Positions 1-57,277 of a stretch of DNA of 57,277 nucleotides are shown piece after piece. The stretch lies in contig CALUNH010000017.1 in NCBI GenBank assembly GCA_944321965.1, positions 1 to 57,277 of the forward strand, given 5' to 3'. The notes under the pieces are model-generated. The model made no database searches. It had not been told where the DNA came from and saw only the letters and a list, made by a program, of their open reading frames with translations. The stretch's first letter is position 1. Each line of letters opens with the position of its first letter. The translations under genes and the position numbers were made by a program. The stretch is from an uncultured Alistipes sp. GTDB taxonomy: Bacteria; Bacteroidota; Bacteroidia; Bacteroidales; Rikenellaceae.

Positions 1-160
1 TAGGATGCGGTTCGGCACAGTCAAACCTGAAAACGCTGTTTTCGTTTGCCTCTGCACTCACCTTTCACTATATTTGCAGAACATAGGATGCGGTTCGGCA
101 CAGTCAAACCTGAAAACGCTGTTTTCGTTTGCCTCTGCACTCACCTTTCACTATATTTGC
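1..160 (+). repeat. Tandem duplication of a 77-bp promoter cassette (83-bp period)
   Basis: Bases 1-77 are repeated exactly at 84-160, separated by the six bases AGAACA. Each copy contains the palindrome GAAAAC-GCT-GTTTTC (29-43 and 112-126), a TTTG -33 element (45-48 and 128-131) and TATATTTG as -7 element (69-76 and 152-159) with a 20-bp spacer. The first copy begins at the window edge, so the array may extend further upstream. Confidence 0.9.
128..159 (+). promoter_or_regulatory. Bacteroidetes-type promoter for the yqaA-like gene
   Basis: TTTG at 128-131, a 20-bp spacer and TATATTTG at 152-159 match the Bacteroidetes housekeeping sigma consensus. This is the proximal of two identical copies (the other at 45-76). 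The dyad GAAAAC-GCT-GTTTTC at 112-126 ends one base before the -33 element, a position suited to a regulator. Transcription would start near 166, giving a leader of about 105 nt. Confidence 0.75.
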
Positions 161-270
161 CCTGCAAAGTCCGAGTTTTTCTGAAAGTCTTCGGGAAGGT
201 TCCGGAAAATTCCCAGAAACATCCCGGCAACTCTCGAAAAACTCTCGAAGAACTCCCGAAAAATTTCCGT

Positions 271-729
271 ATGGAAGCGATCACCGAATTCCTTATCGAC
301 TGGGGCTACTGGGGCCTCTTTCTCTCGGCATTCATTGCCGGGAGTATCCTGCCGTTCAGTTCCGAAGCCGTCATGGTGGTTCTGGTCCGCATGGGGCTCG
401 ATCCCGTGGGATGTGTCGTTGCAGCAGCCCTGGGCAACACCCTCGGCGGCATGACCTGCTACTGGATCGGAAGCCTCGGACGATCCGAATGGATCACCCG
501 TCTGGGTGTCTCCACCCGCCAACTCGCCCGGGCCCGGAAATTCCTCGCCGGACGCGGTGCCATGATGGCCTTCTTCGCCTTCCTGCCCACGATCGGCGAG
601 GCGATTGCCGTCGTACTGGGGTTGATGCGCAGCAACGTCTGGATTACGGCAGGCTCGATGCTCGCAGGCAAGACCCTGCGCTATGTCGTCATCCTGGCGT
701 CGTTCGAAGGCGCCCTGTCACTCTTCTGA
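271..729 (+). CDS. YqaA/DedA-like membrane protein
   Basis: 152-residue integral membrane protein of the YqaA (COG1238, SNARE-associated/DedA-like) type. The first residues (MEAITEFLIDWGYWGLF) lead into hydrophobic segments around residues 10-35, 40-70, 95-115 and 125-150. The stretch GNTLGGMTCYWIG and the later FFAFLPTIGEAIAV resemble the re-entrant loops of DedA-superfamily proteins, which are linked to lipid or proton-dependent membrane homeostasis. The reading frame is open upstream of 271, but that part overlaps the duplicated promoter, so the ATG at 271 is chosen. The acetyltransferase gene begins one base after the stop, so the two are probably co-transcribed. Substrate unknown. Confidence 0.8.
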   Translation: MEAITEFLIDWGYWGLFLSAFIAGSILPFSSEAVMVVLVRMGLDPVGCVVAAALGNTLGGMTCYWIGSLGRSEWITRLGVSTRQLARARKFLAGRGAMMAFFAFLPTIGEAIAVVLGLMRSNVWITAGSMLAGKTLRYVVILASFEGALSLF

Positions 730-730
730 C

Positions 731-1183
731 ATGGAAATCCGACCGACCGATACCCCTTCCCGCGAGCTGCTCCTGCTGGCCGACGAGTCCGAAGCCTCCG
801 TCAACGACTACCTCCCCCGCAGCCGCTGCTATGCCGCCTTCGAAAACGGGCGGATGGTCGGGCAATACCTGCTGCTGCACACACGTCCCTTCACGGCCGA
901 GGTCGTGAACATCGCCGTGGTTCCAGACCGCCAGCGGCACGGAATCGGGAGCGCCCTGTTGCAACACGCCATCCGCACCGCCCGTGAGGCGGGATTCCGA
1001 ATCCTCGAAATCGGAACCGGAGACTCCGGCACCGGACAGATCGCCCTCTACGAACGGTGCGGATTCGTCCGCTGCGGCATCGACGTCGACTACTTCCGCA
1101 AGCACTACCCGGCCCCGATCTTCGAAAACGGAGTCGAATGCCGACACATGGTACGCCTGCGCCGGGAACTGCTTTCGGAATAA
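731..1183 (+). CDS. GNAT family N-acetyltransferase
   Basis: 150-residue GNAT acetyltransferase. The acetyl-CoA pyrophosphate-binding motif is visible as RQRHGIGSAL (around residue 75), preceded by the beta-4 strand EVVNIAVVP and followed by the helix of motif A. It ends with YERCGFVRCGIDVDYF, the usual GNAT motif B with an aromatic residue after the Gly-Phe. The ATG at 731 follows the preceding stop by one base; longer in-frame starts would overlap the upstream membrane-protein gene. It resembles RimI/PhnO-like enzymes in size, but the acceptor substrate (protein N-terminus or small molecule) cannot be read from the sequence. Confidence 0.85.
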   Translation: MEIRPTDTPSRELLLLADESEASVNDYLPRSRCYAAFENGRMVGQYLLLHTRPFTAEVVNIAVVPDRQRHGIGSALLQHAIRTAREAGFRILEIGTGDSGTGQIALYERCGFVRCGIDVDYFRKHYPAPIFENGVECRHMVRLRRELLSE

Positions 1184-1222
1184 TTCCGGGCAGCACCACC
1201 CGACAACCCCTTGCCGCCGGAT

Positions 1223-1257
1223 AAAAAAAGGTCCGGCCCCGAAATCGGGAACCGGAC
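1223..1257 (-). terminator. Rho-independent terminator of the ferritin gene
   Basis: Hairpin with outer stem GTCCGG (1231-1236) / CCGGAC (1252-1257) and an inner CCCG/CGGG pairing. On the minus strand it is followed by a run of seven T (1223-1229). It lies about 80 bp past the ferritin stop. Confidence 0.8.
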
Positions 1258-1335
1258 GCACACTACCATGACAAAAACTTTTCGATGCGGAGTCCCTGCC
1301 CGCGGCGGGTCGGGGGCTCCTATGCCGCCTGCGGA

Positions 1336-1860
1336 TCAGGCATTCGTCGAGGCCAGCGGCGAAGCCTGCGTATAGACACGCGCAGCAAGCTCCTTGTCGA
1401 GCATGTAGAGCCCGAACTTGTTGCCGTCGACGGCCTCGCACGCCGAGATCATTTCGCGGGCCGACTCCTCCTCCTCGACCTGCTCGTCGACGAACCAGAC
1501 CAGCATGTTCGACGAGGCGTAATCCTTGTCCTCGGCGGCAATCGATGCCAGGTTGTTGATCATCGCCGTCACCTCCTTCTCATGGGCCAGCGTATCCTGG
1601 AACATCTCCAGCGGCGAAGCCCATTCGGTCCGGACCGCCTCGATCGGCTTCAGGGAGACCTTCCCGTCACGCGAAAGAATGTAGTTCATCAGGATGCGGG
1701 CATGGTCCTGCTCCTCCTGGAACTGGACGTAGAACCAGTTCGCAACGCCCTTCAGCCCCTTGGCCTCGGCATCCATCGACATCGAAAGATAGAGATATGC
1801 CGACCACAATTCGGCATTGATCTGCGCATTCAGCGCCTCATGCAGTTTTTCACTCAACAT
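1336..1860 (-). CDS. ftnA: Non-heme ferritin
   Basis: 174-residue bacterial ferritin, a cytoplasmic 24-mer that oxidises Fe(II) and stores iron. The ferroxidase-centre ligands are all in the canonical places: E17 (NAELWSAY), E50 and H53 (EEQDHA), E94 (AHEKEV), Q127 and E130 (DEQVEEE). No heme-binding methionine pattern of bacterioferritin is evident. It is a single-gene unit with a Bacteroidetes-type promoter upstream (TATATTTG on the minus strand at 1909-1916) and a good terminator downstream. It fits iron storage and oxidative-stress protection in a gut anaerobe, as does the superoxide dismutase elsewhere in the window. No iron-regulator site could be recognised. Confidence 0.96.
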   Translation of the reverse strand: MLSEKLHEALNAQINAELWSAYLYLSMSMDAEAKGLKGVANWFYVQFQEEQDHARILMNYILSRDGKVSLKPIEAVRTEWASPLEMFQDTLAHEKEVTAMINNLASIAAEDKDYASSNMLVWFVDEQVEEEESAREMISACEAVDGNKFGLYMLDKELAARVYTQASPLASTNA

Positions 1861-1908
1861 AGCGGTAACTTTTTAGATTGGTATTGTTTTGTTTGTTGTT
1901 TGCTGAGG

Positions 1909-1942
1909 CAAATATACAATAGTTTTCCATTATTTATACAAA
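1909..1942 (-). promoter_or_regulatory. Promoter of ferritin gene
   Basis: On the minus strand TATATTTG (1909-1916) is the -7 element and TTTG (1939-1942) the -33 element, with a slightly long spacer of 22 bp. The surrounding 1865-1950 is strongly AT-rich compared with the coding DNA. Confidence 0.6.
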
Positions 1943-2067
1943 AACTTCGATCATATTATTTTATACCCCGATAACCGAAAAATATGGCGGCATCCGAACC
2001 GCCGTCCGAATGCCGCAACACAATGCCGGGGGACAAATCCCGTGCCGGAGGACCTCACCCGGCGAAA

Positions 2068-2511
2068 TCAGTCGTCGATGTCGACCAGGCGGAAATTCCG
2101 GTCGAACTCCAGGTCGAGACCGTTGTCCAACTCCACGTCATAACCCCGACGGTCCTGCTCGATACAGACGACCTTCCGCCCGGCAAAACGGCTCGCCACA
2201 CAATCCCGGATCGGTTTCGGAACGATCGCTGCCGGGACTTCGCCATATTTACAGTCGACCTCCTTCCAGTCGCCGTTCTTCAGGAACTCGACCTTCGAAC
2301 CGTTGACGAAGACCACCTTATATTCCTTGTCGAACCAATCCTCGTCGACCTTTGCATAGGAGACCTCGACGCCCTTGAAATGGGTCGTGATGAATTGCTG
2401 CGCGGCAGCCGGAAGCTCCCCGACGGTGATGATGCGATCGTTGCCCGCCGAGGCCGGAAAAATCGAAAGCGCGGCAAAAAGCGAGGCCATAAGAATCGTA
2501 AGTCGTTTCAT
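2068..2511 (-). CDS. Secreted PepSY-like domain protein
   Basis: 147-residue exported protein with a typical signal peptide (MKRLTILMASLFAALSIFPASAG, cleavage after ASA). The mature part holds two similar alpha/beta units: one built around ELPAAAQQFITTHFKGVEVSYAKVD followed by YKVVFVNGSKVEFLKNGDWKEVDC, and one built around VPKPIRDCVASRFAGRKVVCIEQD followed by YDVELDNGLDLEFDRNFRLVDID. This is the layout of the Bacteroidetes PepSY-like family (PF11396), usually annotated as putative beta-lactamase-inhibitor-like. Start chosen at the ATG directly before the signal peptide; the frame remains open upstream into the kinase region but without signal features. It lies 91 bp past the kinase stop and has its own putative operator and promoter. 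A periplasmic modulator of the kinase is plausible but not shown. Confidence 0.85.
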   Translation of the reverse strand: MKRLTILMASLFAALSIFPASAGNDRIITVGELPAAAQQFITTHFKGVEVSYAKVDEDWFDKEYKVVFVNGSKVEFLKNGDWKEVDCKYGEVPAAIVPKPIRDCVASRFAGRKVVCIEQDRRGYDVELDNGLDLEFDRNFRLVDIDD

Positions 2512-2549
2512 AATCGTACTTTTTATCGGTTTTAGTGAATTTCGTACCG

Positions 2550-2584
2550 CAAAGGTGCGGCCCGAAACTGAAACGAATCTGAAA
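2550..2584 (-). promoter_or_regulatory. Direct-repeat operator and -7 element of the PepSY-like gene
   Basis: On the minus strand two contiguous 11-bp half-sites, TTTCAGATTCG (2574-2584) and TTTCAGTTTCG (2563-2573), differ at one base. After 5 bp comes CACCTTTG (2550-2557), a -7 element lacking only the first T. The 11-bp phasing is that of OmpR/PhoB-family regulators, and the repeat occupies the place of the -33 element, as expected for an activator. Confidence 0.65.
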
Positions 2585-2602
2585 AAAGGGCGGAAACGGG
2601 AA

Positions 2603-3883
2603 TTATTCCGGAAAATCCACCGTGAAAACATGGCGGCCGTCACGGAAGGCATAGGCGATCCGCAGTCCGTAGAGGCGGCACACGGCATCCGCGATGGCAA
2701 GTCCCAGCCCCGTGGAACCGGGTTTCTTCGTCCCCTGGTAGAAGCGGTCGAAAATATGCCCGGCATCCAAAGGCCCCTCCGAGGCGTCGTTGTCGATCTC
2801 GAAACGCCGCGCCGAAATCCGGATACGGACCTCGCCCCCTCCGGCCCCGTGTACGAAGGCGTTCTTCACGAGATTGCCGACCAGACTCCCCGCCAGCGAG
2901 GGGTTCATGCGGGCCGTCAGCGGCGCTTCGTCCGTCAGGTCGAGCCGGATGTCGCGGTAGGCGTAGATTTCCGCCAGGTCCTCGGCCGTGCGGCGGATCA
3001 GGGCGTTCAGGTCCACCGCCTCGGTCTCGGGGAACTGCCCGTTGTCGATCTTCGACAGCAGCAGCAGCGAACGGTTCAGCCGCACGAGGTGGTCCAGCGT
3101 GCGCTGCACCTTGGCGATCTCGCCCAACTGCTCCTCGGTCAGTCCGCGGGGATCGTCCACCAGCATCTCCAGCCGGTTGCGGCAGACCGCCAGCGGCGTC
3201 TGCATCTCATGCGAGGCGTTGCCGATGAACTGCTTCTGCCGCTCGAACGACGATTCGGCACGTGCGGCGTACCGTTCGGCCGCCTCGTTGAGCCGCCGGA
3301 ACTCCGTCACCGAGGTCTCGACCGCCAGCGGCGGATTCTGACCGCCCACCGTATAGCTGTCCAGCCACCGCAGCAGCGCATACAGCGGCCGCATCGTGCG
3401 GTGGAGCACCACGACCGTCACCAGCAGCACCAGCAGCAGCAAAAAGAGATAAAGAAAGATGATACCGTAGAAAATCGCCTCCCGGAGATCCTCCTTCTCG
3501 ATGCTCGGCGACATCACCGTCAGCTCGTACCACTGCCCTTCGGCATCCCGGAAGGTCTTGCGAAGCACCCGGGCCGGTTCGCGGTCGTCGCGCTCGGGGA
3601 TGAAGATCTCCTCGTCGGTATAGCGCTCCCGGGGGCGCGGGTCCGCCGCATCCGTCGGCAGGCGGTGCAGGAAATAACCGCTGTTGCCGTCGGATTCCGA
3701 ACCGGGAAGCTGACGCCCCGCCAGCACCCGTTTGACGATCACCTCGGCACGCGCTTCGAGCGCATCGTCCGTCTCGTCGTTGATCTCGTCGATCATCGCA
3801 AAATAGAACAGCGCCGCCCACCCCGCCAGCAGCAGCGAAAGCACCCACGAAAGGTGCAGCAGAATGCGGTAAACGAGTTTCAC
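2603..3883 (-). CDS. Sensor histidine kinase
   Basis: 426-residue membrane histidine kinase. A transmembrane helix at about residues 8-30, an extracytoplasmic loop of about 105 residues (31-137) and a second helix (138-160) are followed by a HAMP-like linker. The phosphoacceptor is H225 in ASHEMQTPLA, and the HATPase domain shows the N-box NLVKNAFVH (337-345), a G1-like IDNDA, an F-box FDRFYQG and the G2 box STGLGLAI (390-397). The G1 box has Asp-Asn-Asp where Asp-x-Gly is usual. Its ATG overlaps the response-regulator stop by 4 bp (ATGA), so translation is coupled. The signal is unknown; the PepSY-like protein encoded next may act on the periplasmic loop. Confidence 0.95.
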   Translation of the reverse strand: MKLVYRILLHLSWVLSLLLAGWAALFYFAMIDEINDETDDALEARAEVIVKRVLAGRQLPGSESDGNSGYFLHRLPTDAADPRPRERYTDEEIFIPERDDREPARVLRKTFRDAEGQWYELTVMSPSIEKEDLREAIFYGIIFLYLFLLLLVLLVTVVVLHRTMRPLYALLRWLDSYTVGGQNPPLAVETSVTEFRRLNEAAERYAARAESSFERQKQFIGNASHEMQTPLAVCRNRLEMLVDDPRGLTEEQLGEIAKVQRTLDHLVRLNRSLLLLSKIDNGQFPETEAVDLNALIRRTAEDLAEIYAYRDIRLDLTDEAPLTARMNPSLAGSLVGNLVKNAFVHGAGGGEVRIRISARRFEIDNDASEGPLDAGHIFDRFYQGTKKPGSTGLGLAIADAVCRLYGLRIAYAFRDGRHVFTVDFPE

Positions 3884-4557
3884 GGCCGGACGAGTTTATA
3901 TCCGAATCCGTAGACGGCGCGGATCTCGATGTCGGCGCCCGCATCGTGGAGCTTGCGCCGCAGGTTCTTCATCTGCGCGTAGACGAAATCGAAATTGTCC
4001 ACCTGGTCGATATGGTCGCCCCAGACCCCTTCGGCCAGCGCCGCCTTGTCGACCGTATGGTTCGGGCGCGTCATGAAGTAGTGCAGAATGTCATACTCCT
4101 TGCGCAGCAGTTCCAACGGGCGTCCCGCCACCTCCACCCTCCGGCTGTCGGGCCACAGACGCACGTTCCCTGCGTCGAGACTTTCGTAACCGTCGCGCTG
4201 GTGGCGGCGCAGCACGCTCCGGATCCGCGCGCTCAGCTCCGCCAGGTGGAACGGCTTCGGAAGGTAGTCGTCGGCCCCCAGCTCCAGCCCCTCGATCTTG
4301 TCGTCCAGCGAATCGCGCGCCGAAATGATGATTACACCGGCCCGGTTGCGGCGGCGCTTCAGCTCTTCGAGCAGCCGCAGGCCACTGCCGTCGGGCAGCA
4401 TGATGTCCAGCAGGATGCAGTCGTAGTCATAGGCCGCCAGTTTGTCCGACGCCGAGGCGTAATCCGCGGCCTGCTCCACGACGTACTGCTCCCGCATGAG
4501 CGTCTGAACCATGATCTCCCGCAGGGAGGGTTCGTCTTCGACAATCAATATTTTCAT
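3880..4557 (-). CDS. OmpR-family response regulator
   Basis: 225-residue two-domain response regulator. The receiver carries the acidic pair E7/D8 in IVEDEP, the phosphoacceptor D51 in LLDIMLPDGSG, the switch serine in IIISARDS and K101 in LPKPFHLAEL. The C-terminal winged-helix domain (about 128-225) ends with the usual IRAVYGFGYKLVRP. It is the first gene of the regulator-kinase operon. Upstream lies a tandem 11-bp direct repeat on the minus strand that also occurs before the PepSY-like gene, indicating autoregulation and a small regulon. Architecture resembles RprY/PhoP-type regulators of Bacteroides, but the specific orthologue cannot be assigned. Confidence 0.96.
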   Translation of the reverse strand: MKILIVEDEPSLREIMVQTLMREQYVVEQAADYASASDKLAAYDYDCILLDIMLPDGSGLRLLEELKRRRNRAGVIIISARDSLDDKIEGLELGADDYLPKPFHLAELSARIRSVLRRHQRDGYESLDAGNVRLWPDSRRVEVAGRPLELLRKEYDILHYFMTRPNHTVDKAALAEGVWGDHIDQVDNFDFVYAQMKNLRRKLHDAGADIEIRAVYGFGYKLVRP

Positions 4558-4611
4558 AACAATCCCATTTTTTCAGGAAGCACGGGTCCGCTGCTCGGGC
4601 CGCTTCCGCCC

Positions 4612-4646
4612 CGAAGGTAACCTCCGAATCCGAAAGGAAACTGAAA
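4612..4646 (-). promoter_or_regulatory. Direct-repeat operator and -7 element of the two-component operon
   Basis: On the minus strand two contiguous 11-bp half-sites, TTTCAGTTTCC (4636-4646) and TTTCGGATTCG (4625-4635), are followed after 5 bp by TACCTTCG (4612-4619), one mismatch from TAnnTTTG. Half-site sequence and spacing are the same as in front of the PepSY-like gene at 2550-2584. The mRNA leader would be about 50 nt. Confidence 0.65.
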
Positions 4647-4656
4647 CGCGCCGTTC

Positions 4657-5157
4657 CTATCGCAGTTCGCAACGCATGACCCACTCTTCGGCGTGTCCTC
4701 CGACTATCCGGAACCCGAGGCGGCGGTAGAGCCTTCCGGCCGGATTGGCCCGCTGTACGGAGAGCGACACCGCCGCAAAGCCCCGGCTGCGCAGTTCAGC
4801 CAACAGCGCCTGCACCAGTCGCGTGCCGATCCCCCGCCCGCGGAAGTCCGGGTAAAGGGCCACGGCCAGTTCGGGAATTGTCTCCCCGGTCCATCCGAAC
4901 CCCTGCAGGCAGCGGCTCCACGCCGCACCGGCCACCCGCCCGTCGGTCTCAGCCACCAGACCGCAGTCCGTTTCACGCGAACCGAACCCTTCGACGTAAA
5001 TGCGGAGTTCCGGCGCGCGGAGCACCTCCCGCGGCACCCGTCGTACAGGGTCCGGCTGCCAGATCGCCTCGTAGAGAAAATCATCCAGCAACGGGGTCTC
5101 CTCCGCCCGAAGCGGACGGATCACTACACTGTCCATCGTCCCGTTCATACAATCCAT
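4657..5157 (-). CDS. GNAT family N-acetyltransferase
   Basis: Up to 166-residue GNAT acetyltransferase. The acetyl-CoA site is clear in FRGRGIGTRLVQALLAEL (around residues 105-122), after the beta strand IPELAVALYPD. The C-terminal RANPAGRLYRRLGFRIVGG is motif B. Three methionines near the N-terminus (codons starting at 5157, 5148 and 5136) are possible starts; MDSVVIRPLR at 5136 would be the tightest fit to the fold. It is transcribed toward the two-component operon but separated from it by the operator region. Acceptor unknown. Confidence 0.85.
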   Translation of the reverse strand: MDCMNGTMDSVVIRPLRAEETPLLDDFLYEAIWQPDPVRRVPREVLRAPELRIYVEGFGSRETDCGLVAETDGRVAGAAWSRCLQGFGWTGETIPELAVALYPDFRGRGIGTRLVQALLAELRSRGFAAVSLSVQRANPAGRLYRRLGFRIVGGHAEEWVMRCELR

Positions 5158-5250
5158 TTACGGCTTGTCCGGTTTCTCGTCCAGCCCGGCAAAGTTCCAG
5201 CCATCAATCAAAGATACGAATTTTCCGGGAGCCCACATGGCCCACAGGTA

Positions 5251-5287
5251 TAAAAAAAGCGATACGCCCCTTTCGGAGCGCATCGCT
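5251..5287 (-). terminator. Terminator of the yceD-rpmF-plsX-fabH operon
   Basis: Stem AGCGATACGC (5258-5267) / GCGCATCGCT (5278-5287) with one mismatch and a 10-nt loop, followed on the minus strand by a run of T (5252-5258). It lies about 110 bp past the fabH stop. The 5158-5398 gap holds nothing else recognisable. Confidence 0.8.
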
Positions 5288-5398
5288 CAATTTTCGGATG
5301 GAGAAACGTGTCTCCTCCCCCTCTGTTCAGGCGGGCTTGCCAGGCAGACAATCGGATATCGTCCTCTTCCAGCTCCCCCCCTCTTCTCGGCCCCGGGG

Positions 5399-6403
5399 TT
5401 ATGCCTTCGAGCCGTCGTAGGCCCACTTCACGTAGATGGCACCCCAGGTGTATCCGCCGCCAAAGGCAGAGAGAATCAGGTTGTCACCCTTGCGGAGTTC
5501 CTTCTCGTAGTCGTAGAGGCAGGTCGGGATCGTAGCGGCCGTCGTATTACCGTTGCGGTCGATATTGATCATGCACTTGTCCTGGGTAATACCCATGCGG
5601 CGGGCCGTCGCATCGATGATGCGCAGGTTGGCCTGGTGGGGAACCAGGAAGCGGATATCCTCACCCGTGAGATGGTGGCGCTCCATCATCTCCACCGAGA
5701 CGTCCGACATCTTCGAAACGGCAGCCTTGAAGACTGCGTGGCCATCCCACATGATCGTATGCCAGTTGTTCTGCACCGTCTCGATCGAAGCCGGGTAGCG
5801 CGAACCGCCCGCCTTCATATAGAGCTGCAACTCGCCCGAACCGTCCGAACGGAGAATCGAATCGATCACACCGTAACCGTCGGTATTCGGCTCCAGCAGC
5901 ACGGCGGCTGCCGCATCGCCGAAGAGCGGGCAGGTCGAACGGTCCGTATAGTCGATGATCGACGACATCTTGTCGGCTCCGACCACGATAACACGTTTGC
6001 TCGTCCCGGCCTCGATGAACTTCGCTCCCGTCGTCAGGGCAAAGAGGAAGCCGCTGCAGGCTGCCGAAACGTCGTAGGCAAAGGCGTTCTTGCATCCCGC
6101 CTGGTCGGCAATCAGGTTACCCGTCGAGGGGAAGAACATGTCGGGAGTTACCGTGGCGCAGATCACCGCGTCGATCGACATCGGATCCACTCCCGTCTTG
6201 TCGAGCAGGTTCATCACGGCTCGCGCTCCCATGTAGGAGGTACCGATACCCTCGCCCTTGAGGATGTGACGTGTCTTGATGCCGGTATGCGACATGATCC
6301 ATTCGTCATTCGTATCGACCATCCGGCTCAGTTCGTCGTTGGTCAGGATATAATCGGGCAGGTACTGTCCTACACCCGTAATCGCTGCTGTTATCTTACC
6401 CAT
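5399..6403 (-). CDS. fabH: Beta-ketoacyl-ACP synthase III
   Basis: 334-residue FabH (KAS III), the condensing enzyme that starts fatty-acid synthesis by joining an acyl-CoA primer to malonyl-ACP. The catalytic triad is visible: C116 in [10 protein letters not shown]256 in VPHQANLRI and N286 in RNGNTTAA. The C-terminal [17 protein letters not shown] is typical. It is last in the operon yceD-rpmF-plsX-fabH and is followed by a strong terminator. The start follows plsX by a 33-bp gap and the length is standard. Bacteroidetes commonly carry more than one FabH-like gene; this is the housekeeping copy by its operon context. Confidence 0.97.
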
Positions 6404-6436
6404 TAACTTAATTTTGCTTACTCTTACTGATAAACT

Positions 6437-7384
6437 TTAATTTTTGAACGCCTGCTGCAGTTTCGCCGTCAGGTTGGCCTTGATGACCTGCTCGGTCGAA
6501 AGGATCATGCTCTTGATGGCTTTCGGCGACGAACAGCCGTGTCCGATGATCACCGGAGCATTGACTCCCAGCACGGGCGTACCGCCCACGTTCTCGTAAT
6601 TCATGGCATCCCAGAAGGCGTTGCGGCCCCCCAGCGCCAGATTGATCCGGTAGAGGCCCTCGGCCATCTTCAGGACCGTATTGCCCACGAAACCGTCGCA
6701 GACGATCACATCGGCGATCTTGCCCGAGAAGATATGCGAACCCTCGACATTGCCGACAAAGTTGATCCGCTCGTCGGCCTTCAGCAGTTCGTAAACAGCC
6801 TTGGCCTGCGCATTGCCCTTGGTCTCCTCCTCGCCGATGTTCAGCACGGCGACACGGGGGTTCTCGATGCCCAACACCGACTCGGCATAGATCGAACCGA
6901 TCAGACCGTACTGAGCCAGCACTTCGGGTTTGCAATCCACGTTGAGACCCACGTCGAGCAGCAGCGCCGGGCGTCCTGCAGCCGTGGGGACCAGGGACGA
7001 GATCGTCGGGCGGATGACCCCTTCGATCGGTTTTACGGCATACATCGAGCCGACCATCATGGCGCCCGTAGACCCGGCGCTGGCAAAGCCGTCAACGGCC
7101 CCCTTGGCCAGGTAACCGAACCCTACCGTGATGCTCGAATCGCTCTTGGCCTGAAAAGCCTTGGCCGGATGGTCGCCCATCTCGATCACTTCGCTCGTGG
7201 GAACGATGGTGAACCGCTCGGCAGGGCACCCTTCCGAAGCGAGTACGGACTTGATTTTCTGTTCGTCACCGAACAGTACGATCCGGCTCTCCGAACCGAT
7301 CGCATCGAGTGCCATGACGGCTCCCTGAACGGCCGCTTCGGGCGCGTAATCGCCGCCCATGGCGTCTACACCAATCTTTATCAT
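6437..7384 (-). CDS. plsX: Phosphate acyltransferase PlsX
   Basis: 315-residue PlsX, a peripheral membrane enzyme that makes acyl-phosphate from acyl-ACP for the PlsY/PlsC phospholipid pathway. The N-terminus IKIGVDAMGGDYAPEA, the central GSTGAMMVGSMYAV and EEETKGNAQAK, and the later DGFVGNTVLKMAEG are hallmark PlsX motifs. It sits between rpmF and fabH, the most widely conserved order for this gene, coupling membrane lipid synthesis to ribosome production. Confidence 0.97.
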   Translation of the reverse strand: MIKIGVDAMGGDYAPEAAVQGAVMALDAIGSESRIVLFGDEQKIKSVLASEGCPAERFTIVPTSEVIEMGDHPAKAFQAKSDSSITVGFGYLAKGAVDGFASAGSTGAMMVGSMYAVKPIEGVIRPTISSLVPTAAGRPALLLDVGLNVDCKPEVLAQYGLIGSIYAESVLGIENPRVAVLNIGEEETKGNAQAKAVYELLKADERINFVGNVEGSHIFSGKIADVIVCDGFVGNTVLKMAEGLYRINLALGGRNAFWDAMNYENVGGTPVLGVNAPVIIGHGCSSPKAIKSMILSTEQVIKANLTAKLQQAFKN

Positions 7385-7513
7385 ACTCGTACAAATTGGT
7401 TGAAATCTTCGGTCCCGACCGATTCCGGGTTCGCAGAGATCCCGCGGACCGGGTCCTTCATGAACTGAAAAAGAGGCCTCCCGATCCGGGGACGCACTCT
7501 TCCACGACCGAAT

Positions 7514-7699
7514 TTATTCGGCTGCCTTCTTCTCGATGGCGAGCTTGCCACGATAGAAACCGCACTCCGGGCATACCCGGTGGTAAAGAACCGAGGCTCC
7601 GCAGTTCGAGCAGGTTACGACCGTAGGAACGACAGCCTTGTAGTGAGTTCTGCGCTTGTCGCGTCGCGTCGACGAGATTTTGTGTTTAGGATGTGCCAT
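7514..7699 (-). CDS. rpmF: 50S ribosomal protein L32
   Basis: 61-residue L32 of the large ribosomal subunit. The start MAHPKHKISSTRRDKRRTHY is the conserved rRNA-binding basic N-terminus. Four cysteines (C30, C33, C43, C46 in CSNC and CPEC) form the zinc ribbon, so this is the zinc-containing form. It lies between yceD and plsX in the conserved operon. Confidence 0.98.
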   Translation of the reverse strand: MAHPKHKISSTRRDKRRTHYKAVVPTVVTCSNCGASVLYHRVCPECGFYRGKLAIEKKAAE

Positions 7700-7733
7700 T
7701 TTACAACTCTAATTTATAAGTTCGACTTTTAAA

Positions 7734-8330
7734 TCATTGCTTCTCTTTCTCCGGGTCCGCCGCACCGGCAGCCTGCGGGGTATCGGCCATCATCTGCTCG
7801 CGCAGGGCGGCCAGTTTGGCCCACTCGCCTCCGTTGTGTTCGTGAGAGGCGGCCCGCTGCTCGATGGCCGAGAATTCGTGCTCCGAGACGATCCGGAAAC
7901 GCTCCAGCATTTCGGGATTGCACTCCCCTTCGGGATGCACCCGCTGGTAGGGCAGCGACAGCACGATACTCTCGTAGATGTACTGCGTGAGATCCACCAA
8001 CTCTTCGCCCGGCAGCAGCCACAGCACTTCGCCGTCGTATTCGCGCACCTCGTCGGAGAACTTCACCAGCAGACGCCCCTCGAAATCGATGGGGATGCGG
8101 CAATCCTCCAGGCAACGGTCGCACGCCACGACGACATGGCCCGAAATCGAAACGTCGAGTACAAGCTGCGACTCCTCCCGATTCAGATCGACCCGCACCT
8201 CGCACGCTCCGTCCTTGATTTCCGTGTTCTCAAAGGCCTCGAACAACGACCTGTCCACCACAAACCGGTATTCGTGGTGACCGTTCTTCAGCCCCTTGAA
8301 GGCAATCGAATATCGCTGTGTTTCCTCCAT
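7734..8330 (-). CDS. yceD: YceD family (DUF177) protein
   Basis: 198-residue YceD/DUF177 protein, widely found directly before rpmF and implicated in 23S rRNA/ribosome assembly. It carries the family segment GHVVVACDRCLEDCRIPI (a Cys-x2-Cys pair) and an acidic, charged C-terminal part ending PEKEKQ. The ATG at 8330 (MEETQRYSIAFKGL) is chosen because the in-frame extension to 8378 would run into the promoter at 8349-8379. First gene of the yceD-rpmF-plsX-fabH operon. Molecular function is only inferred from the family. Confidence 0.9.
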   Translation of the reverse strand: MEETQRYSIAFKGLKNGHHEYRFVVDRSLFEAFENTEIKDGACEVRVDLNREESQLVLDVSISGHVVVACDRCLEDCRIPIDFEGRLLVKFSDEVREYDGEVLWLLPGEELVDLTQYIYESIVLSLPYQRVHPEGECNPEMLERFRIVSEHEFSAIEQRAASHEHNGGEWAKLAALREQMMADTPQAAGAADPEKEKQ

Positions 8331-8348
8331 TTGAACACATTTAGTGCG

Positions 8349-8379
8349 CAAAGTTACGAAAAAATAAGACATCTGCAAA
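8349..8379 (-). promoter_or_regulatory. Promoter of the yceD-rpmF-plsX-fabH operon
   Basis: On the minus strand TTTG (8376-8379), 19-bp spacer, TAACTTTG (8349-8356): an exact match to the Bacteroidetes consensus. It lies 18 bp from the chosen yceD ATG. Confidence 0.85.
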
Positions 8380-8450
8380 GAAAACTGCGAGTTTTAGCAT
8401 TCGGATCCCCGGGCTACAGGCTCCGGAGAGACCTCCGAGGCGGTGAAAAA

Positions 8451-8482
8451 TTTGCTTTTGCCCGCGACTTGCGCTATCTTTG
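8451..8482 (+). promoter_or_regulatory. Promoter immediately abutting the small unknown gene
   Basis: TTTG (8451-8454), 20-bp spacer, TATCTTTG (8475-8482). Only 5 bp separate the -7 element from the ATG at 8488, so the transcript probably starts at or beside the start codon. Confidence 0.75.
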
Positions 8483-8487
8483 CCGCC

Positions 8488-8889
8488 ATGATGGAGGAAC
8501 AAGGATTCAAAATCGAGGTGAAAAGCCGCTACGACGAGTGGTGGCGCTACAATGCCGACCTGATGTGCGGCTGTTTCGATGCCGACGACAACCGGATCGG
8601 ATTCGCCTCGGCGGCCTCCGACGTGGCGGACGCAGGGGCGAATCTCTCCGAACGCCCGGCCGACATCCCCGTAGCCCGGAGCGTCGTCCTGACCACCCCG
8701 CCGTGTCATCACCTGGTGCTCTACGTCTACATCATCCCCCACACGCTGCCCGCAGGCAACGACATCGACTCCACCCGCCCCTTCGAGGCCGAAATCCGCA
8801 TCTCCCGGGGCGGGAAGCTCCTGCGCTCCGAAAAGCGCGCCATCAACCAGTGGTCGGGGGCTTCGATCGAATTGAGAATCAACAATTAA
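8488..8889 (+). CDS. Conserved-looking hypothetical protein
   Basis: 133-residue protein of unknown function, starting MMEEQGFKIEVKSRYDEWW (ATG at 8488 or 8491). It has no signal peptide or membrane helix, two cysteines (C27 and C29 in LMCGCFDADDN) and many alternating hydrophobic strands (VVLTTPPCHHLVLYVYIIPHTL, FEAEIRISRGG), suggesting a beta-sandwich. Upstream in-frame codons overlap the promoter and are rejected. Codon usage looks like that of neighbouring genes, so it is probably real. It is divergent from the yceD operon. I do not recognise the family. Confidence 0.7.
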   Translation: MMEEQGFKIEVKSRYDEWWRYNADLMCGCFDADDNRIGFASAASDVADAGANLSERPADIPVARSVVLTTPPCHHLVLYVYIIPHTLPAGNDIDSTRPFEAEIRISRGGKLLRSEKRAINQWSGASIELRINN

Positions 8890-8965
8890 AACTCAACAGA
8901 CAGCTCCCGGGGCAGTCTGGCGATCTCAGCAATCGGGAGTTCGGGGTTCCGGAAAGTCGCTTCAC

Positions 8966-9041
8966 CCGGCCATTCCCCGCCCGACGGGGAATCCAGCACG
9001 GGCCCAATCCCTGGATTTCCGCTCAAGGCGGAAATGACCGG
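8966..9041. repeat. Palindromic double-hairpin intergenic element (REP/MITE-like)
   Basis: Two perfect hairpins face each other: ATTCCCCG (8972-8979) / CGGGGAAT (8985-8992) and ATTTCCGC (9015-9022) / GCGGAAAT (9028-9035), each with a 5-nt loop. The inner flanks ATCCAG and CTGGAT are inverted, and the outer flanks CCGGCCATT and AAATGACCGG are nearly inverted, so the whole 76 bp is an imperfect palindrome. It occupies most of the gap 8890-9132, which has no convincing gene. Confidence 0.7.
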
Positions 9042-9132
9042 ATTCAAACCGCCGCCACAAAAAACGCAAGGAAAGCAACGGCCGCCCGCGTTCCGCCCAT
9101 TGCAAAACGACGCTCAAACCGCCCCATCCCAC

Positions 9133-9169
9133 ACAAAAAAAAGACGTCCCATTACGGGACGTCCTTTTT
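9133..9169. terminator. Bidirectional terminator (gap and upstream gene)
   Basis: Perfect stem GACGTCCC (9143-9150) / GGGACGTC (9156-9163) with loop ATTAC, flanked by A-run 9133-9142 and T-run 9165-9169, so it can end transcription from both sides. It lies just past the GAPDH stop. Confidence 0.9.
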
Positions 9170-9185
9170 CGAATCGCGGCTCAGA

Positions 9186-10220
<1,035 letters not shown>

Positions 10221-10253
10221 TTAATAAAACCTTGCGTTATTTTTTTCACAGCG

Positions 10254-10285
10254 CAAAAGTACATACTTTAAATATTATACGCAAA
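10254..10285 (-). promoter_or_regulatory. Promoter of gapA
   Basis: On the minus strand TTTG (10282-10285), 20-bp spacer, TACTTTTG (10254-10261). It is embedded in a very AT-rich segment (10203-10312) unlike the surrounding DNA. Confidence 0.8.
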
Positions 10286-10367
10286 TAAAAATTTAATTTT
10301 TTTACGAACATTGCGCCCGCCGCCCTCCACAACTCGGCACGCCCCGGCAAAATCCGGACCGTAACGG

Positions 10368-11123
10368 CTAATGTGCGGCCTGCTTCGCCCGCTTGGCCAT
10401 CGCCGAGGCGAAGACGAAATCGTTCAGTTCACGGTTCTCCGCATGGAGGATCTCCTCCTTGGTGCCCTCCCACCACTTGCGGCCCTCGTGGATATAGACA
10501 ATTTTCTCGCCAATCTCCATCACGGAGTTCATGTCGTGCGTGTTGATGATCGTCGTCATGCCGTATTCGTGGGTGATCTCGTGGATCAGGTTGTCGATGA
10601 CGATCGAGGTCTGCGGGTCGAGGCCCGAGTTGGGTTCGTCGCAGAACAGGTAGCGCGGATTCATCACGATGGCCCGAGCAATGGCCACCCGCTTGATCAT
10701 GCCCCCCGACAGCTCCGCGGGATAGAGCCGGTTGGCATCCTCCAGCCGCACGCGGTGCAGGCAGAAATTCACCCGTTCGAGCTTTTCGCGTTCGCTCTGC
10801 GTCGTGAAGAGGTCCAACGGCAGCTTGACGTTCTCCTCCACGGTTGACGAGTCGAGCAGCGCCCCGCCCTGGAAGATCATCCCGATATCCTTGCGGATGC
10901 TCTTGCGCTCGCGGAACCCCAGTCGCGAAAAGTTCACGTCGTCGTACCACACGTCGCCCGAATCGGGTTCGTGCAGTCCCACGAGGGTTTTCAGCAGCAC
11001 GGTTTTGCCCGAACCGCTGCGTCCGATGATGAGGTTCGTCTTCCCGGTCTCGAACTCCACCGAGATGTCGTCGAGCACCACGCGCCCGTCGAACGACTTG
11101 ACGATATGTTCGGCTCGTATCAT
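10368..11123 (-). CDS. mlaF: ABC transporter ATP-binding protein, MlaF type
   Basis: 251-residue ATPase of the MlaFE-type phospholipid transporter acting at the inner membrane to keep outer-membrane lipid asymmetry. Walker A is GRSGSGKT (about 34-41), the signature is LSGGMIKRVAIARA, Walker B is YLFCDEPNSGLDP and the switch histidine is in IINTHDMNSV. The D-loop and the phrase IGMIFQGGALLDSSTV are typical of MlaF. Start chosen at the ATG that overlaps the mlaE stop by 4 bp (ATGA); longer in-frame extensions run inside mlaE. No MlaD, MlaB or MlaC gene is adjacent. Confidence 0.93.
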   Translation of the reverse strand: MIRAEHIVKSFDGRVVLDDISVEFETGKTNLIIGRSGSGKTVLLKTLVGLHEPDSGDVWYDDVNFSRLGFRERKSIRKDIGMIFQGGALLDSSTVEENVKLPLDLFTTQSEREKLERVNFCLHRVRLEDANRLYPAELSGGMIKRVAIARAIVMNPRYLFCDEPNSGLDPQTSIVIDNLIHEITHEYGMTTIINTHDMNSVMEIGEKIVYIHEGRKWWEGTKEEILHAENRELNDFVFASAMAKRAKQAAH

Positions 11124-11863
11124 ATCAGCAGCACTTGGGTCAGAATCAGGTCGAAGAGCAGGATCACCACGCAGCTGACGACCACGGCGCGCGTCGAGGC
11201 CGCACCCACTTCGAGCGAATTGCCCCGGGCGTTGTAGCCGAAGAAGGCCGAGATCGAGGTGATGATGTAGGCGAAGAAGACGGTCTTGATCAACGTGTAG
11301 GTGATCGAATAGGGCCGGAAATCCATCAGCAGGCCGTCGACGTAGTCCGCCGGGATCATGATACCCGTGGCGGCAGCGATGAGCCACCCGCCGAGGATGC
11401 CGATCAGGATCGAGAGGATCGTCAGGAACGGGAAGAAGATCATCGCCGCGACGATCTTCGGCAGAATGAGGTACGAGGCCGAATTGACGCCCATGATCTC
11501 CAGGGCGTCGATCTGCTCGGTGATGCGCATGGTCCCGATTTCGGAGGCGATGCTCGACCCGACCTTTCCGGCCAGGATCAGCGCCACGACCGCCGACGAG
11601 AACTCCAGGATCATCGTCTCGCGCGTGGCGTAGCCGATCAGCGACTTCGGAATGAAGGGCGAATCGAGGTTGATCGACATCTGCAGTGCGATCACCGCAC
11701 CGATGAAGATCGAGATGATGGCCGTCAGACCGATCGAGTTGACGCCCAGCGAATCCATCTCGTAGATGATCCGCCGACGGTAGATCACGGCCTTCTCCGG
11801 ACGGGAAAAGACCTTTCCCATCAACATGAAATAGCGTCCTATAAGCCCGAATACCCGCAGCAT
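11120..11863 (-). CDS. mlaE: MlaE-type ABC transporter permease
   Basis: 247-residue permease of the MlaE (DUF140) family with about five hydrophobic segments and the family core FSSAVVALILAGKVGSSIASEIGTMRITEQIDALEIMGVN in the cytoplasmic coupling region. It forms the channel partner of MlaF for phospholipid movement between membranes. Co-transcribed: it begins one base after the DUF4834 stop and overlaps mlaF by 4 bp. Confidence 0.95.
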   Translation of the reverse strand: MLRVFGLIGRYFMLMGKVFSRPEKAVIYRRRIIYEMDSLGVNSIGLTAIISIFIGAVIALQMSINLDSPFIPKSLIGYATRETMILEFSSAVVALILAGKVGSSIASEIGTMRITEQIDALEIMGVNSASYLILPKIVAAMIFFPFLTILSILIGILGGWLIAAATGIMIPADYVDGLLMDFRPYSITYTLIKTVFFAYIITSISAFFGYNARGNSLEVGAASTRAVVVSCVVILLFDLILTQVLLI

Positions 11864-11864
11864 G

Positions 11865-12269
11865 TCAGTTTTTCTCTTCTTCGAAATCGATATAGTCGCC
11901 CACGTCGCTCGAAACCCGCTTCTCGGGGGCGTCGGAGGTGCGGTGAACCCGCACTTCGCCTTCGCGGCGGCCGTGCCGGGGCTCTTCCTGCGTGAAGGAG
12001 CTGCCGAAGCCCCCCTGCCGGGGATCGAATCCCCCGCGGCCGAACTGCTCCTCCATCTGCCTGCGCATCTTGTAGATCCGCCAGCGGAAAAGAAGCATCA
12101 GTGCCACAACCAATAAAATCAGTCCCATGACAATATAAAGTATCACAATGGCGATGCCCTTGAGCAGCGCCGGGGCGCAAAGCGCCAGAAACAGAATGAC
12201 GAGCGTCGTGAGCGGATTGCGCTGCACGAAACTCACCAACGAATCTATGATCGACAAAAAGAAATTCAT
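11865..12269 (-). CDS. DUF4834 family small membrane protein
   Basis: 134-residue protein with hydrophobic stretches at about residues 18-62 and a long polar, glycine- and arginine-rich cytoplasmic tail that ends VSSDVGDYIDFEEEKN. This N-terminal membrane plus C-terminal VGDYxDFEE pattern is that of the Bacteroidetes family DUF4834. Function is unknown. Being first in the operon with mlaE and mlaF and only one base from mlaE, an accessory role in lipid transport is possible, but that is inference from position. Confidence 0.8.
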   Translation of the reverse strand: MNFFLSIIDSLVSFVQRNPLTTLVILFLALCAPALLKGIAIVILYIVMGLILLVVALMLLFRWRIYKMRRQMEEQFGRGGFDPRQGGFGSSFTQEEPRHGRREGEVRVHRTSDAPEKRVSSDVGDYIDFEEEKN

Positions 12270-12375
12270 CTCTCTTCCGGATTCCGGGTTTCATCGCAAA
12301 CCTCCATGCCGGAGCGGCTGCAAAGTCCGCGCCGCAGCCGATTCCGCGTCTCCGGGAAGCCGCCCGCACGTGGTT

Positions 12376-12414
12376 TATCTTTGCAAAGGTAGCGAAATTT
12401 ATGCGTATTTCAAT
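12376..12414. promoter_or_regulatory. Back-to-back promoters between purB and the DUF4834-mlaEF operon
   Basis: A plus-strand TATCTTTG (12376-12383) directly abuts a minus-strand TACCTTTG (12384-12391), giving a near-palindrome. The minus promoter has ATTG as -33 (12411-12414) at 19 bp. A further plus-strand -7 candidate for purB, TAAATTTG, is at 12424-12431, 28 bp before its ATG. Confidence 0.6.
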
Positions 12415-12459
12415 TAATTGTCGTAAATTTGGTGCTCGAAAACAAATCTCATCCCAAAT

Positions 12460-13806
12460 ATGTTAACGCCTCTGACAGCCATTTCGCCCGTCGACGGACG
12501 CTACCGTAACAAAACGGAAAAACTCGCCGATTATTTTTCGGAACAGGCGCTGATCCGCTACCGGATCCGTGTCGAAGTGGAATATTTCATCGCGCTGTGC
12601 AAGCTCCCGCTGCCGCAGCTCGCAGACATCGACCACGCGAAATTCGCCAACCTGCGCGCCCTCTACACCGACTTCACCCCCGCCGACGCCGAGCGCGTCA
12701 AGGAGATCGAGTCGGTCACGAACCACGACGTCAAGGCCGTCGAGTACATCATCAAGGAGAAGATGGACGCCCTGGGGCTGGAACGCTACAAGGAGTTCGT
12801 ACACTTCGGGCTCACCTCGCAGGACATCAACAACACGGCCATCCCGCTCTCGATCAAGGAGGCGCTGGCCGGGGTCTACTACCCCGCCGTCGAGGAGGTC
12901 CGCGACAAGCTCGCCGCGTTCGCCGAGGAGTGGCGCACGGTGCCGATGCTGGCCCGCACCCACGGACAGCCCGCCTCGCCCACGTCGCTCGGCAAGGAGT
13001 TTTCGGTGTTCGTCGAGCGGCTCGAAAAGCAACTCGTCATGCTCCACGACATCGCCGTCCCGGCGAAGTTCGGAGGCGCCACGGGCAACTTCAACGCCCA
13101 CCACGCCGCCTATCCCGCATACGACTGGGTGGCCTTCGCCAACCGTTTCGTGAACGGGACGCTGGGGCTGAGCCGTTCGCAATACACCACGCAGATCGAG
13201 CACTACGACAACCTCGCGGCCATCTTCGATGCCATGAAGCGCATCGACACCATCCTGATCGACCTCTCGCGCGACATGTGGACCTACATCTCGATGGAGT
13301 ACTTCAAGCAGCGCATCAAGGCCGGCGAAGTCGGGTCGAGCGCCATGCCCCACAAGGTCAACCCGATCGACTTCGAGAACGCCGAGGGCAACTTCGGCAT
13401 CGCCAACGCCGTCTTCGAACACCTGTCGTCGAAACTCCCCGTTTCGCGCCTGCAGCGCGACCTGACGGATTCGACCGTCCTGCGCAACGTCGGCGTCCCG
13501 ATGGCCCACGCCCTGATCGCCCTGCAGTCGCTCATGAAGGGGCTCGGGAAGGTGATCCTCAACCCCGAGGCGCTGGAGCGCGACCTGGAGAACAACTGGG
13601 CCGTGGTCGCCGAGGGCATCCAGACGATCCTGCGCCGCGAGGGATACCCGAAACCCTACGAGGCACTGAAGGCCCTGACACGCACCAACACCCACATCAC
13701 CCGCGAGGCGATCGCCGCGTTCATCGAGACGCTCGACGTTGCGGAGTCGGTGAAGGAGGAGCTGCGCGCCCTCTCGCCCTCGACCTACACGGGCGTCTTC
13801 CGGTAG
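12460..13806 (+). CDS. purB: Adenylosuccinate lyase
   Basis: 448-residue adenylosuccinate lyase, which cleaves SAICAR and adenylosuccinate to release fumarate in purine synthesis. It begins LTAISPVDGRYRNKTEKLADYFSE, as in the long E. coli-like PurB clade, and shows HFGLTSQDINNTA, ARTHGQPASPTSLGKEF and the fumarase-superfamily signature SSAMPHKVNPIDFENAEGN with the catalytic serine. Single-gene unit, divergent from mlaE/mlaF, and followed by a strong terminator. Confidence 0.98.
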   Translation: MLTPLTAISPVDGRYRNKTEKLADYFSEQALIRYRIRVEVEYFIALCKLPLPQLADIDHAKFANLRALYTDFTPADAERVKEIESVTNHDVKAVEYIIKEKMDALGLERYKEFVHFGLTSQDINNTAIPLSIKEALAGVYYPAVEEVRDKLAAFAEEWRTVPMLARTHGQPASPTSLGKEFSVFVERLEKQLVMLHDIAVPAKFGGATGNFNAHHAAYPAYDWVAFANRFVNGTLGLSRSQYTTQIEHYDNLAAIFDAMKRIDTILIDLSRDMWTYISMEYFKQRIKAGEVGSSAMPHKVNPIDFENAEGNFGIANAVFEHLSSKLPVSRLQRDLTDSTVLRNVGVPMAHALIALQSLMKGLGKVILNPEALERDLENNWAVVAEGIQTILRREGYPKPYEALKALTRTNTHITREAIAAFIETLDVAESVKEELRALSPSTYTGVFR

Positions 13807-13843
13807 CACCCGGAATAGCGCCAACAGACGCAAGAACATCCCG

Positions 13844-13883
13844 AAAAAGCCGCCGACGGATTTTGTTCCATCGGCGGCTTTTC
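13844..13883 (+). terminator. Terminator of purB
   Basis: Stem AGCCGCCGA (13848-13856) / TCGGCGGCT (13871-13879), preceded by A-run and followed by TTTT, about 40 bp past the purB stop. Confidence 0.9.
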
Positions 13884-13915
13884 GTTTGGCACGCTCCTTG
13901 CCACCCTTTGAGTCA

Positions 13916-14028
13916 ACTGCGGATCAGCAACCGCAGTGAGGTTTCTTCATTTATTTAAGTTTGGGTTAGTAGTTTAGGAGGCCAAACCTCCGGGACAGCA
14001 GGCAGTCGAGAGATTCCCTGCTGTTTTC
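13916..14028 (+). ncRNA. Structured intergenic segment, candidate small RNA
   Basis: Within the 414-bp gap 13807-14220 there are three consecutive hairpins: ACTGCGG/CCGCAGT (13916-13922, 13931-13937), GGAGG/CCTCC (13977-13981, 13987-13991) and ACAGCAGG/CCTGCTGT (13995-14002, 14017-14024), the last followed by TTTT like a terminator. TAAGTTTG at 13956-13963 matches the -7 consensus, which would give an RNA of about 55-60 nt from near 13970; no good -33 is seen. No protein is encoded. It matches no RNA family I can name. Confidence 0.35.
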
Positions 14029-14031
14029 GTG

Positions 14032-14061
14032 TTGTCCGGACTTGTCCGGACTTGTCCGGAC
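14032..14061. repeat. Three tandem copies of a 10-bp unit
   Basis: TTGTCCGGAC occurs three times in direct succession; each contains the palindrome TCCGGA. Beyond it, 14105-14215 is C/T-rich with two imperfect copies of a phrase containing CACGTCCCTCGTCCCG (about 14139 and 14169). No gene is visible up to 14220. Confidence 0.8.
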
Positions 14062-14220
14062 CGCACCACCGGGCGTGACCCGTTCGAAAGCGGACCGATC
14101 CGCCCCCAACCAGACCCGGCCCCGCTCTCCCCAGGTTCACGTCCCTCGTCCCGACCCTTCCCGAGTCCACGTCCCTCGTCCCGTCTCTTCACGGCCCCGC
14201 TCTCTCCGGCCCCGGGTCGG

Positions 14221-16617
14221 CTAAAACTCGACCGTGATGCCCAGCGTCGGCAGCAGCGTACCGCTCACCTGCTCGATCGTCTTCATCTCATACTTCTGCT
14301 CTTCAACCGGAGCTTCGGGATTCGCAATCACCCCCGTCGACATCACGACATCGGGCGAACGGTACTTGCTCACCGTGACGTTCTGCAGGTCGATGTAGAA
14401 ACCCAGCATACAGCGCTTGAAATAGAAAACCTTGTCCAACCGCACGTCCAGCTGCGCGAAGGCGTCGAGCCGTCCGGCATTGTACTGCGCGTAATCGTAA
14501 TAGGGGCGTCCCTGGGCATCCCAGGCCGTCACGAGCGACGACTTCTTCTCATCGTAGGGCGTAAAGGGAGCTCCGCCCACAGCGCTCAGCTTCGCCCCGA
14601 AACTCCAGTGGCGCGGGAAGTCGTAGGTCCCGCTGACATTCACCACAAAGCGGTTGTCCCAGGCCGAGGCGATCCACGGCGCCGAACGGTCGTTGCGGAA
14701 CTCCGAACGATAGAGCGTCACCGACCCCACGACATTCAACCACCCGGGGATCTGCCACCGCGCCATCGCCTCCACGCCGTAGGCGCGCCCCTGCGCCGAC
14801 GATACCAGCGCCTCGTTGCCCACCGTGCCGTAATCCGCTCCCTTGCACGAGAGCGGAATCCCGTCGACAAGCGACAGCGGAACGTTGCCGTAACGTTTGT
14901 AGAAGCCTTCGAGCGTGACGATCAGCCGGTCGCCGTGACGCCAGTCGAACCCGGCACTGAAGGCCCCGACGTGCATGTACTCCAGCGAACGGTTCACGAA
15001 AGCCTCCTCCTCGCGGAACCCCAGCGCCGTGTAGGGCGGCAGCTGGTAGTAGAGTCCGGCGGCGCCGCTCACCGACCAGGCGTCGCTCAGCGCATAGGAG
15101 ACCGATGCCCGGGGCGACAGCTGACGCCAGAAGCGCGCCATGCGTCCCGAATAGTCGCAGCCGTCGGTGCGCAGTCCGGCCGAAGCCTTCAGCCGCTTGT
15201 CCGGCGAGACGTACTCCGACGAGACAAAGAGGCCCCAGCCGATGATCCCCAGCCGGGTACGGTAGTCGGAGAGCACCGATTGATCCGCCGCATAGAGCCG
15301 CTGGAAGGTCCGGTTCGTATAGTTGGACCAGGTCAGCTCAACCCCCTCGCGCACCGACCAGTTGCCCAGGTAGGTGCGGTTCTCGCCCCGCAGCGAGCTC
15401 TTCTGCTCCACGGAGCGCAGCCGCAGGTTCAGATTCTCCTCGCTTGAGGAGTCGTTGTTGCGGTATTTCAGGTTGCGGTTGTTCAAGTAGTTGTGGCTCA
15501 GCGTCACCGTCTGCACGTGCCGCCCGGCGTAGTGCCGCCACACGGCCCCCACCGTAAAGGTCTCCTGCCGGATCCGCGGCAGGTAGCTCAGCAGGTATTC
15601 GGCATTCTCACCCTCCTCGTCGACGTTGAGCTTCATGTTGTCGATCCCGGCCAGCCCCAGCACCGTCAGTTCGTCACGCTCCGAGAGGCGCGTCTTGACC
15701 TTCACCTGTCCGTCGATGTAGTTCGGCAGGAAGGGAAGCCCCAGCAGCTTGAAAAGCAGCTGCAGGTAGGACTGCCGCAGCGAAAAGAGATAGGTGGTCT
15801 TCCCGCCGATGTGGCCGCTGCCGCTCACCCCCACCTCCGAAGCGCCCAACGTCGCCTTGAAGGTCTGCCGTTCGGGGTTTCCGTCACGCAGCTGGAAGTC
15901 CAGCACCGAGCTCATCGCCCCGGCGCGGTCGGCCGGGAAGGCCCCCGTATAGAAGCTGATCTCCCGCACGAGATCGGCATTCTCGATGCTCACCGGACCG
16001 CCCGTGGCGCCCTGCGTGGCAAAGTGGTTGATATTCGGGATCTCGATGCCGTCCATGTAGAACTTGCTCTCCGAAGGCCCGCCGCCCCGCACGATCAGGT
16101 CGTTGCGGTAACCCACGGGCGAAAAGGAGACGCCCGGATAGGAGCGCACGATGCGCGAGACGTCGCGGTTCGAACCGGGGCTCTTCTCGATCTCCTGCAG
16201 GCCGATGACCTTCAGGCTCACGGGGCTCTCGGTCGTCACGCGGAAGGGCGTCGGACGCACCGTCACGGCCTCGACCTGCGTGGCATCCTCGTCGAGTTCG
16301 ACCTCGATGAAGGGGGTGGCGGCCGAAACCAGGTATTCGGAAGTCGTCGTGCTCCTGTAACCCATCGAGGAGACCGTCAGGCGCCAGATGCCGGGCTTCA
16401 CCCGTTCGATCCGGAAACGCCCCAGCGAATCGGTCGAAACGCCGGTCCGCTCCTGCCCGGCCAGCACCACGGCGGCATAGGGAACCGGCTGGCGGGTCAG
16501 ACGGTCGATCACCCGCCCGCTGACGGGATAGACGGCCGACTGCGCCCGGACTTCGGGCCCTGCAAATACCGCAAGGAGGCCGCAGAGTACAAGAATATGG
16601 ATTTTCAGCAGTTTCAT
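14221..16617 (-). CDS. TonB-dependent receptor with carboxypeptidase-like N-domain
   Basis: 798-residue outer-membrane receptor. It has a signal peptide (MKLLKIHILVLCGLLAVFA, cleavage near VRAQ), a carboxypeptidase-D regulatory-like beta-sandwich (about 30-110, SGRVIDRLTRQPVPYAAVV), a plug domain (about 120-235, with VRGGGPSESKFYMDGIEIPNIN) and a 22-strand barrel to the C-terminal phenylalanine (ITVEF). Such receptors import substrates using TonB energy. No SusD-like partner is adjacent, so it is not a classical polysaccharide-utilisation pair, and the ligand is unknown. The start is the ATG in front of the signal peptide; -7 element TATCTTTG (minus strand, 16622-16629) lies only 4 bp before it. 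Confidence 0.93.
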   Translation of the reverse strand: MKLLKIHILVLCGLLAVFAGPEVRAQSAVYPVSGRVIDRLTRQPVPYAAVVLAGQERTGVSTDSLGRFRIERVKPGIWRLTVSSMGYRSTTTSEYLVSAATPFIEVELDEDATQVEAVTVRPTPFRVTTESPVSLKVIGLQEIEKSPGSNRDVSRIVRSYPGVSFSPVGYRNDLIVRGGGPSESKFYMDGIEIPNINHFATQGATGGPVSIENADLVREISFYTGAFPADRAGAMSSVLDFQLRDGNPERQTFKATLGASEVGVSGSGHIGGKTTYLFSLRQSYLQLLFKLLGLPFLPNYIDGQVKVKTRLSERDELTVLGLAGIDNMKLNVDEEGENAEYLLSYLPRIRQETFTVGAVWRHYAGRHVQTVTLSHNYLNNRNLKYRNNDSSSEENLNLRLRSVEQKSSLRGENRTYLGNWSVREGVELTWSNYTNRTFQRLYAADQSVLSDYRTRLGIIGWGLFVSSEYVSPDKRLKASAGLRTDGCDYSGRMARFWRQLSPRASVSYALSDAWSVSGAAGLYYQLPPYTALGFREEEAFVNRSLEYMHVGAFSAGFDWRHGDRLIVTLEGFYKRYGNVPLSLVDGIPLSCKGADYGTVGNEALVSSAQGRAYGVEAMARWQIPGWLNVVGSVTLYRSEFRNDRSAPWIASAWDNRFVVNVSGTYDFPRHWSFGAKLSAVGGAPFTPYDEKKSSLVTAWDAQGRPYYDYAQYNAGRLDAFAQLDVRLDKVFYFKRCMLGFYIDLQNVTVSKYRSPDVVMSTGVIANPEAPVEEQKYEMKTIEQVSGTLLPTLGITVEF

Positions 16618-16621
16618 ACGG

Positions 16622-16629
16622 CAAAGATA
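16622..16629 (-). promoter_or_regulatory. -7 element of the TonB-dependent receptor gene
   Basis: TATCTTTG on the minus strand, 4 bp before the ATG at 16617. No TTTG is seen at -33. The closeness suggests a leaderless transcript. Confidence 0.5.
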
Positions 16630-16755
16630 GCGCATATTCGAATGGAATGTTTCGCCGAAAACGGAACAAACCTCCGGAGAAAGCCCGTTTCCCGGAGCCG
16701 GAATCCGCAAAAATCGGGCAAAAAAATATCGCCGCCCCATGCTGAGGCGGCGATT

Positions 16756-16833
16756 TGGTGGGAGCTGAGGGAGTCGAACCCCCGACCCTCTGCTTGTAAG
16801 GCAGACGCTCTGAACCAACTGAGCTAAGCTCCC
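16756..16833 (-). tRNA. tRNA-Val (anticodon TAC)
   Basis: Minus-strand cloverleaf with acceptor GGGAGCT pairing AGCTCCC, D-arm GCTC/GAGC, anticodon loop CTTACAA (anticodon TAC), and T-arm with GGTTCGACTCC. The 3' CCA is encoded (16756-16758). The mature body is 16759-16833. Confidence 0.95.
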
Positions 16834-17026
16834 CGATTCGGTTTGCGGGTGCAAATATAGTACAAATAAATCACACCTGCAAATTCATTTCCCATTTTCC
16901 GGGGCTCTTTTTTGCCGGGTCTTTTCCCGCGGCCGGCAGAGGGACCGGCAGAGGGGCCGCCGACGCTGCCGGAAACGCAGAAGGCACAAAAAAACGATCT
17001 GCAAAAGTGCAAACCGTTTCATTTTG

Positions 17027-17100
17027 TGGGAACATGCAGATTTGAACTGCAGACCTCCTGCTTGTCAAGCAGGCGCTCTGAACCCCTGAGCTATGCTCCC
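17027..17100 (-). tRNA. tRNA-Val (anticodon GAC)
   Basis: Minus-strand cloverleaf with acceptor GGGAGCA / TGTTCCC, anticodon stem CCTGC/GCAGG around loop TTGACAA (anticodon GAC, decoding GUC/GUU) and T-arm TGCAG/CTGCA. CCA is not encoded. Confidence 0.93.
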
Positions 17101-17146
17101 TTATCTTCAAAAGGCCACTCCGATTCCTCAAAAGAAGCCCCACGTT

Positions 17147-17255
17147 TCAAAACTCCCCGGCTTCAAAGCCCCCTCGTTTCAAAAAGCCTTCCGCCTCAAA
17201 ACTCCCCGGCTTCAAAGCCCCCTCGTTTCAAAGCCCCCTCGTTTCAAAAAAAAAG
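17147..17255. repeat. Direct repeats in the spacer between two tRNA-Val genes
   Basis: A roughly 40-bp unit beginning TCAAAACTCCCCGGC occurs at 17147-17188 and again at 17196-17235, with a partial third copy of its end (CCCTCGTTTCAAA) to about 17247. The spacer 17101-17288 contains no gene. Confidence 0.75.
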
Positions 17256-17288
17256 CCCCTTGCATCGCTGTAAGTGGCTGTCATCGTG

Positions 17289-17363
17289 TGGGAGCTGAGG
17301 GAGTCGAACCCCCGACCCTCTGCTTGTAAGGCAGACGCTCTGAACCAACTGAGCTAAGCTCCC
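17289..17363 (-). tRNA. tRNA-Val (anticodon TAC), second copy
   Basis: Mature sequence identical to the tRNA at 16759-16833, with anticodon TAC. Here the bases after the discriminator do not encode CCA (CAC instead). Confidence 0.95.
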
Positions 17364-17568
17364 GTAAAAATGGCTTGGGACTGCAAAGGCAATCTTCCGA
17401 TTTGCTGCGGCAACCTGTTCCGTGCAACGGATCGCACCGCGGATCTTCATCCAGCGAACTCTCCGGTATTCCGTTTCGAGAAACCGACCCTTCCGAACCC
17501 GCCTCTCTCTCTTCGGCCGCCCCTTGCAGGCGTTTTGAAAGAACCTTTACGCAACCCTCGCGCATCTG

Positions 17569-17642
17569 CGCCTGAACAAGGACTTGAACCTAGGACCCCA
17601 TGATTAACAGTCATGTGCTCTAACCAACTGAGCTATTCAGGC
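17569..17642 (-). tRNA. tRNA-Asn (anticodon GTT)
   Basis: Minus-strand cloverleaf with acceptor GCCTGAA / TTCAGGC, D-arm GCTC/GAGC, anticodon loop CTGTTAA (anticodon GTT), T-arm CTAGG with TTCAAGT loop, discriminator G. CCA not encoded. It is the promoter-proximal gene of the four-tRNA cluster. Confidence 0.95.
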
Positions 17643-17674
17643 ATTCGATCCGGTTGTTTAACCGTTTCGGAGTG

Positions 17675-17705
17675 CAAATATATAGCAATTTTTCATTCCC
17701 GCAAA
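17675..17705 (-). promoter_or_regulatory. Promoter of the tRNA Asn-Val-Val-Val cluster
   Basis: On the minus strand TTTG (17702-17705), exactly 19 bp, TATATTTG (17675-17682), about 33 bp before the tRNA-Asn 5' end. Full consensus match. Confidence 0.85.
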
Positions 17706-17734
17706 ATAATCGTGTATTTTTTTCCGAAAAAAAG

Positions 17735-17742
17735 TATCTTTG
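17735..17742 (+). promoter_or_regulatory. -7 element of the DUF1573 gene
   Basis: TATCTTTG, 24 bp before the ATG at 17767. The -33 region is AT-rich without a clear TTTG. It rules out the longer in-frame start at 17740, which would overlap this box. Confidence 0.6.
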
Positions 17743-17766
17743 CAAAACGGACAACATACGGAAACA

Positions 17767-18846
17767 ATGAGCATAAAACACATTATAACACTTATTATCT
17801 GCATCTTATGCGGCTTTACCGCCCCGGCTCAGGGTTTGCTGGTCTTCGACACACCCCGCTGGGACTTCGGGACCATCCAGGAGCTCGACGGCCCCGTGAG
17901 CCACACCTTCACGGGCGAAAACCGCGGTGACAAGCCCCTGGTGATCCTCGACGTGGTGACCTCCTGCGGCTGCACGGTCCCCCGCTTCTCGAAACGCCCG
18001 ATCCTCCCCGGTCAGAAGACCGAAATCACCGTCACCTACGATCCCGCAAACCGCCCGGGGGTCTTTTCGAAAGAGTTGACCGTCTACTCCAGCGAGCGGA
18101 AGAAGATCGCCGCACTCACCGTCCAGGGCCGTGTCACCCCGCGTCCGAAAAGCATCGAGGAGCTCTATCCGGTCGATGCCGGAGGCGGACTGCGGCTGGC
18201 CTCGACACTCAACGCCTTCGCCTATATCCATGTCGGGGAGCCCGTGCAGGGAGCCATCGGCTACGTCAACGACTCCGACCGCCCGATCCGCCTCACCCTG
18301 CGGCCGCTGACCGCCAGCGGGCTGCTCCGCACGGAGGCCCCGGCCACGATCGCACCCCGCGAACGGGGTTCGATCAACTTCTCGTACCTCATCCCCGCGG
18401 ACCAGCCCCGTTACGGGACCCTGCGTGACGCCCTGGAGGTCGCGGTCGACGGCCGCAGCAACGGTACGACCCTCGTCACCCACGGAATCGGAGTGGACCC
18501 GCGGCCCGAAAACGATGAAAAAGCGAGCCCCCGGAGCGAATATTCGGAAAATATCCTTAAATTCGGCCCTGTAAAACAGCGCGAAAGCATCCGGAAACTC
18601 GGATTCACGCTCTCGAACACCGGCACGGCCGAACTGATCGTCCGGGCCGTCGAAGGCGAGGGGCATGTGGCCACGACACTCGCTCCCGGCATCCGGATCG
18701 CCCCCGGCGATTCGCTGCGGGCCGAGGTCCTGCTCAACCCCAGGGACCAGGAGTTCGGCGTGCTGAGCGAACACCTCGTCGTGGTGACCAACGACCCGAT
18801 CCGCCCCATGCGGCGGATCCGCGTCACGGCAATCATCGAAGAGTAA
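17767..18846 (+). CDS. DUF1573 domain protein (exported)
   Basis: 359-residue exported protein with signal peptide (MSIKHIITLIICILCGFTAPAQG). The first half is a DUF1573 immunoglobulin-like domain (about 23-125): FDTPRWDFGTIQELDGPVSHTF, then VVTSCGCTVPRFSKRPILPGQ with its conserved Cys-Gly-Cys, ending in TYDPANRPGVFSKELTVYS. The second half repeats a similar fold (FGPVKQRESIRKLGFTLSNTG, TNDPIRPMRRIRVTAIIEE). Such ASPM/SPD-2/hydin-like domains are common in Bacteroidetes envelopes; their function is unknown. The ATG at 17767 is chosen because it follows the -7 box and starts the signal peptide. The next gene starts 18 bp downstream. Confidence 0.88.
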   Translation: MSIKHIITLIICILCGFTAPAQGLLVFDTPRWDFGTIQELDGPVSHTFTGENRGDKPLVILDVVTSCGCTVPRFSKRPILPGQKTEITVTYDPANRPGVFSKELTVYSSERKKIAALTVQGRVTPRPKSIEELYPVDAGGGLRLASTLNAFAYIHVGEPVQGAIGYVNDSDRPIRLTLRPLTASGLLRTEAPATIAPRERGSINFSYLIPADQPRYGTLRDALEVAVDGRSNGTTLVTHGIGVDPRPENDEKASPRSEYSENILKFGPVKQRESIRKLGFTLSNTGTAELIVRAVEGEGHVATTLAPGIRIAPGDSLRAEVLLNPRDQEFGVLSEHLVVVTNDPIRPMRRIRVTAIIEE

Positions 18847-18864
18847 CACACTAATTTATATATA

Positions 18865-19749
18865 ATGTATCCCATTCTTGAAAAAAGACTCCTCGCAGAA
18901 GGCATCTGGCTGATGAAGATCCACGCCCCGCGCGTCGCCCGTTCGGCGCAGCCCGGACAGTTCGTCATCGTGCGGGCCGACGCTCACGGTGAGCGCATTC
19001 CGCTCACGATCTCCGATTTCGATGCCGCCGAAGGCAGCGTCACCATCGTCACCCAGGCCATCGGGGCCTCGACGCGCAAGATCTGCGCCCTGGAGCAGGG
19101 TGAAGCCCTGGCCGACTTTGCCGGACCGCTGGGCCGTCCGTCGGAGTTCGTGCACCTGCCCCTCGAAGAGGTGCGCCAACGCCGCTACCTCTTCGTGGCC
19201 GGAGGCGTGGGGACCGCCCCGATCTATCCGCAGGTCAAATGGCTCAAGGAGCACGGCGTGCGCGCCGACGTCATCATCGGCGCCAAGAACAGCCGGATGC
19301 TCATCTACACCGACGCCATGCGCGCCGTGGCCGAAAACCTCTATATCGCCACGGACGACGGCTCCGAAGGGTTCAAGGGGATGGTCACGGGGCTGATCGA
19401 GGAGCTTGTCGAGCAGCGCGGCGAGCGTTACGACGAATGCGTGGCCATCGGCCCGATGATCATGATGAAGTTCGTGGCCCTGACGACCCGCAAGTACAAC
19501 CTGAAGACCACCGTCTCGCTCAACGCCCTGATGGTCGACGGGACGGGCATGTGCGGAGCGTGCCGCGTGACGGTCGGCGGAAAGACGCGCTTCACGTGCG
19601 TCGACGGCCCGGAATTCGACGGCCACGAGGTCGATTTCGACGAGGCGATGCGCCGTCAGGGAATGTACCGCACCCAGGAGCAGCGCGCCGCAGCCATCGA
19701 GGCCGAACGCGAAGCGGGACACGTATGCAAAATCGGTTTGGACAAATAA
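18865..19749 (+). CDS. nfnA: NfnA: NADH-dependent ferredoxin:NADP+ oxidoreductase small subunit
   Basis: 294-residue FAD/NAD-binding subunit of the electron-bifurcating transhydrogenase (also annotated SudB or ferredoxin-NADP reductase alpha). FAD-binding part around residues 1-100 (PGQFVIVRADAHGERIPLTI), NAD-binding part from LFVAGGVGTAPIYPQVKWL, and C-terminal cysteines for a [2Fe-2S] cluster in DGTGMCGACRVTVGGKTRFTCVDGPEFDGHEVDF. Immediately followed (11 bp) by the large subunit. The pair couples NADPH oxidation to reduction of NAD and ferredoxin, or the reverse. Confidence 0.9.
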   Translation: MYPILEKRLLAEGIWLMKIHAPRVARSAQPGQFVIVRADAHGERIPLTISDFDAAEGSVTIVTQAIGASTRKICALEQGEALADFAGPLGRPSEFVHLPLEEVRQRRYLFVAGGVGTAPIYPQVKWLKEHGVRADVIIGAKNSRMLIYTDAMRAVAENLYIATDDGSEGFKGMVTGLIEELVEQRGERYDECVAIGPMIMMKFVALTTRKYNLKTTVSLNALMVDGTGMCGACRVTVGGKTRFTCVDGPEFDGHEVDFDEAMRRQGMYRTQEQRAAAIEAEREAGHVCKIGLDK

Positions 19750-19760
19750 CAGCGTAAAAC

Positions 19761-21146
19761 ATGGCGAACAAGATACCGCGCGTGCCGGTGCGCGAACAGG
19801 ATCCGGCAATTCGGGCAACCAACTTCGAGGAGGTCTGCTACGGCTACAACCAGGAGGAGGCTCTCCTCGAAGCCTCGCGCTGCCTGCGCTGCAAGAAACC
19901 CCGCTGCGTGGAGGCCTGCCCCGTGGGGATCAATATCCCGGAGTTCATCGCGGCGCTGCACGAGGGCAAACTGCAGGAGGCGGCCGACATCATCTCCGCG
20001 GACAGTTCGCTGCCCTCGATCTGCGGGCGCGTCTGCCCGCAGGAGACGCAGTGCGAGGGCTCGTGCATCCTCGGCATCAAGGGCGAACCGGTGGCCATCG
20101 GCAAGCTGGAACGCTTCGTCGGCGACTGGAAGCTCCAGAACGGCGCCGCACCGAAAGCTACGGCTCCCCGCAACGGCCGCAAGGTGGCCGTTATCGGCAG
20201 CGGCCCCGCCGGACTGGCCTGCGCCAGCGACCTGGCCCGCATGGGCTACGGCGTGAAGATCTTCGAGGCGCTGCACGAGGCGGGCGGCGTGCTGGTCTAC
20301 GGCATCCCGGAATTCCGCCTGCCGAAGCAGCGGGTCGTGGCCCGCGAAATCGAGGCCGTGAAGGCCTTAGGCGTGGAGATCGAAACCGACGTCATCGTGG
20401 GCCGCACGGTGACGATCGACTCACTGCTGGACGAAGAGGGTTACGATGCCGTCTTCATCGGCTCGGGGGCCGGGCTGCCGCGCTTCATGGGCATCCCGGG
20501 CGAGAACCTCAACGGCGTGGTCTCGGCCAACGAGTTCCTCACGCGCGCCAACCTCATGCACGCCTACGACGCCGAGTATGACACGCCGATCTATGTCGGG
20601 CAGCGCGTCGTTGTCGTGGGCGGCGGCAACGTGGCGATGGATGCCGTGCGCACGGCCAAGCGGCTGGGCGCCGAGGCCACGATCGTCTACCGCCGTTCGG
20701 AGAAGGAGCTCCCGGCCCGCGTCGAGGAGGTCCACCACGCCCGTGAGGAGGGCATCTGCTTCCGGATGCTGACCAACCCCACCGAAGTGCTGGGCGACGA
20801 GCGCGGCTGGGTCCGCGGCGTGCGCTGCGTGGAGATGGAGCTGGGCGAACCGGACGAGAGCGGACGCCGCTCGCCGGTAGTCAAGCCCGGCTCGGAGTTC
20901 GAAATCGCGTGCGACGTGGTGATCATGGCGCTGGGCACCTCGCCCAACCCGCTGCTGGCCGCCACGACCGAAGGCCTCGAAACCTCGCGCCGCGGCTGCA
21001 TCACGGCCGACGAGCACGGGGCCACAACCCGCAAGGGGGTCTTTGCCGGAGGCGATGCTGTGACGGGCGCCGCCACGGTGATCCTCGCCATGGGGGCCGG
21101 ACGCACCGCCGCCAAAGCCATCGACGAATATATCCGTTCGTTGTAA
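19761..21146 (+). CDS. nfnB: NfnB / GltA-type glutamate synthase-like large subunit
   Basis: 461-residue NADPH-linked flavoprotein. An N-terminal domain with two [4Fe-4S] sites (CLRCKKPRCVEACPVG and CGRVCPQETQCEGSC) is followed by an FAD Rossmann fold (VAVIGSGPAGLACASDLARMG) and an NADP fold (VVVVGGGNVAMDAVRTAKRLG). The C-terminal VFAGGDAVTGAATVILAMGAGRTAA is the second FAD contact. Such proteins are called GltA when alone and NfnB when paired with NfnA, as here. No glutamate-synthase large subunit is nearby, which favours NfnB. Confidence 0.9.
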   Translation: MANKIPRVPVREQDPAIRATNFEEVCYGYNQEEALLEASRCLRCKKPRCVEACPVGINIPEFIAALHEGKLQEAADIISADSSLPSICGRVCPQETQCEGSCILGIKGEPVAIGKLERFVGDWKLQNGAAPKATAPRNGRKVAVIGSGPAGLACASDLARMGYGVKIFEALHEAGGVLVYGIPEFRLPKQRVVAREIEAVKALGVEIETDVIVGRTVTIDSLLDEEGYDAVFIGSGAGLPRFMGIPGENLNGVVSANEFLTRANLMHAYDAEYDTPIYVGQRVVVVGGGNVAMDAVRTAKRLGAEATIVYRRSEKELPARVEEVHHAREEGICFRMLTNPTEVLGDERGWVRGVRCVEMELGEPDESGRRSPVVKPGSEFEIACDVVIMALGTSPNPLLAATTEGLETSRRGCITADEHGATTRKGVFAGGDAVTGAATVILAMGAGRTAAKAIDEYIRSL

Positions 21147-21206
21147 TACCGGGAAGCGGAAAAATGGCTATTTTTGCCACCGGGAAAAGAGTCTAAAAAA
21201 GAAGCA

Positions 21207-21896
21207 ATGAAAAACAGAAAGCTGTGGATCGTCACCCTGGCCGCACTCGGACTGGCGGCCTGCGGCGAACGGGAGCCCCGGACCTTCACGGGCTTCATCA
21301 CCGACGCCACGATGAATACCGTCACGGTTCAGGACCAGTCGTCCGAATCGACCTACACGTTCTCGACCGCAGAGGCCGACCGGAGCGAAGCCCACGGGCT
21401 GCTCACGGGAGCACCGGTGGTCGTGGAGTACAAGGGACGGCTGGAGGAGGGCGCCCAGGCCCTGAAGGTGGCCACGAACCCCACCTATGCCGAAGCCGTC
21501 GGGCGCTGGATGCTCTACGACCCGGAGAACCCGGAGTTCTCGATGGGCATCGAGATCCGCGTCGAGGGCGACGCGGCGTCGATCAACTCGGCGACGCTGG
21601 TCTACACGGGCTGGGAACTGCTCGACGAGGTCGGAAAGATTCTGCTCAAGGGGCAGAGCATCGGCAACGGCGGAAGTTTCGACTTCTCCCAAACGGGCAT
21701 CATCTCGAAGGATGCCGCCGGAAACTACTCGCTGACAATAGAGGGTACGAAGATCGTTTACGACAAGGTGTCCGAGAAGGCGGAGGCGGCCACAACGGGA
21801 AATACGGAGGCTGTCGCAACGGAACCGGCCGCAACCGCGGAAGGTGCGGATGCCGCCGCAGCCCCGGAAGAGGAGGCAGTTCCGGCGCAGGAGTAG
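21207..21896 (+). CDS. Lipoprotein, lipocalin-like, with Ala/Glu-rich tail
   Basis: 229-residue predicted lipoprotein: MKNRKLWIVTLAALGLAACGE has a clear lipobox (LAAC, lipidated C20). The body contains two beta-rich units; the second (GRWMLYDPENPEFSMGIEIRVEGD and later ISKDAAGNYSLTIEGTKIVYDKV) resembles the lipocalin-like proteins common in Alistipes and Bacteroides. The C-terminal 40 residues are low-complexity Ala/Glu/Thr. The in-frame start at 21174 overlaps the -7 box TATTTTTG (21169-21176) and is rejected. Followed by a strong terminator. Specific function unknown. Confidence 0.75.
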   Translation: MKNRKLWIVTLAALGLAACGEREPRTFTGFITDATMNTVTVQDQSSESTYTFSTAEADRSEAHGLLTGAPVVVEYKGRLEEGAQALKVATNPTYAEAVGRWMLYDPENPEFSMGIEIRVEGDAASINSATLVYTGWELLDEVGKILLKGQSIGNGGSFDFSQTGIISKDAAGNYSLTIEGTKIVYDKVSEKAEAATTGNTEAVATEPAATAEGADAAAAPEEEAVPAQE

Positions 21897-21917
21897 TCCG
21901 GGAATCGGCGCAGAAAC

Positions 21918-21956
21918 GAAACAGCCCGCTGACTGATGCAGCGGGCTGTTTTATTT
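21918..21956 (+). terminator. Terminator of the lipoprotein gene
   Basis: Stem AACAGCCCGCT (21920-21930) / AGCGGGCTGTT (21940-21950) with a 9-nt loop, then TTATTTATT. Confidence 0.9.
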
Positions 21957-21982
21957 ATTGGAAAGAGCCGTATCTTGCGTCC

Positions 21983-22027
21983 CTCACAGACCTCACAGAC
22001 CTCACAGACCTCACAAACCTCACAAAC
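21983..22027. repeat. Five tandem copies of a 9-bp unit
   Basis: CTCACAGAC occurs three times, then CTCACAAAC twice, followed by degenerate CTCGCGGCC-like copies to about 22088. It sits between the terminator at 21950 and the convergent glycosyltransferase stop. Confidence 0.9.
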
Positions 22028-22089
22028 CTCGCGGCCTCTCACGGCCCCTCGCGGTCCCCTCACAGGCTCTCGCGGCCCCTCGCGGTCCC

Positions 22090-23124
22090 TCAGGATCGCC
22101 GGGCAACCAGCCGTTCGACCCGTTCGGCAACGGATTCGGGCATGATGGCCGTCAGGCAGTGCCAGTCACCGTAGCGGCAGGGCTTGCTGCCGAAGACCGA
22201 GCAGGGGCGGCAGTCGAAATCGGCCTGCACGATCCCCTCCTCCGGGACGCCGTAGCCGAGGAATCCCAATCCGGGATGGGTGGCGCCCCAGACCGACACC
22301 ACCGGGGTGCCGACCAGCGCCGCAAGGTGCATGACCAGCGAATCCATCGCCACCACGCAGTCGAGATTCGAAACGAGGGCCATCTCCCCGGCCAGCCTAA
22401 CTTTTCCGGAGAGGGCCGTCACGTTGGGGAAGGTCCGTTCCATCTCCTCGGCGAAGGCCCGTTCGGCCCCGCCGCCGCTGTGGATAAAGACCCGGTCGAA
22501 ACGCGCTGAAAGGAGCCGGACCAGTTCGCGGCTCTGCGCCTCGGGGTAGGTTTTGCCCCGGTGGGCGGAGAAGGGCGCGAAGCCCACCCAGCGGCCCTGC
22601 TTCCCTCCGAAGGGATTTTCGAGCGTGCGGGGTTCGGCAGGCGCCGGATCCTCGAAGACAAAGCCCAGTTGCCGGAAGGTGTCGCAATAGCGCAGCACGG
22701 TATGGCGCAGAGGCTCCATGCCGCGGCCGCCGCAACGGATGAAGCGGCGTTTCTCGGCACGTCCCTTGTCGATATGGGCCGTGGGGATGCCGTGCAGCCG
22801 CATCGAAAGCCGGAAGGCCTGCGAGCGCAGCACATCGTGGACATCGGCCACGGCATCCACGCCGAGCCGCCGCGCCTCGGCCGCCAGGCGCCACATTCCC
22901 CGCAGGGAGTGGTGCTCGCCCTTCGTGTCGACCTCCAGGATCCCGACCCGGAGCCCCTCGAAGAAGGGCCGGAAGAGTTTCTGCGTCGCCACGGTGACCT
23001 TCAGGTCGGGGTAGGCCGCCAGCAGAGGCCGCAGGGCGTGGGGCAACATCGCCACGTCGCCCATGGCCGAAGTCCGCAGGACCAGCAGGTGACGGGGCAG
23101 GCCGCCGTTATTTTTTCTGCCCAT
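22090..23124 (-). CDS. Glycosyltransferase family 9 (heptosyltransferase-like)
   Basis: 344-residue GT9 enzyme related to ADP-heptose:LPS heptosyltransferases. N-terminal HLLVLRTSAMGDVAMLPHALRPL is the conserved acceptor-domain start (SAMGDV with the catalytic Asp), and the C-terminal domain has the donor-binding VSNLDCVVAMDSLVMHLAALVGTPVVSVWGATHP. It adds a sugar to lipopolysaccharide core or a related glycolipid at the cytoplasmic face. The start overlaps the DUF4254 gene by 17 bp, so the two are translationally linked. The sugar donor is not known. Confidence 0.92.
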   Translation of the reverse strand: MGRKNNGGLPRHLLVLRTSAMGDVAMLPHALRPLLAAYPDLKVTVATQKLFRPFFEGLRVGILEVDTKGEHHSLRGMWRLAAEARRLGVDAVADVHDVLRSQAFRLSMRLHGIPTAHIDKGRAEKRRFIRCGGRGMEPLRHTVLRYCDTFRQLGFVFEDPAPAEPRTLENPFGGKQGRWVGFAPFSAHRGKTYPEAQSRELVRLLSARFDRVFIHSGGGAERAFAEEMERTFPNVTALSGKVRLAGEMALVSNLDCVVAMDSLVMHLAALVGTPVVSVWGATHPGLGFLGYGVPEEGIVQADFDCRPCSVFGSKPCRYGDWHCLTAIMPESVAERVERLVARRS

Positions 23125-23713
23125 ACAAGACGGGGTTCAACGACGGGTCGTTGTACATCTTCATCTGTTTGTAGGTCTTCATGTACTTGCGCCCCGCCTC
23201 GATATCCTCGATCAGTTCCTCGATGGCCCGCGAGAGGTCCGTCTGCTGCGTGAGCAGCACCTCCAGCTTGCGGCGGCACGCCTCGCGGTGCGCCCCGTCG
23301 ACATCCGTGCGTTCGGTCTCCCGCGCCATGTGGTAGATCTTCAGCGCCAGGATCGACAGCCGGTCGATGGCCCACGCCGGAGTCTCCGTATTGAGCCGCG
23401 CATCGGCCGCCGGACGGATATCCTTATACTTGTCCAACAGGTAGGAATCCACATACTCCACCATGTCCGTGCGGTCCTGGTTCGACTTGTCGATCCGCCG
23501 CTTGATCCGCAGCGCCTCCACCGGGTCGATCGCCGGGTCGCGGATGATGTCCTCCAGATGCCACTGCACGGTGTCGATCCAGTTCTTGTGGTAGAGCAGG
23601 TGGTCGAGCGTCCCGGCCTCGTAAGGGTTCTCGATCGGGTGGTCCACATCGTCCCAACGGTGGTAATCCTCGATGGAACGGTTGAAAATGCGGTTCGCGT
23701 TTTCGGTAAACAT
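23108..23713 (-). CDS. DUF4254 domain protein
   Basis: 201-residue protein that spans essentially the whole DUF4254 family. It is rich in charged helices (IEDYHRWDDVDHPIENPYEAGTLDHLLYHKNWIDTVQWHLED) with conserved His/Trp positions and no signal or membrane segment. It is the first gene of a two-gene unit with the GT9 glycosyltransferase, a common pairing in Bacteroidetes, so a role in assembling or priming a glycolipid is likely by association only. The biochemical function of the family is unknown to me. Confidence 0.85.
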   Translation of the reverse strand: MFTENANRIFNRSIEDYHRWDDVDHPIENPYEAGTLDHLLYHKNWIDTVQWHLEDIIRDPAIDPVEALRIKRRIDKSNQDRTDMVEYVDSYLLDKYKDIRPAADARLNTETPAWAIDRLSILALKIYHMARETERTDVDGAHREACRRKLEVLLTQQTDLSRAIEELIEDIEAGRKYMKTYKQMKMYNDPSLNPVLYGQKK

Positions 23714-23734
23714 AGCTTCGGTTTTAGGGGAATA

Positions 23735-23766
23735 TTGTTATTTTCAACGGAAAATTATACCTTTGT
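23735..23766 (+). promoter_or_regulatory. Promoter of the glucosaminidase gene
   Basis: ATTG (23735-23738), 20-bp spacer, TACCTTTG (23759-23766), 22 bp before the ATG at 23789. It is divergent from the DUF4254 gene. Confidence 0.7.
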
Positions 23767-23788
23767 CGGTAATCATCAAACAAAGATA

Positions 23789-24793
23789 ATGAATATTTCC
23801 AGAAAAGCAATACTCCTCGCCGGAATCCTCCTCGCCTGCACGGCCCAACTCCCGGGCCAGGTGCGCCAGACCCGCGAAGAGTACATCGACCGATACATGC
23901 ACATCGCCGTGGCACACATGGAACGCTACGGAATCCCCGCCAGCATCACCATGGCTCAGGGAATCCTCGAATCCGACTGCGGGAACAGCCTCCTCGCGAT
24001 GAAGTCCAACAACCACTTCGGCATCAAGTGCAAGACCAACTGGAAGGGCCGACGGGTCTACCACGACGACGACGCCAAGGGCGAGTGCTTCCGCGCCTAC
24101 CCCACCGTCGAGGCCTCCTACGAGGACCATGCCGAATTCCTCGACTCGCAGCCGCGCTACGATTCGCTCTTCGCCTACGCCTCCGACGACTACAAAAGCT
24201 GGGCCCGGGGCCTGAAGGCGGCCGGTTACGCTACGGCCCCCGACTACGCCCAGCGGCTGATCCGCATCATCGAGGAGAACCAGCTCTACCTGCTCGACCG
24301 CCCCAACGGCGAACGGCTCTACGCCAAACGGTTCGGTCTGGAGCGCAATCCCGAAGAGTGGTTCTCGGCACAGTCGAGCGTCGAGGAGGTCGCCCGCACC
24401 GCAACGGCCGTCGATCCGGACAACTACCGCGTGACGATCAACGCCCACGAAGGCTACAACGTCTACATGACCAACGGCGTGCACTACGTCACGGCCAAGG
24501 AGAACGACACCTATGAGAACATCGGCCGCAAGTTCCGCATCTCGGCCCGGAACCTGCGGAAGTTCAACGACCTGAAGGACAAGAAGGCCCAGCCGATGAC
24601 CGGCGAGGTGGTCTACATCGAGCGCAAGAAGAAGCGCTGGGAGGGCAATGCCCGCCACCACATCTGCCGTCCGGGCGAGACGGTCTACGCCGTCGGGCAG
24701 TCCTACGCAATCCGAAGCCGCTCGATCGAACGCCTCAACAAACTCAAACCCGGCGAACGGCTCGAAGAGGGCCGGCAGCTGCGGATCAAATAA
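23789..24793 (+). CDS. N-acetylglucosaminidase with two LysM domains
   Basis: 334-residue exported peptidoglycan hydrolase. Signal peptide (MNISRKAILLAGILLACTAQLPGQ), a GH73-like glucosaminidase domain (about 30-170) with ITMAQGILESDCGNSLLAMKSNNHFGIKC containing the catalytic glutamate, followed by DDAKGECFRAYPTVEASYEDHAEFL. Two LysM repeats follow (about 225-270, HYVTAKENDTYENIGRKFRISARNLRKFN; about 287-334, HHICRPGETVYAVGQSYAIRSRSIERLN) that bind glycan chains. It probably cleaves GlcNAc-MurNAc bonds during cell separation. The start is fixed by the promoter and the signal peptide; earlier in-frame codons lie inside the divergent gene. Confidence 0.93.
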   Translation: MNISRKAILLAGILLACTAQLPGQVRQTREEYIDRYMHIAVAHMERYGIPASITMAQGILESDCGNSLLAMKSNNHFGIKCKTNWKGRRVYHDDDAKGECFRAYPTVEASYEDHAEFLDSQPRYDSLFAYASDDYKSWARGLKAAGYATAPDYAQRLIRIIEENQLYLLDRPNGERLYAKRFGLERNPEEWFSAQSSVEEVARTATAVDPDNYRVTINAHEGYNVYMTNGVHYVTAKENDTYENIGRKFRISARNLRKFNDLKDKKAQPMTGEVVYIERKKKRWEGNARHHICRPGETVYAVGQSYAIRSRSIERLNKLKPGERLEEGRQLRIK

Positions 24794-24900
24794 CCTCCGG
24801 CCGCAAAACGCCCGGCCGCAAAACGCTATAGAGCGCGGCACCCCGCCCCGGACCGCCGCCCCGACAAAACAGGAAACAACGACAGACCAGATACCAGACC

Positions 24901-25587
24901 ATGGAAACAACCCCCTTGCGGACCAGGATCCTCGATACGATCGTCCGCAAATCAACCCTCAAACAGAAGGTGTTCGACAACACGTTCGCAGCCTTCAACC
25001 TCTTGAAAGAGACCCTGCTGGAGATCGCCGCCGAGATGGACGACGAGCTCGACGGGAAACTCGACCGCCGCGTGCGGATCGAATACCGCGACCGCGGGAA
25101 GTTCGAAGCCCAGCTGCAGGTAGCCAACGACATGCTGATCTTCCAGATGCACACCGACGTCTTCGAATTCGACGCCAACCATCTCATCTGGCAGAACCCC
25201 TACGTGCAGGCCGACCAGGAGAACTCCTACTGCGGTGTGATCAACATCTACAACTTCCTCTCCGATTCGTTCAAGTTCAACCGCAACGCCGACGAGGGAT
25301 ACCTCATCGGACGGATCTTCATCAACCGCGAACGCCGCTACTTCGTCGAGGGGAAACAGCAGACCTCGATGCGGGCCATGAGTTTCGGAAAGGCCGAAAT
25401 CGACCGCGACGCGCTGGTCGACGTGCTGGAGGCCGCCATCGCCTTCTCGCTGAACTTCGACCTGCTGATGCCCCCCTACGAGGAGAACAAGCGCGTCACG
25501 GTCGACCAGTTCAACACGAAGATGGACAACTCGAAGTTCGTCACCGGCAAGCGCCTGGGCTACGATTTCGAGGTCGAGGACATTTGA
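24901..25587 (+). CDS. Conserved hypothetical protein
   Basis: 228-residue cytoplasmic protein, no signal or membrane segment, starting METTPLRTRILDTIVRKSTLKQKVFDNTF. The sequence has a strongly conserved look (RVRIEYRDRGKFEAQLQVANDMLIFQMHTDVFEFD, YCGVINIYNFLSDSFKFNRNADEGYLIGRIFINRERRYFVEGK) and I recall similar unknown proteins in other Bacteroidales. No known catalytic motif is seen. It lies 107 bp after the glucosaminidase and 59 bp before the dipeptidyl-peptidase gene, probably in one transcript. Function unknown. Confidence 0.8.
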   Translation: METTPLRTRILDTIVRKSTLKQKVFDNTFAAFNLLKETLLEIAAEMDDELDGKLDRRVRIEYRDRGKFEAQLQVANDMLIFQMHTDVFEFDANHLIWQNPYVQADQENSYCGVINIYNFLSDSFKFNRNADEGYLIGRIFINRERRYFVEGKQQTSMRAMSFGKAEIDRDALVDVLEAAIAFSLNFDLLMPPYEENKRVTVDQFNTKMDNSKFVTGKRLGYDFEVEDI

Positions 25588-25646
25588 CGCAGACGGAACC
25601 GACGGAATTCAAAACACGACCACCCAAGAAGGAACAGAGGCCAACA

Positions 25647-27809
25647 ATGAAGAGTCAAGTGATACGGAGCGTGCGACGGTTCGCGGAAGCGATGCTCGGA
25701 GCGGCGCTCCTTTTTACGGCCGGCCATGCCAGAGCCGAAGGAGAGTATGCCGAAATCGCCCGGTTGAAGGGGCTGAACCAGACGGTGCGGGGAATCCGCT
25801 CGATGAACGACGGCGAACACTACACCGTCCTCGCGGGCAACGACATCCGCCGCTACGCCTATGCCACGGAAGGCCCGGGCGAAAGCCTGCTCCCGTCGCC
25901 GACGCCGAATCTGGCGATCTCCGACTACACGCTCTCGCCCGACGAGCGCTCGATCCTCATCGCCTCGGGACGGCACCCCATCTACCGCCACTCCTACACC
26001 ACGAGTTACTCGCTCATCCGCGACGGGCGCGTCATCCCGGTTCTGCGCGACGCCGAAGCCCCGCGCGACGCCTCGTTCTCGCCCGACGGACGCAGCATCG
26101 TCTACTCCGACCGCAACGACCTCTACGTCTACGACATCGAGACGCAGCGCACGCGCCGCATCACCGACGACGGAGTCTGGAACGAGGTGATCAACGGAAC
26201 GACCGACTGGGTTTACGAGGAGGAGTTCGGCATCACGCGCGCCTACGCCTTCTCGCCCGACGGGCAGAAGCTGGCCTATCTGCGTTTCGACGAGAGCCAG
26301 GTGCCCCTGATGGAGATGATGCGCTTCGACGGGAAACTCTACAACCGGGCCTACTCGTTCAAATACCCGAAGGCCGGGGAGGCGAACTCCGTGGTCCAGT
26401 TGTGGATCGCCGACCTCGCAACGGGTGCGAAAAGCCGGATCGACACCGGAACCGAAACCGACCAGTACATCCCCCGCATCGGCTGGACCCCCGACGGACG
26501 ACCCTGGTACTACCGGCTGAACCGCCGCCAGAACACCTTCGAGATGGTGGTCTGCGAGCCCCACGGCGCCCAACGCACGGTCTATGAGGAGCGCTCGCAG
26601 CAATACGTCGAACGGGTCGACGACCGGACCGTGACGTTCGTCGACCGGGACCGTTTCCTCGTACGGCAGGAGAGCCATACGGGGTACATGCACCTCTACC
26701 TCTACAGCCTGCGGCGCGGCCTGCTCGGGCAGGTGACCAAGGGGGCCTGGGAGGTGACCGACGTCGTGGGAACCGACGGCAAGCGCGTCTGGTACCTCTC
26801 GACCGAGACCTCGCCGCTGCGCCGCAACCTCTACAGCGTGCGCCTCGACGGCAAGGACAAACAGCGCCTCACACAACGCGACGGCTACTATACCGCAGCT
26901 CCGAGCAAGGGGATGAAATACTTCATCACGACCTTCTCGAACGCCGCGACCCCCAACCTCACCGAAGTCCGCGACGCCGCGGGACAATGGCTCCGCACGC
27001 TGGCCGACAGCCGCGAACTGCGGGCCGAGCTGATGGCTACGGACCGGCCCGTCAAGGAGTTCTTCACCTTCGTGACCGAACGCGGCGACACGCTCAACGC
27101 CTACCGCATCCTGCCTCGCGGGTTCGATCCCGCAAAGCGCTACCCGGTGCTGCTGACCCAATATTCGGGTCCGGGCTCGCAGCAGGTTGCCGACCGCTGG
27201 TCGATGGACTGGGAGGATGCCCTGGCCGAAAAGGGCTACATCGTGGTCTGCGCCGACGGCCGCGGAACCGGATTCCGGGGCGAAAAGTTCAAGAAACTCA
27301 CCTACGGGCGTCTCGGCGCCCTGGAGGTCGAGGACCAGCTCTCGACGGCCCGCTACATGGCCGCACAACCCTGGGTCGACCCCGACCGGATCGGGATTTA
27401 CGGCTGGTCCTACGGCGGTTTCATGGCCCTGAGCTGCGCCCTCAAGGGACACGGGCTCTTCCGCATGGCCATCGCCGTGGCGCCCGTCACCTCGTGGCGC
27501 TACTACGACACGATCTACACCGAGATCTACAACAACCTGCCGCAGTTCAATGCCGAAGGGTATGACAAATACTCCCCGATCCACTTTGCGCAGATGCTCG
27601 ACGACAAGAAAACCCGGCTGCTCATCATCCACGGCACGGCCGATGACAACGTACATTTCCAGAACACCGTGGAGATGACCCGCGCCCTGAACCGAGCCGG
27701 GAAGCAGTACGACATGATGGTCTATCCCGACCAGAACCACTCGATGCTGCCCGACGCCACGGGCCACGTCCGGCAGAAGATGATCGACTACACGCTGGAG
27801 CACTTATGA
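25647..27809 (+). CDS. Dipeptidyl-peptidase IV-like serine peptidase (S9B)
   Basis: 720-residue exported S9B peptidase. An N-terminal signal (MLGAALLFTAGHARA region, preceded by an arginine-rich start) leads to an eight-bladed propeller that includes the DPP-IV glutamates in DWVYEEEFGI, and a C-terminal alpha/beta hydrolase with nucleophile S588 in GWSYGG, the acid in GTADDN (D666/D667) and H698 in DQNHSM. It removes N-terminal dipeptides (Xaa-Pro/Ala) from peptides in the periplasm, as expected for an amino-acid-fermenting gut anaerobe. It overlaps the ogt start by 4 bp. Confidence 0.95.
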   Translation: MKSQVIRSVRRFAEAMLGAALLFTAGHARAEGEYAEIARLKGLNQTVRGIRSMNDGEHYTVLAGNDIRRYAYATEGPGESLLPSPTPNLAISDYTLSPDERSILIASGRHPIYRHSYTTSYSLIRDGRVIPVLRDAEAPRDASFSPDGRSIVYSDRNDLYVYDIETQRTRRITDDGVWNEVINGTTDWVYEEEFGITRAYAFSPDGQKLAYLRFDESQVPLMEMMRFDGKLYNRAYSFKYPKAGEANSVVQLWIADLATGAKSRIDTGTETDQYIPRIGWTPDGRPWYYRLNRRQNTFEMVVCEPHGAQRTVYEERSQQYVERVDDRTVTFVDRDRFLVRQESHTGYMHLYLYSLRRGLLGQVTKGAWEVTDVVGTDGKRVWYLSTETSPLRRNLYSVRLDGKDKQRLTQRDGYYTAAPSKGMKYFITTFSNAATPNLTEVRDAAGQWLRTLADSRELRAELMATDRPVKEFFTFVTERGDTLNAYRILPRGFDPAKRYPVLLTQYSGPGSQQVADRWSMDWEDALAEKGYIVVCADGRGTGFRGEKFKKLTYGRLGALEVEDQLSTARYMAAQPWVDPDRIGIYGWSYGGFMALSCALKGHGLFRMAIAVAPVTSWRYYDTIYTEIYNNLPQFNAEGYDKYSPIHFAQMLDDKKTRLLIIHGTADDNVHFQNTVEMTRALNRAGKQYDMMVYPDQNHSMLPDATGHVRQKMIDYTLEHL

Positions 27810-28276
27810 CGCACTCCCTGCAACTCGAAACGCCCGTCGGCCCGGTGACGGTGACGGCCTCGGACGATGCCGTCACCGGGCTCCGCTTCGGGACGGAACT
27901 TCCGGAGGGTTCGCTTCTCTGCCGGGAAGAGGATGCCACGCCGCTGCTGCGCGAAACGGCCCGGCAGCTCCGCGAATACTTCGCCGGTGAGCGCCGCAGC
28001 TTTACGCTGCCGCTCGCGCCGCAAGGTTCGGAATTTCAGAAAAAGGTCTGGAAGGCCCTGCAGACCATCCCCTACGGCGAGACCCGCACCTACAAGCAGA
28101 TCGCCGAGCAGATCGGCCACAACCTGGCATTCCGGGCCGTCGGGATGGCCAACAACCGCAATCCGATCGGCATTCTCATCCCCTGCCACCGTGTCATCGG
28201 CTACGACGGCCGGATGACGGGCTACGCCGCCGGAATCGGAATCAAGGAGCGGCTGCTCGACGGCGAAAAGCGTTAA
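27806..28276 (+). CDS. ogt: Methylated-DNA-protein cysteine methyltransferase
   Basis: 156-residue O6-alkylguanine-DNA alkyltransferase. Acceptor C127 lies in GILIPCHRVIG, after the helix-turn-helix YKQIAEQIGHNLAFRAVGMANNRNP with the arginine finger. It directly repairs O6-methylguanine by a suicide transfer to the cysteine. The ATG overlaps the upstream peptidase stop (ATGA), so it is translated from the same mRNA. No AdaA domain is present. It ends convergently with the GT22 gene: both stops use the shared TTAA at 28273-28276. Confidence 0.96.
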   Translation: MTHSLQLETPVGPVTVTASDDAVTGLRFGTELPEGSLLCREEDATPLLRETARQLREYFAGERRSFTLPLAPQGSEFQKKVWKALQTIPYGETRTYKQIAEQIGHNLAFRAVGMANNRNPIGILIPCHRVIGYDGRMTGYAAGIGIKERLLDGEKR

Positions 28277-29850
28277 AGCCCGCCGCGGTCGGCCGCCTCC
28301 GGCAACACCTCGTAGATATTTTTGGAGCGCACCGCAAAGCGCGTCCAGTCGTTGAAGTTGAAGTAACGCACCACCCACGCGGGATAGGGGCTCCAGATGA
28401 TTTTGTGCAGTGCCAGCGGTGCACTTTCGGCCAGCGCCGGGTCCGCAGAAAGGATCACGACGCGACGCCCTTCGGCTGTCAGCCGCCGGGCCGCAGCCTG
28501 CAGGGATTCGGGGGTGTCGAAGTGGAGGTTGTCGAAATTCGCGGGCATGTAGAAGCGTGCCTCTACCACCCGGGCCGGTTCCGAAAAACGCTGCAGACGG
28601 CTGTAATAGGTCGCCTCGTCGGAGAGGTTCAGCGCCACGACCTCACCCTTGTCACGACAGTAGTCCCGCACGACCCGATAGAAATGGATGTCGGGGGTCG
28701 GCAGGATCAGGTTGTAGCACATCGCCCCGAGATTCATCACCGCCAAGAGACCCAGGGCCCAGCGCCAGCCGCGGCCCGAGAAGCGATCGCCCGCCCCGCG
28801 GAACAGCTCCACGAGAAACCACGGCACGAAGAACAACACCGGGAAGAAGAAGCGGATCTCCTTGTGTGCGAGGAAGAAGTGCACAAGCAGAAAAGGCACG
28901 AGCATCCACGTCACGACGTGCCGGGAACGTTTCCAGAAGAAGCGCAGCGTGGCGATGAGGGCCAGCAGTCCGAAGAAGATGCCGCCTTCGAGCACCGGGG
29001 CCGTGAGGTAATACCACCAGGGTTCGTGGCGGAACTGGTCCATCCGGGCGTTGAGGATATTCTCCTGGAGGTAGTTCCACGGCGCACAGGTCCATTCGCC
29101 GTAGAGCCAGCGGTCGGCCAGCAGCCCGAGGGCCAGCATCGCAACGACACCCGGGACCATTCCGACATAAAGGCGCCAGCGGCGGCAGAAAAACAGCAGC
29201 CAGAGACCGTATCCGAGCAGGGCGAAGCCCGTCTGGAAGCGCACGATAAAGGTCGCCCCGGCCACGAGCCCCAGCAGCACGCCCCAGGCGAATTCCCGAC
29301 TGGGATGGTGGGAGTCGGACTCGCCGCACTCCTCGCGTTCCATGCGGCGGCGGAAACGGATCGTCAGGGCCGCCAGCAGCAACAGGAGGTTGCCCGAGAG
29401 CATCTCGGCGTTGAAATGGACGTGGAGGTAGGCCATGAACCAGAGGAAGAATCCCAGCACGAGAAACCATTTGCGCTGCGTCCCGGAGGTCAGTTCCTCG
29501 CGCACCGTGCGGTAGAAGAAGAGCAGCACGGCCACCGACAGCAGCCCGCTCAGCAGCTGGAGGATGCTCACGGCCAGCCACGGAGACCAGCACCCCAGCG
29601 CCACCAGCACGCGCCCCACACACCAGGCAATGAAGGGTTGCACCCCGGAACGCATCTGCAAGGGGTATTCCCAGGCCAGATGCTCCTCCACGGGGGTTCC
29701 GAAGAGTTTCATGTGGGCGTACTCCAGAATCTGATAGTGCTCGTCGGAGTGGTAGACGCCCCGACTGAAAAGGGCGTAGAGCAGGGTCACCAGACATCCC
29801 GCCCATACGATCTGCCGGAGGGTGATCCGCCGGAATAGGGTCAACTGCAT
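28273..29850 (-). CDS. GT22-like membrane mannosyltransferase
   Basis: 525-residue polytopic membrane protein with about ten hydrophobic helices. The early acidic motif SDEHYQILEY and the later luminal-side HKEIRFFFPVLFF are the signatures of GT22 enzymes (Alg9/PIG-B/Smp3-like polyprenol-phosphate-sugar-dependent transferases). A C-terminal soluble domain (about 400-525) carries segments such as RRLTAEGRRVVILSADPALAE. It probably adds a sugar to an envelope glycan from a lipid-linked donor. ATG at 29850 is used because a -7 box (TATTTTTG, minus strand, 29876-29883) lies 25 bp upstream; the longer form at 29889 would overlap it. Confidence 0.85.
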   Translation of the reverse strand: MQLTLFRRITLRQIVWAGCLVTLLYALFSRGVYHSDEHYQILEYAHMKLFGTPVEEHLAWEYPLQMRSGVQPFIAWCVGRVLVALGCWSPWLAVSILQLLSGLLSVAVLLFFYRTVREELTSGTQRKWFLVLGFFLWFMAYLHVHFNAEMLSGNLLLLLAALTIRFRRRMEREECGESDSHHPSREFAWGVLLGLVAGATFIVRFQTGFALLGYGLWLLFFCRRWRLYVGMVPGVVAMLALGLLADRWLYGEWTCAPWNYLQENILNARMDQFRHEPWWYYLTAPVLEGGIFFGLLALIATLRFFWKRSRHVVTWMLVPFLLVHFFLAHKEIRFFFPVLFFVPWFLVELFRGAGDRFSGRGWRWALGLLAVMNLGAMCYNLILPTPDIHFYRVVRDYCRDKGEVVALNLSDEATYYSRLQRFSEPARVVEARFYMPANFDNLHFDTPESLQAAARRLTAEGRRVVILSADPALAESAPLALHKIIWSPYPAWVVRYFNFNDWTRFAVRSKNIYEVLPEAADRGGL

Positions 29851-29914
29851 GAGACAAACGTTTTCTTTCGAAGTGCAAAAATAATTCAAAATCCGCGATT
29901 TACCGCCTCTTTTG

Positions 29915-29954
29915 CAAAAAAACGGAGCGGACCGGCAGTGTCGGTCCGCTCCGT
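29915..29954 (-). terminator. Terminator of the nuo operon
   Basis: A 13-bp perfect stem (29922-29934 with 29942-29954, starting ACGGAGCGG) and a 7-nt loop, followed on the minus strand by a T-run (29916-29922). It is located 20 bp past the nuoN stop. Confidence 0.92.
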
Positions 29955-29974
29955 CGAGAAGGCCTCCGGAGGAA

Positions 29975-31402
29975 TCAGAGCCCGAAGGCGAAGGCGTTGA
30001 TCCCGTCGTAAACGGCGCTCACCACGCCCAGGAGCAGCACCCCGGCCATGCAGAGGGCCAGGCTCAGGCGCGTATAGCCGTCACAGCGGAACGCGGCGAT
30101 CGGCTCATCGGACGGCGTGATGAACATCGCCTTGACGATCAGCAGGTAGTAGTAGAGCGAGATCACCGTATTGAGCAGGGCAATGAAGACCAGCACGTAG
30201 AAACCCGCCCTGAAGGCCGCGGCAAAGACGAAGAACTTCGAGAAGAAGCCCGCGAAGGGCGGAATCCCCGCCAGCGAAAAGAGCGCCAGCATCATCATCA
30301 CGGCCAGCCGGGGGTTCGTGCGGTAGAAGCCGTTGTAATCCTCCAGCGAGACCTTGCCGCCCGAGTGCTGCTCGACGGTCGACAGCACGCCGAAGACCGC
30401 GAGATTCGCAGCCAGGTAGACCAGCACGTAGAAGACCAGCGAGGTCATGCCCTGGGCGCTGCCGCCGATGACGGCCAGCATGATGTATCCGGCCTGGGAG
30501 ATCGACGAGAAGGCCATGAAGCGCTTCAGGTCCCGCTGCCGCAGGGCGAAAAGGTTTGCCACGGTGATGCTCAGCACCGTCACGACCCACAGCAGCGTCT
30601 GCCACTCCTCGACCAGCGGTGCGAAGACCTTGACCAGCGTCGTGAAGAGCACGAACGCCGCGGCGGCCTTCGAGACCACCGAGAGGTACGACGTGACGGT
30701 CGTCGGGGCGCCCTGGTAGGCGTCGGCCGTCCAGAGGTGGAAGGGCACGAGCGAGATCTTGAAGCCCAACCCCGAGAAGAAGAAGACCATCGACATGATC
30801 TCCAGCGGCGAACCCGTCAAGCGGGCGGCCATGTCGTCGAAATAGAGCGTGCCGGTCGTGCCGTAGAAGAACGAAATGCCGAAGAGCATCAGTCCGCTCG
30901 AAAAGAGCGCGCAGAGGATATATTTCGCTCCGGCCTCGGCCGAGTGGTGCTTGTACTTGTCGAAGGCCACCAGGCAGGCCATCGGCACCGAGGCCAGCTC
31001 CAGCCCGATGAAGAACAGCAGGAAGTGCCCCGCCGAGATCATGAAGTACATGCCCAGCAGCGTCGAGAGCGTCAGGATGTAGAATTCACCCTGCTTGTGG
31101 CAGGTATCCTCGCGCTGCAGCCACTGATCGGCCTGCAGGCAGACAATCAGCGCTCCGATCGAGAGAACACTCTTCACCACGCCGTCCATCGCGGCGTAAC
31201 GGAACATCCCGCCGAAGAGTTCGCCCTCCGGACCCGGGATGAGATTCACCGCAACCTGCACGGCCAGCAGTCCGCACGCCACGGCCGAAAACCAGCGGCG
31301 CCCGCGTTTGCCCGCAAGGAGGTCGTAGAGGAAGAGAAGAATGAGGATCGCCGTGAGGGTCAGTTCGGCCCGCATCAGCGGAAATATCGTCGTGTAATCC
31401 AT
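29975..31402 (-). CDS. nuoN: Complex I subunit N
   Basis: 475-residue antiporter-like membrane subunit of respiratory complex I, about 14 transmembrane helices. The segment [38 protein letters not shown] contains the conserved charged residues of the proton channel (E in GLELAS, K in AGAKY), and [25 protein letters not shown] is typical. Last gene of the operon; it starts 6 bp after nuoM. Confidence 0.97.
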
Positions 31403-31408
31403 AGTCGC

Positions 31409-32893
31409 TTAGCTCAAGATGTGTGCAATGAGTTCCGAGACGCTGCCGCGGATCAGGTCGCTCACCCACAGCGGCGCAAGTCCCATCCCGGCGATGGCCA
31501 CGACGAGGCAGATGACCGCAAGGCGTTCGTCCCACGTGGCGTCGGAGAGTTTCAGGTGTTCGGGGTTTTCGCACGTGCCGTAGAGGATCTTCCCGACGAC
31601 GCGCAGGATGTAGACCGCCGTGATGACGATCGACGTGCAGGCGATGACGGTCACCACGCGGTGGAACGTGTCGGCGTTCATGAAGGCGCCGTTGAAGATC
31701 GTCATCTCGGCCACGAAGCCGCTCAGACCCGGCAGTCCGAGGTTCGCCAGACCCGCGATCACGTAGCCCACCGCAAGGAAGGGCATCACCTTCATCAGAC
31801 CGCTCAACTGGCGCACGTCGCGCGTGTGGGTGCGGCCGTAGATCATGCCGATCAGTGCGAAGAAGAGCGCCGTCATCAGACCGTGGCTCAGCATCTGCAG
31901 GATGGCGCCCGTCGAGGCCGTGGTGTTCATCATCAGGATGGCGAAGAGCACCAGCCCGCAGTGCGACACCGACGAATAGGCGTTGATGTACTTCAGGTCG
32001 GTCTGCACGCAGGCCGAGAAGGCGCCATAAACCACCGAGATGGTCGTCAGCAGGATGAAGATCCAGCTCAGCTCGTGGGCCGCGTCGGGCAGCAGGTACA
32101 TCGCCACGCGGAAGCAGCCGTAGCCGCCGAGCTTCATCAGCACCCCGGCGTGGAGCATCGAGACGGCCGTCGGGGCCGAGGCGTGGCCGTCGGGGCTCCA
32201 CGTGTGGAACGGGAACAGGGCCCCCAGCACACCGAATCCCACGAAGACCAGCGGGAACCAGATCCGCTGCAGCGCGACGGGGATGTTGTGCAGCGCGGCG
32301 ATCTCCTGGACGTTCATCGTCGTGGCCCCGGCGCCGAAGTAGATGCCCAGAATGCCGATCAGCAGCAGCGCCGAACCGCCCATGAGCATCAGCGTCAGCT
32401 TCATGGCCGAATACTCCTTGCGGCCGCTGCCCCAGACGCCGATCAGGAGGTACATCGGGATCAGCGCCACCTCGTAGAACATGAACATCGTGAACAAGTC
32501 CACCGAGATGAAGAAGCCGAAGACCCCGACGCTCAGCAGGCAGTACCAGAGGAAGTAGGCCTTGATGTCCTTCTGCATCTGCCACGAGGCGAAGGTTCCG
32601 GTGAAGACGATGATGGCCGACAGCAGGAGCATGGCCACCGAGATGCCGTCGACGCCCACGGCGTAGTGGATGTTGAGCGGGGCGTACCACACGACGCTGT
32701 CGGTCAGGAGCATCTGGGCCGTTTCACCCGCCTCGCGCAGCCCAAGGTAGCGGAAGACGAGCGCCACGGCCAGCGCCAGCAGCACCGACGCGCCCGTGAC
32801 CATCACGGCATGGATCTGCCGCCGCGACTTCGAGAGCCACAGCCCCAGCATCATCACCAGGGGCACGGCAGGAAACAGGGATAGTATATTCAT
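31409..32893 (-). CDS. nuoM: Complex I subunit M
   Basis: 494-residue antiporter-like subunit. Key parts are the conserved glutamate in FMFYEVALIPMYLLIGVWG and the lysine region in AVSMLHAGVLMKLGGYG and YSSVSHCGLVLF. It forms one of three putative proton channels in the membrane arm. It is separated from nuoL by 12 bp. Confidence 0.97.
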   Translation of the reverse strand: MNILSLFPAVPLVMMLGLWLSKSRRQIHAVMVTGASVLLALAVALVFRYLGLREAGETAQMLLTDSVVWYAPLNIHYAVGVDGISVAMLLLSAIIVFTGTFASWQMQKDIKAYFLWYCLLSVGVFGFFISVDLFTMFMFYEVALIPMYLLIGVWGSGRKEYSAMKLTLMLMGGSALLLIGILGIYFGAGATTMNVQEIAALHNIPVALQRIWFPLVFVGFGVLGALFPFHTWSPDGHASAPTAVSMLHAGVLMKLGGYGCFRVAMYLLPDAAHELSWIFILLTTISVVYGAFSACVQTDLKYINAYSSVSHCGLVLFAILMMNTTASTGAILQMLSHGLMTALFFALIGMIYGRTHTRDVRQLSGLMKVMPFLAVGYVIAGLANLGLPGLSGFVAEMTIFNGAFMNADTFHRVVTVIACTSIVITAVYILRVVGKILYGTCENPEHLKLSDATWDERLAVICLVVAIAGMGLAPLWVSDLIRGSVSELIAHILS

Positions 32894-32905
32894 AACACGT
32901 TCCGA

Positions 32906-34798
32906 TTAGCAGATGAGAAGAATCAGGATCGTCAACCCCAGCGCACCGCCGAGGAACCAGATGCAGTAGCGCTGCACACTGCCGCTCTGCATCTCGCGGA
33001 TCAGGCAGGCGGCGCCGTTCGTGGCGCTGGCCAGCAGGTTCAGGAAGCCGTCGACCACGTGGCGGTCGAACCACGCAATCGGGGTCGAGATGCAGGCGAA
33101 GATCACCCGGTGGGTGATGAACTGATAGATTTCGTCGATGTAGAAGCGGTGGTAGGCCGCGCGGTGCAGGCCGCTGAACCTTTCGGCCAGCCGGTCGGCC
33201 ACGGGCTGCTTCTCCCGGGCGTACATCCACGTGGCCAGCGCGATGGCCACGACGGCCACGCTGAGGCTGATGGTCGCCACGCCGCCGTCGATGTGGATCG
33301 TGTAGGCCAGCCCGTCGGCCGAGACGAAGCGTCCGAAGGGAATAAAGCCCGCCACGCAGGTCACCGCCGCGAGGACCAGCAGCGGAAGGGTCATCGAGAA
33401 GGGGGCCTCGTGGGGCGTATGCGCGGCATGGAGTTCGCGGTTCTCGCGCCCCCAGAAGATGCCGTAGTAGAGGCGGAACATGTAGAAGGCCGTCAGGCCC
33501 GCGATGGCCGTCATCACCCACCCCATGACGGGGCTGAACGCAAAGCAGGCCGTGAGGATCTCATCCTTCGAGAAGAAGCCGCTGAAGGGCCAGATCCCCG
33601 CGATGGCCAGACAGGCCACCAGGAAGGTGATGTGCGTCAGAGGCATATACTTGCGAAGGCCGCCCATCGTCGACATCTCGTTCGAGTGCACGGCGTGGAT
33701 GATCGCCCCGGCCCCGAGGAACAACAGCGCCTTGAACATCGCGTGGGTGAAGAGGTGGAACATCGAGGCCATGTAACCCAGACCGCCCGTGTGGGGGTCG
33801 TTCGAGGTGCAGACCCCGAGCGCCACGATCATGAAGCCGATCTGCGAGATGGTACTGAAGGCCAGCACGCGCTTGATGTCGCTCTGCACGCAGGCCACCA
33901 CGGCGGCGTACAGCGCCGTGAAGGCCCCGATATAAGCCGTCCAGTGCAGCACCTCGGGGGCATAGCCGATGAAGAGGGGGAACATCCGCGCCACGAGGTA
34001 GACCCCCGCGACGACCATCGTCGCCGCATGGATCAGCGCCGAAACAGGCGTCGGGCCCTCCATGGCGTCGGGCAGCCAGATGTGCAGCGGGAACATGGCG
34101 CTCTTGCCCGCACCGCCGATGAACATCAGCCCCAGGGCCAGCGGAATCATCGCACCGGCCGCAGCCAGCGTCGAGGCGGCGGGCGTGAAGGCGAAGGTCC
34201 CGGCGTAGTAACCGTAGACGAGGATGCCGACGAGAAATCCCAGGTCGGCGAAGCGCGTCACGATGAAGGCCTTCTTCGAGGCGGCGATCGCCTCGGGCTT
34301 CGTGTAGTAGAAGCCGATCAGCAGGTAGGAGCTCACGCCCACCAGCTCCCAGAAGAGGTACATCTGGAAGATGTTCGTCGCCACGACCAGCCCCATCATG
34401 CTCATCGTGAACAACGACAGGAAGGCGTAGTAGCGCTGGAAGCCCCGCTCGCCCTTCATGTAGCCCAGCGAGTAGATGTGGACCATGAGCGAGACCGTGG
34501 AGATCACCACCAGCATCATCACCGAGATCGGGTCGAGCAGCACGCCCAGGTCGATGTGCAGGTCGCCCGCGATGGGCAGCCAGACCGTATTCCAGGGGAT
34601 GAGCGTCGGGAAGACCCCGGCAGCGTCACGCCCCGCCGCAAAGTATTCGTAAGCGGTCGTGTAGCTCAGCACCGTCACCACGGCCAGCACGGCCGTCCCG
34701 ATGGCCCCGGCCACCACGGGTCGGAGCTTCATGCCCGCGAGCCCCAGCAGAAGGAAGCTCACGAAGGGCAGCAACAGAATCAGAATCGTATATTCCAT
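32906..34798 (-). CDS. nuoL: Complex I subunit L
   Basis: 630-residue distal antiporter-like subunit with the long lateral helix at its C-terminus. The conserved acid in YLFWELVGVSSYLLIGFYY and the lysine/histidine segments GGAGKSAMFPLHIWLPDAMEGPTPVSALIHAATMVVAGVYL and AFSTISQIGFM are present. Starts 16 bp after nuoK. Confidence 0.97.
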   Translation of the reverse strand: MEYTILILLLPFVSFLLLGLAGMKLRPVVAGAIGTAVLAVVTVLSYTTAYEYFAAGRDAAGVFPTLIPWNTVWLPIAGDLHIDLGVLLDPISVMMLVVISTVSLMVHIYSLGYMKGERGFQRYYAFLSLFTMSMMGLVVATNIFQMYLFWELVGVSSYLLIGFYYTKPEAIAASKKAFIVTRFADLGFLVGILVYGYYAGTFAFTPAASTLAAAGAMIPLALGLMFIGGAGKSAMFPLHIWLPDAMEGPTPVSALIHAATMVVAGVYLVARMFPLFIGYAPEVLHWTAYIGAFTALYAAVVACVQSDIKRVLAFSTISQIGFMIVALGVCTSNDPHTGGLGYMASMFHLFTHAMFKALLFLGAGAIIHAVHSNEMSTMGGLRKYMPLTHITFLVACLAIAGIWPFSGFFSKDEILTACFAFSPVMGWVMTAIAGLTAFYMFRLYYGIFWGRENRELHAAHTPHEAPFSMTLPLLVLAAVTCVAGFIPFGRFVSADGLAYTIHIDGGVATISLSVAVVAIALATWMYAREKQPVADRLAERFSGLHRAAYHRFYIDEIYQFITHRVIFACISTPIAWFDRHVVDGFLNLLASATNGAACLIREMQSGSVQRYCIWFLGGALGLTILILLIC

Positions 34799-34814
34799 AA
34801 GCTTGCGTACACGG

Positions 34815-35123
34815 TTACCACTTCATCTCCCGCAGGTTCTTGACCTCGATGTTGCGGATGTTGCGGTAGATGTTGATGATGATGGCGATGGCCACGGCGG
34901 TCTCCGCGGCGCTCACGCCGATGGCAAAGAGCGTGAAGAAGAATCCTTCGAGCTGCTCCGGAAAGAGGAAACGGTTGAAGACCACGAAGTTGATATCCAC
35001 CGAATTGAGGATCAGCTCCACGGAGATCAGCATCGCCAGCAGGTTGCGGCGCGTGACGAAGCCGTAGATGCCCACGAACATCAGGATCGTGGAGACGACG
35101 AGGTAATATTCCATTTTTATCAT
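34815..35123 (-). CDS. nuoK: Complex I subunit K
   Basis: 102-residue three-helix membrane subunit. The buried glutamates lie in LLAMLISVELILNSVDINFV and GVSAAETAVAIAIIINIYR, as in E. coli NuoK. Starts 13 bp after nuoJ. Confidence 0.97.
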   Translation of the reverse strand: MIKMEYYLVVSTILMFVGIYGFVTRRNLLAMLISVELILNSVDINFVVFNRFLFPEQLEGFFFTLFAIGVSAAETAVAIAIIINIYRNIRNIEVKNLREMKW

Positions 35124-35136
35124 AGCCGTACTTGTT

Positions 35137-35646
35137 TTAGCGTTTGCGCGCGATCAGGATGCCGCCCACGATGCAGGCCAGCAGCAGCACGCTGATGACC
35201 TCGAAGGGCAGCACGTAACCGTATTTGTCGGCACTCATCAACGCATGGCCGATGGTCCGCACGTTGAGTTCGCCGTGTTCGAAGTGCTGGGGCAGGAAGT
35301 CGTGGCGCAGCATCACCCAGAGGCAGACACCCAGGCTCAGCAGCGTGGCGACCAGACCCGCGATGAACTTGTAACTCTTCAGTTCGGGGGCCTTGTCGCC
35401 CTCGCTCGACGTCAGCAGGATCGAGAAGACGTAGAGCACCGTGATGCCGCCGGCGTAGATCAGCAGCTGCACCGCCCCGAGGAACGAATAGTTGAGCTGG
35501 AAGTAGATGCCGGCCGTGCCGAACAGCACGAACAACAGGTAGGTCGCGGCCCGCAGGATACGCTTGGTCGTCGCCGCCAGGACGGCACTCACGCAGATGA
35601 AGAGCGCGAGAATGATGAAAGCAATCAGTTCGAGCGTGATTTCCAT
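35137..35646 (-). CDS. nuoJ: Complex I subunit J
   Basis: 169-residue five-helix membrane subunit with the conserved QLLIYAGGITVLYVFSILLT segment. Very short intergenic distances on both sides (13 bp to nuoK, 3 bp to nuoI) support tight co-translation. Confidence 0.96.
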   Translation of the reverse strand: MEITLELIAFIILALFICVSAVLAATTKRILRAATYLLFVLFGTAGIYFQLNYSFLGAVQLLIYAGGITVLYVFSILLTSSEGDKAPELKSYKFIAGLVATLLSLGVCLWVMLRHDFLPQHFEHGELNVRTIGHALMSADKYGYVLPFEVISVLLLACIVGGILIARKR

Positions 35647-35649
35647 GGC

Positions 35650-36084
35650 TTAGCGGTTGAGTTGTTTGACAAGTTTTTCACGGGTGAAGACCGCGTGTTC
35701 GAACTTCTGGGAGAAGCGGATGGCGCCCGTCGGGCAGCTGTTCACGCACAGGTGGCAGAACATGCACGAACCCAGATCGTATTCGTAACGCACGAGGCGT
35801 TTTCGGGTTTTTCCCGTTTCGGGGTCGGTGACCATCTCGGTCGTAAGGCGGATCGTGCCGTTCGGGCAGTTCGTCTGGCACAGCCCGCAGGCGATACACC
35901 TGTTGTGTCCTTCGGCGTCGTGCGGCATGGTCAGTTCGCCGCAGAAGCGGTCGTACATCTTCAGCGTCGCCCGGTTCTCGGGGTACTGTTCCGTGACCTT
36001 CGGCGTGAAGAACTCCCTGAACGTAACTTTCAGGCCCGTAGCCAGGCTGCCGATCCCTTGGAAGAGTCCTTTGATATAGCTCAT
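35650..36084 (-). CDS. nuoI: Complex I subunit I (ferredoxin-type)
   Basis: 144-residue peripheral-arm subunit with two [4Fe-4S] motifs, CIACGLCQTNCPNG and CMFCHLCVNSCPTGA (clusters N6a/N6b). ATG at 36084 (MSYIKGLFQGIGSLATGLKVTF) lies 2 bp after nuoH; a longer in-frame extension runs inside nuoH and is rejected. With no NuoE, F or G in the operon, NuoI is the likely entry point for electrons from ferredoxin. Confidence 0.96.
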   Translation of the reverse strand: MSYIKGLFQGIGSLATGLKVTFREFFTPKVTEQYPENRATLKMYDRFCGELTMPHDAEGHNRCIACGLCQTNCPNGTIRLTTEMVTDPETGKTRKRLVRYEYDLGSCMFCHLCVNSCPTGAIRFSQKFEHAVFTREKLVKQLNR

Positions 36085-36086
36085 AA

Positions 36087-37163
36087 TCAGAAATGCAGTT
36101 TGAATACGACGACAATGACCATCAGCAGCAGGTTCACCAGCCCGATCGGCACGAGGTATTTCCATTCGAGCGTCAGAATCTGGTCGACGCGCAGCCGCGG
36201 GAAGGTCCACTTGATCCACATCAGCAGCCACACCACGAAGAAGGCCTTGGCGAAGAACCACACGAAGCCCGGGATGTAGTCCATGACGGTGTTGAAGCCC
36301 TCCCAGCCGGGGATGTGCAGCGGCATCCAGCCTCCGAGGAAGATCGTGGCCGCCACGCCCGAGATGATGAACAGGTTGACGAACTCCGCGACGTAAAACA
36401 GTCCGAAGTGCATTCCCGAATACTCGGTGTGGTAACCGGCCGTCAACTCCGATTCGGCCTCCGGGAGGTCGAACGGTCCGCGGTTGACCTCGGCGTTGCC
36501 CGCGATGAGGTAGATCACGAAGGCGATCAGCGCCGGAATGTGGCCCTTGAAGAGGAACCATCCGTCGGCCTGCCGCAGGACGATCTCCGAAAACTGCATC
36601 GTATCGGTCAGGACGACGATCGTGAGGATCGACAGGCCGATCGACAGCTCGTAGGAGATCATCTGGGCGCCGCTTCGCATGGCACCGATGAGCGAATACT
36701 TGTTGTTCGAGCCCCAGCCGGCCAGCAGGATGCCCACCACGCCGATCGACGAGGCGGCCATCAGGAAGAAGACGCCGACGTTGAAGTCGAGGATCTCCAG
36801 CCCGCGCGACACGGGCAGGCAGGCGAAGGCCAGCACCGAGGCCAGGATGACGATGTAGGGGGCCAGGTTGTAGAGGAAGCGGTCCGAATGGCGGACGGTG
36901 ATGATCTCCTTGGTCAACATCTTGATGACGTCGCAGAAGACCTGCACCGTGCCCCACGGGCCCACGCGCATCGGGCCCAGACGGCACTGGAACGCCGCAC
37001 AGACCTTGCGTTCCATGAAGATCATCACGATGGCGATCACGGCGTACAGCAGCAGCAGGCAGACGCCCACGATCACGCATTCGAGGAAGACGGCCAGACC
37101 CAGGGGCATCCACGAGGTCAGCCAGCCGTGGATCCAACTCGTAATTATGCTGAAATCAAACAT
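36087..37163 (-). CDS. nuoH: Complex I subunit H
   Basis: 358-residue eight-helix subunit that joins the membrane and peripheral arms and lines the quinone pocket. Conserved MERKVCAAFQCRLGPMRVGPWG and the acidic loop FDLPEAESELTAGYHTEYSGMHFG are present. It follows nuoCD by 17 bp. Confidence 0.97.
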   Translation of the reverse strand: MFDFSIITSWIHGWLTSWMPLGLAVFLECVIVGVCLLLLYAVIAIVMIFMERKVCAAFQCRLGPMRVGPWGTVQVFCDVIKMLTKEIITVRHSDRFLYNLAPYIVILASVLAFACLPVSRGLEILDFNVGVFFLMAASSIGVVGILLAGWGSNNKYSLIGAMRSGAQMISYELSIGLSILTIVVLTDTMQFSEIVLRQADGWFLFKGHIPALIAFVIYLIAGNAEVNRGPFDLPEAESELTAGYHTEYSGMHFGLFYVAEFVNLFIISGVAATIFLGGWMPLHIPGWEGFNTVMDYIPGFVWFFAKAFFVVWLLMWIKWTFPRLRVDQILTLEWKYLVPIGLVNLLLMVIVVVFKLHF

Positions 37164-37180
37164 AGCTTCGGGTTTTGCGT

Positions 37181-38800
37181 TTAACGGTCAATATCGGGCA
37201 CCACATAGTCGAGCGTGCCTCCGATGGCGATCAGGTCGGCAATCTTCGTCCCCCGGGCGATGGTCTCCAGGCAGGCAACCAGCGGAAGGCCCGTCGAGCG
37301 GAACTTCATCCGGTAGGGGTATTTGTCGCCGCGGCTCTCGATGAAGACCCCGAACTCGCCGCGGCTCCCCTCGACGGCGGCGTAGTAGCTGCCCTCGGGA
37401 ATGCGGATCACGGGCTTCATCTTCAGCTGGTACTCCCCCTCGGGGATGTTGTCGATCAGCTGCTCGATGATGTTCAGGCTCTGTTCGATCTCCCGCATCC
37501 GGACCATGTAGCGGGCGAAACAGTCGCCTTCGGTGAAGAGCACCTCCTCGAAATCGACCTTGCCATAGGCGGCATAGGGATGACGCTTGCGCACGTCGCA
37601 GGCCCACCCCGAGGCACGTCCCGTACCGCCCGTGGCGCCGAACGAAATGGCATCCTCGCGCGTCAGCACGCCCGTACCCTTCAGACGCTCCTGCGCGATG
37701 ACGTTGCCGGTGAAGACCTCGTGGTACTCGCGCAGCTTCGGACGCATGTAGGCGATGAACTCCTTGGTCTTGCGCACGAAATCGGGATGGATGTCGGCCT
37801 GCACGCCGCCGATCGTGTTGTAGGTCTGGATCAAGCGGCCTCCGGTGGTCTGCTCCAGGATGTCGAGCACCTTCTCACGGTCGCGGAAACCATAGAAGAA
37901 GGCCGTCAGGGCCCCCATGTCCATGCAGAGGCACGAGAAGAAGAGCAGGTGCGAATCGATGCGCTGCAGCTCGTCCATGATCGTGCGGATGTACTGCACA
38001 CGCTCCGGCACCTCCACGCCCAGGCCCTTCTCGATGCACATGCAGAGCGCATGGCGGTTCTGCGCCGCCCCGAGGTAGTCCAGGCGGTCCGTAAGGGCCA
38101 ACGTCTGGGGGTAGGTCAGTTCCTCGCACATCTTCTCGATGCCGCGGTGGATATAGCCGCAGTGGGCGTCGAGCTTGCGGATGATCTCGCCTTCGAGCGA
38201 GACGCGGAAGCGCAGCACACCGTGCGTCGCCGGGTGCTGGGGGCCGATGTTGATGACGTACTCCCCTTCGTCGAAGAGGACGTTGCGCTGGCGGATGATG
38301 CTGCCGTCGGGCATCAGCTCGAACGACGCCGTACTGTCCTTCGACACCTCGTTGCTCATGCGCAGGGGGTTCTGCGACGGGTCGTAATCCTTGCGCAGGG
38401 GGTAGCCCACCCAGTCGTCGCGCAGGAACAGACGCCGCATGTCGGGGTGGTTCAGGAAGCGGATCCCGAAGTAGTCGAACGCCTCGCGCTCGTTCAGTTC
38501 GGCGGTTTTCCAGAGGTCGCAGACCGAAGGGAGCACCGGATTCTCCCGGTCCGGAGTCATGGTCCGCAGGACGACGTTCTCGCCCGTGGCGGTCGATTCG
38601 AGGTGGTAGACCACGCCGAAGCCCTCCCCGCCCCAGTCCATGCCGGTGAGGCTGCGCAGGAAGTCGAAACCTTCGGCCCGGAGCCGCACGGCCAGGTCGC
38701 GGAAGCGATCCGCCGGAACGGTGAACCATCCGTCGCCGCACTCCGACCACACGGCTGCGGGTTCCCACGCCGTGATGCTCTCTTTCAGATTATTGTTCAT
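37181..38800 (-). CDS. nuoCD: Complex I subunits C and D, fused
   Basis: 539-residue fusion of NuoC (about 1-140, ending [37 protein letters not shown]) with NuoD (about 165-539, from [22 protein letters not shown] to [12 protein letters not shown]). NuoD forms the quinone-binding site with NuoB. Such fusion is usual in Bacteroidetes. ATG at 38800 (MNNNLKESI) overlaps the nuoB end by 11 bp; in-frame methionines at 38809 and 38821 are alternative starts. Confidence 0.96.
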
Positions 38801-39449
38801 GGTTCGCATCTTTTTCCACATTCAGTTCGTTCTTTTCGGCCGTCAGGTCGCGGCGCAGCAGCTCCTCGCACTCCTTGCGGTCGATCTGGCGGTTCACGTC
38901 GCCGAAGAAGCGCTGCACCTTGACCTTGCGCTGCAGCTGCATCAGTCCGTAGAGCATCGCCTCGGGGCGCGGCGGGCAGCCCGGGATGTAGACATCGACG
39001 GGCAGGATCTTGTCCACGCCGTCAACCACGTGGTACGACTTCTTGAACGGGCCGCCGCTGATGGCGCAGCCGCCCGTGGCGATGACGTATTTCGGATCGG
39101 CCATCTGGTCGTAGAGGCGTTTCAGCACCGGGGCCATCTTGTGCGTGATGGTCCCGGCCACCATGATGAAGTCGGCCTGACGCGGGGAGGCCCGGGCCAC
39201 TTCAAACCCGAACCGGGCAAAATCGTAGCGTGCGGCGCCCACGGCCATGAATTCGATGCCGCAGCAACTCGTCGCAAAGGTCAGGGGCCAGAGGCTGTTG
39301 CTGCGGCCCCACTCGATCACCTCGTCGAGGCATCCCACGACGACGTTCGTGCCGTTCTCGCGCAGTTCGCGGACCATCGACTCGATGTACTCGTTGTCGT
39401 TGAAGTCCTCGTACTTCATCGACTTGATGCGGGGATTCCTTACTTCCAT
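38790..39449 (-). CDS. nuoB: Complex I subunit B
   Basis: 219-residue subunit holding cluster N2, the last iron-sulfur cluster before quinone. Ligands are C62 and C63 ([17 protein letters not shown]), C128 (TGGCAISGG) and C158 ([11 protein letters not shown]). Compared with E. coli it has a longer charged C-terminus ([29 protein letters not shown]). The ATG at 39449 overlaps the nuoA end by 10 bp; longer forms run inside nuoA. Confidence 0.97.
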
Positions 39450-39790
39450 TCCAAAGCTCCTTTCCGCCAGGCATAGGCCAGGCCCAAAACCAAAACTACC
39501 AGGAAAAACAGGATGCTCACCAGTCCGTAGACCCCGAGATCCTGCACGACGACGGCCCACGAGAAGAGGAACACCGTCTCGACGTCGAACATCAGAAAGA
39601 GGATGGCAAAGAGGTAGTAACCCACCTTGAACTGCATCCACGAGCGTCCGCGCGTCGGGATTCCGCACTCGTAGGCTTCACCCTTCTGGGGGTTGTACGA
39701 ACGCGGCGAGATGGCGCGGGCGATACCCAGCGCAACAGCAACCAGCGCAATGGCCGTAAGGATGACGACCACCAATAGCGTGAAATACAT
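39440..39790 (-). CDS. nuoA: Complex I subunit A
   Basis: 116-residue three-helix subunit with the conserved [41 protein letters not shown]. First gene of the nuoA-B-CD-H-I-J-K-L-M-N operon. Its promoter must lie in 39791-39856, but no clear TAnnTTTG was found there. Confidence 0.97.
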
Positions 39791-39856
39791 AATATGTCCT
39801 TGAATTTAGGGATTCGACAACGCTCCGGCCGGGCCCGCAAAGCCTCATGGCCGCAG

Positions 39857-39899
39857 AAAACGGACCCGCGACACACGCTGTTCCCGACAGCACGGGTCC
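39857..39899 (-). terminator. Terminator of the small gene upstream of nuoA
   Basis: Stem GGACCCG (39862-39868) / CGGGTCC (39893-39899) enclosing a second hairpin GCTGT/ACAGC, followed on the minus strand by TTTT (39857-39860). It separates the 120-residue gene from nuoA. Confidence 0.65.
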
Positions 39900-39925
39900 T
39901 TGCAACGGAGAGGGTCCGCCGCAGG

Positions 39926-40288
39926 CTAAATCAGAATATGCTCCAGGGAGAAGACGTAGTAATCCACCGCTCCGGGGTGCAATGCGTCGAAGGGCGTCCG
40001 GGCCGCAATCCGGACTTCGAAGGCGATATCCGCGGCGGCGCGCACGGCAGCACGCCGACGGACTACGGTCCTGTGGTCGAACGAGATGACCGGGGTTTCG
40101 GCCGTGGTATCGCAGGAGTGCGTCCACGCGGAGAGGTAGTTGTGAACCGCGGTCAGGGAGTCGGAGTCCGTCGACCGGGTCAGCACGGTCTGTACGCCGC
40201 AGGCATCGTCCCCGAAGGAGGCCCTGTCGAGGCTTCCCAACAGCACGAAGAGCACCAGAATCAGCAAGTATTGAATTCTCTCCACCAT
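39926..40288 (-). CDS. Small membrane-anchored hypothetical protein
   Basis: 120-residue protein with an N-terminal hydrophobic segment (YLLILVLFVLLGSL, about 7-20) that is a membrane anchor or signal peptide, and a soluble part with two cysteines (C30, C59). The ATG at 40288 lies 22 bp after a -7-like TATCTTCG (minus strand, 40311-40318), which supports expression. It is on the same strand as nuoA, 135 bp upstream, but a terminator lies between. I do not recognise the family. Confidence 0.6.
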   Translation of the reverse strand: MVERIQYLLILVLFVLLGSLDRASFGDDACGVQTVLTRSTDSDSLTAVHNYLSAWTHSCDTTAETPVISFDHRTVVRRRAAVRAAADIAFEVRIAARTPFDALHPGAVDYYVFSLEHILI

Positions 40289-40414
40289 TGGATCAGCGGT
40301 TTCGCGCTGCGAAGATACGCTCTTTCGCGCAGAAAAAAGAACCTGCAGACCAAAAAATTTAAAAAAAAGACAAAATCCCCGGCAAAACGGCCGAGAGGTA
40401 CGACGAGGAATCGC

Positions 40415-40443
40415 AAAAAAAGCCGTCTTCTCGAAAAGACGGC
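40415..40443 (-). terminator. Terminator of sodB
   Basis: Stem GCCGTCTT (40422-40429) / AAGACGGC (40436-40443), followed on the minus strand by a seven-base T-run (40415-40421). Confidence 0.88.
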
Positions 40444-40477
40444 CCGGTTCCGAATCCCGAATGCTGCGGAGAGCCCG

Positions 40478-41125
40478 CTACAGATGTGCGTAGCGGTCGC
40501 TGACGCAGCGCCAGTCGATGACATTCCAGAGCGCCGCAACGGCGTCCGCACGCCGGTTGCGGTAATCGAGGTAGTAGGCGTGTTCCCAGACGTCGATCCC
40601 CAGCAGGGGAATCAGCCCCCGGCGGACCGGATTTCCGGCATTCGGCTCGCTGAGAATCGACAGACGCCCCTCGCGGTCGGAGGCCAGCCACACCCACCCC
40701 GAACCGAAAAGCCCCGCCGCGGCGCGGTTCATCTGCGCCTGAAGAGCCTCCAGCGACCCGAAATCCCGCTCGATGGCCGCCCGCAGTTCGGGCGACGGCT
40801 CCCGCACGGGCTGCGGAGAGAGCTGTTCGAAAAAGAGTTCGTGGTTCCAGGCCTGCGCGGCATTGTTGCAGAGGGCGCCGTCGGCCGAAAGGACAATATC
40901 CTCAAGCGGCTGCCCGGCAAAGGGTGAGTCGAGCAGCAATTCATTGAGTTTGTTGACGTAACCCGCGTAGTGTTTGTCGTGGTGGAAGCGCATCGTCTCC
41001 TCGGAGAGGTACGGAGCGAGCGCCCCATAGGCATACGGCAGCTCCCGGACGACAAAACGGGATGCCGAGGCGGAATCGGGCTGTGTCATCAGAGACAGCG
41101 AAAGAAAAAGGGCGGTTGCAGTCAT
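40478..41125 (-). CDS. sodB: Superoxide dismutase (Fe type)
   Basis: 215-residue Fe/Mn-family superoxide dismutase. Metal ligands are H48 (MRFHHDKHYAGYV), H95 (AQAWNHELFF), D178 and H182 (GIDVWEHAYYLDY). Q91 in NNAAQAWNH is the outer-sphere glutamine typical of the iron enzyme. Relative to cytosolic enzymes there are about 22 extra N-terminal residues (MTATALFLSLSLMTQPDSASAS) that look like a weak signal peptide; starting at M13 instead gives nearly the standard length. It detoxifies superoxide during oxygen exposure. Confidence 0.94.
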   Translation of the reverse strand: MTATALFLSLSLMTQPDSASASRFVVRELPYAYGALAPYLSEETMRFHHDKHYAGYVNKLNELLLDSPFAGQPLEDIVLSADGALCNNAAQAWNHELFFEQLSPQPVREPSPELRAAIERDFGSLEALQAQMNRAAAGLFGSGWVWLASDREGRLSILSEPNAGNPVRRGLIPLLGIDVWEHAYYLDYRNRRADAVAALWNVIDWRCVSDRYAHL

Positions 41126-41208
41126 ATTCCGACAGTTTGCGGGCCGAGGCCCGAAGCATCTCCCCGCAAATAAGATGCCCGTGCGGCCGCATTTTCAAAA
41201 TTTTTTCC

Positions 41209-41216
41209 TAACTTTG
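41209..41216 (+). promoter_or_regulatory. -7 element upstream of the esterase gene
   Basis: TAACTTTG, full consensus; -33 is unclear. The mRNA would carry the small reading frame at 41239-41427 ahead of the esterase. Confidence 0.6.
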
Positions 41217-41238
41217 GAAGAAAAATCAAAAACAGCCC

Positions 41239-41427
41239 ATGGAACTGCCCCGCGTCGAACCTCCCGGCATCGGAATGACCGGGGCGATCCGCTCCGCCAC
41301 ACGCCCGGAGTACGGGACACCGATCCGTGAAGCCCGTTCCCGGCACGTCAAATTCCGCGCCGACCGGAAAACGCCCGGCCTGACAACCGCCCCCGGCAAT
41401 CCTGTAAAATCCAATAACCCGACATGA
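41239..41427 (+). CDS. Possible small leader ORF coupled to the esterase
   Basis: 62 codons, starting MELPRVEPPGIGMTGAI 22 bp after the -7 box and ending in an ATGA overlap with the next gene. The encoded peptide is basic and proline-rich, with no recognised family, signal or membrane segment. The exact stop/start overlap suggests translational coupling, but an open frame of this length can occur by chance in GC-rich DNA. Confidence 0.3.
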   Translation: MELPRVEPPGIGMTGAIRSATRPEYGTPIREARSRHVKFRADRKTPGLTTAPGNPVKSNNPT

Positions 41428-42857
41428 AGAAACTCGTTCTGACCCTGGCCGCCCTCGGAACGGCCCTCACGCTGCAGGCGAAAGTCGTCCTGCCCGCCCT
41501 TTTCGCGGACCACATGGTGCTCCAGCAGCAAACCGACGCCCGTTTCTGGGGCACGGCCGCACCCGGCAAGAAGGTCACGATCCGCCCCTCGTGGAGCTCG
41601 CAGACCATCACCGCAACGGCCGACGCCGAAGGACGCTGGCAGGCCGACGTGCCGACCCCGCAGGCCGGAGGCCCCTACACGATCGACCTGAGCGACGGGG
41701 AGCACCTCACGCTGAACGACGTGCTGATCGGCGAAGTATGGCTCTGCTCCGGACAGTCGAACATGGAGATGCCGATGCGGGGCTTCACGAACCAGCCCGT
41801 CACGAACCCCACCGACATCATCGCCCGGGCCAAGGCCTCGACCCCGATCCGGATCTGCAACGTGAAACGGGTCACGGCCCGCACGCCGCAGGAGTCCTGC
41901 ACGGCCAAGTGGCAACAGAACACCCCCGAAGCCGTTGCCGGAGCCAGCGCCACGGCCTACTATTTCGCCCGTTACCTCCAGGCGGTTCTGGAGGTGCCCG
42001 TCGGGATCATCATCTCCTGCTGGGGCGGCACGCCCGTCGAGGCGTGGATCGACCGCAAAACAATCTCGGAATTCCCGGAATTCGACCTTTCGTTCCTCGA
42101 CGGCGACGGAAAGATCAACAAACCCCAGAACCAGCCCACGATGCTCTATAACTCAATGATCGCCCCGCTCGTGCCCTACACGATCAAGGGATTCCTCTGG
42201 TACCAGGGCGAATCGAACCGCCTGCGCCCCGCCCAGTACCAGAAACTGATGCCGGCCTTCGTCGGGATGCTCCGCGAACAATGGGGCGGGAAGGAACTGC
42301 CCTTCTACTACGTGCAGATCGCTCCCTACTGCTATGAGAATGCCGACCTGGAAGGCGGTTCGGCCCTGCTGCGCGAGGCACAGATGCGCAATCTCGACGA
42401 AATCCCGGCCTGCGGCATGGCCGTGACGATGGATATCGGCAACCGGAACTGCATCCACCCGGGCAAAAAGGCAGAAGTGGGACAGCGCCTCGCCTGGCTG
42501 GCCCTGGTCAACGACTACGGCATGAAAGGCTACGAGCCGAACACGCCGCTCTATGAATCGATGACCGTCGAGGGGAACCGCGCCTGCCTGACCTTCCGCT
42601 GCGGGAAATCCTCGCTGGCCCCCCTGGGCGATTCGCTCGGAGGTTTCGAGGTGGCGGGAGCCGACCGCGTCTTCCACCCCGCCAAGGCGTGGATCGAAAA
42701 GGGTCGGGGACGGCTGATCGTCACCAGCGACGAGGTTCAGACTCCGGTAGCCGTGCGCTACGCCTTCCGCAACTACGCCGAGGCTTCGCTCTTCAACACC
42801 TTCGGGATCCCCGCCTCGTCGTTCCGCACCGACGACTGGGAGCTGCCGGTCAAATAG
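41424..42857 (+). CDS. Sialate O-acetylesterase (SASA family)
   Basis: 477-residue exported esterase. Signal peptide (MKKLVLTLAALGTALTLQA), a small beta domain (about 20-100), then an SGNH-type hydrolase with VWLCSGQSNMEMPM holding the nucleophilic serine, GIIISCWGGTPVEAWI, and GFLWYQGESN. It removes O-acetyl groups from sialic acids or from O-acetylated plant glycans, letting other enzymes act on the sugar. No sialidase or glycan locus is adjacent here. Confidence 0.92.
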   Translation: MKKLVLTLAALGTALTLQAKVVLPALFADHMVLQQQTDARFWGTAAPGKKVTIRPSWSSQTITATADAEGRWQADVPTPQAGGPYTIDLSDGEHLTLNDVLIGEVWLCSGQSNMEMPMRGFTNQPVTNPTDIIARAKASTPIRICNVKRVTARTPQESCTAKWQQNTPEAVAGASATAYYFARYLQAVLEVPVGIIISCWGGTPVEAWIDRKTISEFPEFDLSFLDGDGKINKPQNQPTMLYNSMIAPLVPYTIKGFLWYQGESNRLRPAQYQKLMPAFVGMLREQWGGKELPFYYVQIAPYCYENADLEGGSALLREAQMRNLDEIPACGMAVTMDIGNRNCIHPGKKAEVGQRLAWLALVNDYGMKGYEPNTPLYESMTVEGNRACLTFRCGKSSLAPLGDSLGGFEVAGADRVFHPAKAWIEKGRGRLIVTSDEVQTPVAVRYAFRNYAEASLFNTFGIPASSFRTDDWELPVK

Positions 42858-42892
42858 GGCCGCAACGGCCGCGGGTCCGGCATTCGCACAAC

Positions 42893-42930
42893 AACGAAAC
42901 AGCCTCGGGAGTTCCCGAGGCTGTTTCGTC
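42893..42930. terminator. Bidirectional terminator between the esterase and asd
   Basis: A near-perfect 17-bp inverted repeat (42894-42910 with 42913-42929) whose arms contain AGCCTCGGG and CCCGAGGCT. It lies between two convergent genes. Confidence 0.9.
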
Positions 42931-42978
42931 ATGGGGTTCAGACGGCCGGATCGACCGCCGCAAGGCATTCGATCCGGA

Positions 42979-43971
42979 TCAAACGAGCGTTTCGAGGATC
43001 TGCACGGCATTGAGTGCCGCACCCTTCTTGATCTGGTCGCTCACGCACCAGAATGCCAGACCGTTGTCGCAGGTCAGGTCCTTGCGGATGCGCCCCACGT
43101 AGACGGGGTCCTTCCCGGCGATGAACAGCGGCATCGGATAGACCTTGTTCGCCGGATCGTCCATCAACACCACCCCTTCGGCCTTCGAGAAGGCTTCGCG
43201 CGCCTCCTCCACCGAGACCGGGCGTTCGGTTTCGAGCCAGATGCTCTCCGAGTGGGCCCGCATCACCGGCACACGCACGCACGTCGCCGAAACCCGGATG
43301 TCCGAGTGCATGATCTTGCGCGTCTCGTTGAACATCTTCATCTCCTCCTTCGTGTAGTCGTTCTCCGTGAAGACGTCGATATGCGGAATGACGTTATAGG
43401 CCAGCTGGAAGGCAAACTTCTCGACCGTAGGCTCCTTTCCGGCGCCCAGTTCGGCGTACTGGTTCACCAGCTCGGTCATGGCCGTGGCTCCGGCGCCGCT
43501 GGCCGACTGGTAGGTCGAGACGTGCACCCGGCGGATATGCGACACCTCCTCGATGGCCTTCAGCGCCACGACCATCTGGATCGTCGTGCAGTTCGGGTTG
43601 GCGATGATCCGCCGCGGAGCGTTCTTCGCATCTTCGGGATTGACCTCCGGAACCACCAGGGGCACGTCGGCATCCATGCGGAAGGCGCTCGAATTGTCGA
43701 TCATCACGGCGCCGTGTTTGGTAATCGTCTCCGCGAACTCGCGTGACGTCCCGGCTCCGGCCGACGTCAGGGCGAAATCCACCCCCTTGAAATCGTCGTT
43801 ATGCTGCAGCAACCTGACCGTAAGATCCTTGCCGCGAAAACGATAGGCACGTCCGGCACTCCGCTCGGAGCCGAACAACAGCAATTCGTCGATCTTCAGA
43901 TCGCGCTCTTCGAGGATTCTCAGAAACTCCTGACCCACGGCGCCGCTGGCGCCCACGATGGCTATTTTCAT
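42979..43971 (-). CDS. asd: Aspartate-semialdehyde dehydrogenase
   Basis: 330-residue Asd, making aspartate-semialdehyde from aspartyl phosphate for lysine/diaminopimelate, threonine and methionine. NADP-binding start [20 protein letters not shown], catalytic C128 in [10 protein letters not shown], and the later [14 protein letters not shown] and EIPF-like [12 protein letters not shown]. Start at 43971; the in-frame extension to 44016 overlaps the promoter. lysC and dapD of the same pathway lie 8-12 kb away. Confidence 0.97.
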
Positions 43972-44013
43972 GGTTCGTTTCGTTTTATCGGTTTGGGAGA
44001 CAAACCTTTCGGG

Positions 44014-44043
44014 CAAAGATAGTAAAAATTTTTAAGAAACAAA
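44014..44043 (-). promoter_or_regulatory. Promoter of asd
   Basis: On the minus strand TTTG (44040-44043), 18 bp, TATCTTTG (44014-44021), 42 bp before the ATG. Confidence 0.75.
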
Positions 44044-44092
44044 CCCGGCAACGTAATTTCGTACAGAACAAAGGGATTCTTCCGCCGAGACG

Positions 44093-46495
44093 TCAATCGA
44101 AGAAGGCGTCATCGTCGCTCTCCTCCGGACCGGCGGCATCCATTTCGTCCTCACAGTCGTAGCGGGGCATCATCGCCGGGCGCACGAACTGGTCCTCGCG
44201 GGTGACGCCGAGGCGTCCGTCGTCGTAGACGCGCTTCATGAACTCGCCGATGATCGGCAGGGCCGCCACGCTGCCCTCTCCGCCCGAGATGAAATGCACC
44301 GACTGATCCTCGCCGCCGACCCACGCCCCGGCCACCAGTTTCGGGGCCACGCACATGAACCAGGCGTCGCGGTTCTTGTTCGACGTCCCGGTCTTGCCGC
44401 CGATCTCCATGTCCGTCAGTCCGAACTGCCACTTCAGACGCCCGGCCGTTCCGGCATTGACCACCCCTTCGAGCATCGTCAGCATCGTATAGGCCGTGCG
44501 CTCGCTGATGGCATCCTGCGACTGCGGGATGAACGTCGCGATGAGGTTGCCCTGGCGGTCCTCGATGCGCGTCACGAAGACCGGGTCGGTATGCACGCCC
44601 TCGTTGGCGAAGGTCGAGAAGGCGCTCACCATCTCGAAGACGTTCGACTCCGAGGTCCCGAGGCACAGCGCCGGAACCGGATCGATATAGCTACGGATAC
44701 CCATGTTGTGGATGAAGTCGGCCACGGCTTCGGGCTGCTTGGCCTGCTTCATGATCCACGCCGAGTAGTTGTTGCGGCTGCGGGCCAGGCCCCAGCGCAG
44801 CGGGTGCAGCACGCCGTCGTACTCGACCCGTCCGGCCTCCTTCGGCGACCAGGCCGTGCCGTTGGCCGTCTCGATCGTCGTCGGGAGGTTCGGGACCATC
44901 GTGCAGGGCGTGAAGCCGAGGTGGTCGATGGCGAACGTATAGATGAAGGGCTTGATCGTCGAACCGATCTGCCGTTTGCCCTGCTTGGCCATGTCGTACT
45001 TGAAGTAGCGGAAGTTCGGACCGCCGACATACGCCTTGACCGCTCCCGTGCGGGGGTCCATCGCCACCATCGCGGCACGCATGATCCGCTTGTGGTGGAG
45101 GATCGAGTCGCGCGGCGTCATCAGCGTGTCCCGCTCGCCCTTGTAGGTGAAGACCTTCATCGCACAGGGTTTGTCGAACGACGCCGCGATCTCCTTCTCG
45201 CTGCATCCGGCATTCTTCATCTCCCGGTAACGGTCCGAATAGCGGATCGCCTGGCGCATGATCCGCTCGCGCTCCGCACGGTCCGTATCGAGGAACAGCA
45301 CCTTCGTATTGCGGTACTGCGCATCCATCTTGGGCTGGATGACCGTCTCCATCTGCTTCTGGACCGCCTGTTCGGCATAGGCCTGCATCCGCGAGTTGAT
45401 CGTCGTATAGATCTTCAGGCCGTCGCGGTAGATGTTGTAGGGCGTACCGTCGGCCTTGGTGTTCTTGTGGCACCAGCCGTAGAGCGGATTCTCCTCGTAC
45501 TCCTTCACCGCCTGGTCGTAGTCCCATTCGTTGTAGAACTGGTTGCGTTTCGGGCGGTCGGCATTCATCACCAGGCGCAGCATCTCCCGGAAATAGGTCG
45601 CCGAACCCTCGTTGTGCGAAACCGGCTTGTAGTTCAGCACGATGGGCAGCGCCGAGATCGAATCGCACTGTCCGCGGGTCAGCGCCCCGGACTCCCTCAT
45701 GCGCGCAAGCACCAGATTGCGGCGGGCCAGCGCATTGTCCGGGTTCCGCACCGGCGAGTAGCGCGTCGGGGCGTTCACCACCCCCACGAGCACCGCCGCC
45801 TCCTGGACGTTGAGCTCGTGCGGCTCCTTGTTGAAGAACGTATGGGCCGCCGACTTGATGCCGTAGGCGTTCGAACCGTACTCCACCGTATTGAGGTACA
45901 TCGCGGCGATCTCCTCCTTGGTGTAGTTGTATTCGAGTTTGAGGGCCGTGATCCACTCCTTGAGTTTCGCCGTCACGAGCTTCGCCGTGCGCGCGATCCG
46001 CCCGCGGTTGCGGGCCGTATCGCGCGGGAAGAGGTTCTTGGCCAACTGCTGCGTGATGGTCGAACCGCCGCCCTGGGAGGTATTCTGCAGCAGCACGGTC
46101 TTCACGGCCACACGCGCCAGCGAGGGGATGTCGATACCCGAATGGCTGCGGAAGCGCACGTCCTCCGTGGAGATGAGCGCCGCGACGATCGGCGGCACCT
46201 CGTGTCCGTCGAGGCGGATATGGAGCGTCGAATCCGCCGGGAAAAGGTCGGCATACTGCACGTAGGAGCGGTTCTGCACGAAGAACGTGCCGATGACCTT
46301 GCCGTCCTCGGAGTAGATCTCCGTGGCGAGGTTGCTCCGGGGGTTCTCCAGCTCCTCGAACGAGGGCAGCCGCCCGAACGTCCCGAGGGCCGAGAGCAGC
46401 AGCAGGATTCCCAACAGGGCAAAGGGCGCGAAGGCCACACCCCAGATCCACTTGATCGCTTTCGGGCTGATTCCCGACGTCTTGCGTTGTGCCAT
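44093..46495 (-). CDS. Class A penicillin-binding protein (PBP1A-like)
   Basis: 800-residue bifunctional peptidoglycan synthase. One N-terminal membrane anchor (about 18-38), a glycosyltransferase domain (about 70-250) with catalytic E111 in STEDVRFRSHSGID and GGSTITQQLAKNLFPRD, and a transpeptidase domain with SxxK (GSTIKPF), SxN (SRNNYS) and KTGTS. The C-terminus is acidic (CEDEMDAAGPEESDDDAFFD). Start at 46495, 17 bp after the -7 box TATCTTTG (minus strand, 46513-46520); longer in-frame extensions overlap that box. Confidence 0.96.
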   Translation of the reverse strand: MAQRKTSGISPKAIKWIWGVAFAPFALLGILLLLSALGTFGRLPSFEELENPRSNLATEIYSEDGKVIGTFFVQNRSYVQYADLFPADSTLHIRLDGHEVPPIVAALISTEDVRFRSHSGIDIPSLARVAVKTVLLQNTSQGGGSTITQQLAKNLFPRDTARNRGRIARTAKLVTAKLKEWITALKLEYNYTKEEIAAMYLNTVEYGSNAYGIKSAAHTFFNKEPHELNVQEAAVLVGVVNAPTRYSPVRNPDNALARRNLVLARMRESGALTRGQCDSISALPIVLNYKPVSHNEGSATYFREMLRLVMNADRPKRNQFYNEWDYDQAVKEYEENPLYGWCHKNTKADGTPYNIYRDGLKIYTTINSRMQAYAEQAVQKQMETVIQPKMDAQYRNTKVLFLDTDRAERERIMRQAIRYSDRYREMKNAGCSEKEIAASFDKPCAMKVFTYKGERDTLMTPRDSILHHKRIMRAAMVAMDPRTGAVKAYVGGPNFRYFKYDMAKQGKRQIGSTIKPFIYTFAIDHLGFTPCTMVPNLPTTIETANGTAWSPKEAGRVEYDGVLHPLRWGLARSRNNYSAWIMKQAKQPEAVADFIHNMGIRSYIDPVPALCLGTSESNVFEMVSAFSTFANEGVHTDPVFVTRIEDRQGNLIATFIPQSQDAISERTAYTMLTMLEGVVNAGTAGRLKWQFGLTDMEIGGKTGTSNKNRDAWFMCVAPKLVAGAWVGGEDQSVHFISGGEGSVAALPIIGEFMKRVYDDGRLGVTREDQFVRPAMMPRYDCEDEMDAAGPEESDDDAFFD

Positions 46496-46512
46496 AAAGC
46501 CGAATTTTGCAG

Positions 46513-46520
46513 CAAAGATA
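46513..46520 (-). promoter_or_regulatory. -7 element of the PBP1A gene
   Basis: TATCTTTG on the minus strand, 17 bp before the ATG. It lies just beyond the stop of the upstream outer-membrane protein gene (46531). No clear -33 seen. Confidence 0.55.
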
Positions 46521-46530
46521 CAAAATATTC

Positions 46531-49524
46531 CTAAAACGGCAGCCCGAGCGACGCCCCGATCCACATCCCGCCGTTCGACGGTCGGTAGCACGAGAGTTTG
46601 AGCGTCGAGGTCGCCGAAGCCGGTTGCCGGAAGAGGTTGAAGTCGAAGATCAGGTCGCCGCCCGCGGACCAGATGTCATACCACATCATGCCCGTCGTCC
46701 CGGGGATCCGGAAACAGGCGTAGTCGCCCCCGATATTGAGCCGGATCCGCTTGAAGTAGAGCACCGAGCCGATGCCGCCCTCGGGATACCACACCGGCAG
46801 CTGGTAGTTGGCCTCCAGGGCCGTGTAGTTGTTCGAGGCGATGTCCGCCGAGGAGAACCCCCGCGGGATCAGCCGCGTGGACTTGTAGCTCAGCGGCGCA
46901 TAGCCGGTCGGGAACTTGTACCCGCCGACCGACGTCTGATAGGTCGCCGCCACCGACAGCGAGTTGTGGGGGGCCACACCCGGCAGGTAGGCCTGCCCGT
47001 AGAACGAAATCAGGTCGCTGAAATAGGAGTTGGTCGGATTGAACGTGTAGTTCGTCGAGAGGGTGTAGCCCCAGCGCGGTGCAATGTCGCGGTGGGACAT
47101 CCGCACCTGGTCGGAGAATCCGACCCCGAAAGCCACCTGATGCAGCCCCTTGCGGAAACCGATGTGCTGGATGTTGGTGATCCCGCCGTTGACACCCCAC
47201 TCGATCTTGCCCAGATCGGCCACCATGCCGTTCGAATAGTTCCAGCCTGCCGAGACCGAGAACTGCCGCGTATGGTACCCGCGCTGGAAATAGAGCGGCA
47301 ACAAGGCCGTCAGCCCCACGGAGTAGTATTTGTCGGGGGCCGGGCGCGACTGATATTCGTACTTCCCGGTCTGGGCGTTGTACTGCCCGAGCGAATAGAA
47401 GAGCTGGTTGCCGCCGTAGGAGGCGTCGAGATCGAAACGCACGCCCAGCCCGAAGTAGCGCACCCCGAGATTCACAAGCGAACCTTCGTGGCGGTTCCAG
47501 CCGTAGGAGGCGTAAGCCTCGGTATTCGAGAGCAGGTTCTGCGAGATGACCGTCACGCCGGCATTCAGGTCGAACGACTGTTCTTCGACCAGCGCGAAGG
47601 GGTTGACGGCCAGCGGCATCCAGCTGTGGACATTCACCAGATTGGGAACCTTGCGGTAGCGTTTCGACCGGAAATCCGCACTTTGGGCCAGCGAGTCCGC
47701 CCGCGTGAAGCGCACCGTATCGAGGTTCACCACCTCCCAGCGCCGACGCGGCGGATTGACCAGGTTCTCCGGCAGCCGCGACGGCGCAACGGCCACCCAC
47801 GAACTGTCGGCCGACTGCTCCGCCACGCGGTAACCCAGCCGGTCGTAGGTCGTCACCAGCACCGTTCCGGCCTCTCCGGCCCCTCCGACCCTACCGGCCG
47901 CCTCAGCCGCTCCGGCTGTTCCGCCGCCCGGAGCCGGGTCGAAAGCCCCGTAGGTCGAGGTCGTAATCCGGAATTCGCGACCGGTGGTCAGGTCGTAGCA
48001 GTGGGCTTCGTCCTTGCCCGAAGCGATCGAGCCGTAGTAGAGCCGCCCGCCCCCGGCCCGCAGGTCCGAAAGCGTGATATAGGCCCCCCGGGTCACGGCG
48101 TGCAGCCCCTCGGCATCGATCCGCCCGATCCACATGCCGCTGTCGTCGGTCACCAGCACATACCAGGCCCGCGTCAGGTCGTCCCACGCCAGCCCGTGCA
48201 GCTCCTTGTCGGCCGGGACCGCAAAGCGCTGGCCCTCCACTCCGCCGCGTTGCACGACCACCGCATAACGGCCGTCGGGATTGTACTCGACCCAGCCCAG
48301 TTCGTCGGGTGTTGCCGTGGGATAGAGCGTCCGCCGGGCCCCTCCCACCGTCCGGGGACGGCCGTCCGCCAGATCCAGGTAACAGAGCTGCGAATTGACC
48401 CGCTGCTCGAAGAGCGTCGAACGCCGGTATTCGGTCCACCAGAGGCGGCCGTCGCACAGCGTCGGACGGGTCGAAACCAGTCCCGTCGGGGCGATCGTCC
48501 GCTCTTCACCCGTGCGGCGGTCGATGCGCACGAAACGAGATACGCGGTCGAGGTCGGTTTTCAGCGCCACGACCGCCGTATCGCCCAGCGCCAGCGGCCA
48601 CTGATAGGTGGTATAGTTCCGTTCAGGAAGCCCGACCAGCGGCCGGGCGGAGTTTTCCACTTTCGGCAGCGAGTCCCAGAAGCGCTCCAGTTCATCGAAC
48701 GTCTCGCGGAAAAGCCGCGAAACACTCGTTCCGTAGAATTTCCGCAGCGAGACGCTCGTCGTAAAGAGCACGTAGGGGTTGCGCGAGCTGTACCAGGCAA
48801 CCTGGTCCCAGATATTCTCGCCGTAGCGCTCCCAGGCATACGAACAGATCTGGTAGCCCAGTTCGTAATGGTCGGGGATGTGGTCGCGGTAGGAGCCGCA
48901 GAACCACCGGTCGATATTCCTCCGGTCGCGCCCCACGCTCCCCATCGCGCGGTAGGCCATCGAGAAGGAGGGCTGCAGCCCGCGGCCGAACGACGACATC
49001 ATCGTCTCGGACATCACCGCGTCGCCCTCCATGGCCCAGATCGGCAGGCACAGCAGCCCCACGGTCGAGCCCTGCTGCCCGAGCAGGTAGCTCAGCACGC
49101 GGATCAGCCCCCGGTCGAGGTTGTTGTACTGCACGGCATGGCGGTACTCGTGTGCCACCAGCTGCTTGTACCACGGCATCGAATAGCTGTCGATGGCCGG
49201 CGAAGTGAGGAACTCCACGCGCTTCGGGAGGTACATCACCAGGCCGTTCGACTGGAAATTCTCGGGGTGCATGACGAACGGAATGCGCATCGGGCCGTGG
49301 CGGAAGCCGTAGCCGATATCGGGCTGGACGGTGCGGATGTAGTAGAGCGTCCGCCGCGCCAGGGCCGAGACCGTATCGGGATAGATCATCCGCACGTCGG
49401 GCGTGCGGATCGTCGACCACTTCTGCGGAGGGTCCGAACCCCACGTGTAGTACTGCGCCGCGGCACGCCGCACGCTGCAGAGCGCGACGGTCAGCAACAG
49501 CAGGAACAACCACCCCCGGCGCAC
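46531..49524 (-). CDS. Outer-membrane protein: metalloprotease-like motif, propeller-like region, barrel
   Basis: 997 residues from a GTG start at 49524. Signal peptide (RRGWLFLLLLTVALCSVRRAAAQ). Residues about 25-280 contain HEYRHAVQ (H125, E126, H129) and, 37 residues later, IWAMEGDAVMSE with E166: the HExxH plus glutamate pattern of gluzincin/Peptidase_MA-like domains. About 300-640 is a beta-propeller-like stretch, with a Gly/Ala-rich low-complexity insert near AGAAEAAGRVGGAGEAG. The rest has the alternating aromatic pattern of an outer-membrane barrel and ends IGASLGLPF. In-frame ATG codons occur only inside the overlapping SUI1 gene; GTG follows its stop by one base. Function unknown; surface proteolysis is possible. 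Confidence 0.75.
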   Translation of the reverse strand: MRRGWLFLLLLTVALCSVRRAAAQYYTWGSDPPQKWSTIRTPDVRMIYPDTVSALARRTLYYIRTVQPDIGYGFRHGPMRIPFVMHPENFQSNGLVMYLPKRVEFLTSPAIDSYSMPWYKQLVAHEYRHAVQYNNLDRGLIRVLSYLLGQQGSTVGLLCLPIWAMEGDAVMSETMMSSFGRGLQPSFSMAYRAMGSVGRDRRNIDRWFCGSYRDHIPDHYELGYQICSYAWERYGENIWDQVAWYSSRNPYVLFTTSVSLRKFYGTSVSRLFRETFDELERFWDSLPKVENSARPLVGLPERNYTTYQWPLALGDTAVVALKTDLDRVSRFVRIDRRTGEERTIAPTGLVSTRPTLCDGRLWWTEYRRSTLFEQRVNSQLCYLDLADGRPRTVGGARRTLYPTATPDELGWVEYNPDGRYAVVVQRGGVEGQRFAVPADKELHGLAWDDLTRAWYVLVTDDSGMWIGRIDAEGLHAVTRGAYITLSDLRAGGGRLYYGSIASGKDEAHCYDLTTGREFRITTSTYGAFDPAPGGGTAGAAEAAGRVGGAGEAGTVLVTTYDRLGYRVAEQSADSSWVAVAPSRLPENLVNPPRRRWEVVNLDTVRFTRADSLAQSADFRSKRYRKVPNLVNVHSWMPLAVNPFALVEEQSFDLNAGVTVISQNLLSNTEAYASYGWNRHEGSLVNLGVRYFGLGVRFDLDASYGGNQLFYSLGQYNAQTGKYEYQSRPAPDKYYSVGLTALLPLYFQRGYHTRQFSVSAGWNYSNGMVADLGKIEWGVNGGITNIQHIGFRKGLHQVAFGVGFSDQVRMSHRDIAPRWGYTLSTNYTFNPTNSYFSDLISFYGQAYLPGVAPHNSLSVAATYQTSVGGYKFPTGYAPLSYKSTRLIPRGFSSADIASNNYTALEANYQLPVWYPEGGIGSVLYFKRIRLNIGGDYACFRIPGTTGMMWYDIWSAGGDLIFDFNLFRQPASATSTLKLSCYRPSNGGMWIGASLGLPF

Positions 49525-49525
49525 C

Positions 49526-49873
49526 TCAGGAACCGGCTTTTTTGCAGCGGTAACCGCTGCGGGTGAGTATTTCGACAACCCGGTCGCGGTGGTCGCCCTG
49601 GATGAGGATCTCGCCATCCTTCGCGGCACCGCCCACACCGCACTTCGTCTTGAGCAGCCGCGCCAGCGTCTGCAGGTCCTCGTCGCGCCCCACGAACCCC
49701 TTCACGAGCGTTACGACCTTTCCGGCCCGCTGCTTGCGGTCGAGCCACACGCGCAGATCCTGCTGCTGCGGAGGCAGAGTCTCCGCCTCGGGTTCTTCGG
49801 CCGTTTCGTATTTGAAATCGGGATTCGTCGAGTAGACCATCCCGAGTCTCGATTTCCAATCGGTGTCTGCCAT
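49526..49873 (-). CDS. SUI1/eIF1-like translation factor (YciH type)
   Basis: 115-residue protein whose C-terminal part (about 35-112) is a SUI1 fold: DLRVWLDRKQRAGKVVTLVKGFVGRDEDLQTLARLLKTKCGVGGAAKDGEILIQGDHRDRVVEILTRSGY. Bacterial YciH homologues of eIF1 are thought to affect initiation fidelity or stress responses. Its stop TGA is one base before the GTG start of the outer-membrane protein gene. A -7-like TATTTTTG (minus strand, 49929-49936) lies upstream. Confidence 0.92.
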   Translation of the reverse strand: MADTDWKSRLGMVYSTNPDFKYETAEEPEAETLPPQQQDLRVWLDRKQRAGKVVTLVKGFVGRDEDLQTLARLLKTKCGVGGAAKDGEILIQGDHRDRVVEILTRSGYRCKKAGS

Positions 49874-49922
49874 AAAAATGTGTTCAGATGGTAGGAATTA
49901 AACGCCGTTTCGAGGGCTTTAT

Positions 49923-49954
49923 TTTGCACAAAAATACGAAAATATTTATCTTTG
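49923..49954 (+). promoter_or_regulatory. Promoter of the DUF4435 gene
   Basis: TTTG (49923-49926), 20 bp, TATCTTTG (49947-49954); the ATG follows after 7 bp at 49962, so the transcript is probably leaderless. It partly overlaps the divergent -7 box of the SUI1 gene (49929-49936). Confidence 0.75.
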
Positions 49955-49961
49955 TAGAAGT

Positions 49962-51062
49962 ATGGCCAAGAAGTTCCGCGAAAAACTGCGCAGAATGAGT
50001 CCCTTCTCGCATCAGGCATCGCTCGCCGACCTGCCGCAGCCGCTGCCCGCCGACCCCGACCAGCGGTTGGTGAAGGTCTATGTCGAAGGGTATGAGGATG
50101 TGGCCTTCTGGCGCGGGATCTTCGACCATTTCCACAACCCCTACCTGCGTTTCGAAATCTCGGTCCCCGACCGCGGCGACCTCCCGAAAGGCAAGAAGGT
50201 CCTCATGGGCATGATCCCCCAATCCTCCGAGGAGATGATCCTCTGCGTCGATTCCGACTTCGACTACCTCTTCGCCGGGCAGACGGAACAGTCCCGGCAG
50301 GTGGCCGATGCGCGGTTCATGTTCCACACCTACGCCTACGCCACCGAAAACTACCTCTGTTACGCCCCCTCGCTGCACAACGTCTGCGTCAAGGCCACCA
50401 AAAACGACACGCGGATCTTCGACTTCGTGAAGTTCATGGATGAATATTCGCGCATCATCTACCCGCTCTTCCTCTGGTACGCCTTCTCGGCACGCCTCTC
50501 GACGGAACATGTCTTTCCGTTGGTCGATTTCAAGGCCTCGGTGCGCCTGGGCTACCTCGAAATCGAAAACAACGGCGAACGGACCCTGGAGTGGCTCCGC
50601 CGCAACGTCACAAAACGCGAGGAGCTGCTCCGGCGCCGCAATCCGCGGATGATCGAACCGATGAAGGAGTTCGAGGAACAGTTGAGGCAGCGCGGCGTAA
50701 GGCCCGAGAACACATACCTCTTCATGCACGGGCATACGCTGATGGACAACGTGGTGATGGTGCTGCTGAACACCGTCTGCGAGAAGCTCCGCGACATGTC
50801 CATCGCCCGGATCACGGCCTCGCAGAAACAGGGCGTGGCGCTGAAGAACGAGATGTCGAACTATACGAACTCCCTGCGGTCAATCCGCGACGTGCTGCTC
50901 GACAACGAGAACTACACGAAATGCCCGCTCTACCGAAGCCTCCAGCGCGATATCGAGCGTTACATCGCCCGCACGATCCTCAACATGAAGCGTCGGGGGC
51001 AGATTCGGGAGAGTTCGGTCATCGGCATCCTCCACCGGCTTCGCCAGGAGGCCTTTTCGTGA
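49962..51062 (+). CDS. DUF4435 (TOPRIM-like) protein
   Basis: 366-residue cytoplasmic protein of the DUF4435 family. TOPRIM-like acidic residues appear in VKVYVEGYEDVAFW (E42, E45, D46) and in EEMILCVDSDFDYLF (D97, D99, D101), followed by TYAYATENYLC. TOPRIM folds cut or join nucleic acids with metal ions in topoisomerases, OLD nucleases and primases; in DUF4435 proteins the activity is not known. The family often sits next to ATPases, but none is adjacent here. The second methionine (M12) is a possible start that would leave a short leader. Nine G follow the stop codon. Confidence 0.82.
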   Translation: MAKKFREKLRRMSPFSHQASLADLPQPLPADPDQRLVKVYVEGYEDVAFWRGIFDHFHNPYLRFEISVPDRGDLPKGKKVLMGMIPQSSEEMILCVDSDFDYLFAGQTEQSRQVADARFMFHTYAYATENYLCYAPSLHNVCVKATKNDTRIFDFVKFMDEYSRIIYPLFLWYAFSARLSTEHVFPLVDFKASVRLGYLEIENNGERTLEWLRRNVTKREELLRRRNPRMIEPMKEFEEQLRQRGVRPENTYLFMHGHTLMDNVVMVLLNTVCEKLRDMSIARITASQKQGVALKNEMSNYTNSLRSIRDVLLDNENYTKCPLYRSLQRDIERYIARTILNMKRRGQIRESSVIGILHRLRQEAFS

Positions 51063-51165
51063 GGGGGGGGGTGAAGAGAGAGGAGAGGAAGGAAGGAAGG
51101 AAGGAAGGAAGGAAGGAATGGACGGAGAGGCGAACAAGAAAGGAGAGCGAAGAATGGACAAGAAA
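51063..51165 (+). repeat. Polypurine tract with (GGAA)8 microsatellite
   Basis: Almost purely purine on the plus strand, with nine G at 51063-51071 and eight GGAA units at 51087-51118. It lies between the convergent DUF4435 and lysC genes and encodes nothing credible. Confidence 0.9.
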
Positions 51166-51190
51166 AGAGAGCCTTGCGGGCTCTCTTTTT
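51162..51190. terminator. Bidirectional terminator
   Basis: Stem AGAGAGCC / GGGCTCTCT with TTGC loop (51166-51173 and 51178-51186), A-run before and T-run after. Confidence 0.85.
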
Positions 51191-51207
51191 CAGTATCCGG
51201 TTTTCAG

Positions 51208-51351
51208 CATCCGGCGGCGCAAACATCCGGCAGCGCAAACATCCGGCGGCACAGGCACCCGGCGGCACAGGCACCCGGCGGCACAGGCACCCGGCGGCAC
51301 AGGCACCCGGCGGCACAGGCACCCGGCGGCACAGGCACCCGGCGGCGCGGT
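51208..51351. repeat. Nine tandem copies of a 16-bp unit
   Basis: The unit evolves from CATCCGGCGGCGCAAA (two copies) through CATCCGGCGGCACAGG to six near-identical CACCCGGCGGCACAGG copies (the last degenerate). There are no spacers. It ends 2 bp before the lysC stop. Because 16 is not a multiple of 3, it cannot encode a repeat protein in one frame. Confidence 0.95.
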
Positions 51352-51353
51352 TT

Positions 51354-52619
51354 TCAATACTGCCCCTCCTTCTTGCGGACGACGCGCACCGTGGATTGCG
51401 TGGCCTGCCGGATAAAGACCTGCGGCCCGCGGGCGTAGCGCCGCCACAGCTCCTCGGTATAGCCGCGCACGGTCAGCAGCTCCATGTTCTCGGACTTCAT
51501 CACGTCGAAACCCGCCTCGCGCAGCGCCTCGACCACCTCGTCGATATGCCACGAATTGTCCACACAGAGGCTCAGGTTCACGGCCGAGTTGTGGATCAGG
51601 TTCGTCTTGATGCGGAAGCGCTCCAGCAGCGAGAAGATCGTGGCGAACTTCTCCTCCAGCACGAACGAAAAGTCCCGCGAACGGATCGTCAACAGCACCT
51701 GGTCCTTCTTGAGGATCAGGATCGGCACGTCGACCGGCGCCGACAGCCCGCGGATCACCGTGCCGGGCTTGCGCTTGTCGCCGAACGGCCGCACGTAGAG
51801 CGGGATGTTCTTGTTTTGCAGCGGTTTGATCGTCTTCGGGTGGATGATCTGCGCACCGCTGTAGGCCAGTTCGATGGTGTCGAGGTAGTTCAGTTCGGCG
51901 ATCTGCACGGCGTCGGGGAAGATCTTCGGGTCGGCATTCAGCACGCCGTCGACATCCTTCCACACCGACATCGACTCCGCATCGAGGATGTTCGCCGCCA
52001 CGGCCGCCGAATAGTCCGAACCTTCACGCCCGAGCGTCGTGGTCGTCCCGTCGGGCGCCCCGCCGATGAATCCCTGGCCGATGAACACCGTTTCGGGACC
52101 GTTCGCCACGGCCTCCCGCAGACGCGGGGCCGAAGCCTCGATGTCCACCCCGGCATCCTTGTGGCGCTGCTCCGTCACGAAGCAGCGGCGCATGTCGATC
52201 CAGCGGTTCGGAACCCCGGCGTAGTTCAGGTATTCGGAGATGATCGTCGTCGAGACCAGCTCGCCGTAGGCCACGATCGTATCGTACCACAGTTCGGCAT
52301 CCTCGGCCCGATAAACCGTCTGCGTGGCGACCTGTTCCAGTTCGTCGAACAGCGCGTCGACCTTCTCCAGCCGTTTGGGTTCGTGCCACAGGTCGTCGAT
52401 GATCTCCGCATGGTAGCCGCGCAGTTTGGCAATGTGCTCCAGCGACTGCTGTTTATCGCCCTTCTGAAGCCCCTCGAACACCTTCTCCAGGGCATTCGTC
52501 GTCTTGCCCATCGCCGAAACGATGATGAAGAGATGCTGTTCCTCGTCGATGATCTGGCGCAGGTTTCTCACCCCGTCGGCATTCCGCACCGACGCGCCTC
52601 CGAATTTGTAGACCTTCAT
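51354..52619 (-). CDS. lysC: Aspartate kinase
   Basis: 421-residue monofunctional aspartokinase, the first step to lysine/diaminopimelate, threonine and methionine. The kinase domain starts MKVYKFGGASVRNADGV and contains TTTTLGREGSDYSAAVAANIL and WKDVDGVLNADPK; the C-terminal 130 residues look like paired ACT domains, so feedback control is likely. It is not fused to homoserine dehydrogenase. Its stop codon lies immediately beside the 16-bp tandem repeat, so there is little room for its own 3' signals before the hairpin at 51162-51190. Confidence 0.96.
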   Translation of the reverse strand: MKVYKFGGASVRNADGVRNLRQIIDEEQHLFIIVSAMGKTTNALEKVFEGLQKGDKQQSLEHIAKLRGYHAEIIDDLWHEPKRLEKVDALFDELEQVATQTVYRAEDAELWYDTIVAYGELVSTTIISEYLNYAGVPNRWIDMRRCFVTEQRHKDAGVDIEASAPRLREAVANGPETVFIGQGFIGGAPDGTTTTLGREGSDYSAAVAANILDAESMSVWKDVDGVLNADPKIFPDAVQIAELNYLDTIELAYSGAQIIHPKTIKPLQNKNIPLYVRPFGDKRKPGTVIRGLSAPVDVPILILKKDQVLLTIRSRDFSFVLEEKFATIFSLLERFRIKTNLIHNSAVNLSLCVDNSWHIDEVVEALREAGFDVMKSENMELLTVRGYTEELWRRYARGPQVFIRQATQSTVRVVRKKEGQY

Positions 52620-52720
52620 GTTTTTCGTGTTAACCTAACCTAATCAAAACCTGTTTTTACACCGGGATACGGAGGCCGCCGCCCCGCGACAGTCTCCTTC
52701 CCGTATTTCGTGCCATGCAG

Positions 52721-54859
52721 CTACTCCCCGACCGGACGGTACGGCACCCCGATATTCTGGAAGAGGAATGCGTACATGTCGGCCGCCTCGTCGATGCGTT
52801 TCGAGGTGGGTTTCCCGGCCCCGTGCCCGGCCTTCGACTCGATGCGGATCAGCACCGGGGCATCCCCGGCCTGGCAGTGCTGCATCGTCGCGGCGAACTT
52901 GAACGAGTGGGCCGGAACGACGCGGTCGTCGTGGTCGGCCGTCATCACCAGCGTCGCGGGATACTTCACGCCCTCCCTGATATTGTGCAGCGGCGAATAC
53001 TTGTAGATGTAGGGGAACTGTTCGGCATTGTCCGACGAACCGTACTCCACGGCCCAGCCCCAGCCGATCGTGAACTTGTGGTAGCGCAGCATGTCCATCA
53101 CGCCGACCTGCGGCAGGCACACGGCATAGAGATCCGGGCGCTGCACCTCGCAGGCGCCGACCAGCAGTCCGCCGTTCGATGCGCCGTTGATGGCGAGCCG
53201 CTCCGACGAGGTGTATTTCTGCGCGATCAGGTACTCGGCCGCCGCGATGAAGTCGTCGAAGACATTCTGCTTGTTTTCGAGCATCCCGGCCTTGTGCCAC
53301 GCCTCGCCGTACTCCAGGCCGCCGCGCAGGTTGGCCACGCAGTAGACGCCGCCCTGCTCGACGAACATCAGCGCCGAGGGGTTGAAGCCCGGCGTAATGT
53401 TGATCTGGAACCCGCCGTAGCCATAGAGCAGGCAGGGATTCTTGCCGTCGAGTTTCAGGTCCTTGCGGTGGGTGATGAACATCGGCACCTGCGTTCCGTC
53501 CTTCGAGGCATAGAAGACCTGCTCCGTCACGTAGAGCGAGGGGTCGAAAGCCACCTCGGGAGCCTTGTAGAGCGTCGATTCGCCCGAAGCGATGTCGTAA
53601 CGGTAAATCGTCGCCGGAGCTGTGTAGTTCGAGAGCGAGTAGTAGAGTTCGGTATCCTCCTTCTCGCCGCTGAAGCCCCCGACCGTCCCGATGGCGGGCA
53701 GCGTAATCTCGCGCACGAGCCGACCGTCGTAATCGTACTGGGCCACCTTGCTCTGGGCATCCTGCAGGTAGGAGGCGAAGAGGTAGCCGCCGGCCGTCCC
53801 GACCCCTTCGAGCAGGTTCTTGTCATGCTCGGGGATCACCGTCTCGACCTGCGCGGGGTTGTTCAGCGCCATGCGCTTGAGGGCGTAGTTCGAGGCCCCC
53901 TCGTTGGTCATGAAGTAGAGGTTGTCCTCCCGGCAGTCGACGGGCAGATAGTCGTGGGCAAAGCCCTTGAGCAGCGTGCGGAACTTCGTCTCCGACGTTT
54001 TCCGGCAGAGCACCTCCGCCCCGGAGGTCCCTTCCGAGCCGATCACGAAGAGCCACTTGCCGTCGTCCGAGGGCCAGGCCGAGAAGTAGCGCAGCGGATG
54101 TGCCTTGTCCTCGTAGATGAGCCGGTCGGACGACTGCGGCGTTCCCAACTGATGATAGTAGACCTTCTGGAACTGGTTCTGCGACGAGTAGACACCCTCC
54201 CTGGGGGCATCGTAGGCGCTGTAATAGAAGCCCTTCGAATCGGGAGCCCACACGGCGCCGGAGAATTTCACCCATTCGATGCGGTCTTCGGTCAGGGCCT
54301 TGGTTTCGGTATCCATGACGCGGATCTCCACCCAGTCCGAACCCGACGCCGCGGCGCCATAGGCGAAATAACGACCGTCTTTCGAGAAGGAGACCGCCGA
54401 AAGGGCCACCGTGCCGTCCTCCGAGAGCGTGTTGGGGTCGAGGAACACCTCGCCTGCCTGGCCGGGCTCCGCCGTGCGGTAGAGCACCGACTGGTTCTGC
54501 AGTCCGTCATTATAATAATAGTAGTACCAGTCGCCGTGTTTCGACGGGGCACCCTCCTTGGGATAGTTCCACAGTTGGGTCAGCCGCTCGCGGATCGCCT
54601 CGCGGAAGGGAATCTGCGAGAGGTAGTCCTCGGTCACGGCATTCTCGGCAGCAACCCACGCCGCCGTCGCTTCCGAATTGTCGTCTTCGAGCCAGCGGTA
54701 GGGATCCGGAACCTCGGTACCGAAATAGTTGTCCACCACCTCGCCGCGGGCCGTTTCGGGGTAGGGATTGTGCTTTATCTGCTTCATGCTGCCGCAACCT
54801 GCCGTTGCCAGAACCGCTGCGCCTGCCAGCACGGCGGTGATCCAGGAATAACGTTTCAT
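52721..54859 (-). CDS. Prolyl oligopeptidase (S9A) lipoprotein
   Basis: 712-residue S9A serine peptidase. N-terminal lipobox in VLATAGCGS (C22), so it is an anchored periplasmic or outer-membrane lipoprotein. An N-terminal region [31 protein letters not shown] is typical of the family, followed by a seven-bladed propeller and the hydrolase with S561 in GASNGG, the acid within [16 protein letters not shown] and the histidine in KAGHGAGKP. It cleaves after proline in short peptides. With the DPP-IV-like enzyme earlier it supports peptide use. Confidence 0.96.
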
Positions 54860-54887
54860 AAATGCAACCGTTTGGGTGATATTGCGG

Positions 54888-54924
54888 CAAAGTTAGGAAA
54901 AATTCGATATTTTCCATACATTTG
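54888..54924. promoter_or_regulatory. Divergent -7 elements of the S9A gene and dapD
   Basis: TAACTTTG on the minus strand (54888-54895) for the peptidase and TACATTTG on the plus strand (54917-54924) for dapD. No clear -33 for either. Confidence 0.5.
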
Positions 54925-54947
54925 TCTGCCAGAAAACAACGCAGAAC

Positions 54948-55784
<837 letters not shown>

Positions 55785-55890
55785 CCCCGGGGCGCGGAAC
55801 TTCACACAACGGCGGGAGGGACGGCTCAGCGATCGCCCCTCTCCTGCCCTGTTTTCTCTGCCCCGCCCTGCCCCGAAAATTCCCCGAAAA

Positions 55891-56613
55891 ATGATCTACC
55901 ACCTCGACATCACCACCTCGACGAACGACGACGCCCGCGATGCGAAATACCGCCACGGCGATATCGTCTGGGCCGAACACCAGACCGCCGGACGCGGACA
56001 GCGCGGACACAAATGGCTCAGTCCCGAAGGCGAGAACCTCACCTTCACGATGGTCGTCGAACCGCGGTTCCTGCCCGTTGCGGAGCAGTTCCTGCTCTGC
56101 GAGGCCCTGTCGGTGGCGCTGACCGACACCTTCGCCCATTACGGCATCGACACCCGCATCAAGTGGACCAACGACATCTACGCCGGAGACCGCAAACTCG
56201 AAGGCGTACTGATCGAACACAACTATTCGGGGCAGACGTTGTCGCGCTCGCTGCTCGGGATCGGCATCAACGTCAACCAGACGGAGTTCGACCCCTCGCT
56301 GCCGAATCCCGTCTCGATGGCGCAGCTCACCGGACGCCGCTACGACCGCCGAGAAGTGCTCGAAACCTTCGAGCGGTGTATGCTGGCGCGTTACGCCCAG
56401 CTCGAAACGGGCGACCGCGAGGCCCTGCAGCACGACTACCGCAACCGGATGTATGCCCTCGGGGAGATGCGTCCGTTCCGCCGCCCCGACGGTTCGCTCA
56501 CCCGCGGGGCGATCCTGGGGGTCCGGCCCTCGGGCGAACTGATCCTCCGCCACGAGGACGGAACCATCCGCGCGTATCTCTTCAAAGAGATCGAATTCGT
56601 CCTCCCGCATTAG
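55891..56613 (+). CDS. birA: Biotin-[acetyl-CoA-carboxylase] ligase
   Basis: 240-residue biotin protein ligase without the N-terminal DNA-binding domain of E. coli BirA, so it is a ligase only. Biotinyl-AMP site is EHQTAGRGQRGHKWLSPEGENL, with the catalytic lysine in IKWTNDIYAGDRKLEGVLIE and the conserved LGIGINVN. It attaches biotin to carboxylase BCCP domains. Confidence 0.95.
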   Translation: MIYHLDITTSTNDDARDAKYRHGDIVWAEHQTAGRGQRGHKWLSPEGENLTFTMVVEPRFLPVAEQFLLCEALSVALTDTFAHYGIDTRIKWTNDIYAGDRKLEGVLIEHNYSGQTLSRSLLGIGINVNQTEFDPSLPNPVSMAQLTGRRYDRREVLETFERCMLARYAQLETGDREALQHDYRNRMYALGEMRPFRRPDGSLTRGAILGVRPSGELILRHEDGTIRAYLFKEIEFVLPH

Positions 56614-56868
56614 GGAGCACGCCGCATCCCCCCCGCCCCGGCGTTTCAGGGAAGAGGTGTCCATCCGGCGCTCCGCCAGCGGCAGCCGGACCCGGAAGGT
56701 TCCGTTCGGCGGGACCTTTCGTCGTATCGGGCGCGTCCGGAAGGCATTGCACAGCTCCCGTTCGCCCCTCCTTCCGGCAAAAAAGCCCGACTTTACACGT
56801 CCCAATCCCAAGTCGGAAAATTTCAGCCCTATTTTATCCGGTTTTGTGTGAAATAAATAACAAAAATC

Positions 56869-56899
56869 CTTGCTGTTACAAAAATAACAGTTATATTTG
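56869..56899 (+). promoter_or_regulatory. gcvH promoter with palindromic operator
   Basis: CTTG (56869-56872), 19-bp spacer, TATATTTG (56892-56899). A perfect dyad CTGTTA (56873-56878), 6 bp, TAACAG (56885-56890) fills the spacer between the -33 and -7 elements, a typical repressor position. In the gap 56614-56942 there is also a long-loop hairpin CCGGAAGG/CCTTCCGG near 56730-56780; nothing else. Confidence 0.6.
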
Positions 56900-56942
56900 C
56901 ATCGAGAAAACGGGGTTTCCCAAACAAAAAAACAAAAATTCC

Positions 56943-57277
56943 ATGAATGTACCTGCAAATCTGAAATACTCGAACGACCACGAATGGTGTCGCATCGAGG
57001 GCGACGTAGCCGTTGTCGGCATCACCGATTTCGCACAGAGCCAGCTGGGCGACATCGTTTTCGTCGATGTCCCGACCGTCGGCGAAACGCTTGCAGCCGG
57101 TGAGGTCTTCGGATCGATCGAGGCCGTGAAGACCGTCAGCGACGCTTTCCTGCCCGTGGGCGGCGAAGTGCTGGAATTCAACGGGGCGGTCGATGCCGAT
57201 CCCTCGATCGTCAACAAGGATGCTTACGGCGAGGGCTGGCTCGTCAAGGTGAAGATCTCCGATCCCGCCGAATACGA
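56943..57277 (+). CDS. gcvH: Glycine cleavage system H protein (partial)
   Basis: First 111 residues of GcvH, cut by the window end. MNVPANLKYSNDHEWCRIEGDVAVVGITDFAQSQLGDIVFVDVP and the lipoyl-lysine site GSIEAVKTVSDAFLP are present. It carries the aminomethyl group between the P and T proteins in glycine cleavage. The -7 element lies 43 bp upstream. The missing C-terminal end is expected to be short, as GcvH is about 125-130 residues. Confidence 0.96.
   Translation, partial: MNVPANLKYSNDHEWCRIEGDVAVVGITDFAQSQLGDIVFVDVPTVGETLAAGEVFGSIEAVKTVSDAFLPVGGEVLEFNGAVDADPSIVNKDAYGEGWLVKVKISDPAEY

Follow-up and report, generated by a model that had tools for sequence, protein, structure and literature searches.

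The window, that is the whole stretch of 57,277 nucleotides that was analysed, carries on its minus strand a gene for an OmpR/PhoB-type response regulator (3880..4557; Response_reg and Trans_reg_C domains), a gene for a sensor histidine kinase (2603..3883; HisKA and HATPase_c domains) that overlaps the adjacent regulator gene, and a gene for a secreted PepSY_like protein of 147 amino acids (2068..2511; PF11396). By domains and gene adjacency, the regulator and the kinase belong to the OmpR/PhoB-type two-component systems. Two hydrophobic stretches of the kinase (residues 13-31 and 141-159) are separated by about 109 residues, its phospho-acceptor is His225, with ExxT, and it scored 444.5 bits against the model NF052314 (cut-off 350). 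The PepSY_like protein scored 93 bits against PF11396 (gathering score 28.3), the sole Pfam match reported; it has an N-terminal signal-like stretch, as read by eye, and solved structures exist among its sequence relatives (3due, 3db7, 3elg, 4poi, 4dsd and 4qoa). Of 80 named loci (flanks of up to 4 kb), only 2, 3 and 4 contained relatives of the neighbouring ferritin, GNAT and FabH genes, respectively; a role for these flanking genes was thus rejected, and the conserved unit is therefore regulator, kinase and PepSY_like gene.

The original prediction had placed paired 11-bp direct repeats at 4625-4646 and 2563-2584, each 5 bp from a -7 element and with no separate TTTG -33 element, and all of these features were recovered. 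The operator before the regulator gene (4625..4646, minus strand) is composed of contiguous 11-bp half-sites at 4646-4636 (TTTCAGTTTCC) and 4635-4625 (TTTCGGATTCG), followed by the 5 bp GAGGT and the -7 element TACCTTCG (4612..4619, minus strand). The operator before the PepSY_like gene (2563..2584, minus strand) starts 19 bp past the kinase stop codon and has the same layout, with half-sites at 2584-2574 (TTTCAGATTCG) and 2573-2563 (TTTCAGTTTCG), the 5 bp GGCCG and the -7 element CACCTTTG (2550..2557, minus strand). The -7 consensus of Bacteroidota is TAnnTTTG, from which TACCTTCG, the -7 element of the regulator gene, deviates. The TTTG -33 element was found at none of 207 operator sites, an absence that is partly built in because conserved operator bases fill that position.

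When a 22-mer pattern was searched with up to 3 mismatches on both strands of the window, these two sites only were matched, against a chance expectation of 0.01, or 0.00 with the -7 element included (100 dinucleotide shuffles). The genome to which the window belongs (2.6 Mb, 85 percent complete) was matched by a 21-mer pattern exactly at the two sites and, with 2 mismatches, at one more place, and gave no match for the reversed pattern. For a weight matrix, 47 sites served as the training set, from which the window and the four genomes closest to it were excluded; this matrix gave 49.6 and 28.3 bits at the two window sites, compared with 6.0 bits for the runner-up position in the window and 5.8 for the best among 20 shuffled windows. 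A chance origin of the repeats was ruled out by these pattern searches, shuffles and weight-matrix scores.

If one operator links the two-component system to the PepSY-like gene, as had been proposed, the repeat should recur before orthologous operons, and this was observed. Among family-level relatives, in which the order of kinase and regulator beside a PF11396 protein is kept, the operator was found before the PepSY_like gene at 71 of the 73 loci possessing one and before the regulator gene at 55 of 83 loci, the site threshold for regulator promoters being 15 bits or more. In the 80 named loci, which are mostly from other Bacteroidales (15 are Alistipes or Rikenellaceae, and 14 of these repeat family contigs), the corresponding counts were 63/68 and 40/75. 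At 15 bits, control windows inside the kinase gene gave no site (0/83 family and 0/78 named loci), nor did shuffled upstream regions (0/4150 and 0/3750). Both the 11-bp phase and the 5-bp spacer were built into the search in relatives, and their constancy was thereby imposed. No site at 15 bits was found before 28/83 regulator genes of the family and 35/75 of the named loci, and autoregulation is therefore less conserved than control of the PepSY_like gene. Among order- to phylum-level relatives, a diverged operator of the TTCCCAATTCT TTCCAAAATCT type was located before 17 of 28 regulators and 11 of 19 PepSY_like genes; these counts exceed the 99th percentile of shuffles, yet at least one of 87 kinase control windows also passed the threshold.

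Across 200 genomes of the family, the operator pattern was present in 80 of the 82 with the kinase and in 4 of the 118 without it, and a reversed-pattern control gave no match in any of the 200. PepSY_like genes were found in 98 of the 118 kinase-less genomes, and only three of these 98 have the operator pattern; the presence of the operator therefore goes with the two-component system rather than with PepSY_like genes as such. A search of 25 genomes, comprising 22 with the kinase and three without (G052, G064 and G078), returned no match in the latter three or in G041, which does match a slightly wider operator pattern. In a sample of the phylum, the kinase family occurred in 36/47 genomes with PepSY_like genes versus 60/348 other genomes.

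Sites were also detected away from the kinase locus, seven duplicate loci having been removed in their clustering. Of 56 such sites, 31 precede another PepSY_like gene, 13 a porin and one another predicted secreted barrel. The porin target is of the Porin_O_P type and occurs in this genus, the genome of the window included; at one unlinked locus (L196) it was identified by translated search. A group of ten unlinked sites comprised nine within reading frames, which look like background, and one before a PepSY_like gene. The operator is common to several unlinked PepSY_like paralogues, lipoprotein-like ones among them. The unlinked PepSY_like genes and the porin as targets go beyond what had been foreseen.

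Covariation was analysed at 79 loci with both operators, after the 14 named loci repeating family contigs had been dropped, with statistics that ignore shared ancestry. The regulator-promoter and PepSY_like-promoter operators of the same genome agreed beyond shuffled pairs at five of the six tested positions, and no covariation was found at the other one. The strongest associations with two variable operator bases were shown by regulator residues 194 and 190, which we place in the recognition helix via the OmpR fold; for one of these two associations, the rarer base is represented by 12 loci.

We propose a scheme in which the OmpR-type regulator activates itself and the PepSY_like and porin genes via the operator, with the PepSY_like protein feeding back on the kinase, and put our confidence in this reading at about 0.72. 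Judged from the sequence, it is very probable that the neighbouring regulator binds the predicted operators and probable that such binding means activation; feedback on the kinase has roughly an even chance. A tandem 11-bp phase is typical of OmpR-family dimers, and an operator replacing the upstream promoter element is the usual activator geometry. Two regulator molecules would bind head to tail on the contiguous 11-bp half-sites, located at about the -33 position with a 5-bp gap to the -7 element, and would recruit RNA polymerase. The phosphorylated regulator would turn on its own operon and the adjacent PepSY_like gene, with unlinked PepSY_like genes in relatives and the Porin_O_P-type porin in this genus as further predicted targets. 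The exported PepSY_like product may bind the kinase at its periplasmic domain of approximately 109 residues and shift the balance between kinase and phosphatase activity, and the loop would close as positive autoregulation damped by PepSY_like.

Parts of this arrangement are known from other systems. The Pho box consists of two 11-bp direct repeats that replace the -35 element and bind head-to-tail dimers of the OmpR family (PhoB); the present operator likewise pairs 11-bp direct repeats where the upstream promoter element would be, and differs in box sequence and target genes, except for the Porin_O_P-family porin. An assignment of the regulator to PhoB was rejected, its score being 147.9 bits against a cut-off of 270 for the Bacteroidota PhoB model.

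In the available portion of its description, DbfQRS of Vibrio cholerae also combines the genes of a kinase and a regulator with a neighbouring gene for a small secreted PepSY protein; this protein, DbfQ, binds to the sensor domain of the kinase and shifts it towards phosphatase activity, and positive autoregulation of dbfQRS was suggested by its authors (PMC12714742). The PepSY_like gene lies within four genes of the kinase and regulator here, but PF11396 is a different Pfam family from PepSY. The gene for DbfQ, a protein with the PepSY Pfam domain, sits upstream within the operon of its kinase and regulator, whereas the PF11396 protein here is encoded downstream with its own operator copy, and the unlinked PepSY_like copies in relatives are a further difference. 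The string 'bacteroid' does not occur in the text of the DbfQRS paper (PMC12714742).

HaeSR (PG0719/PG0720) of Porphyromonas gingivalis was compared by description only, as far as the accessible text of the cited papers extends, and a published haeR primer had no match in the genome collection. In both cases a kinase-regulator pair stands near a PF11396 (DUF2874) protein, which in P. gingivalis is PG0717/PG0718. HaeR binds its own promoter, and here an operator, with putative binding, precedes the regulator gene. The periplasmic region of HaeS has 104 residues, with phospho-His226 and ExxT, compared with about 109, His225 and ExxT in the present kinase; residue 88 of the latter is a tyrosine, in a column that is mostly tyrosine in the aligned relatives, and may correspond to Tyr88 of HaeS, one of the periplasmic tyrosines linked to haemin binding. 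PG0717, for which an auxiliary role in regulating the kinase was put forward in 2013 (PMC3772042), is a lipoprotein with a reported four DUF2874 domains, whereas the 147-residue protein here has one Pfam stretch. HaeR sites precede 57 genes, many of them for haemin uptake, and HaeR acts as activator and repressor (PMC3764172, PMC5706477). The targets reported for it chiefly concern haemin uptake, gingipains and an antisense RNA, as against PepSY_like genes, the regulator and a porin here, and the HaeR regulon is broader than, and different from, that found in this study. Expression of the adjacent kinase gene PG0719 rose, and did not fall, when PG0720 was mutated (PMC8757827), which, like the differing HaeR regulon, speaks against our scheme. 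The sequence of a HaeR operator was not found in the available parts of the HaeSR literature (PMC3764172, PMC3772042, PMC5706477, PMC8757827).

The PepSY_like proteins may be effectors and not feedback ligands, the system sensing haem, metal or envelope damage and responding with periplasmic binding or inhibitor proteins and the porin; we consider this a real possibility, at somewhat less than even odds. Several operator-sharing unlinked paralogues and lipoprotein-like members suit an effector set over a single ligand, the PF11396 fold is beta-lactamase-inhibitor-like and inhibitors have been proposed (accessible text of PMC2954215), and P. gingivalis HaeS is reported to bind haemin itself (accessible text of PMC5706477), while the tight linkage to one kinase, the co-occurrence with it across the phylum sample and the precedent of DbfQ argue against effectors. 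It is unlikely that the regulator binds the sites and represses, or that the sign varies by promoter: the dual action described for HaeR (PMC3764172, as far as available) and the position of the sites directly next to the promoter, from which a bound protein might also obstruct polymerase, would fit repression, but both window operators lie exactly 5 bp before the -7 element, at the -33 position, and this layout recurs in relatives. Reading of the operator by a different regulator or an alternative sigma factor, with its nearness to the two-component system secondary, is very improbable; it could draw on the pattern matches in 4 of 118 kinase-less genomes, and is opposed by their contrast with 80 of 82, by the 11-bp phase of the OmpR family and by the covariation of operator bases with residues placed in the recognition helix. 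That the kinase is PorY, acting on the type IX secretion regulator PorX, is suggested by the name of NF052314, the NCBIfam PorY model, and by a PglZ-domain protein of PorX-like length in the same genome, but was rejected as scarcely credible, since the overlapping partner gene encodes an OmpR-type regulator without a PglZ domain, the PglZ protein is encoded elsewhere and untied to the kinase, and PglZ proteins are near universal (190/200 family genomes, versus 82 for the kinase) and therefore independent of it. PorX/PorY is moreover reported as not autoregulated (available text of PMC8050853), unlike the present system, for which an operator in the regulator promoter suggests autoregulation.

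The gene trio is already known from HaeSR/PG0717, and DbfQRS is the mechanistic precedent for the feedback scheme preferred here; a published description of the operator and regulon was not found in the accessible HaeSR, DbfQRS, PF11396 or PorX/PorY literature. According to the same partial sources, PF11396 (DUF2874) proteins are described mainly from gut and oral microbes, with several solved structures, no established molecular function was found for them, and deletion of PG0717 is pleiotropic. We suggest, tentatively, that PF11396 proteins throughout Bacteroidales may in large part serve a single HaeS-like kinase and its regulator as their dedicated output, and that a drifted form of this arrangement may extend over the wider phylum; the proteins would be secreted and possibly competing ligands under one operator that report to one sensor, accompanied in some genera by an outer-membrane porin. 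If true, Bacteroidota would have their own, independent form of the DbfQRS principle, one in which several ligands serve each kinase, and the HaeR box that is still missing would be this operator, a sequence to seek in existing HaeR ChIP-seq peaks. A defined operator tying PF11396 proteins to one two-component system predicts which genes move together, and the tuning of a sensor kinase by these proteins would become testable in genetically workable gut Bacteroides.

The response regulator gene (4557-3880), the kinase gene overlapping it (3883-2603) and the gene of a PepSY-like (PF11396) protein with a signal-like N-terminus (2511-2068) all lie on the minus strand. Re-reading of the window sequence recovered both 22-bp operators, before the regulator gene (4646-4625) and the PepSY-like gene (2584-2563), each with the 5-bp gap to the -7 element that the original prediction had described, and a chance origin of the two operators within the window is excluded. 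At the regulator promoter, the ATG lies about 54 nt beyond the TTTG of its -7 element. Among the matches listed, the kinase was nearest to those of an uncultured Alistipes (98 percent identity) and Candidatus Alistipes intestinigallinarum (93 percent), and by sequence the source genome of the window is Alistipes-like. A direct repeat of 83 bp at the contig end (window 1-160) contains a 33-mer that resembles a promoter and ends TATATTTGC; this 33-mer has two copies there and two 3-mismatch copies elsewhere in the same genome.

A total of 200 family (Rikenellaceae-level) genomes were searched with the kinase, and 83 full-length relatives, divided from other kinases by an E-value gap of 1e-98 to 1e-51, were identified in 82 of them; all 83 loci were fetched, largely from draft genomes (54-100 percent complete). 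The regulator gene precedes the kinase gene in all 83 loci and a PepSY-like gene lies inside the fetched flanks of 73. A weight-matrix scan, with the own sites of each locus left out of the matrix, was employed at a threshold of 15 bits; because the matrix fixes half-site phase and spacer, the constancy of both is an assumption. Operators of at least 15 bits were found before the PepSY-like gene in 71 of these 73 loci and before the regulator in 55 of the 83, with both promoters carrying one in 50 loci, and the motif, whose absence before orthologous operons had been named as counting against the prediction, is therefore present there. Neither control windows within the kinase gene (0/83) nor shuffled upstream regions (0/4150) gave a 15-bit site, and only 6 further matches above 8 bits occurred in 973,508 bases of the family loci, both strands considered (best 38.0 and 27.5). 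The operator was also present in five loci whose PepSY-like genes are divergent, on the opposite strand. One family genome (G002) holds two full-length kinase copies, L040 and L052, each beside a regulator coding sequence and PepSY-like genes with operators; the L040 regulator coding sequence is split over two frames and its promoter site is weak (14.2 bits).

The operator-plus-promoter pattern, allowing up to 3 mismatches, was detected in 84 of the 200 family genomes, and the reversed control pattern in none. It occurred in 80 of 82 kinase-positive genomes (all except G061 and G145) versus 4 of 118 kinase-negative ones (G006, G051, G066 and G186), an association with a Fisher p of ~4e-48, kinship ignored; the G186 site lies just upstream of a PepSY-like gene. 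PepSY-like genes are present in 179 family genomes (one of the 21 negatives was assigned by elimination), and the kinase is absent from 98 of these 179, of which just 3 contain the pattern. Judged by these genome counts, the operator follows the two-component system, and the PepSY-like genes of kinase-less genomes must be controlled by other means.

From named contigs, the best 80 kinase loci were taken, including Bacteroides fragilis, B. caecigallinarum, Phocaeicola sartorii, Parabacteroides, Prevotella, Barnesiella and Dysgonomonas; by title, 15 are Alistipes or other Rikenellaceae (14 on the same contigs as family loci) and one bears the title of a Roseburia metagenome bin. Scored with the family matrix, the operator was found before the PepSY-like gene in 63 of the 68 loci that have one, out of these 80, and at 40 of the 75 regulator promoters examined, and in neither kinase windows (0/78) nor shuffled upstreams (0/3750). 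Only two matches in these loci were labelled 'other': by sequence and position, that of L275, close to a contig end, is at a PepSY-like gene, and that of L341 is at a regulator whose start was not called. Regulators had no site of at least 15 bits in 28 of 83 family and 35 of 75 named loci, and the proposed autoregulation is thus less conserved than control of the PepSY-like gene, a point against the reading. Across 395 phylum genomes, the kinase family was found in 96 (82 over its cut-off), PepSY-like genes in 47 and both together in 36. In 29 loci from other families, drawn from these 96 genomes at order to phylum level, the box shows a drifted form of the type TTCCCAATTCT TTCCAAAATCT. With a relaxed 22-bp matrix, the upstream regions of 17 of 28 regulators and of 11 of 19 PepSY-like genes scored above 7.2 bits, the 99th percentile of shuffles; among 87 kinase control windows the 95th percentile was 1.2 and the highest score 8.9.

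The Pho box takes the place of the -35 element. With the -7 element placed by the Bacteroidota consensus, the two half-sites would span about -38 to -17 and would similarly replace the -33 element; this operator geometry favours the regulator being an activator at these promoters. The predicted lack of a TTTG -33 element held in that TTTG occurred 18-22 bp ahead of the -7 element in 0 of 207 sites, a count that loses weight since the operator leaves little room anyway. Regulator and PepSY-like operators agree within a locus above shuffled pairs at 5 of 6 tested positions (79 loci with both, ancestry ignored), and for operator positions 14 and 17 the strongest associations among the regulator columns are with residues 194 and 190 (shared ancestry ignored), which we take, from the OmpR fold, to lie in the recognition helix. 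In some family loci (L050, L054, L060, L066 and L068) the half-site word TTTC is changed to TTAC or CTAC, in several of them at both promoters, and their regulators likewise show differing residues close to the recognition helix. Only 4-6 nt separate TTTG and ATG at 21 of 55 family regulator promoters with a site and 5 of 40 such promoters in the best 80 named loci (examples being L021, L031, L037, L062 and L075), and so short a gap predicts a regulator mRNA with almost no leader, or none at all, there.

The NCBIfam PorY model NF052314 scores the kinase (2603-3883) and many similar OmpR-paired kinases above its cut-off; in automatic annotation such kinases may therefore receive the name of the type IX secretion kinase. 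A PglZ-domain protein, presumably PorX-like, is encoded in the window's own genome (G000:C11:11757-12341, a 520-residue open frame), and PglZ proteins occur in 190 of the 200 family genomes.

The PG0717-PG0720 neighbourhood and its conservation in several Bacteroidales were already described in print, and in 2013 an auxiliary regulatory role towards the HaeSR kinase was suggested for PG0717, the PF11396 protein encoded next to that pair (PMC3772042). PF11396 itself was defined with BVU2987, with a beta-lactamase-inhibitor-like fold and a proposed inhibitory function (PMC2954215). The kinase here resembles HaeS, as described with a 104-residue periplasmic region, His226 and ExxT (PMC5706477), in these three features. 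HaeR binds its own promoter, with sites reported before 57 genes (PMC3764172), and the asSuGR promoter carries a PG0720 footprint; expression of the kinase gene PG0719 rose when PG0720 was mutated (PMC8757827), which we count against the present reading. DbfQ, a PepSY protein encoded next to DbfRS, binds the kinase of that pair and favours phosphatase activity, and positive autoregulation of dbfQRS was suggested by its authors (PMC12714742). By analogy with DbfQ and PG0717, the PepSY-like protein would feed back on the kinase; that the window system works like HaeSR and DbfQRS is proposed with limited confidence. No description of the operator or of a PepSY-like regulon was found in the literature searched, subscription papers being mostly beyond reach.

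In the window's own genome (85 percent complete, with only one PF11396 gene found), the pattern matched the two window sites, a site before a Porin_O_P porin (C1:52474-52508) and one background position (C3:48070). A survey of this genome with 15 genus and 25 family genomes identified 56 sites outside the kinase locus, at distances from it of ~6.5 kb or more; the reversed pattern gave 1 match in the genus and 0 in the family genomes. Targets were PepSY-like genes at 31 sites, porins from the family of the own-genome porin at 13 (all from the genus sample) and, at one, a predicted secreted barrel that we take to be DUF2490-like; at one further site the target was interrupted by a contig end, and 10 sites had no matching target, all being 3-mismatch matches and nine lying inside reading frames. 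Weaker sites, or sites of another type, would escape this pattern, and their targets with them. The reported HaeR haemin regulon does not match this set, which may reflect divergence, weaker sites missed by the pattern, or a system other than HaeSR. From the target tally, the operator therefore marks a small regulon, comprising the regulator itself, linked and unlinked PepSY-like genes, and a porin.
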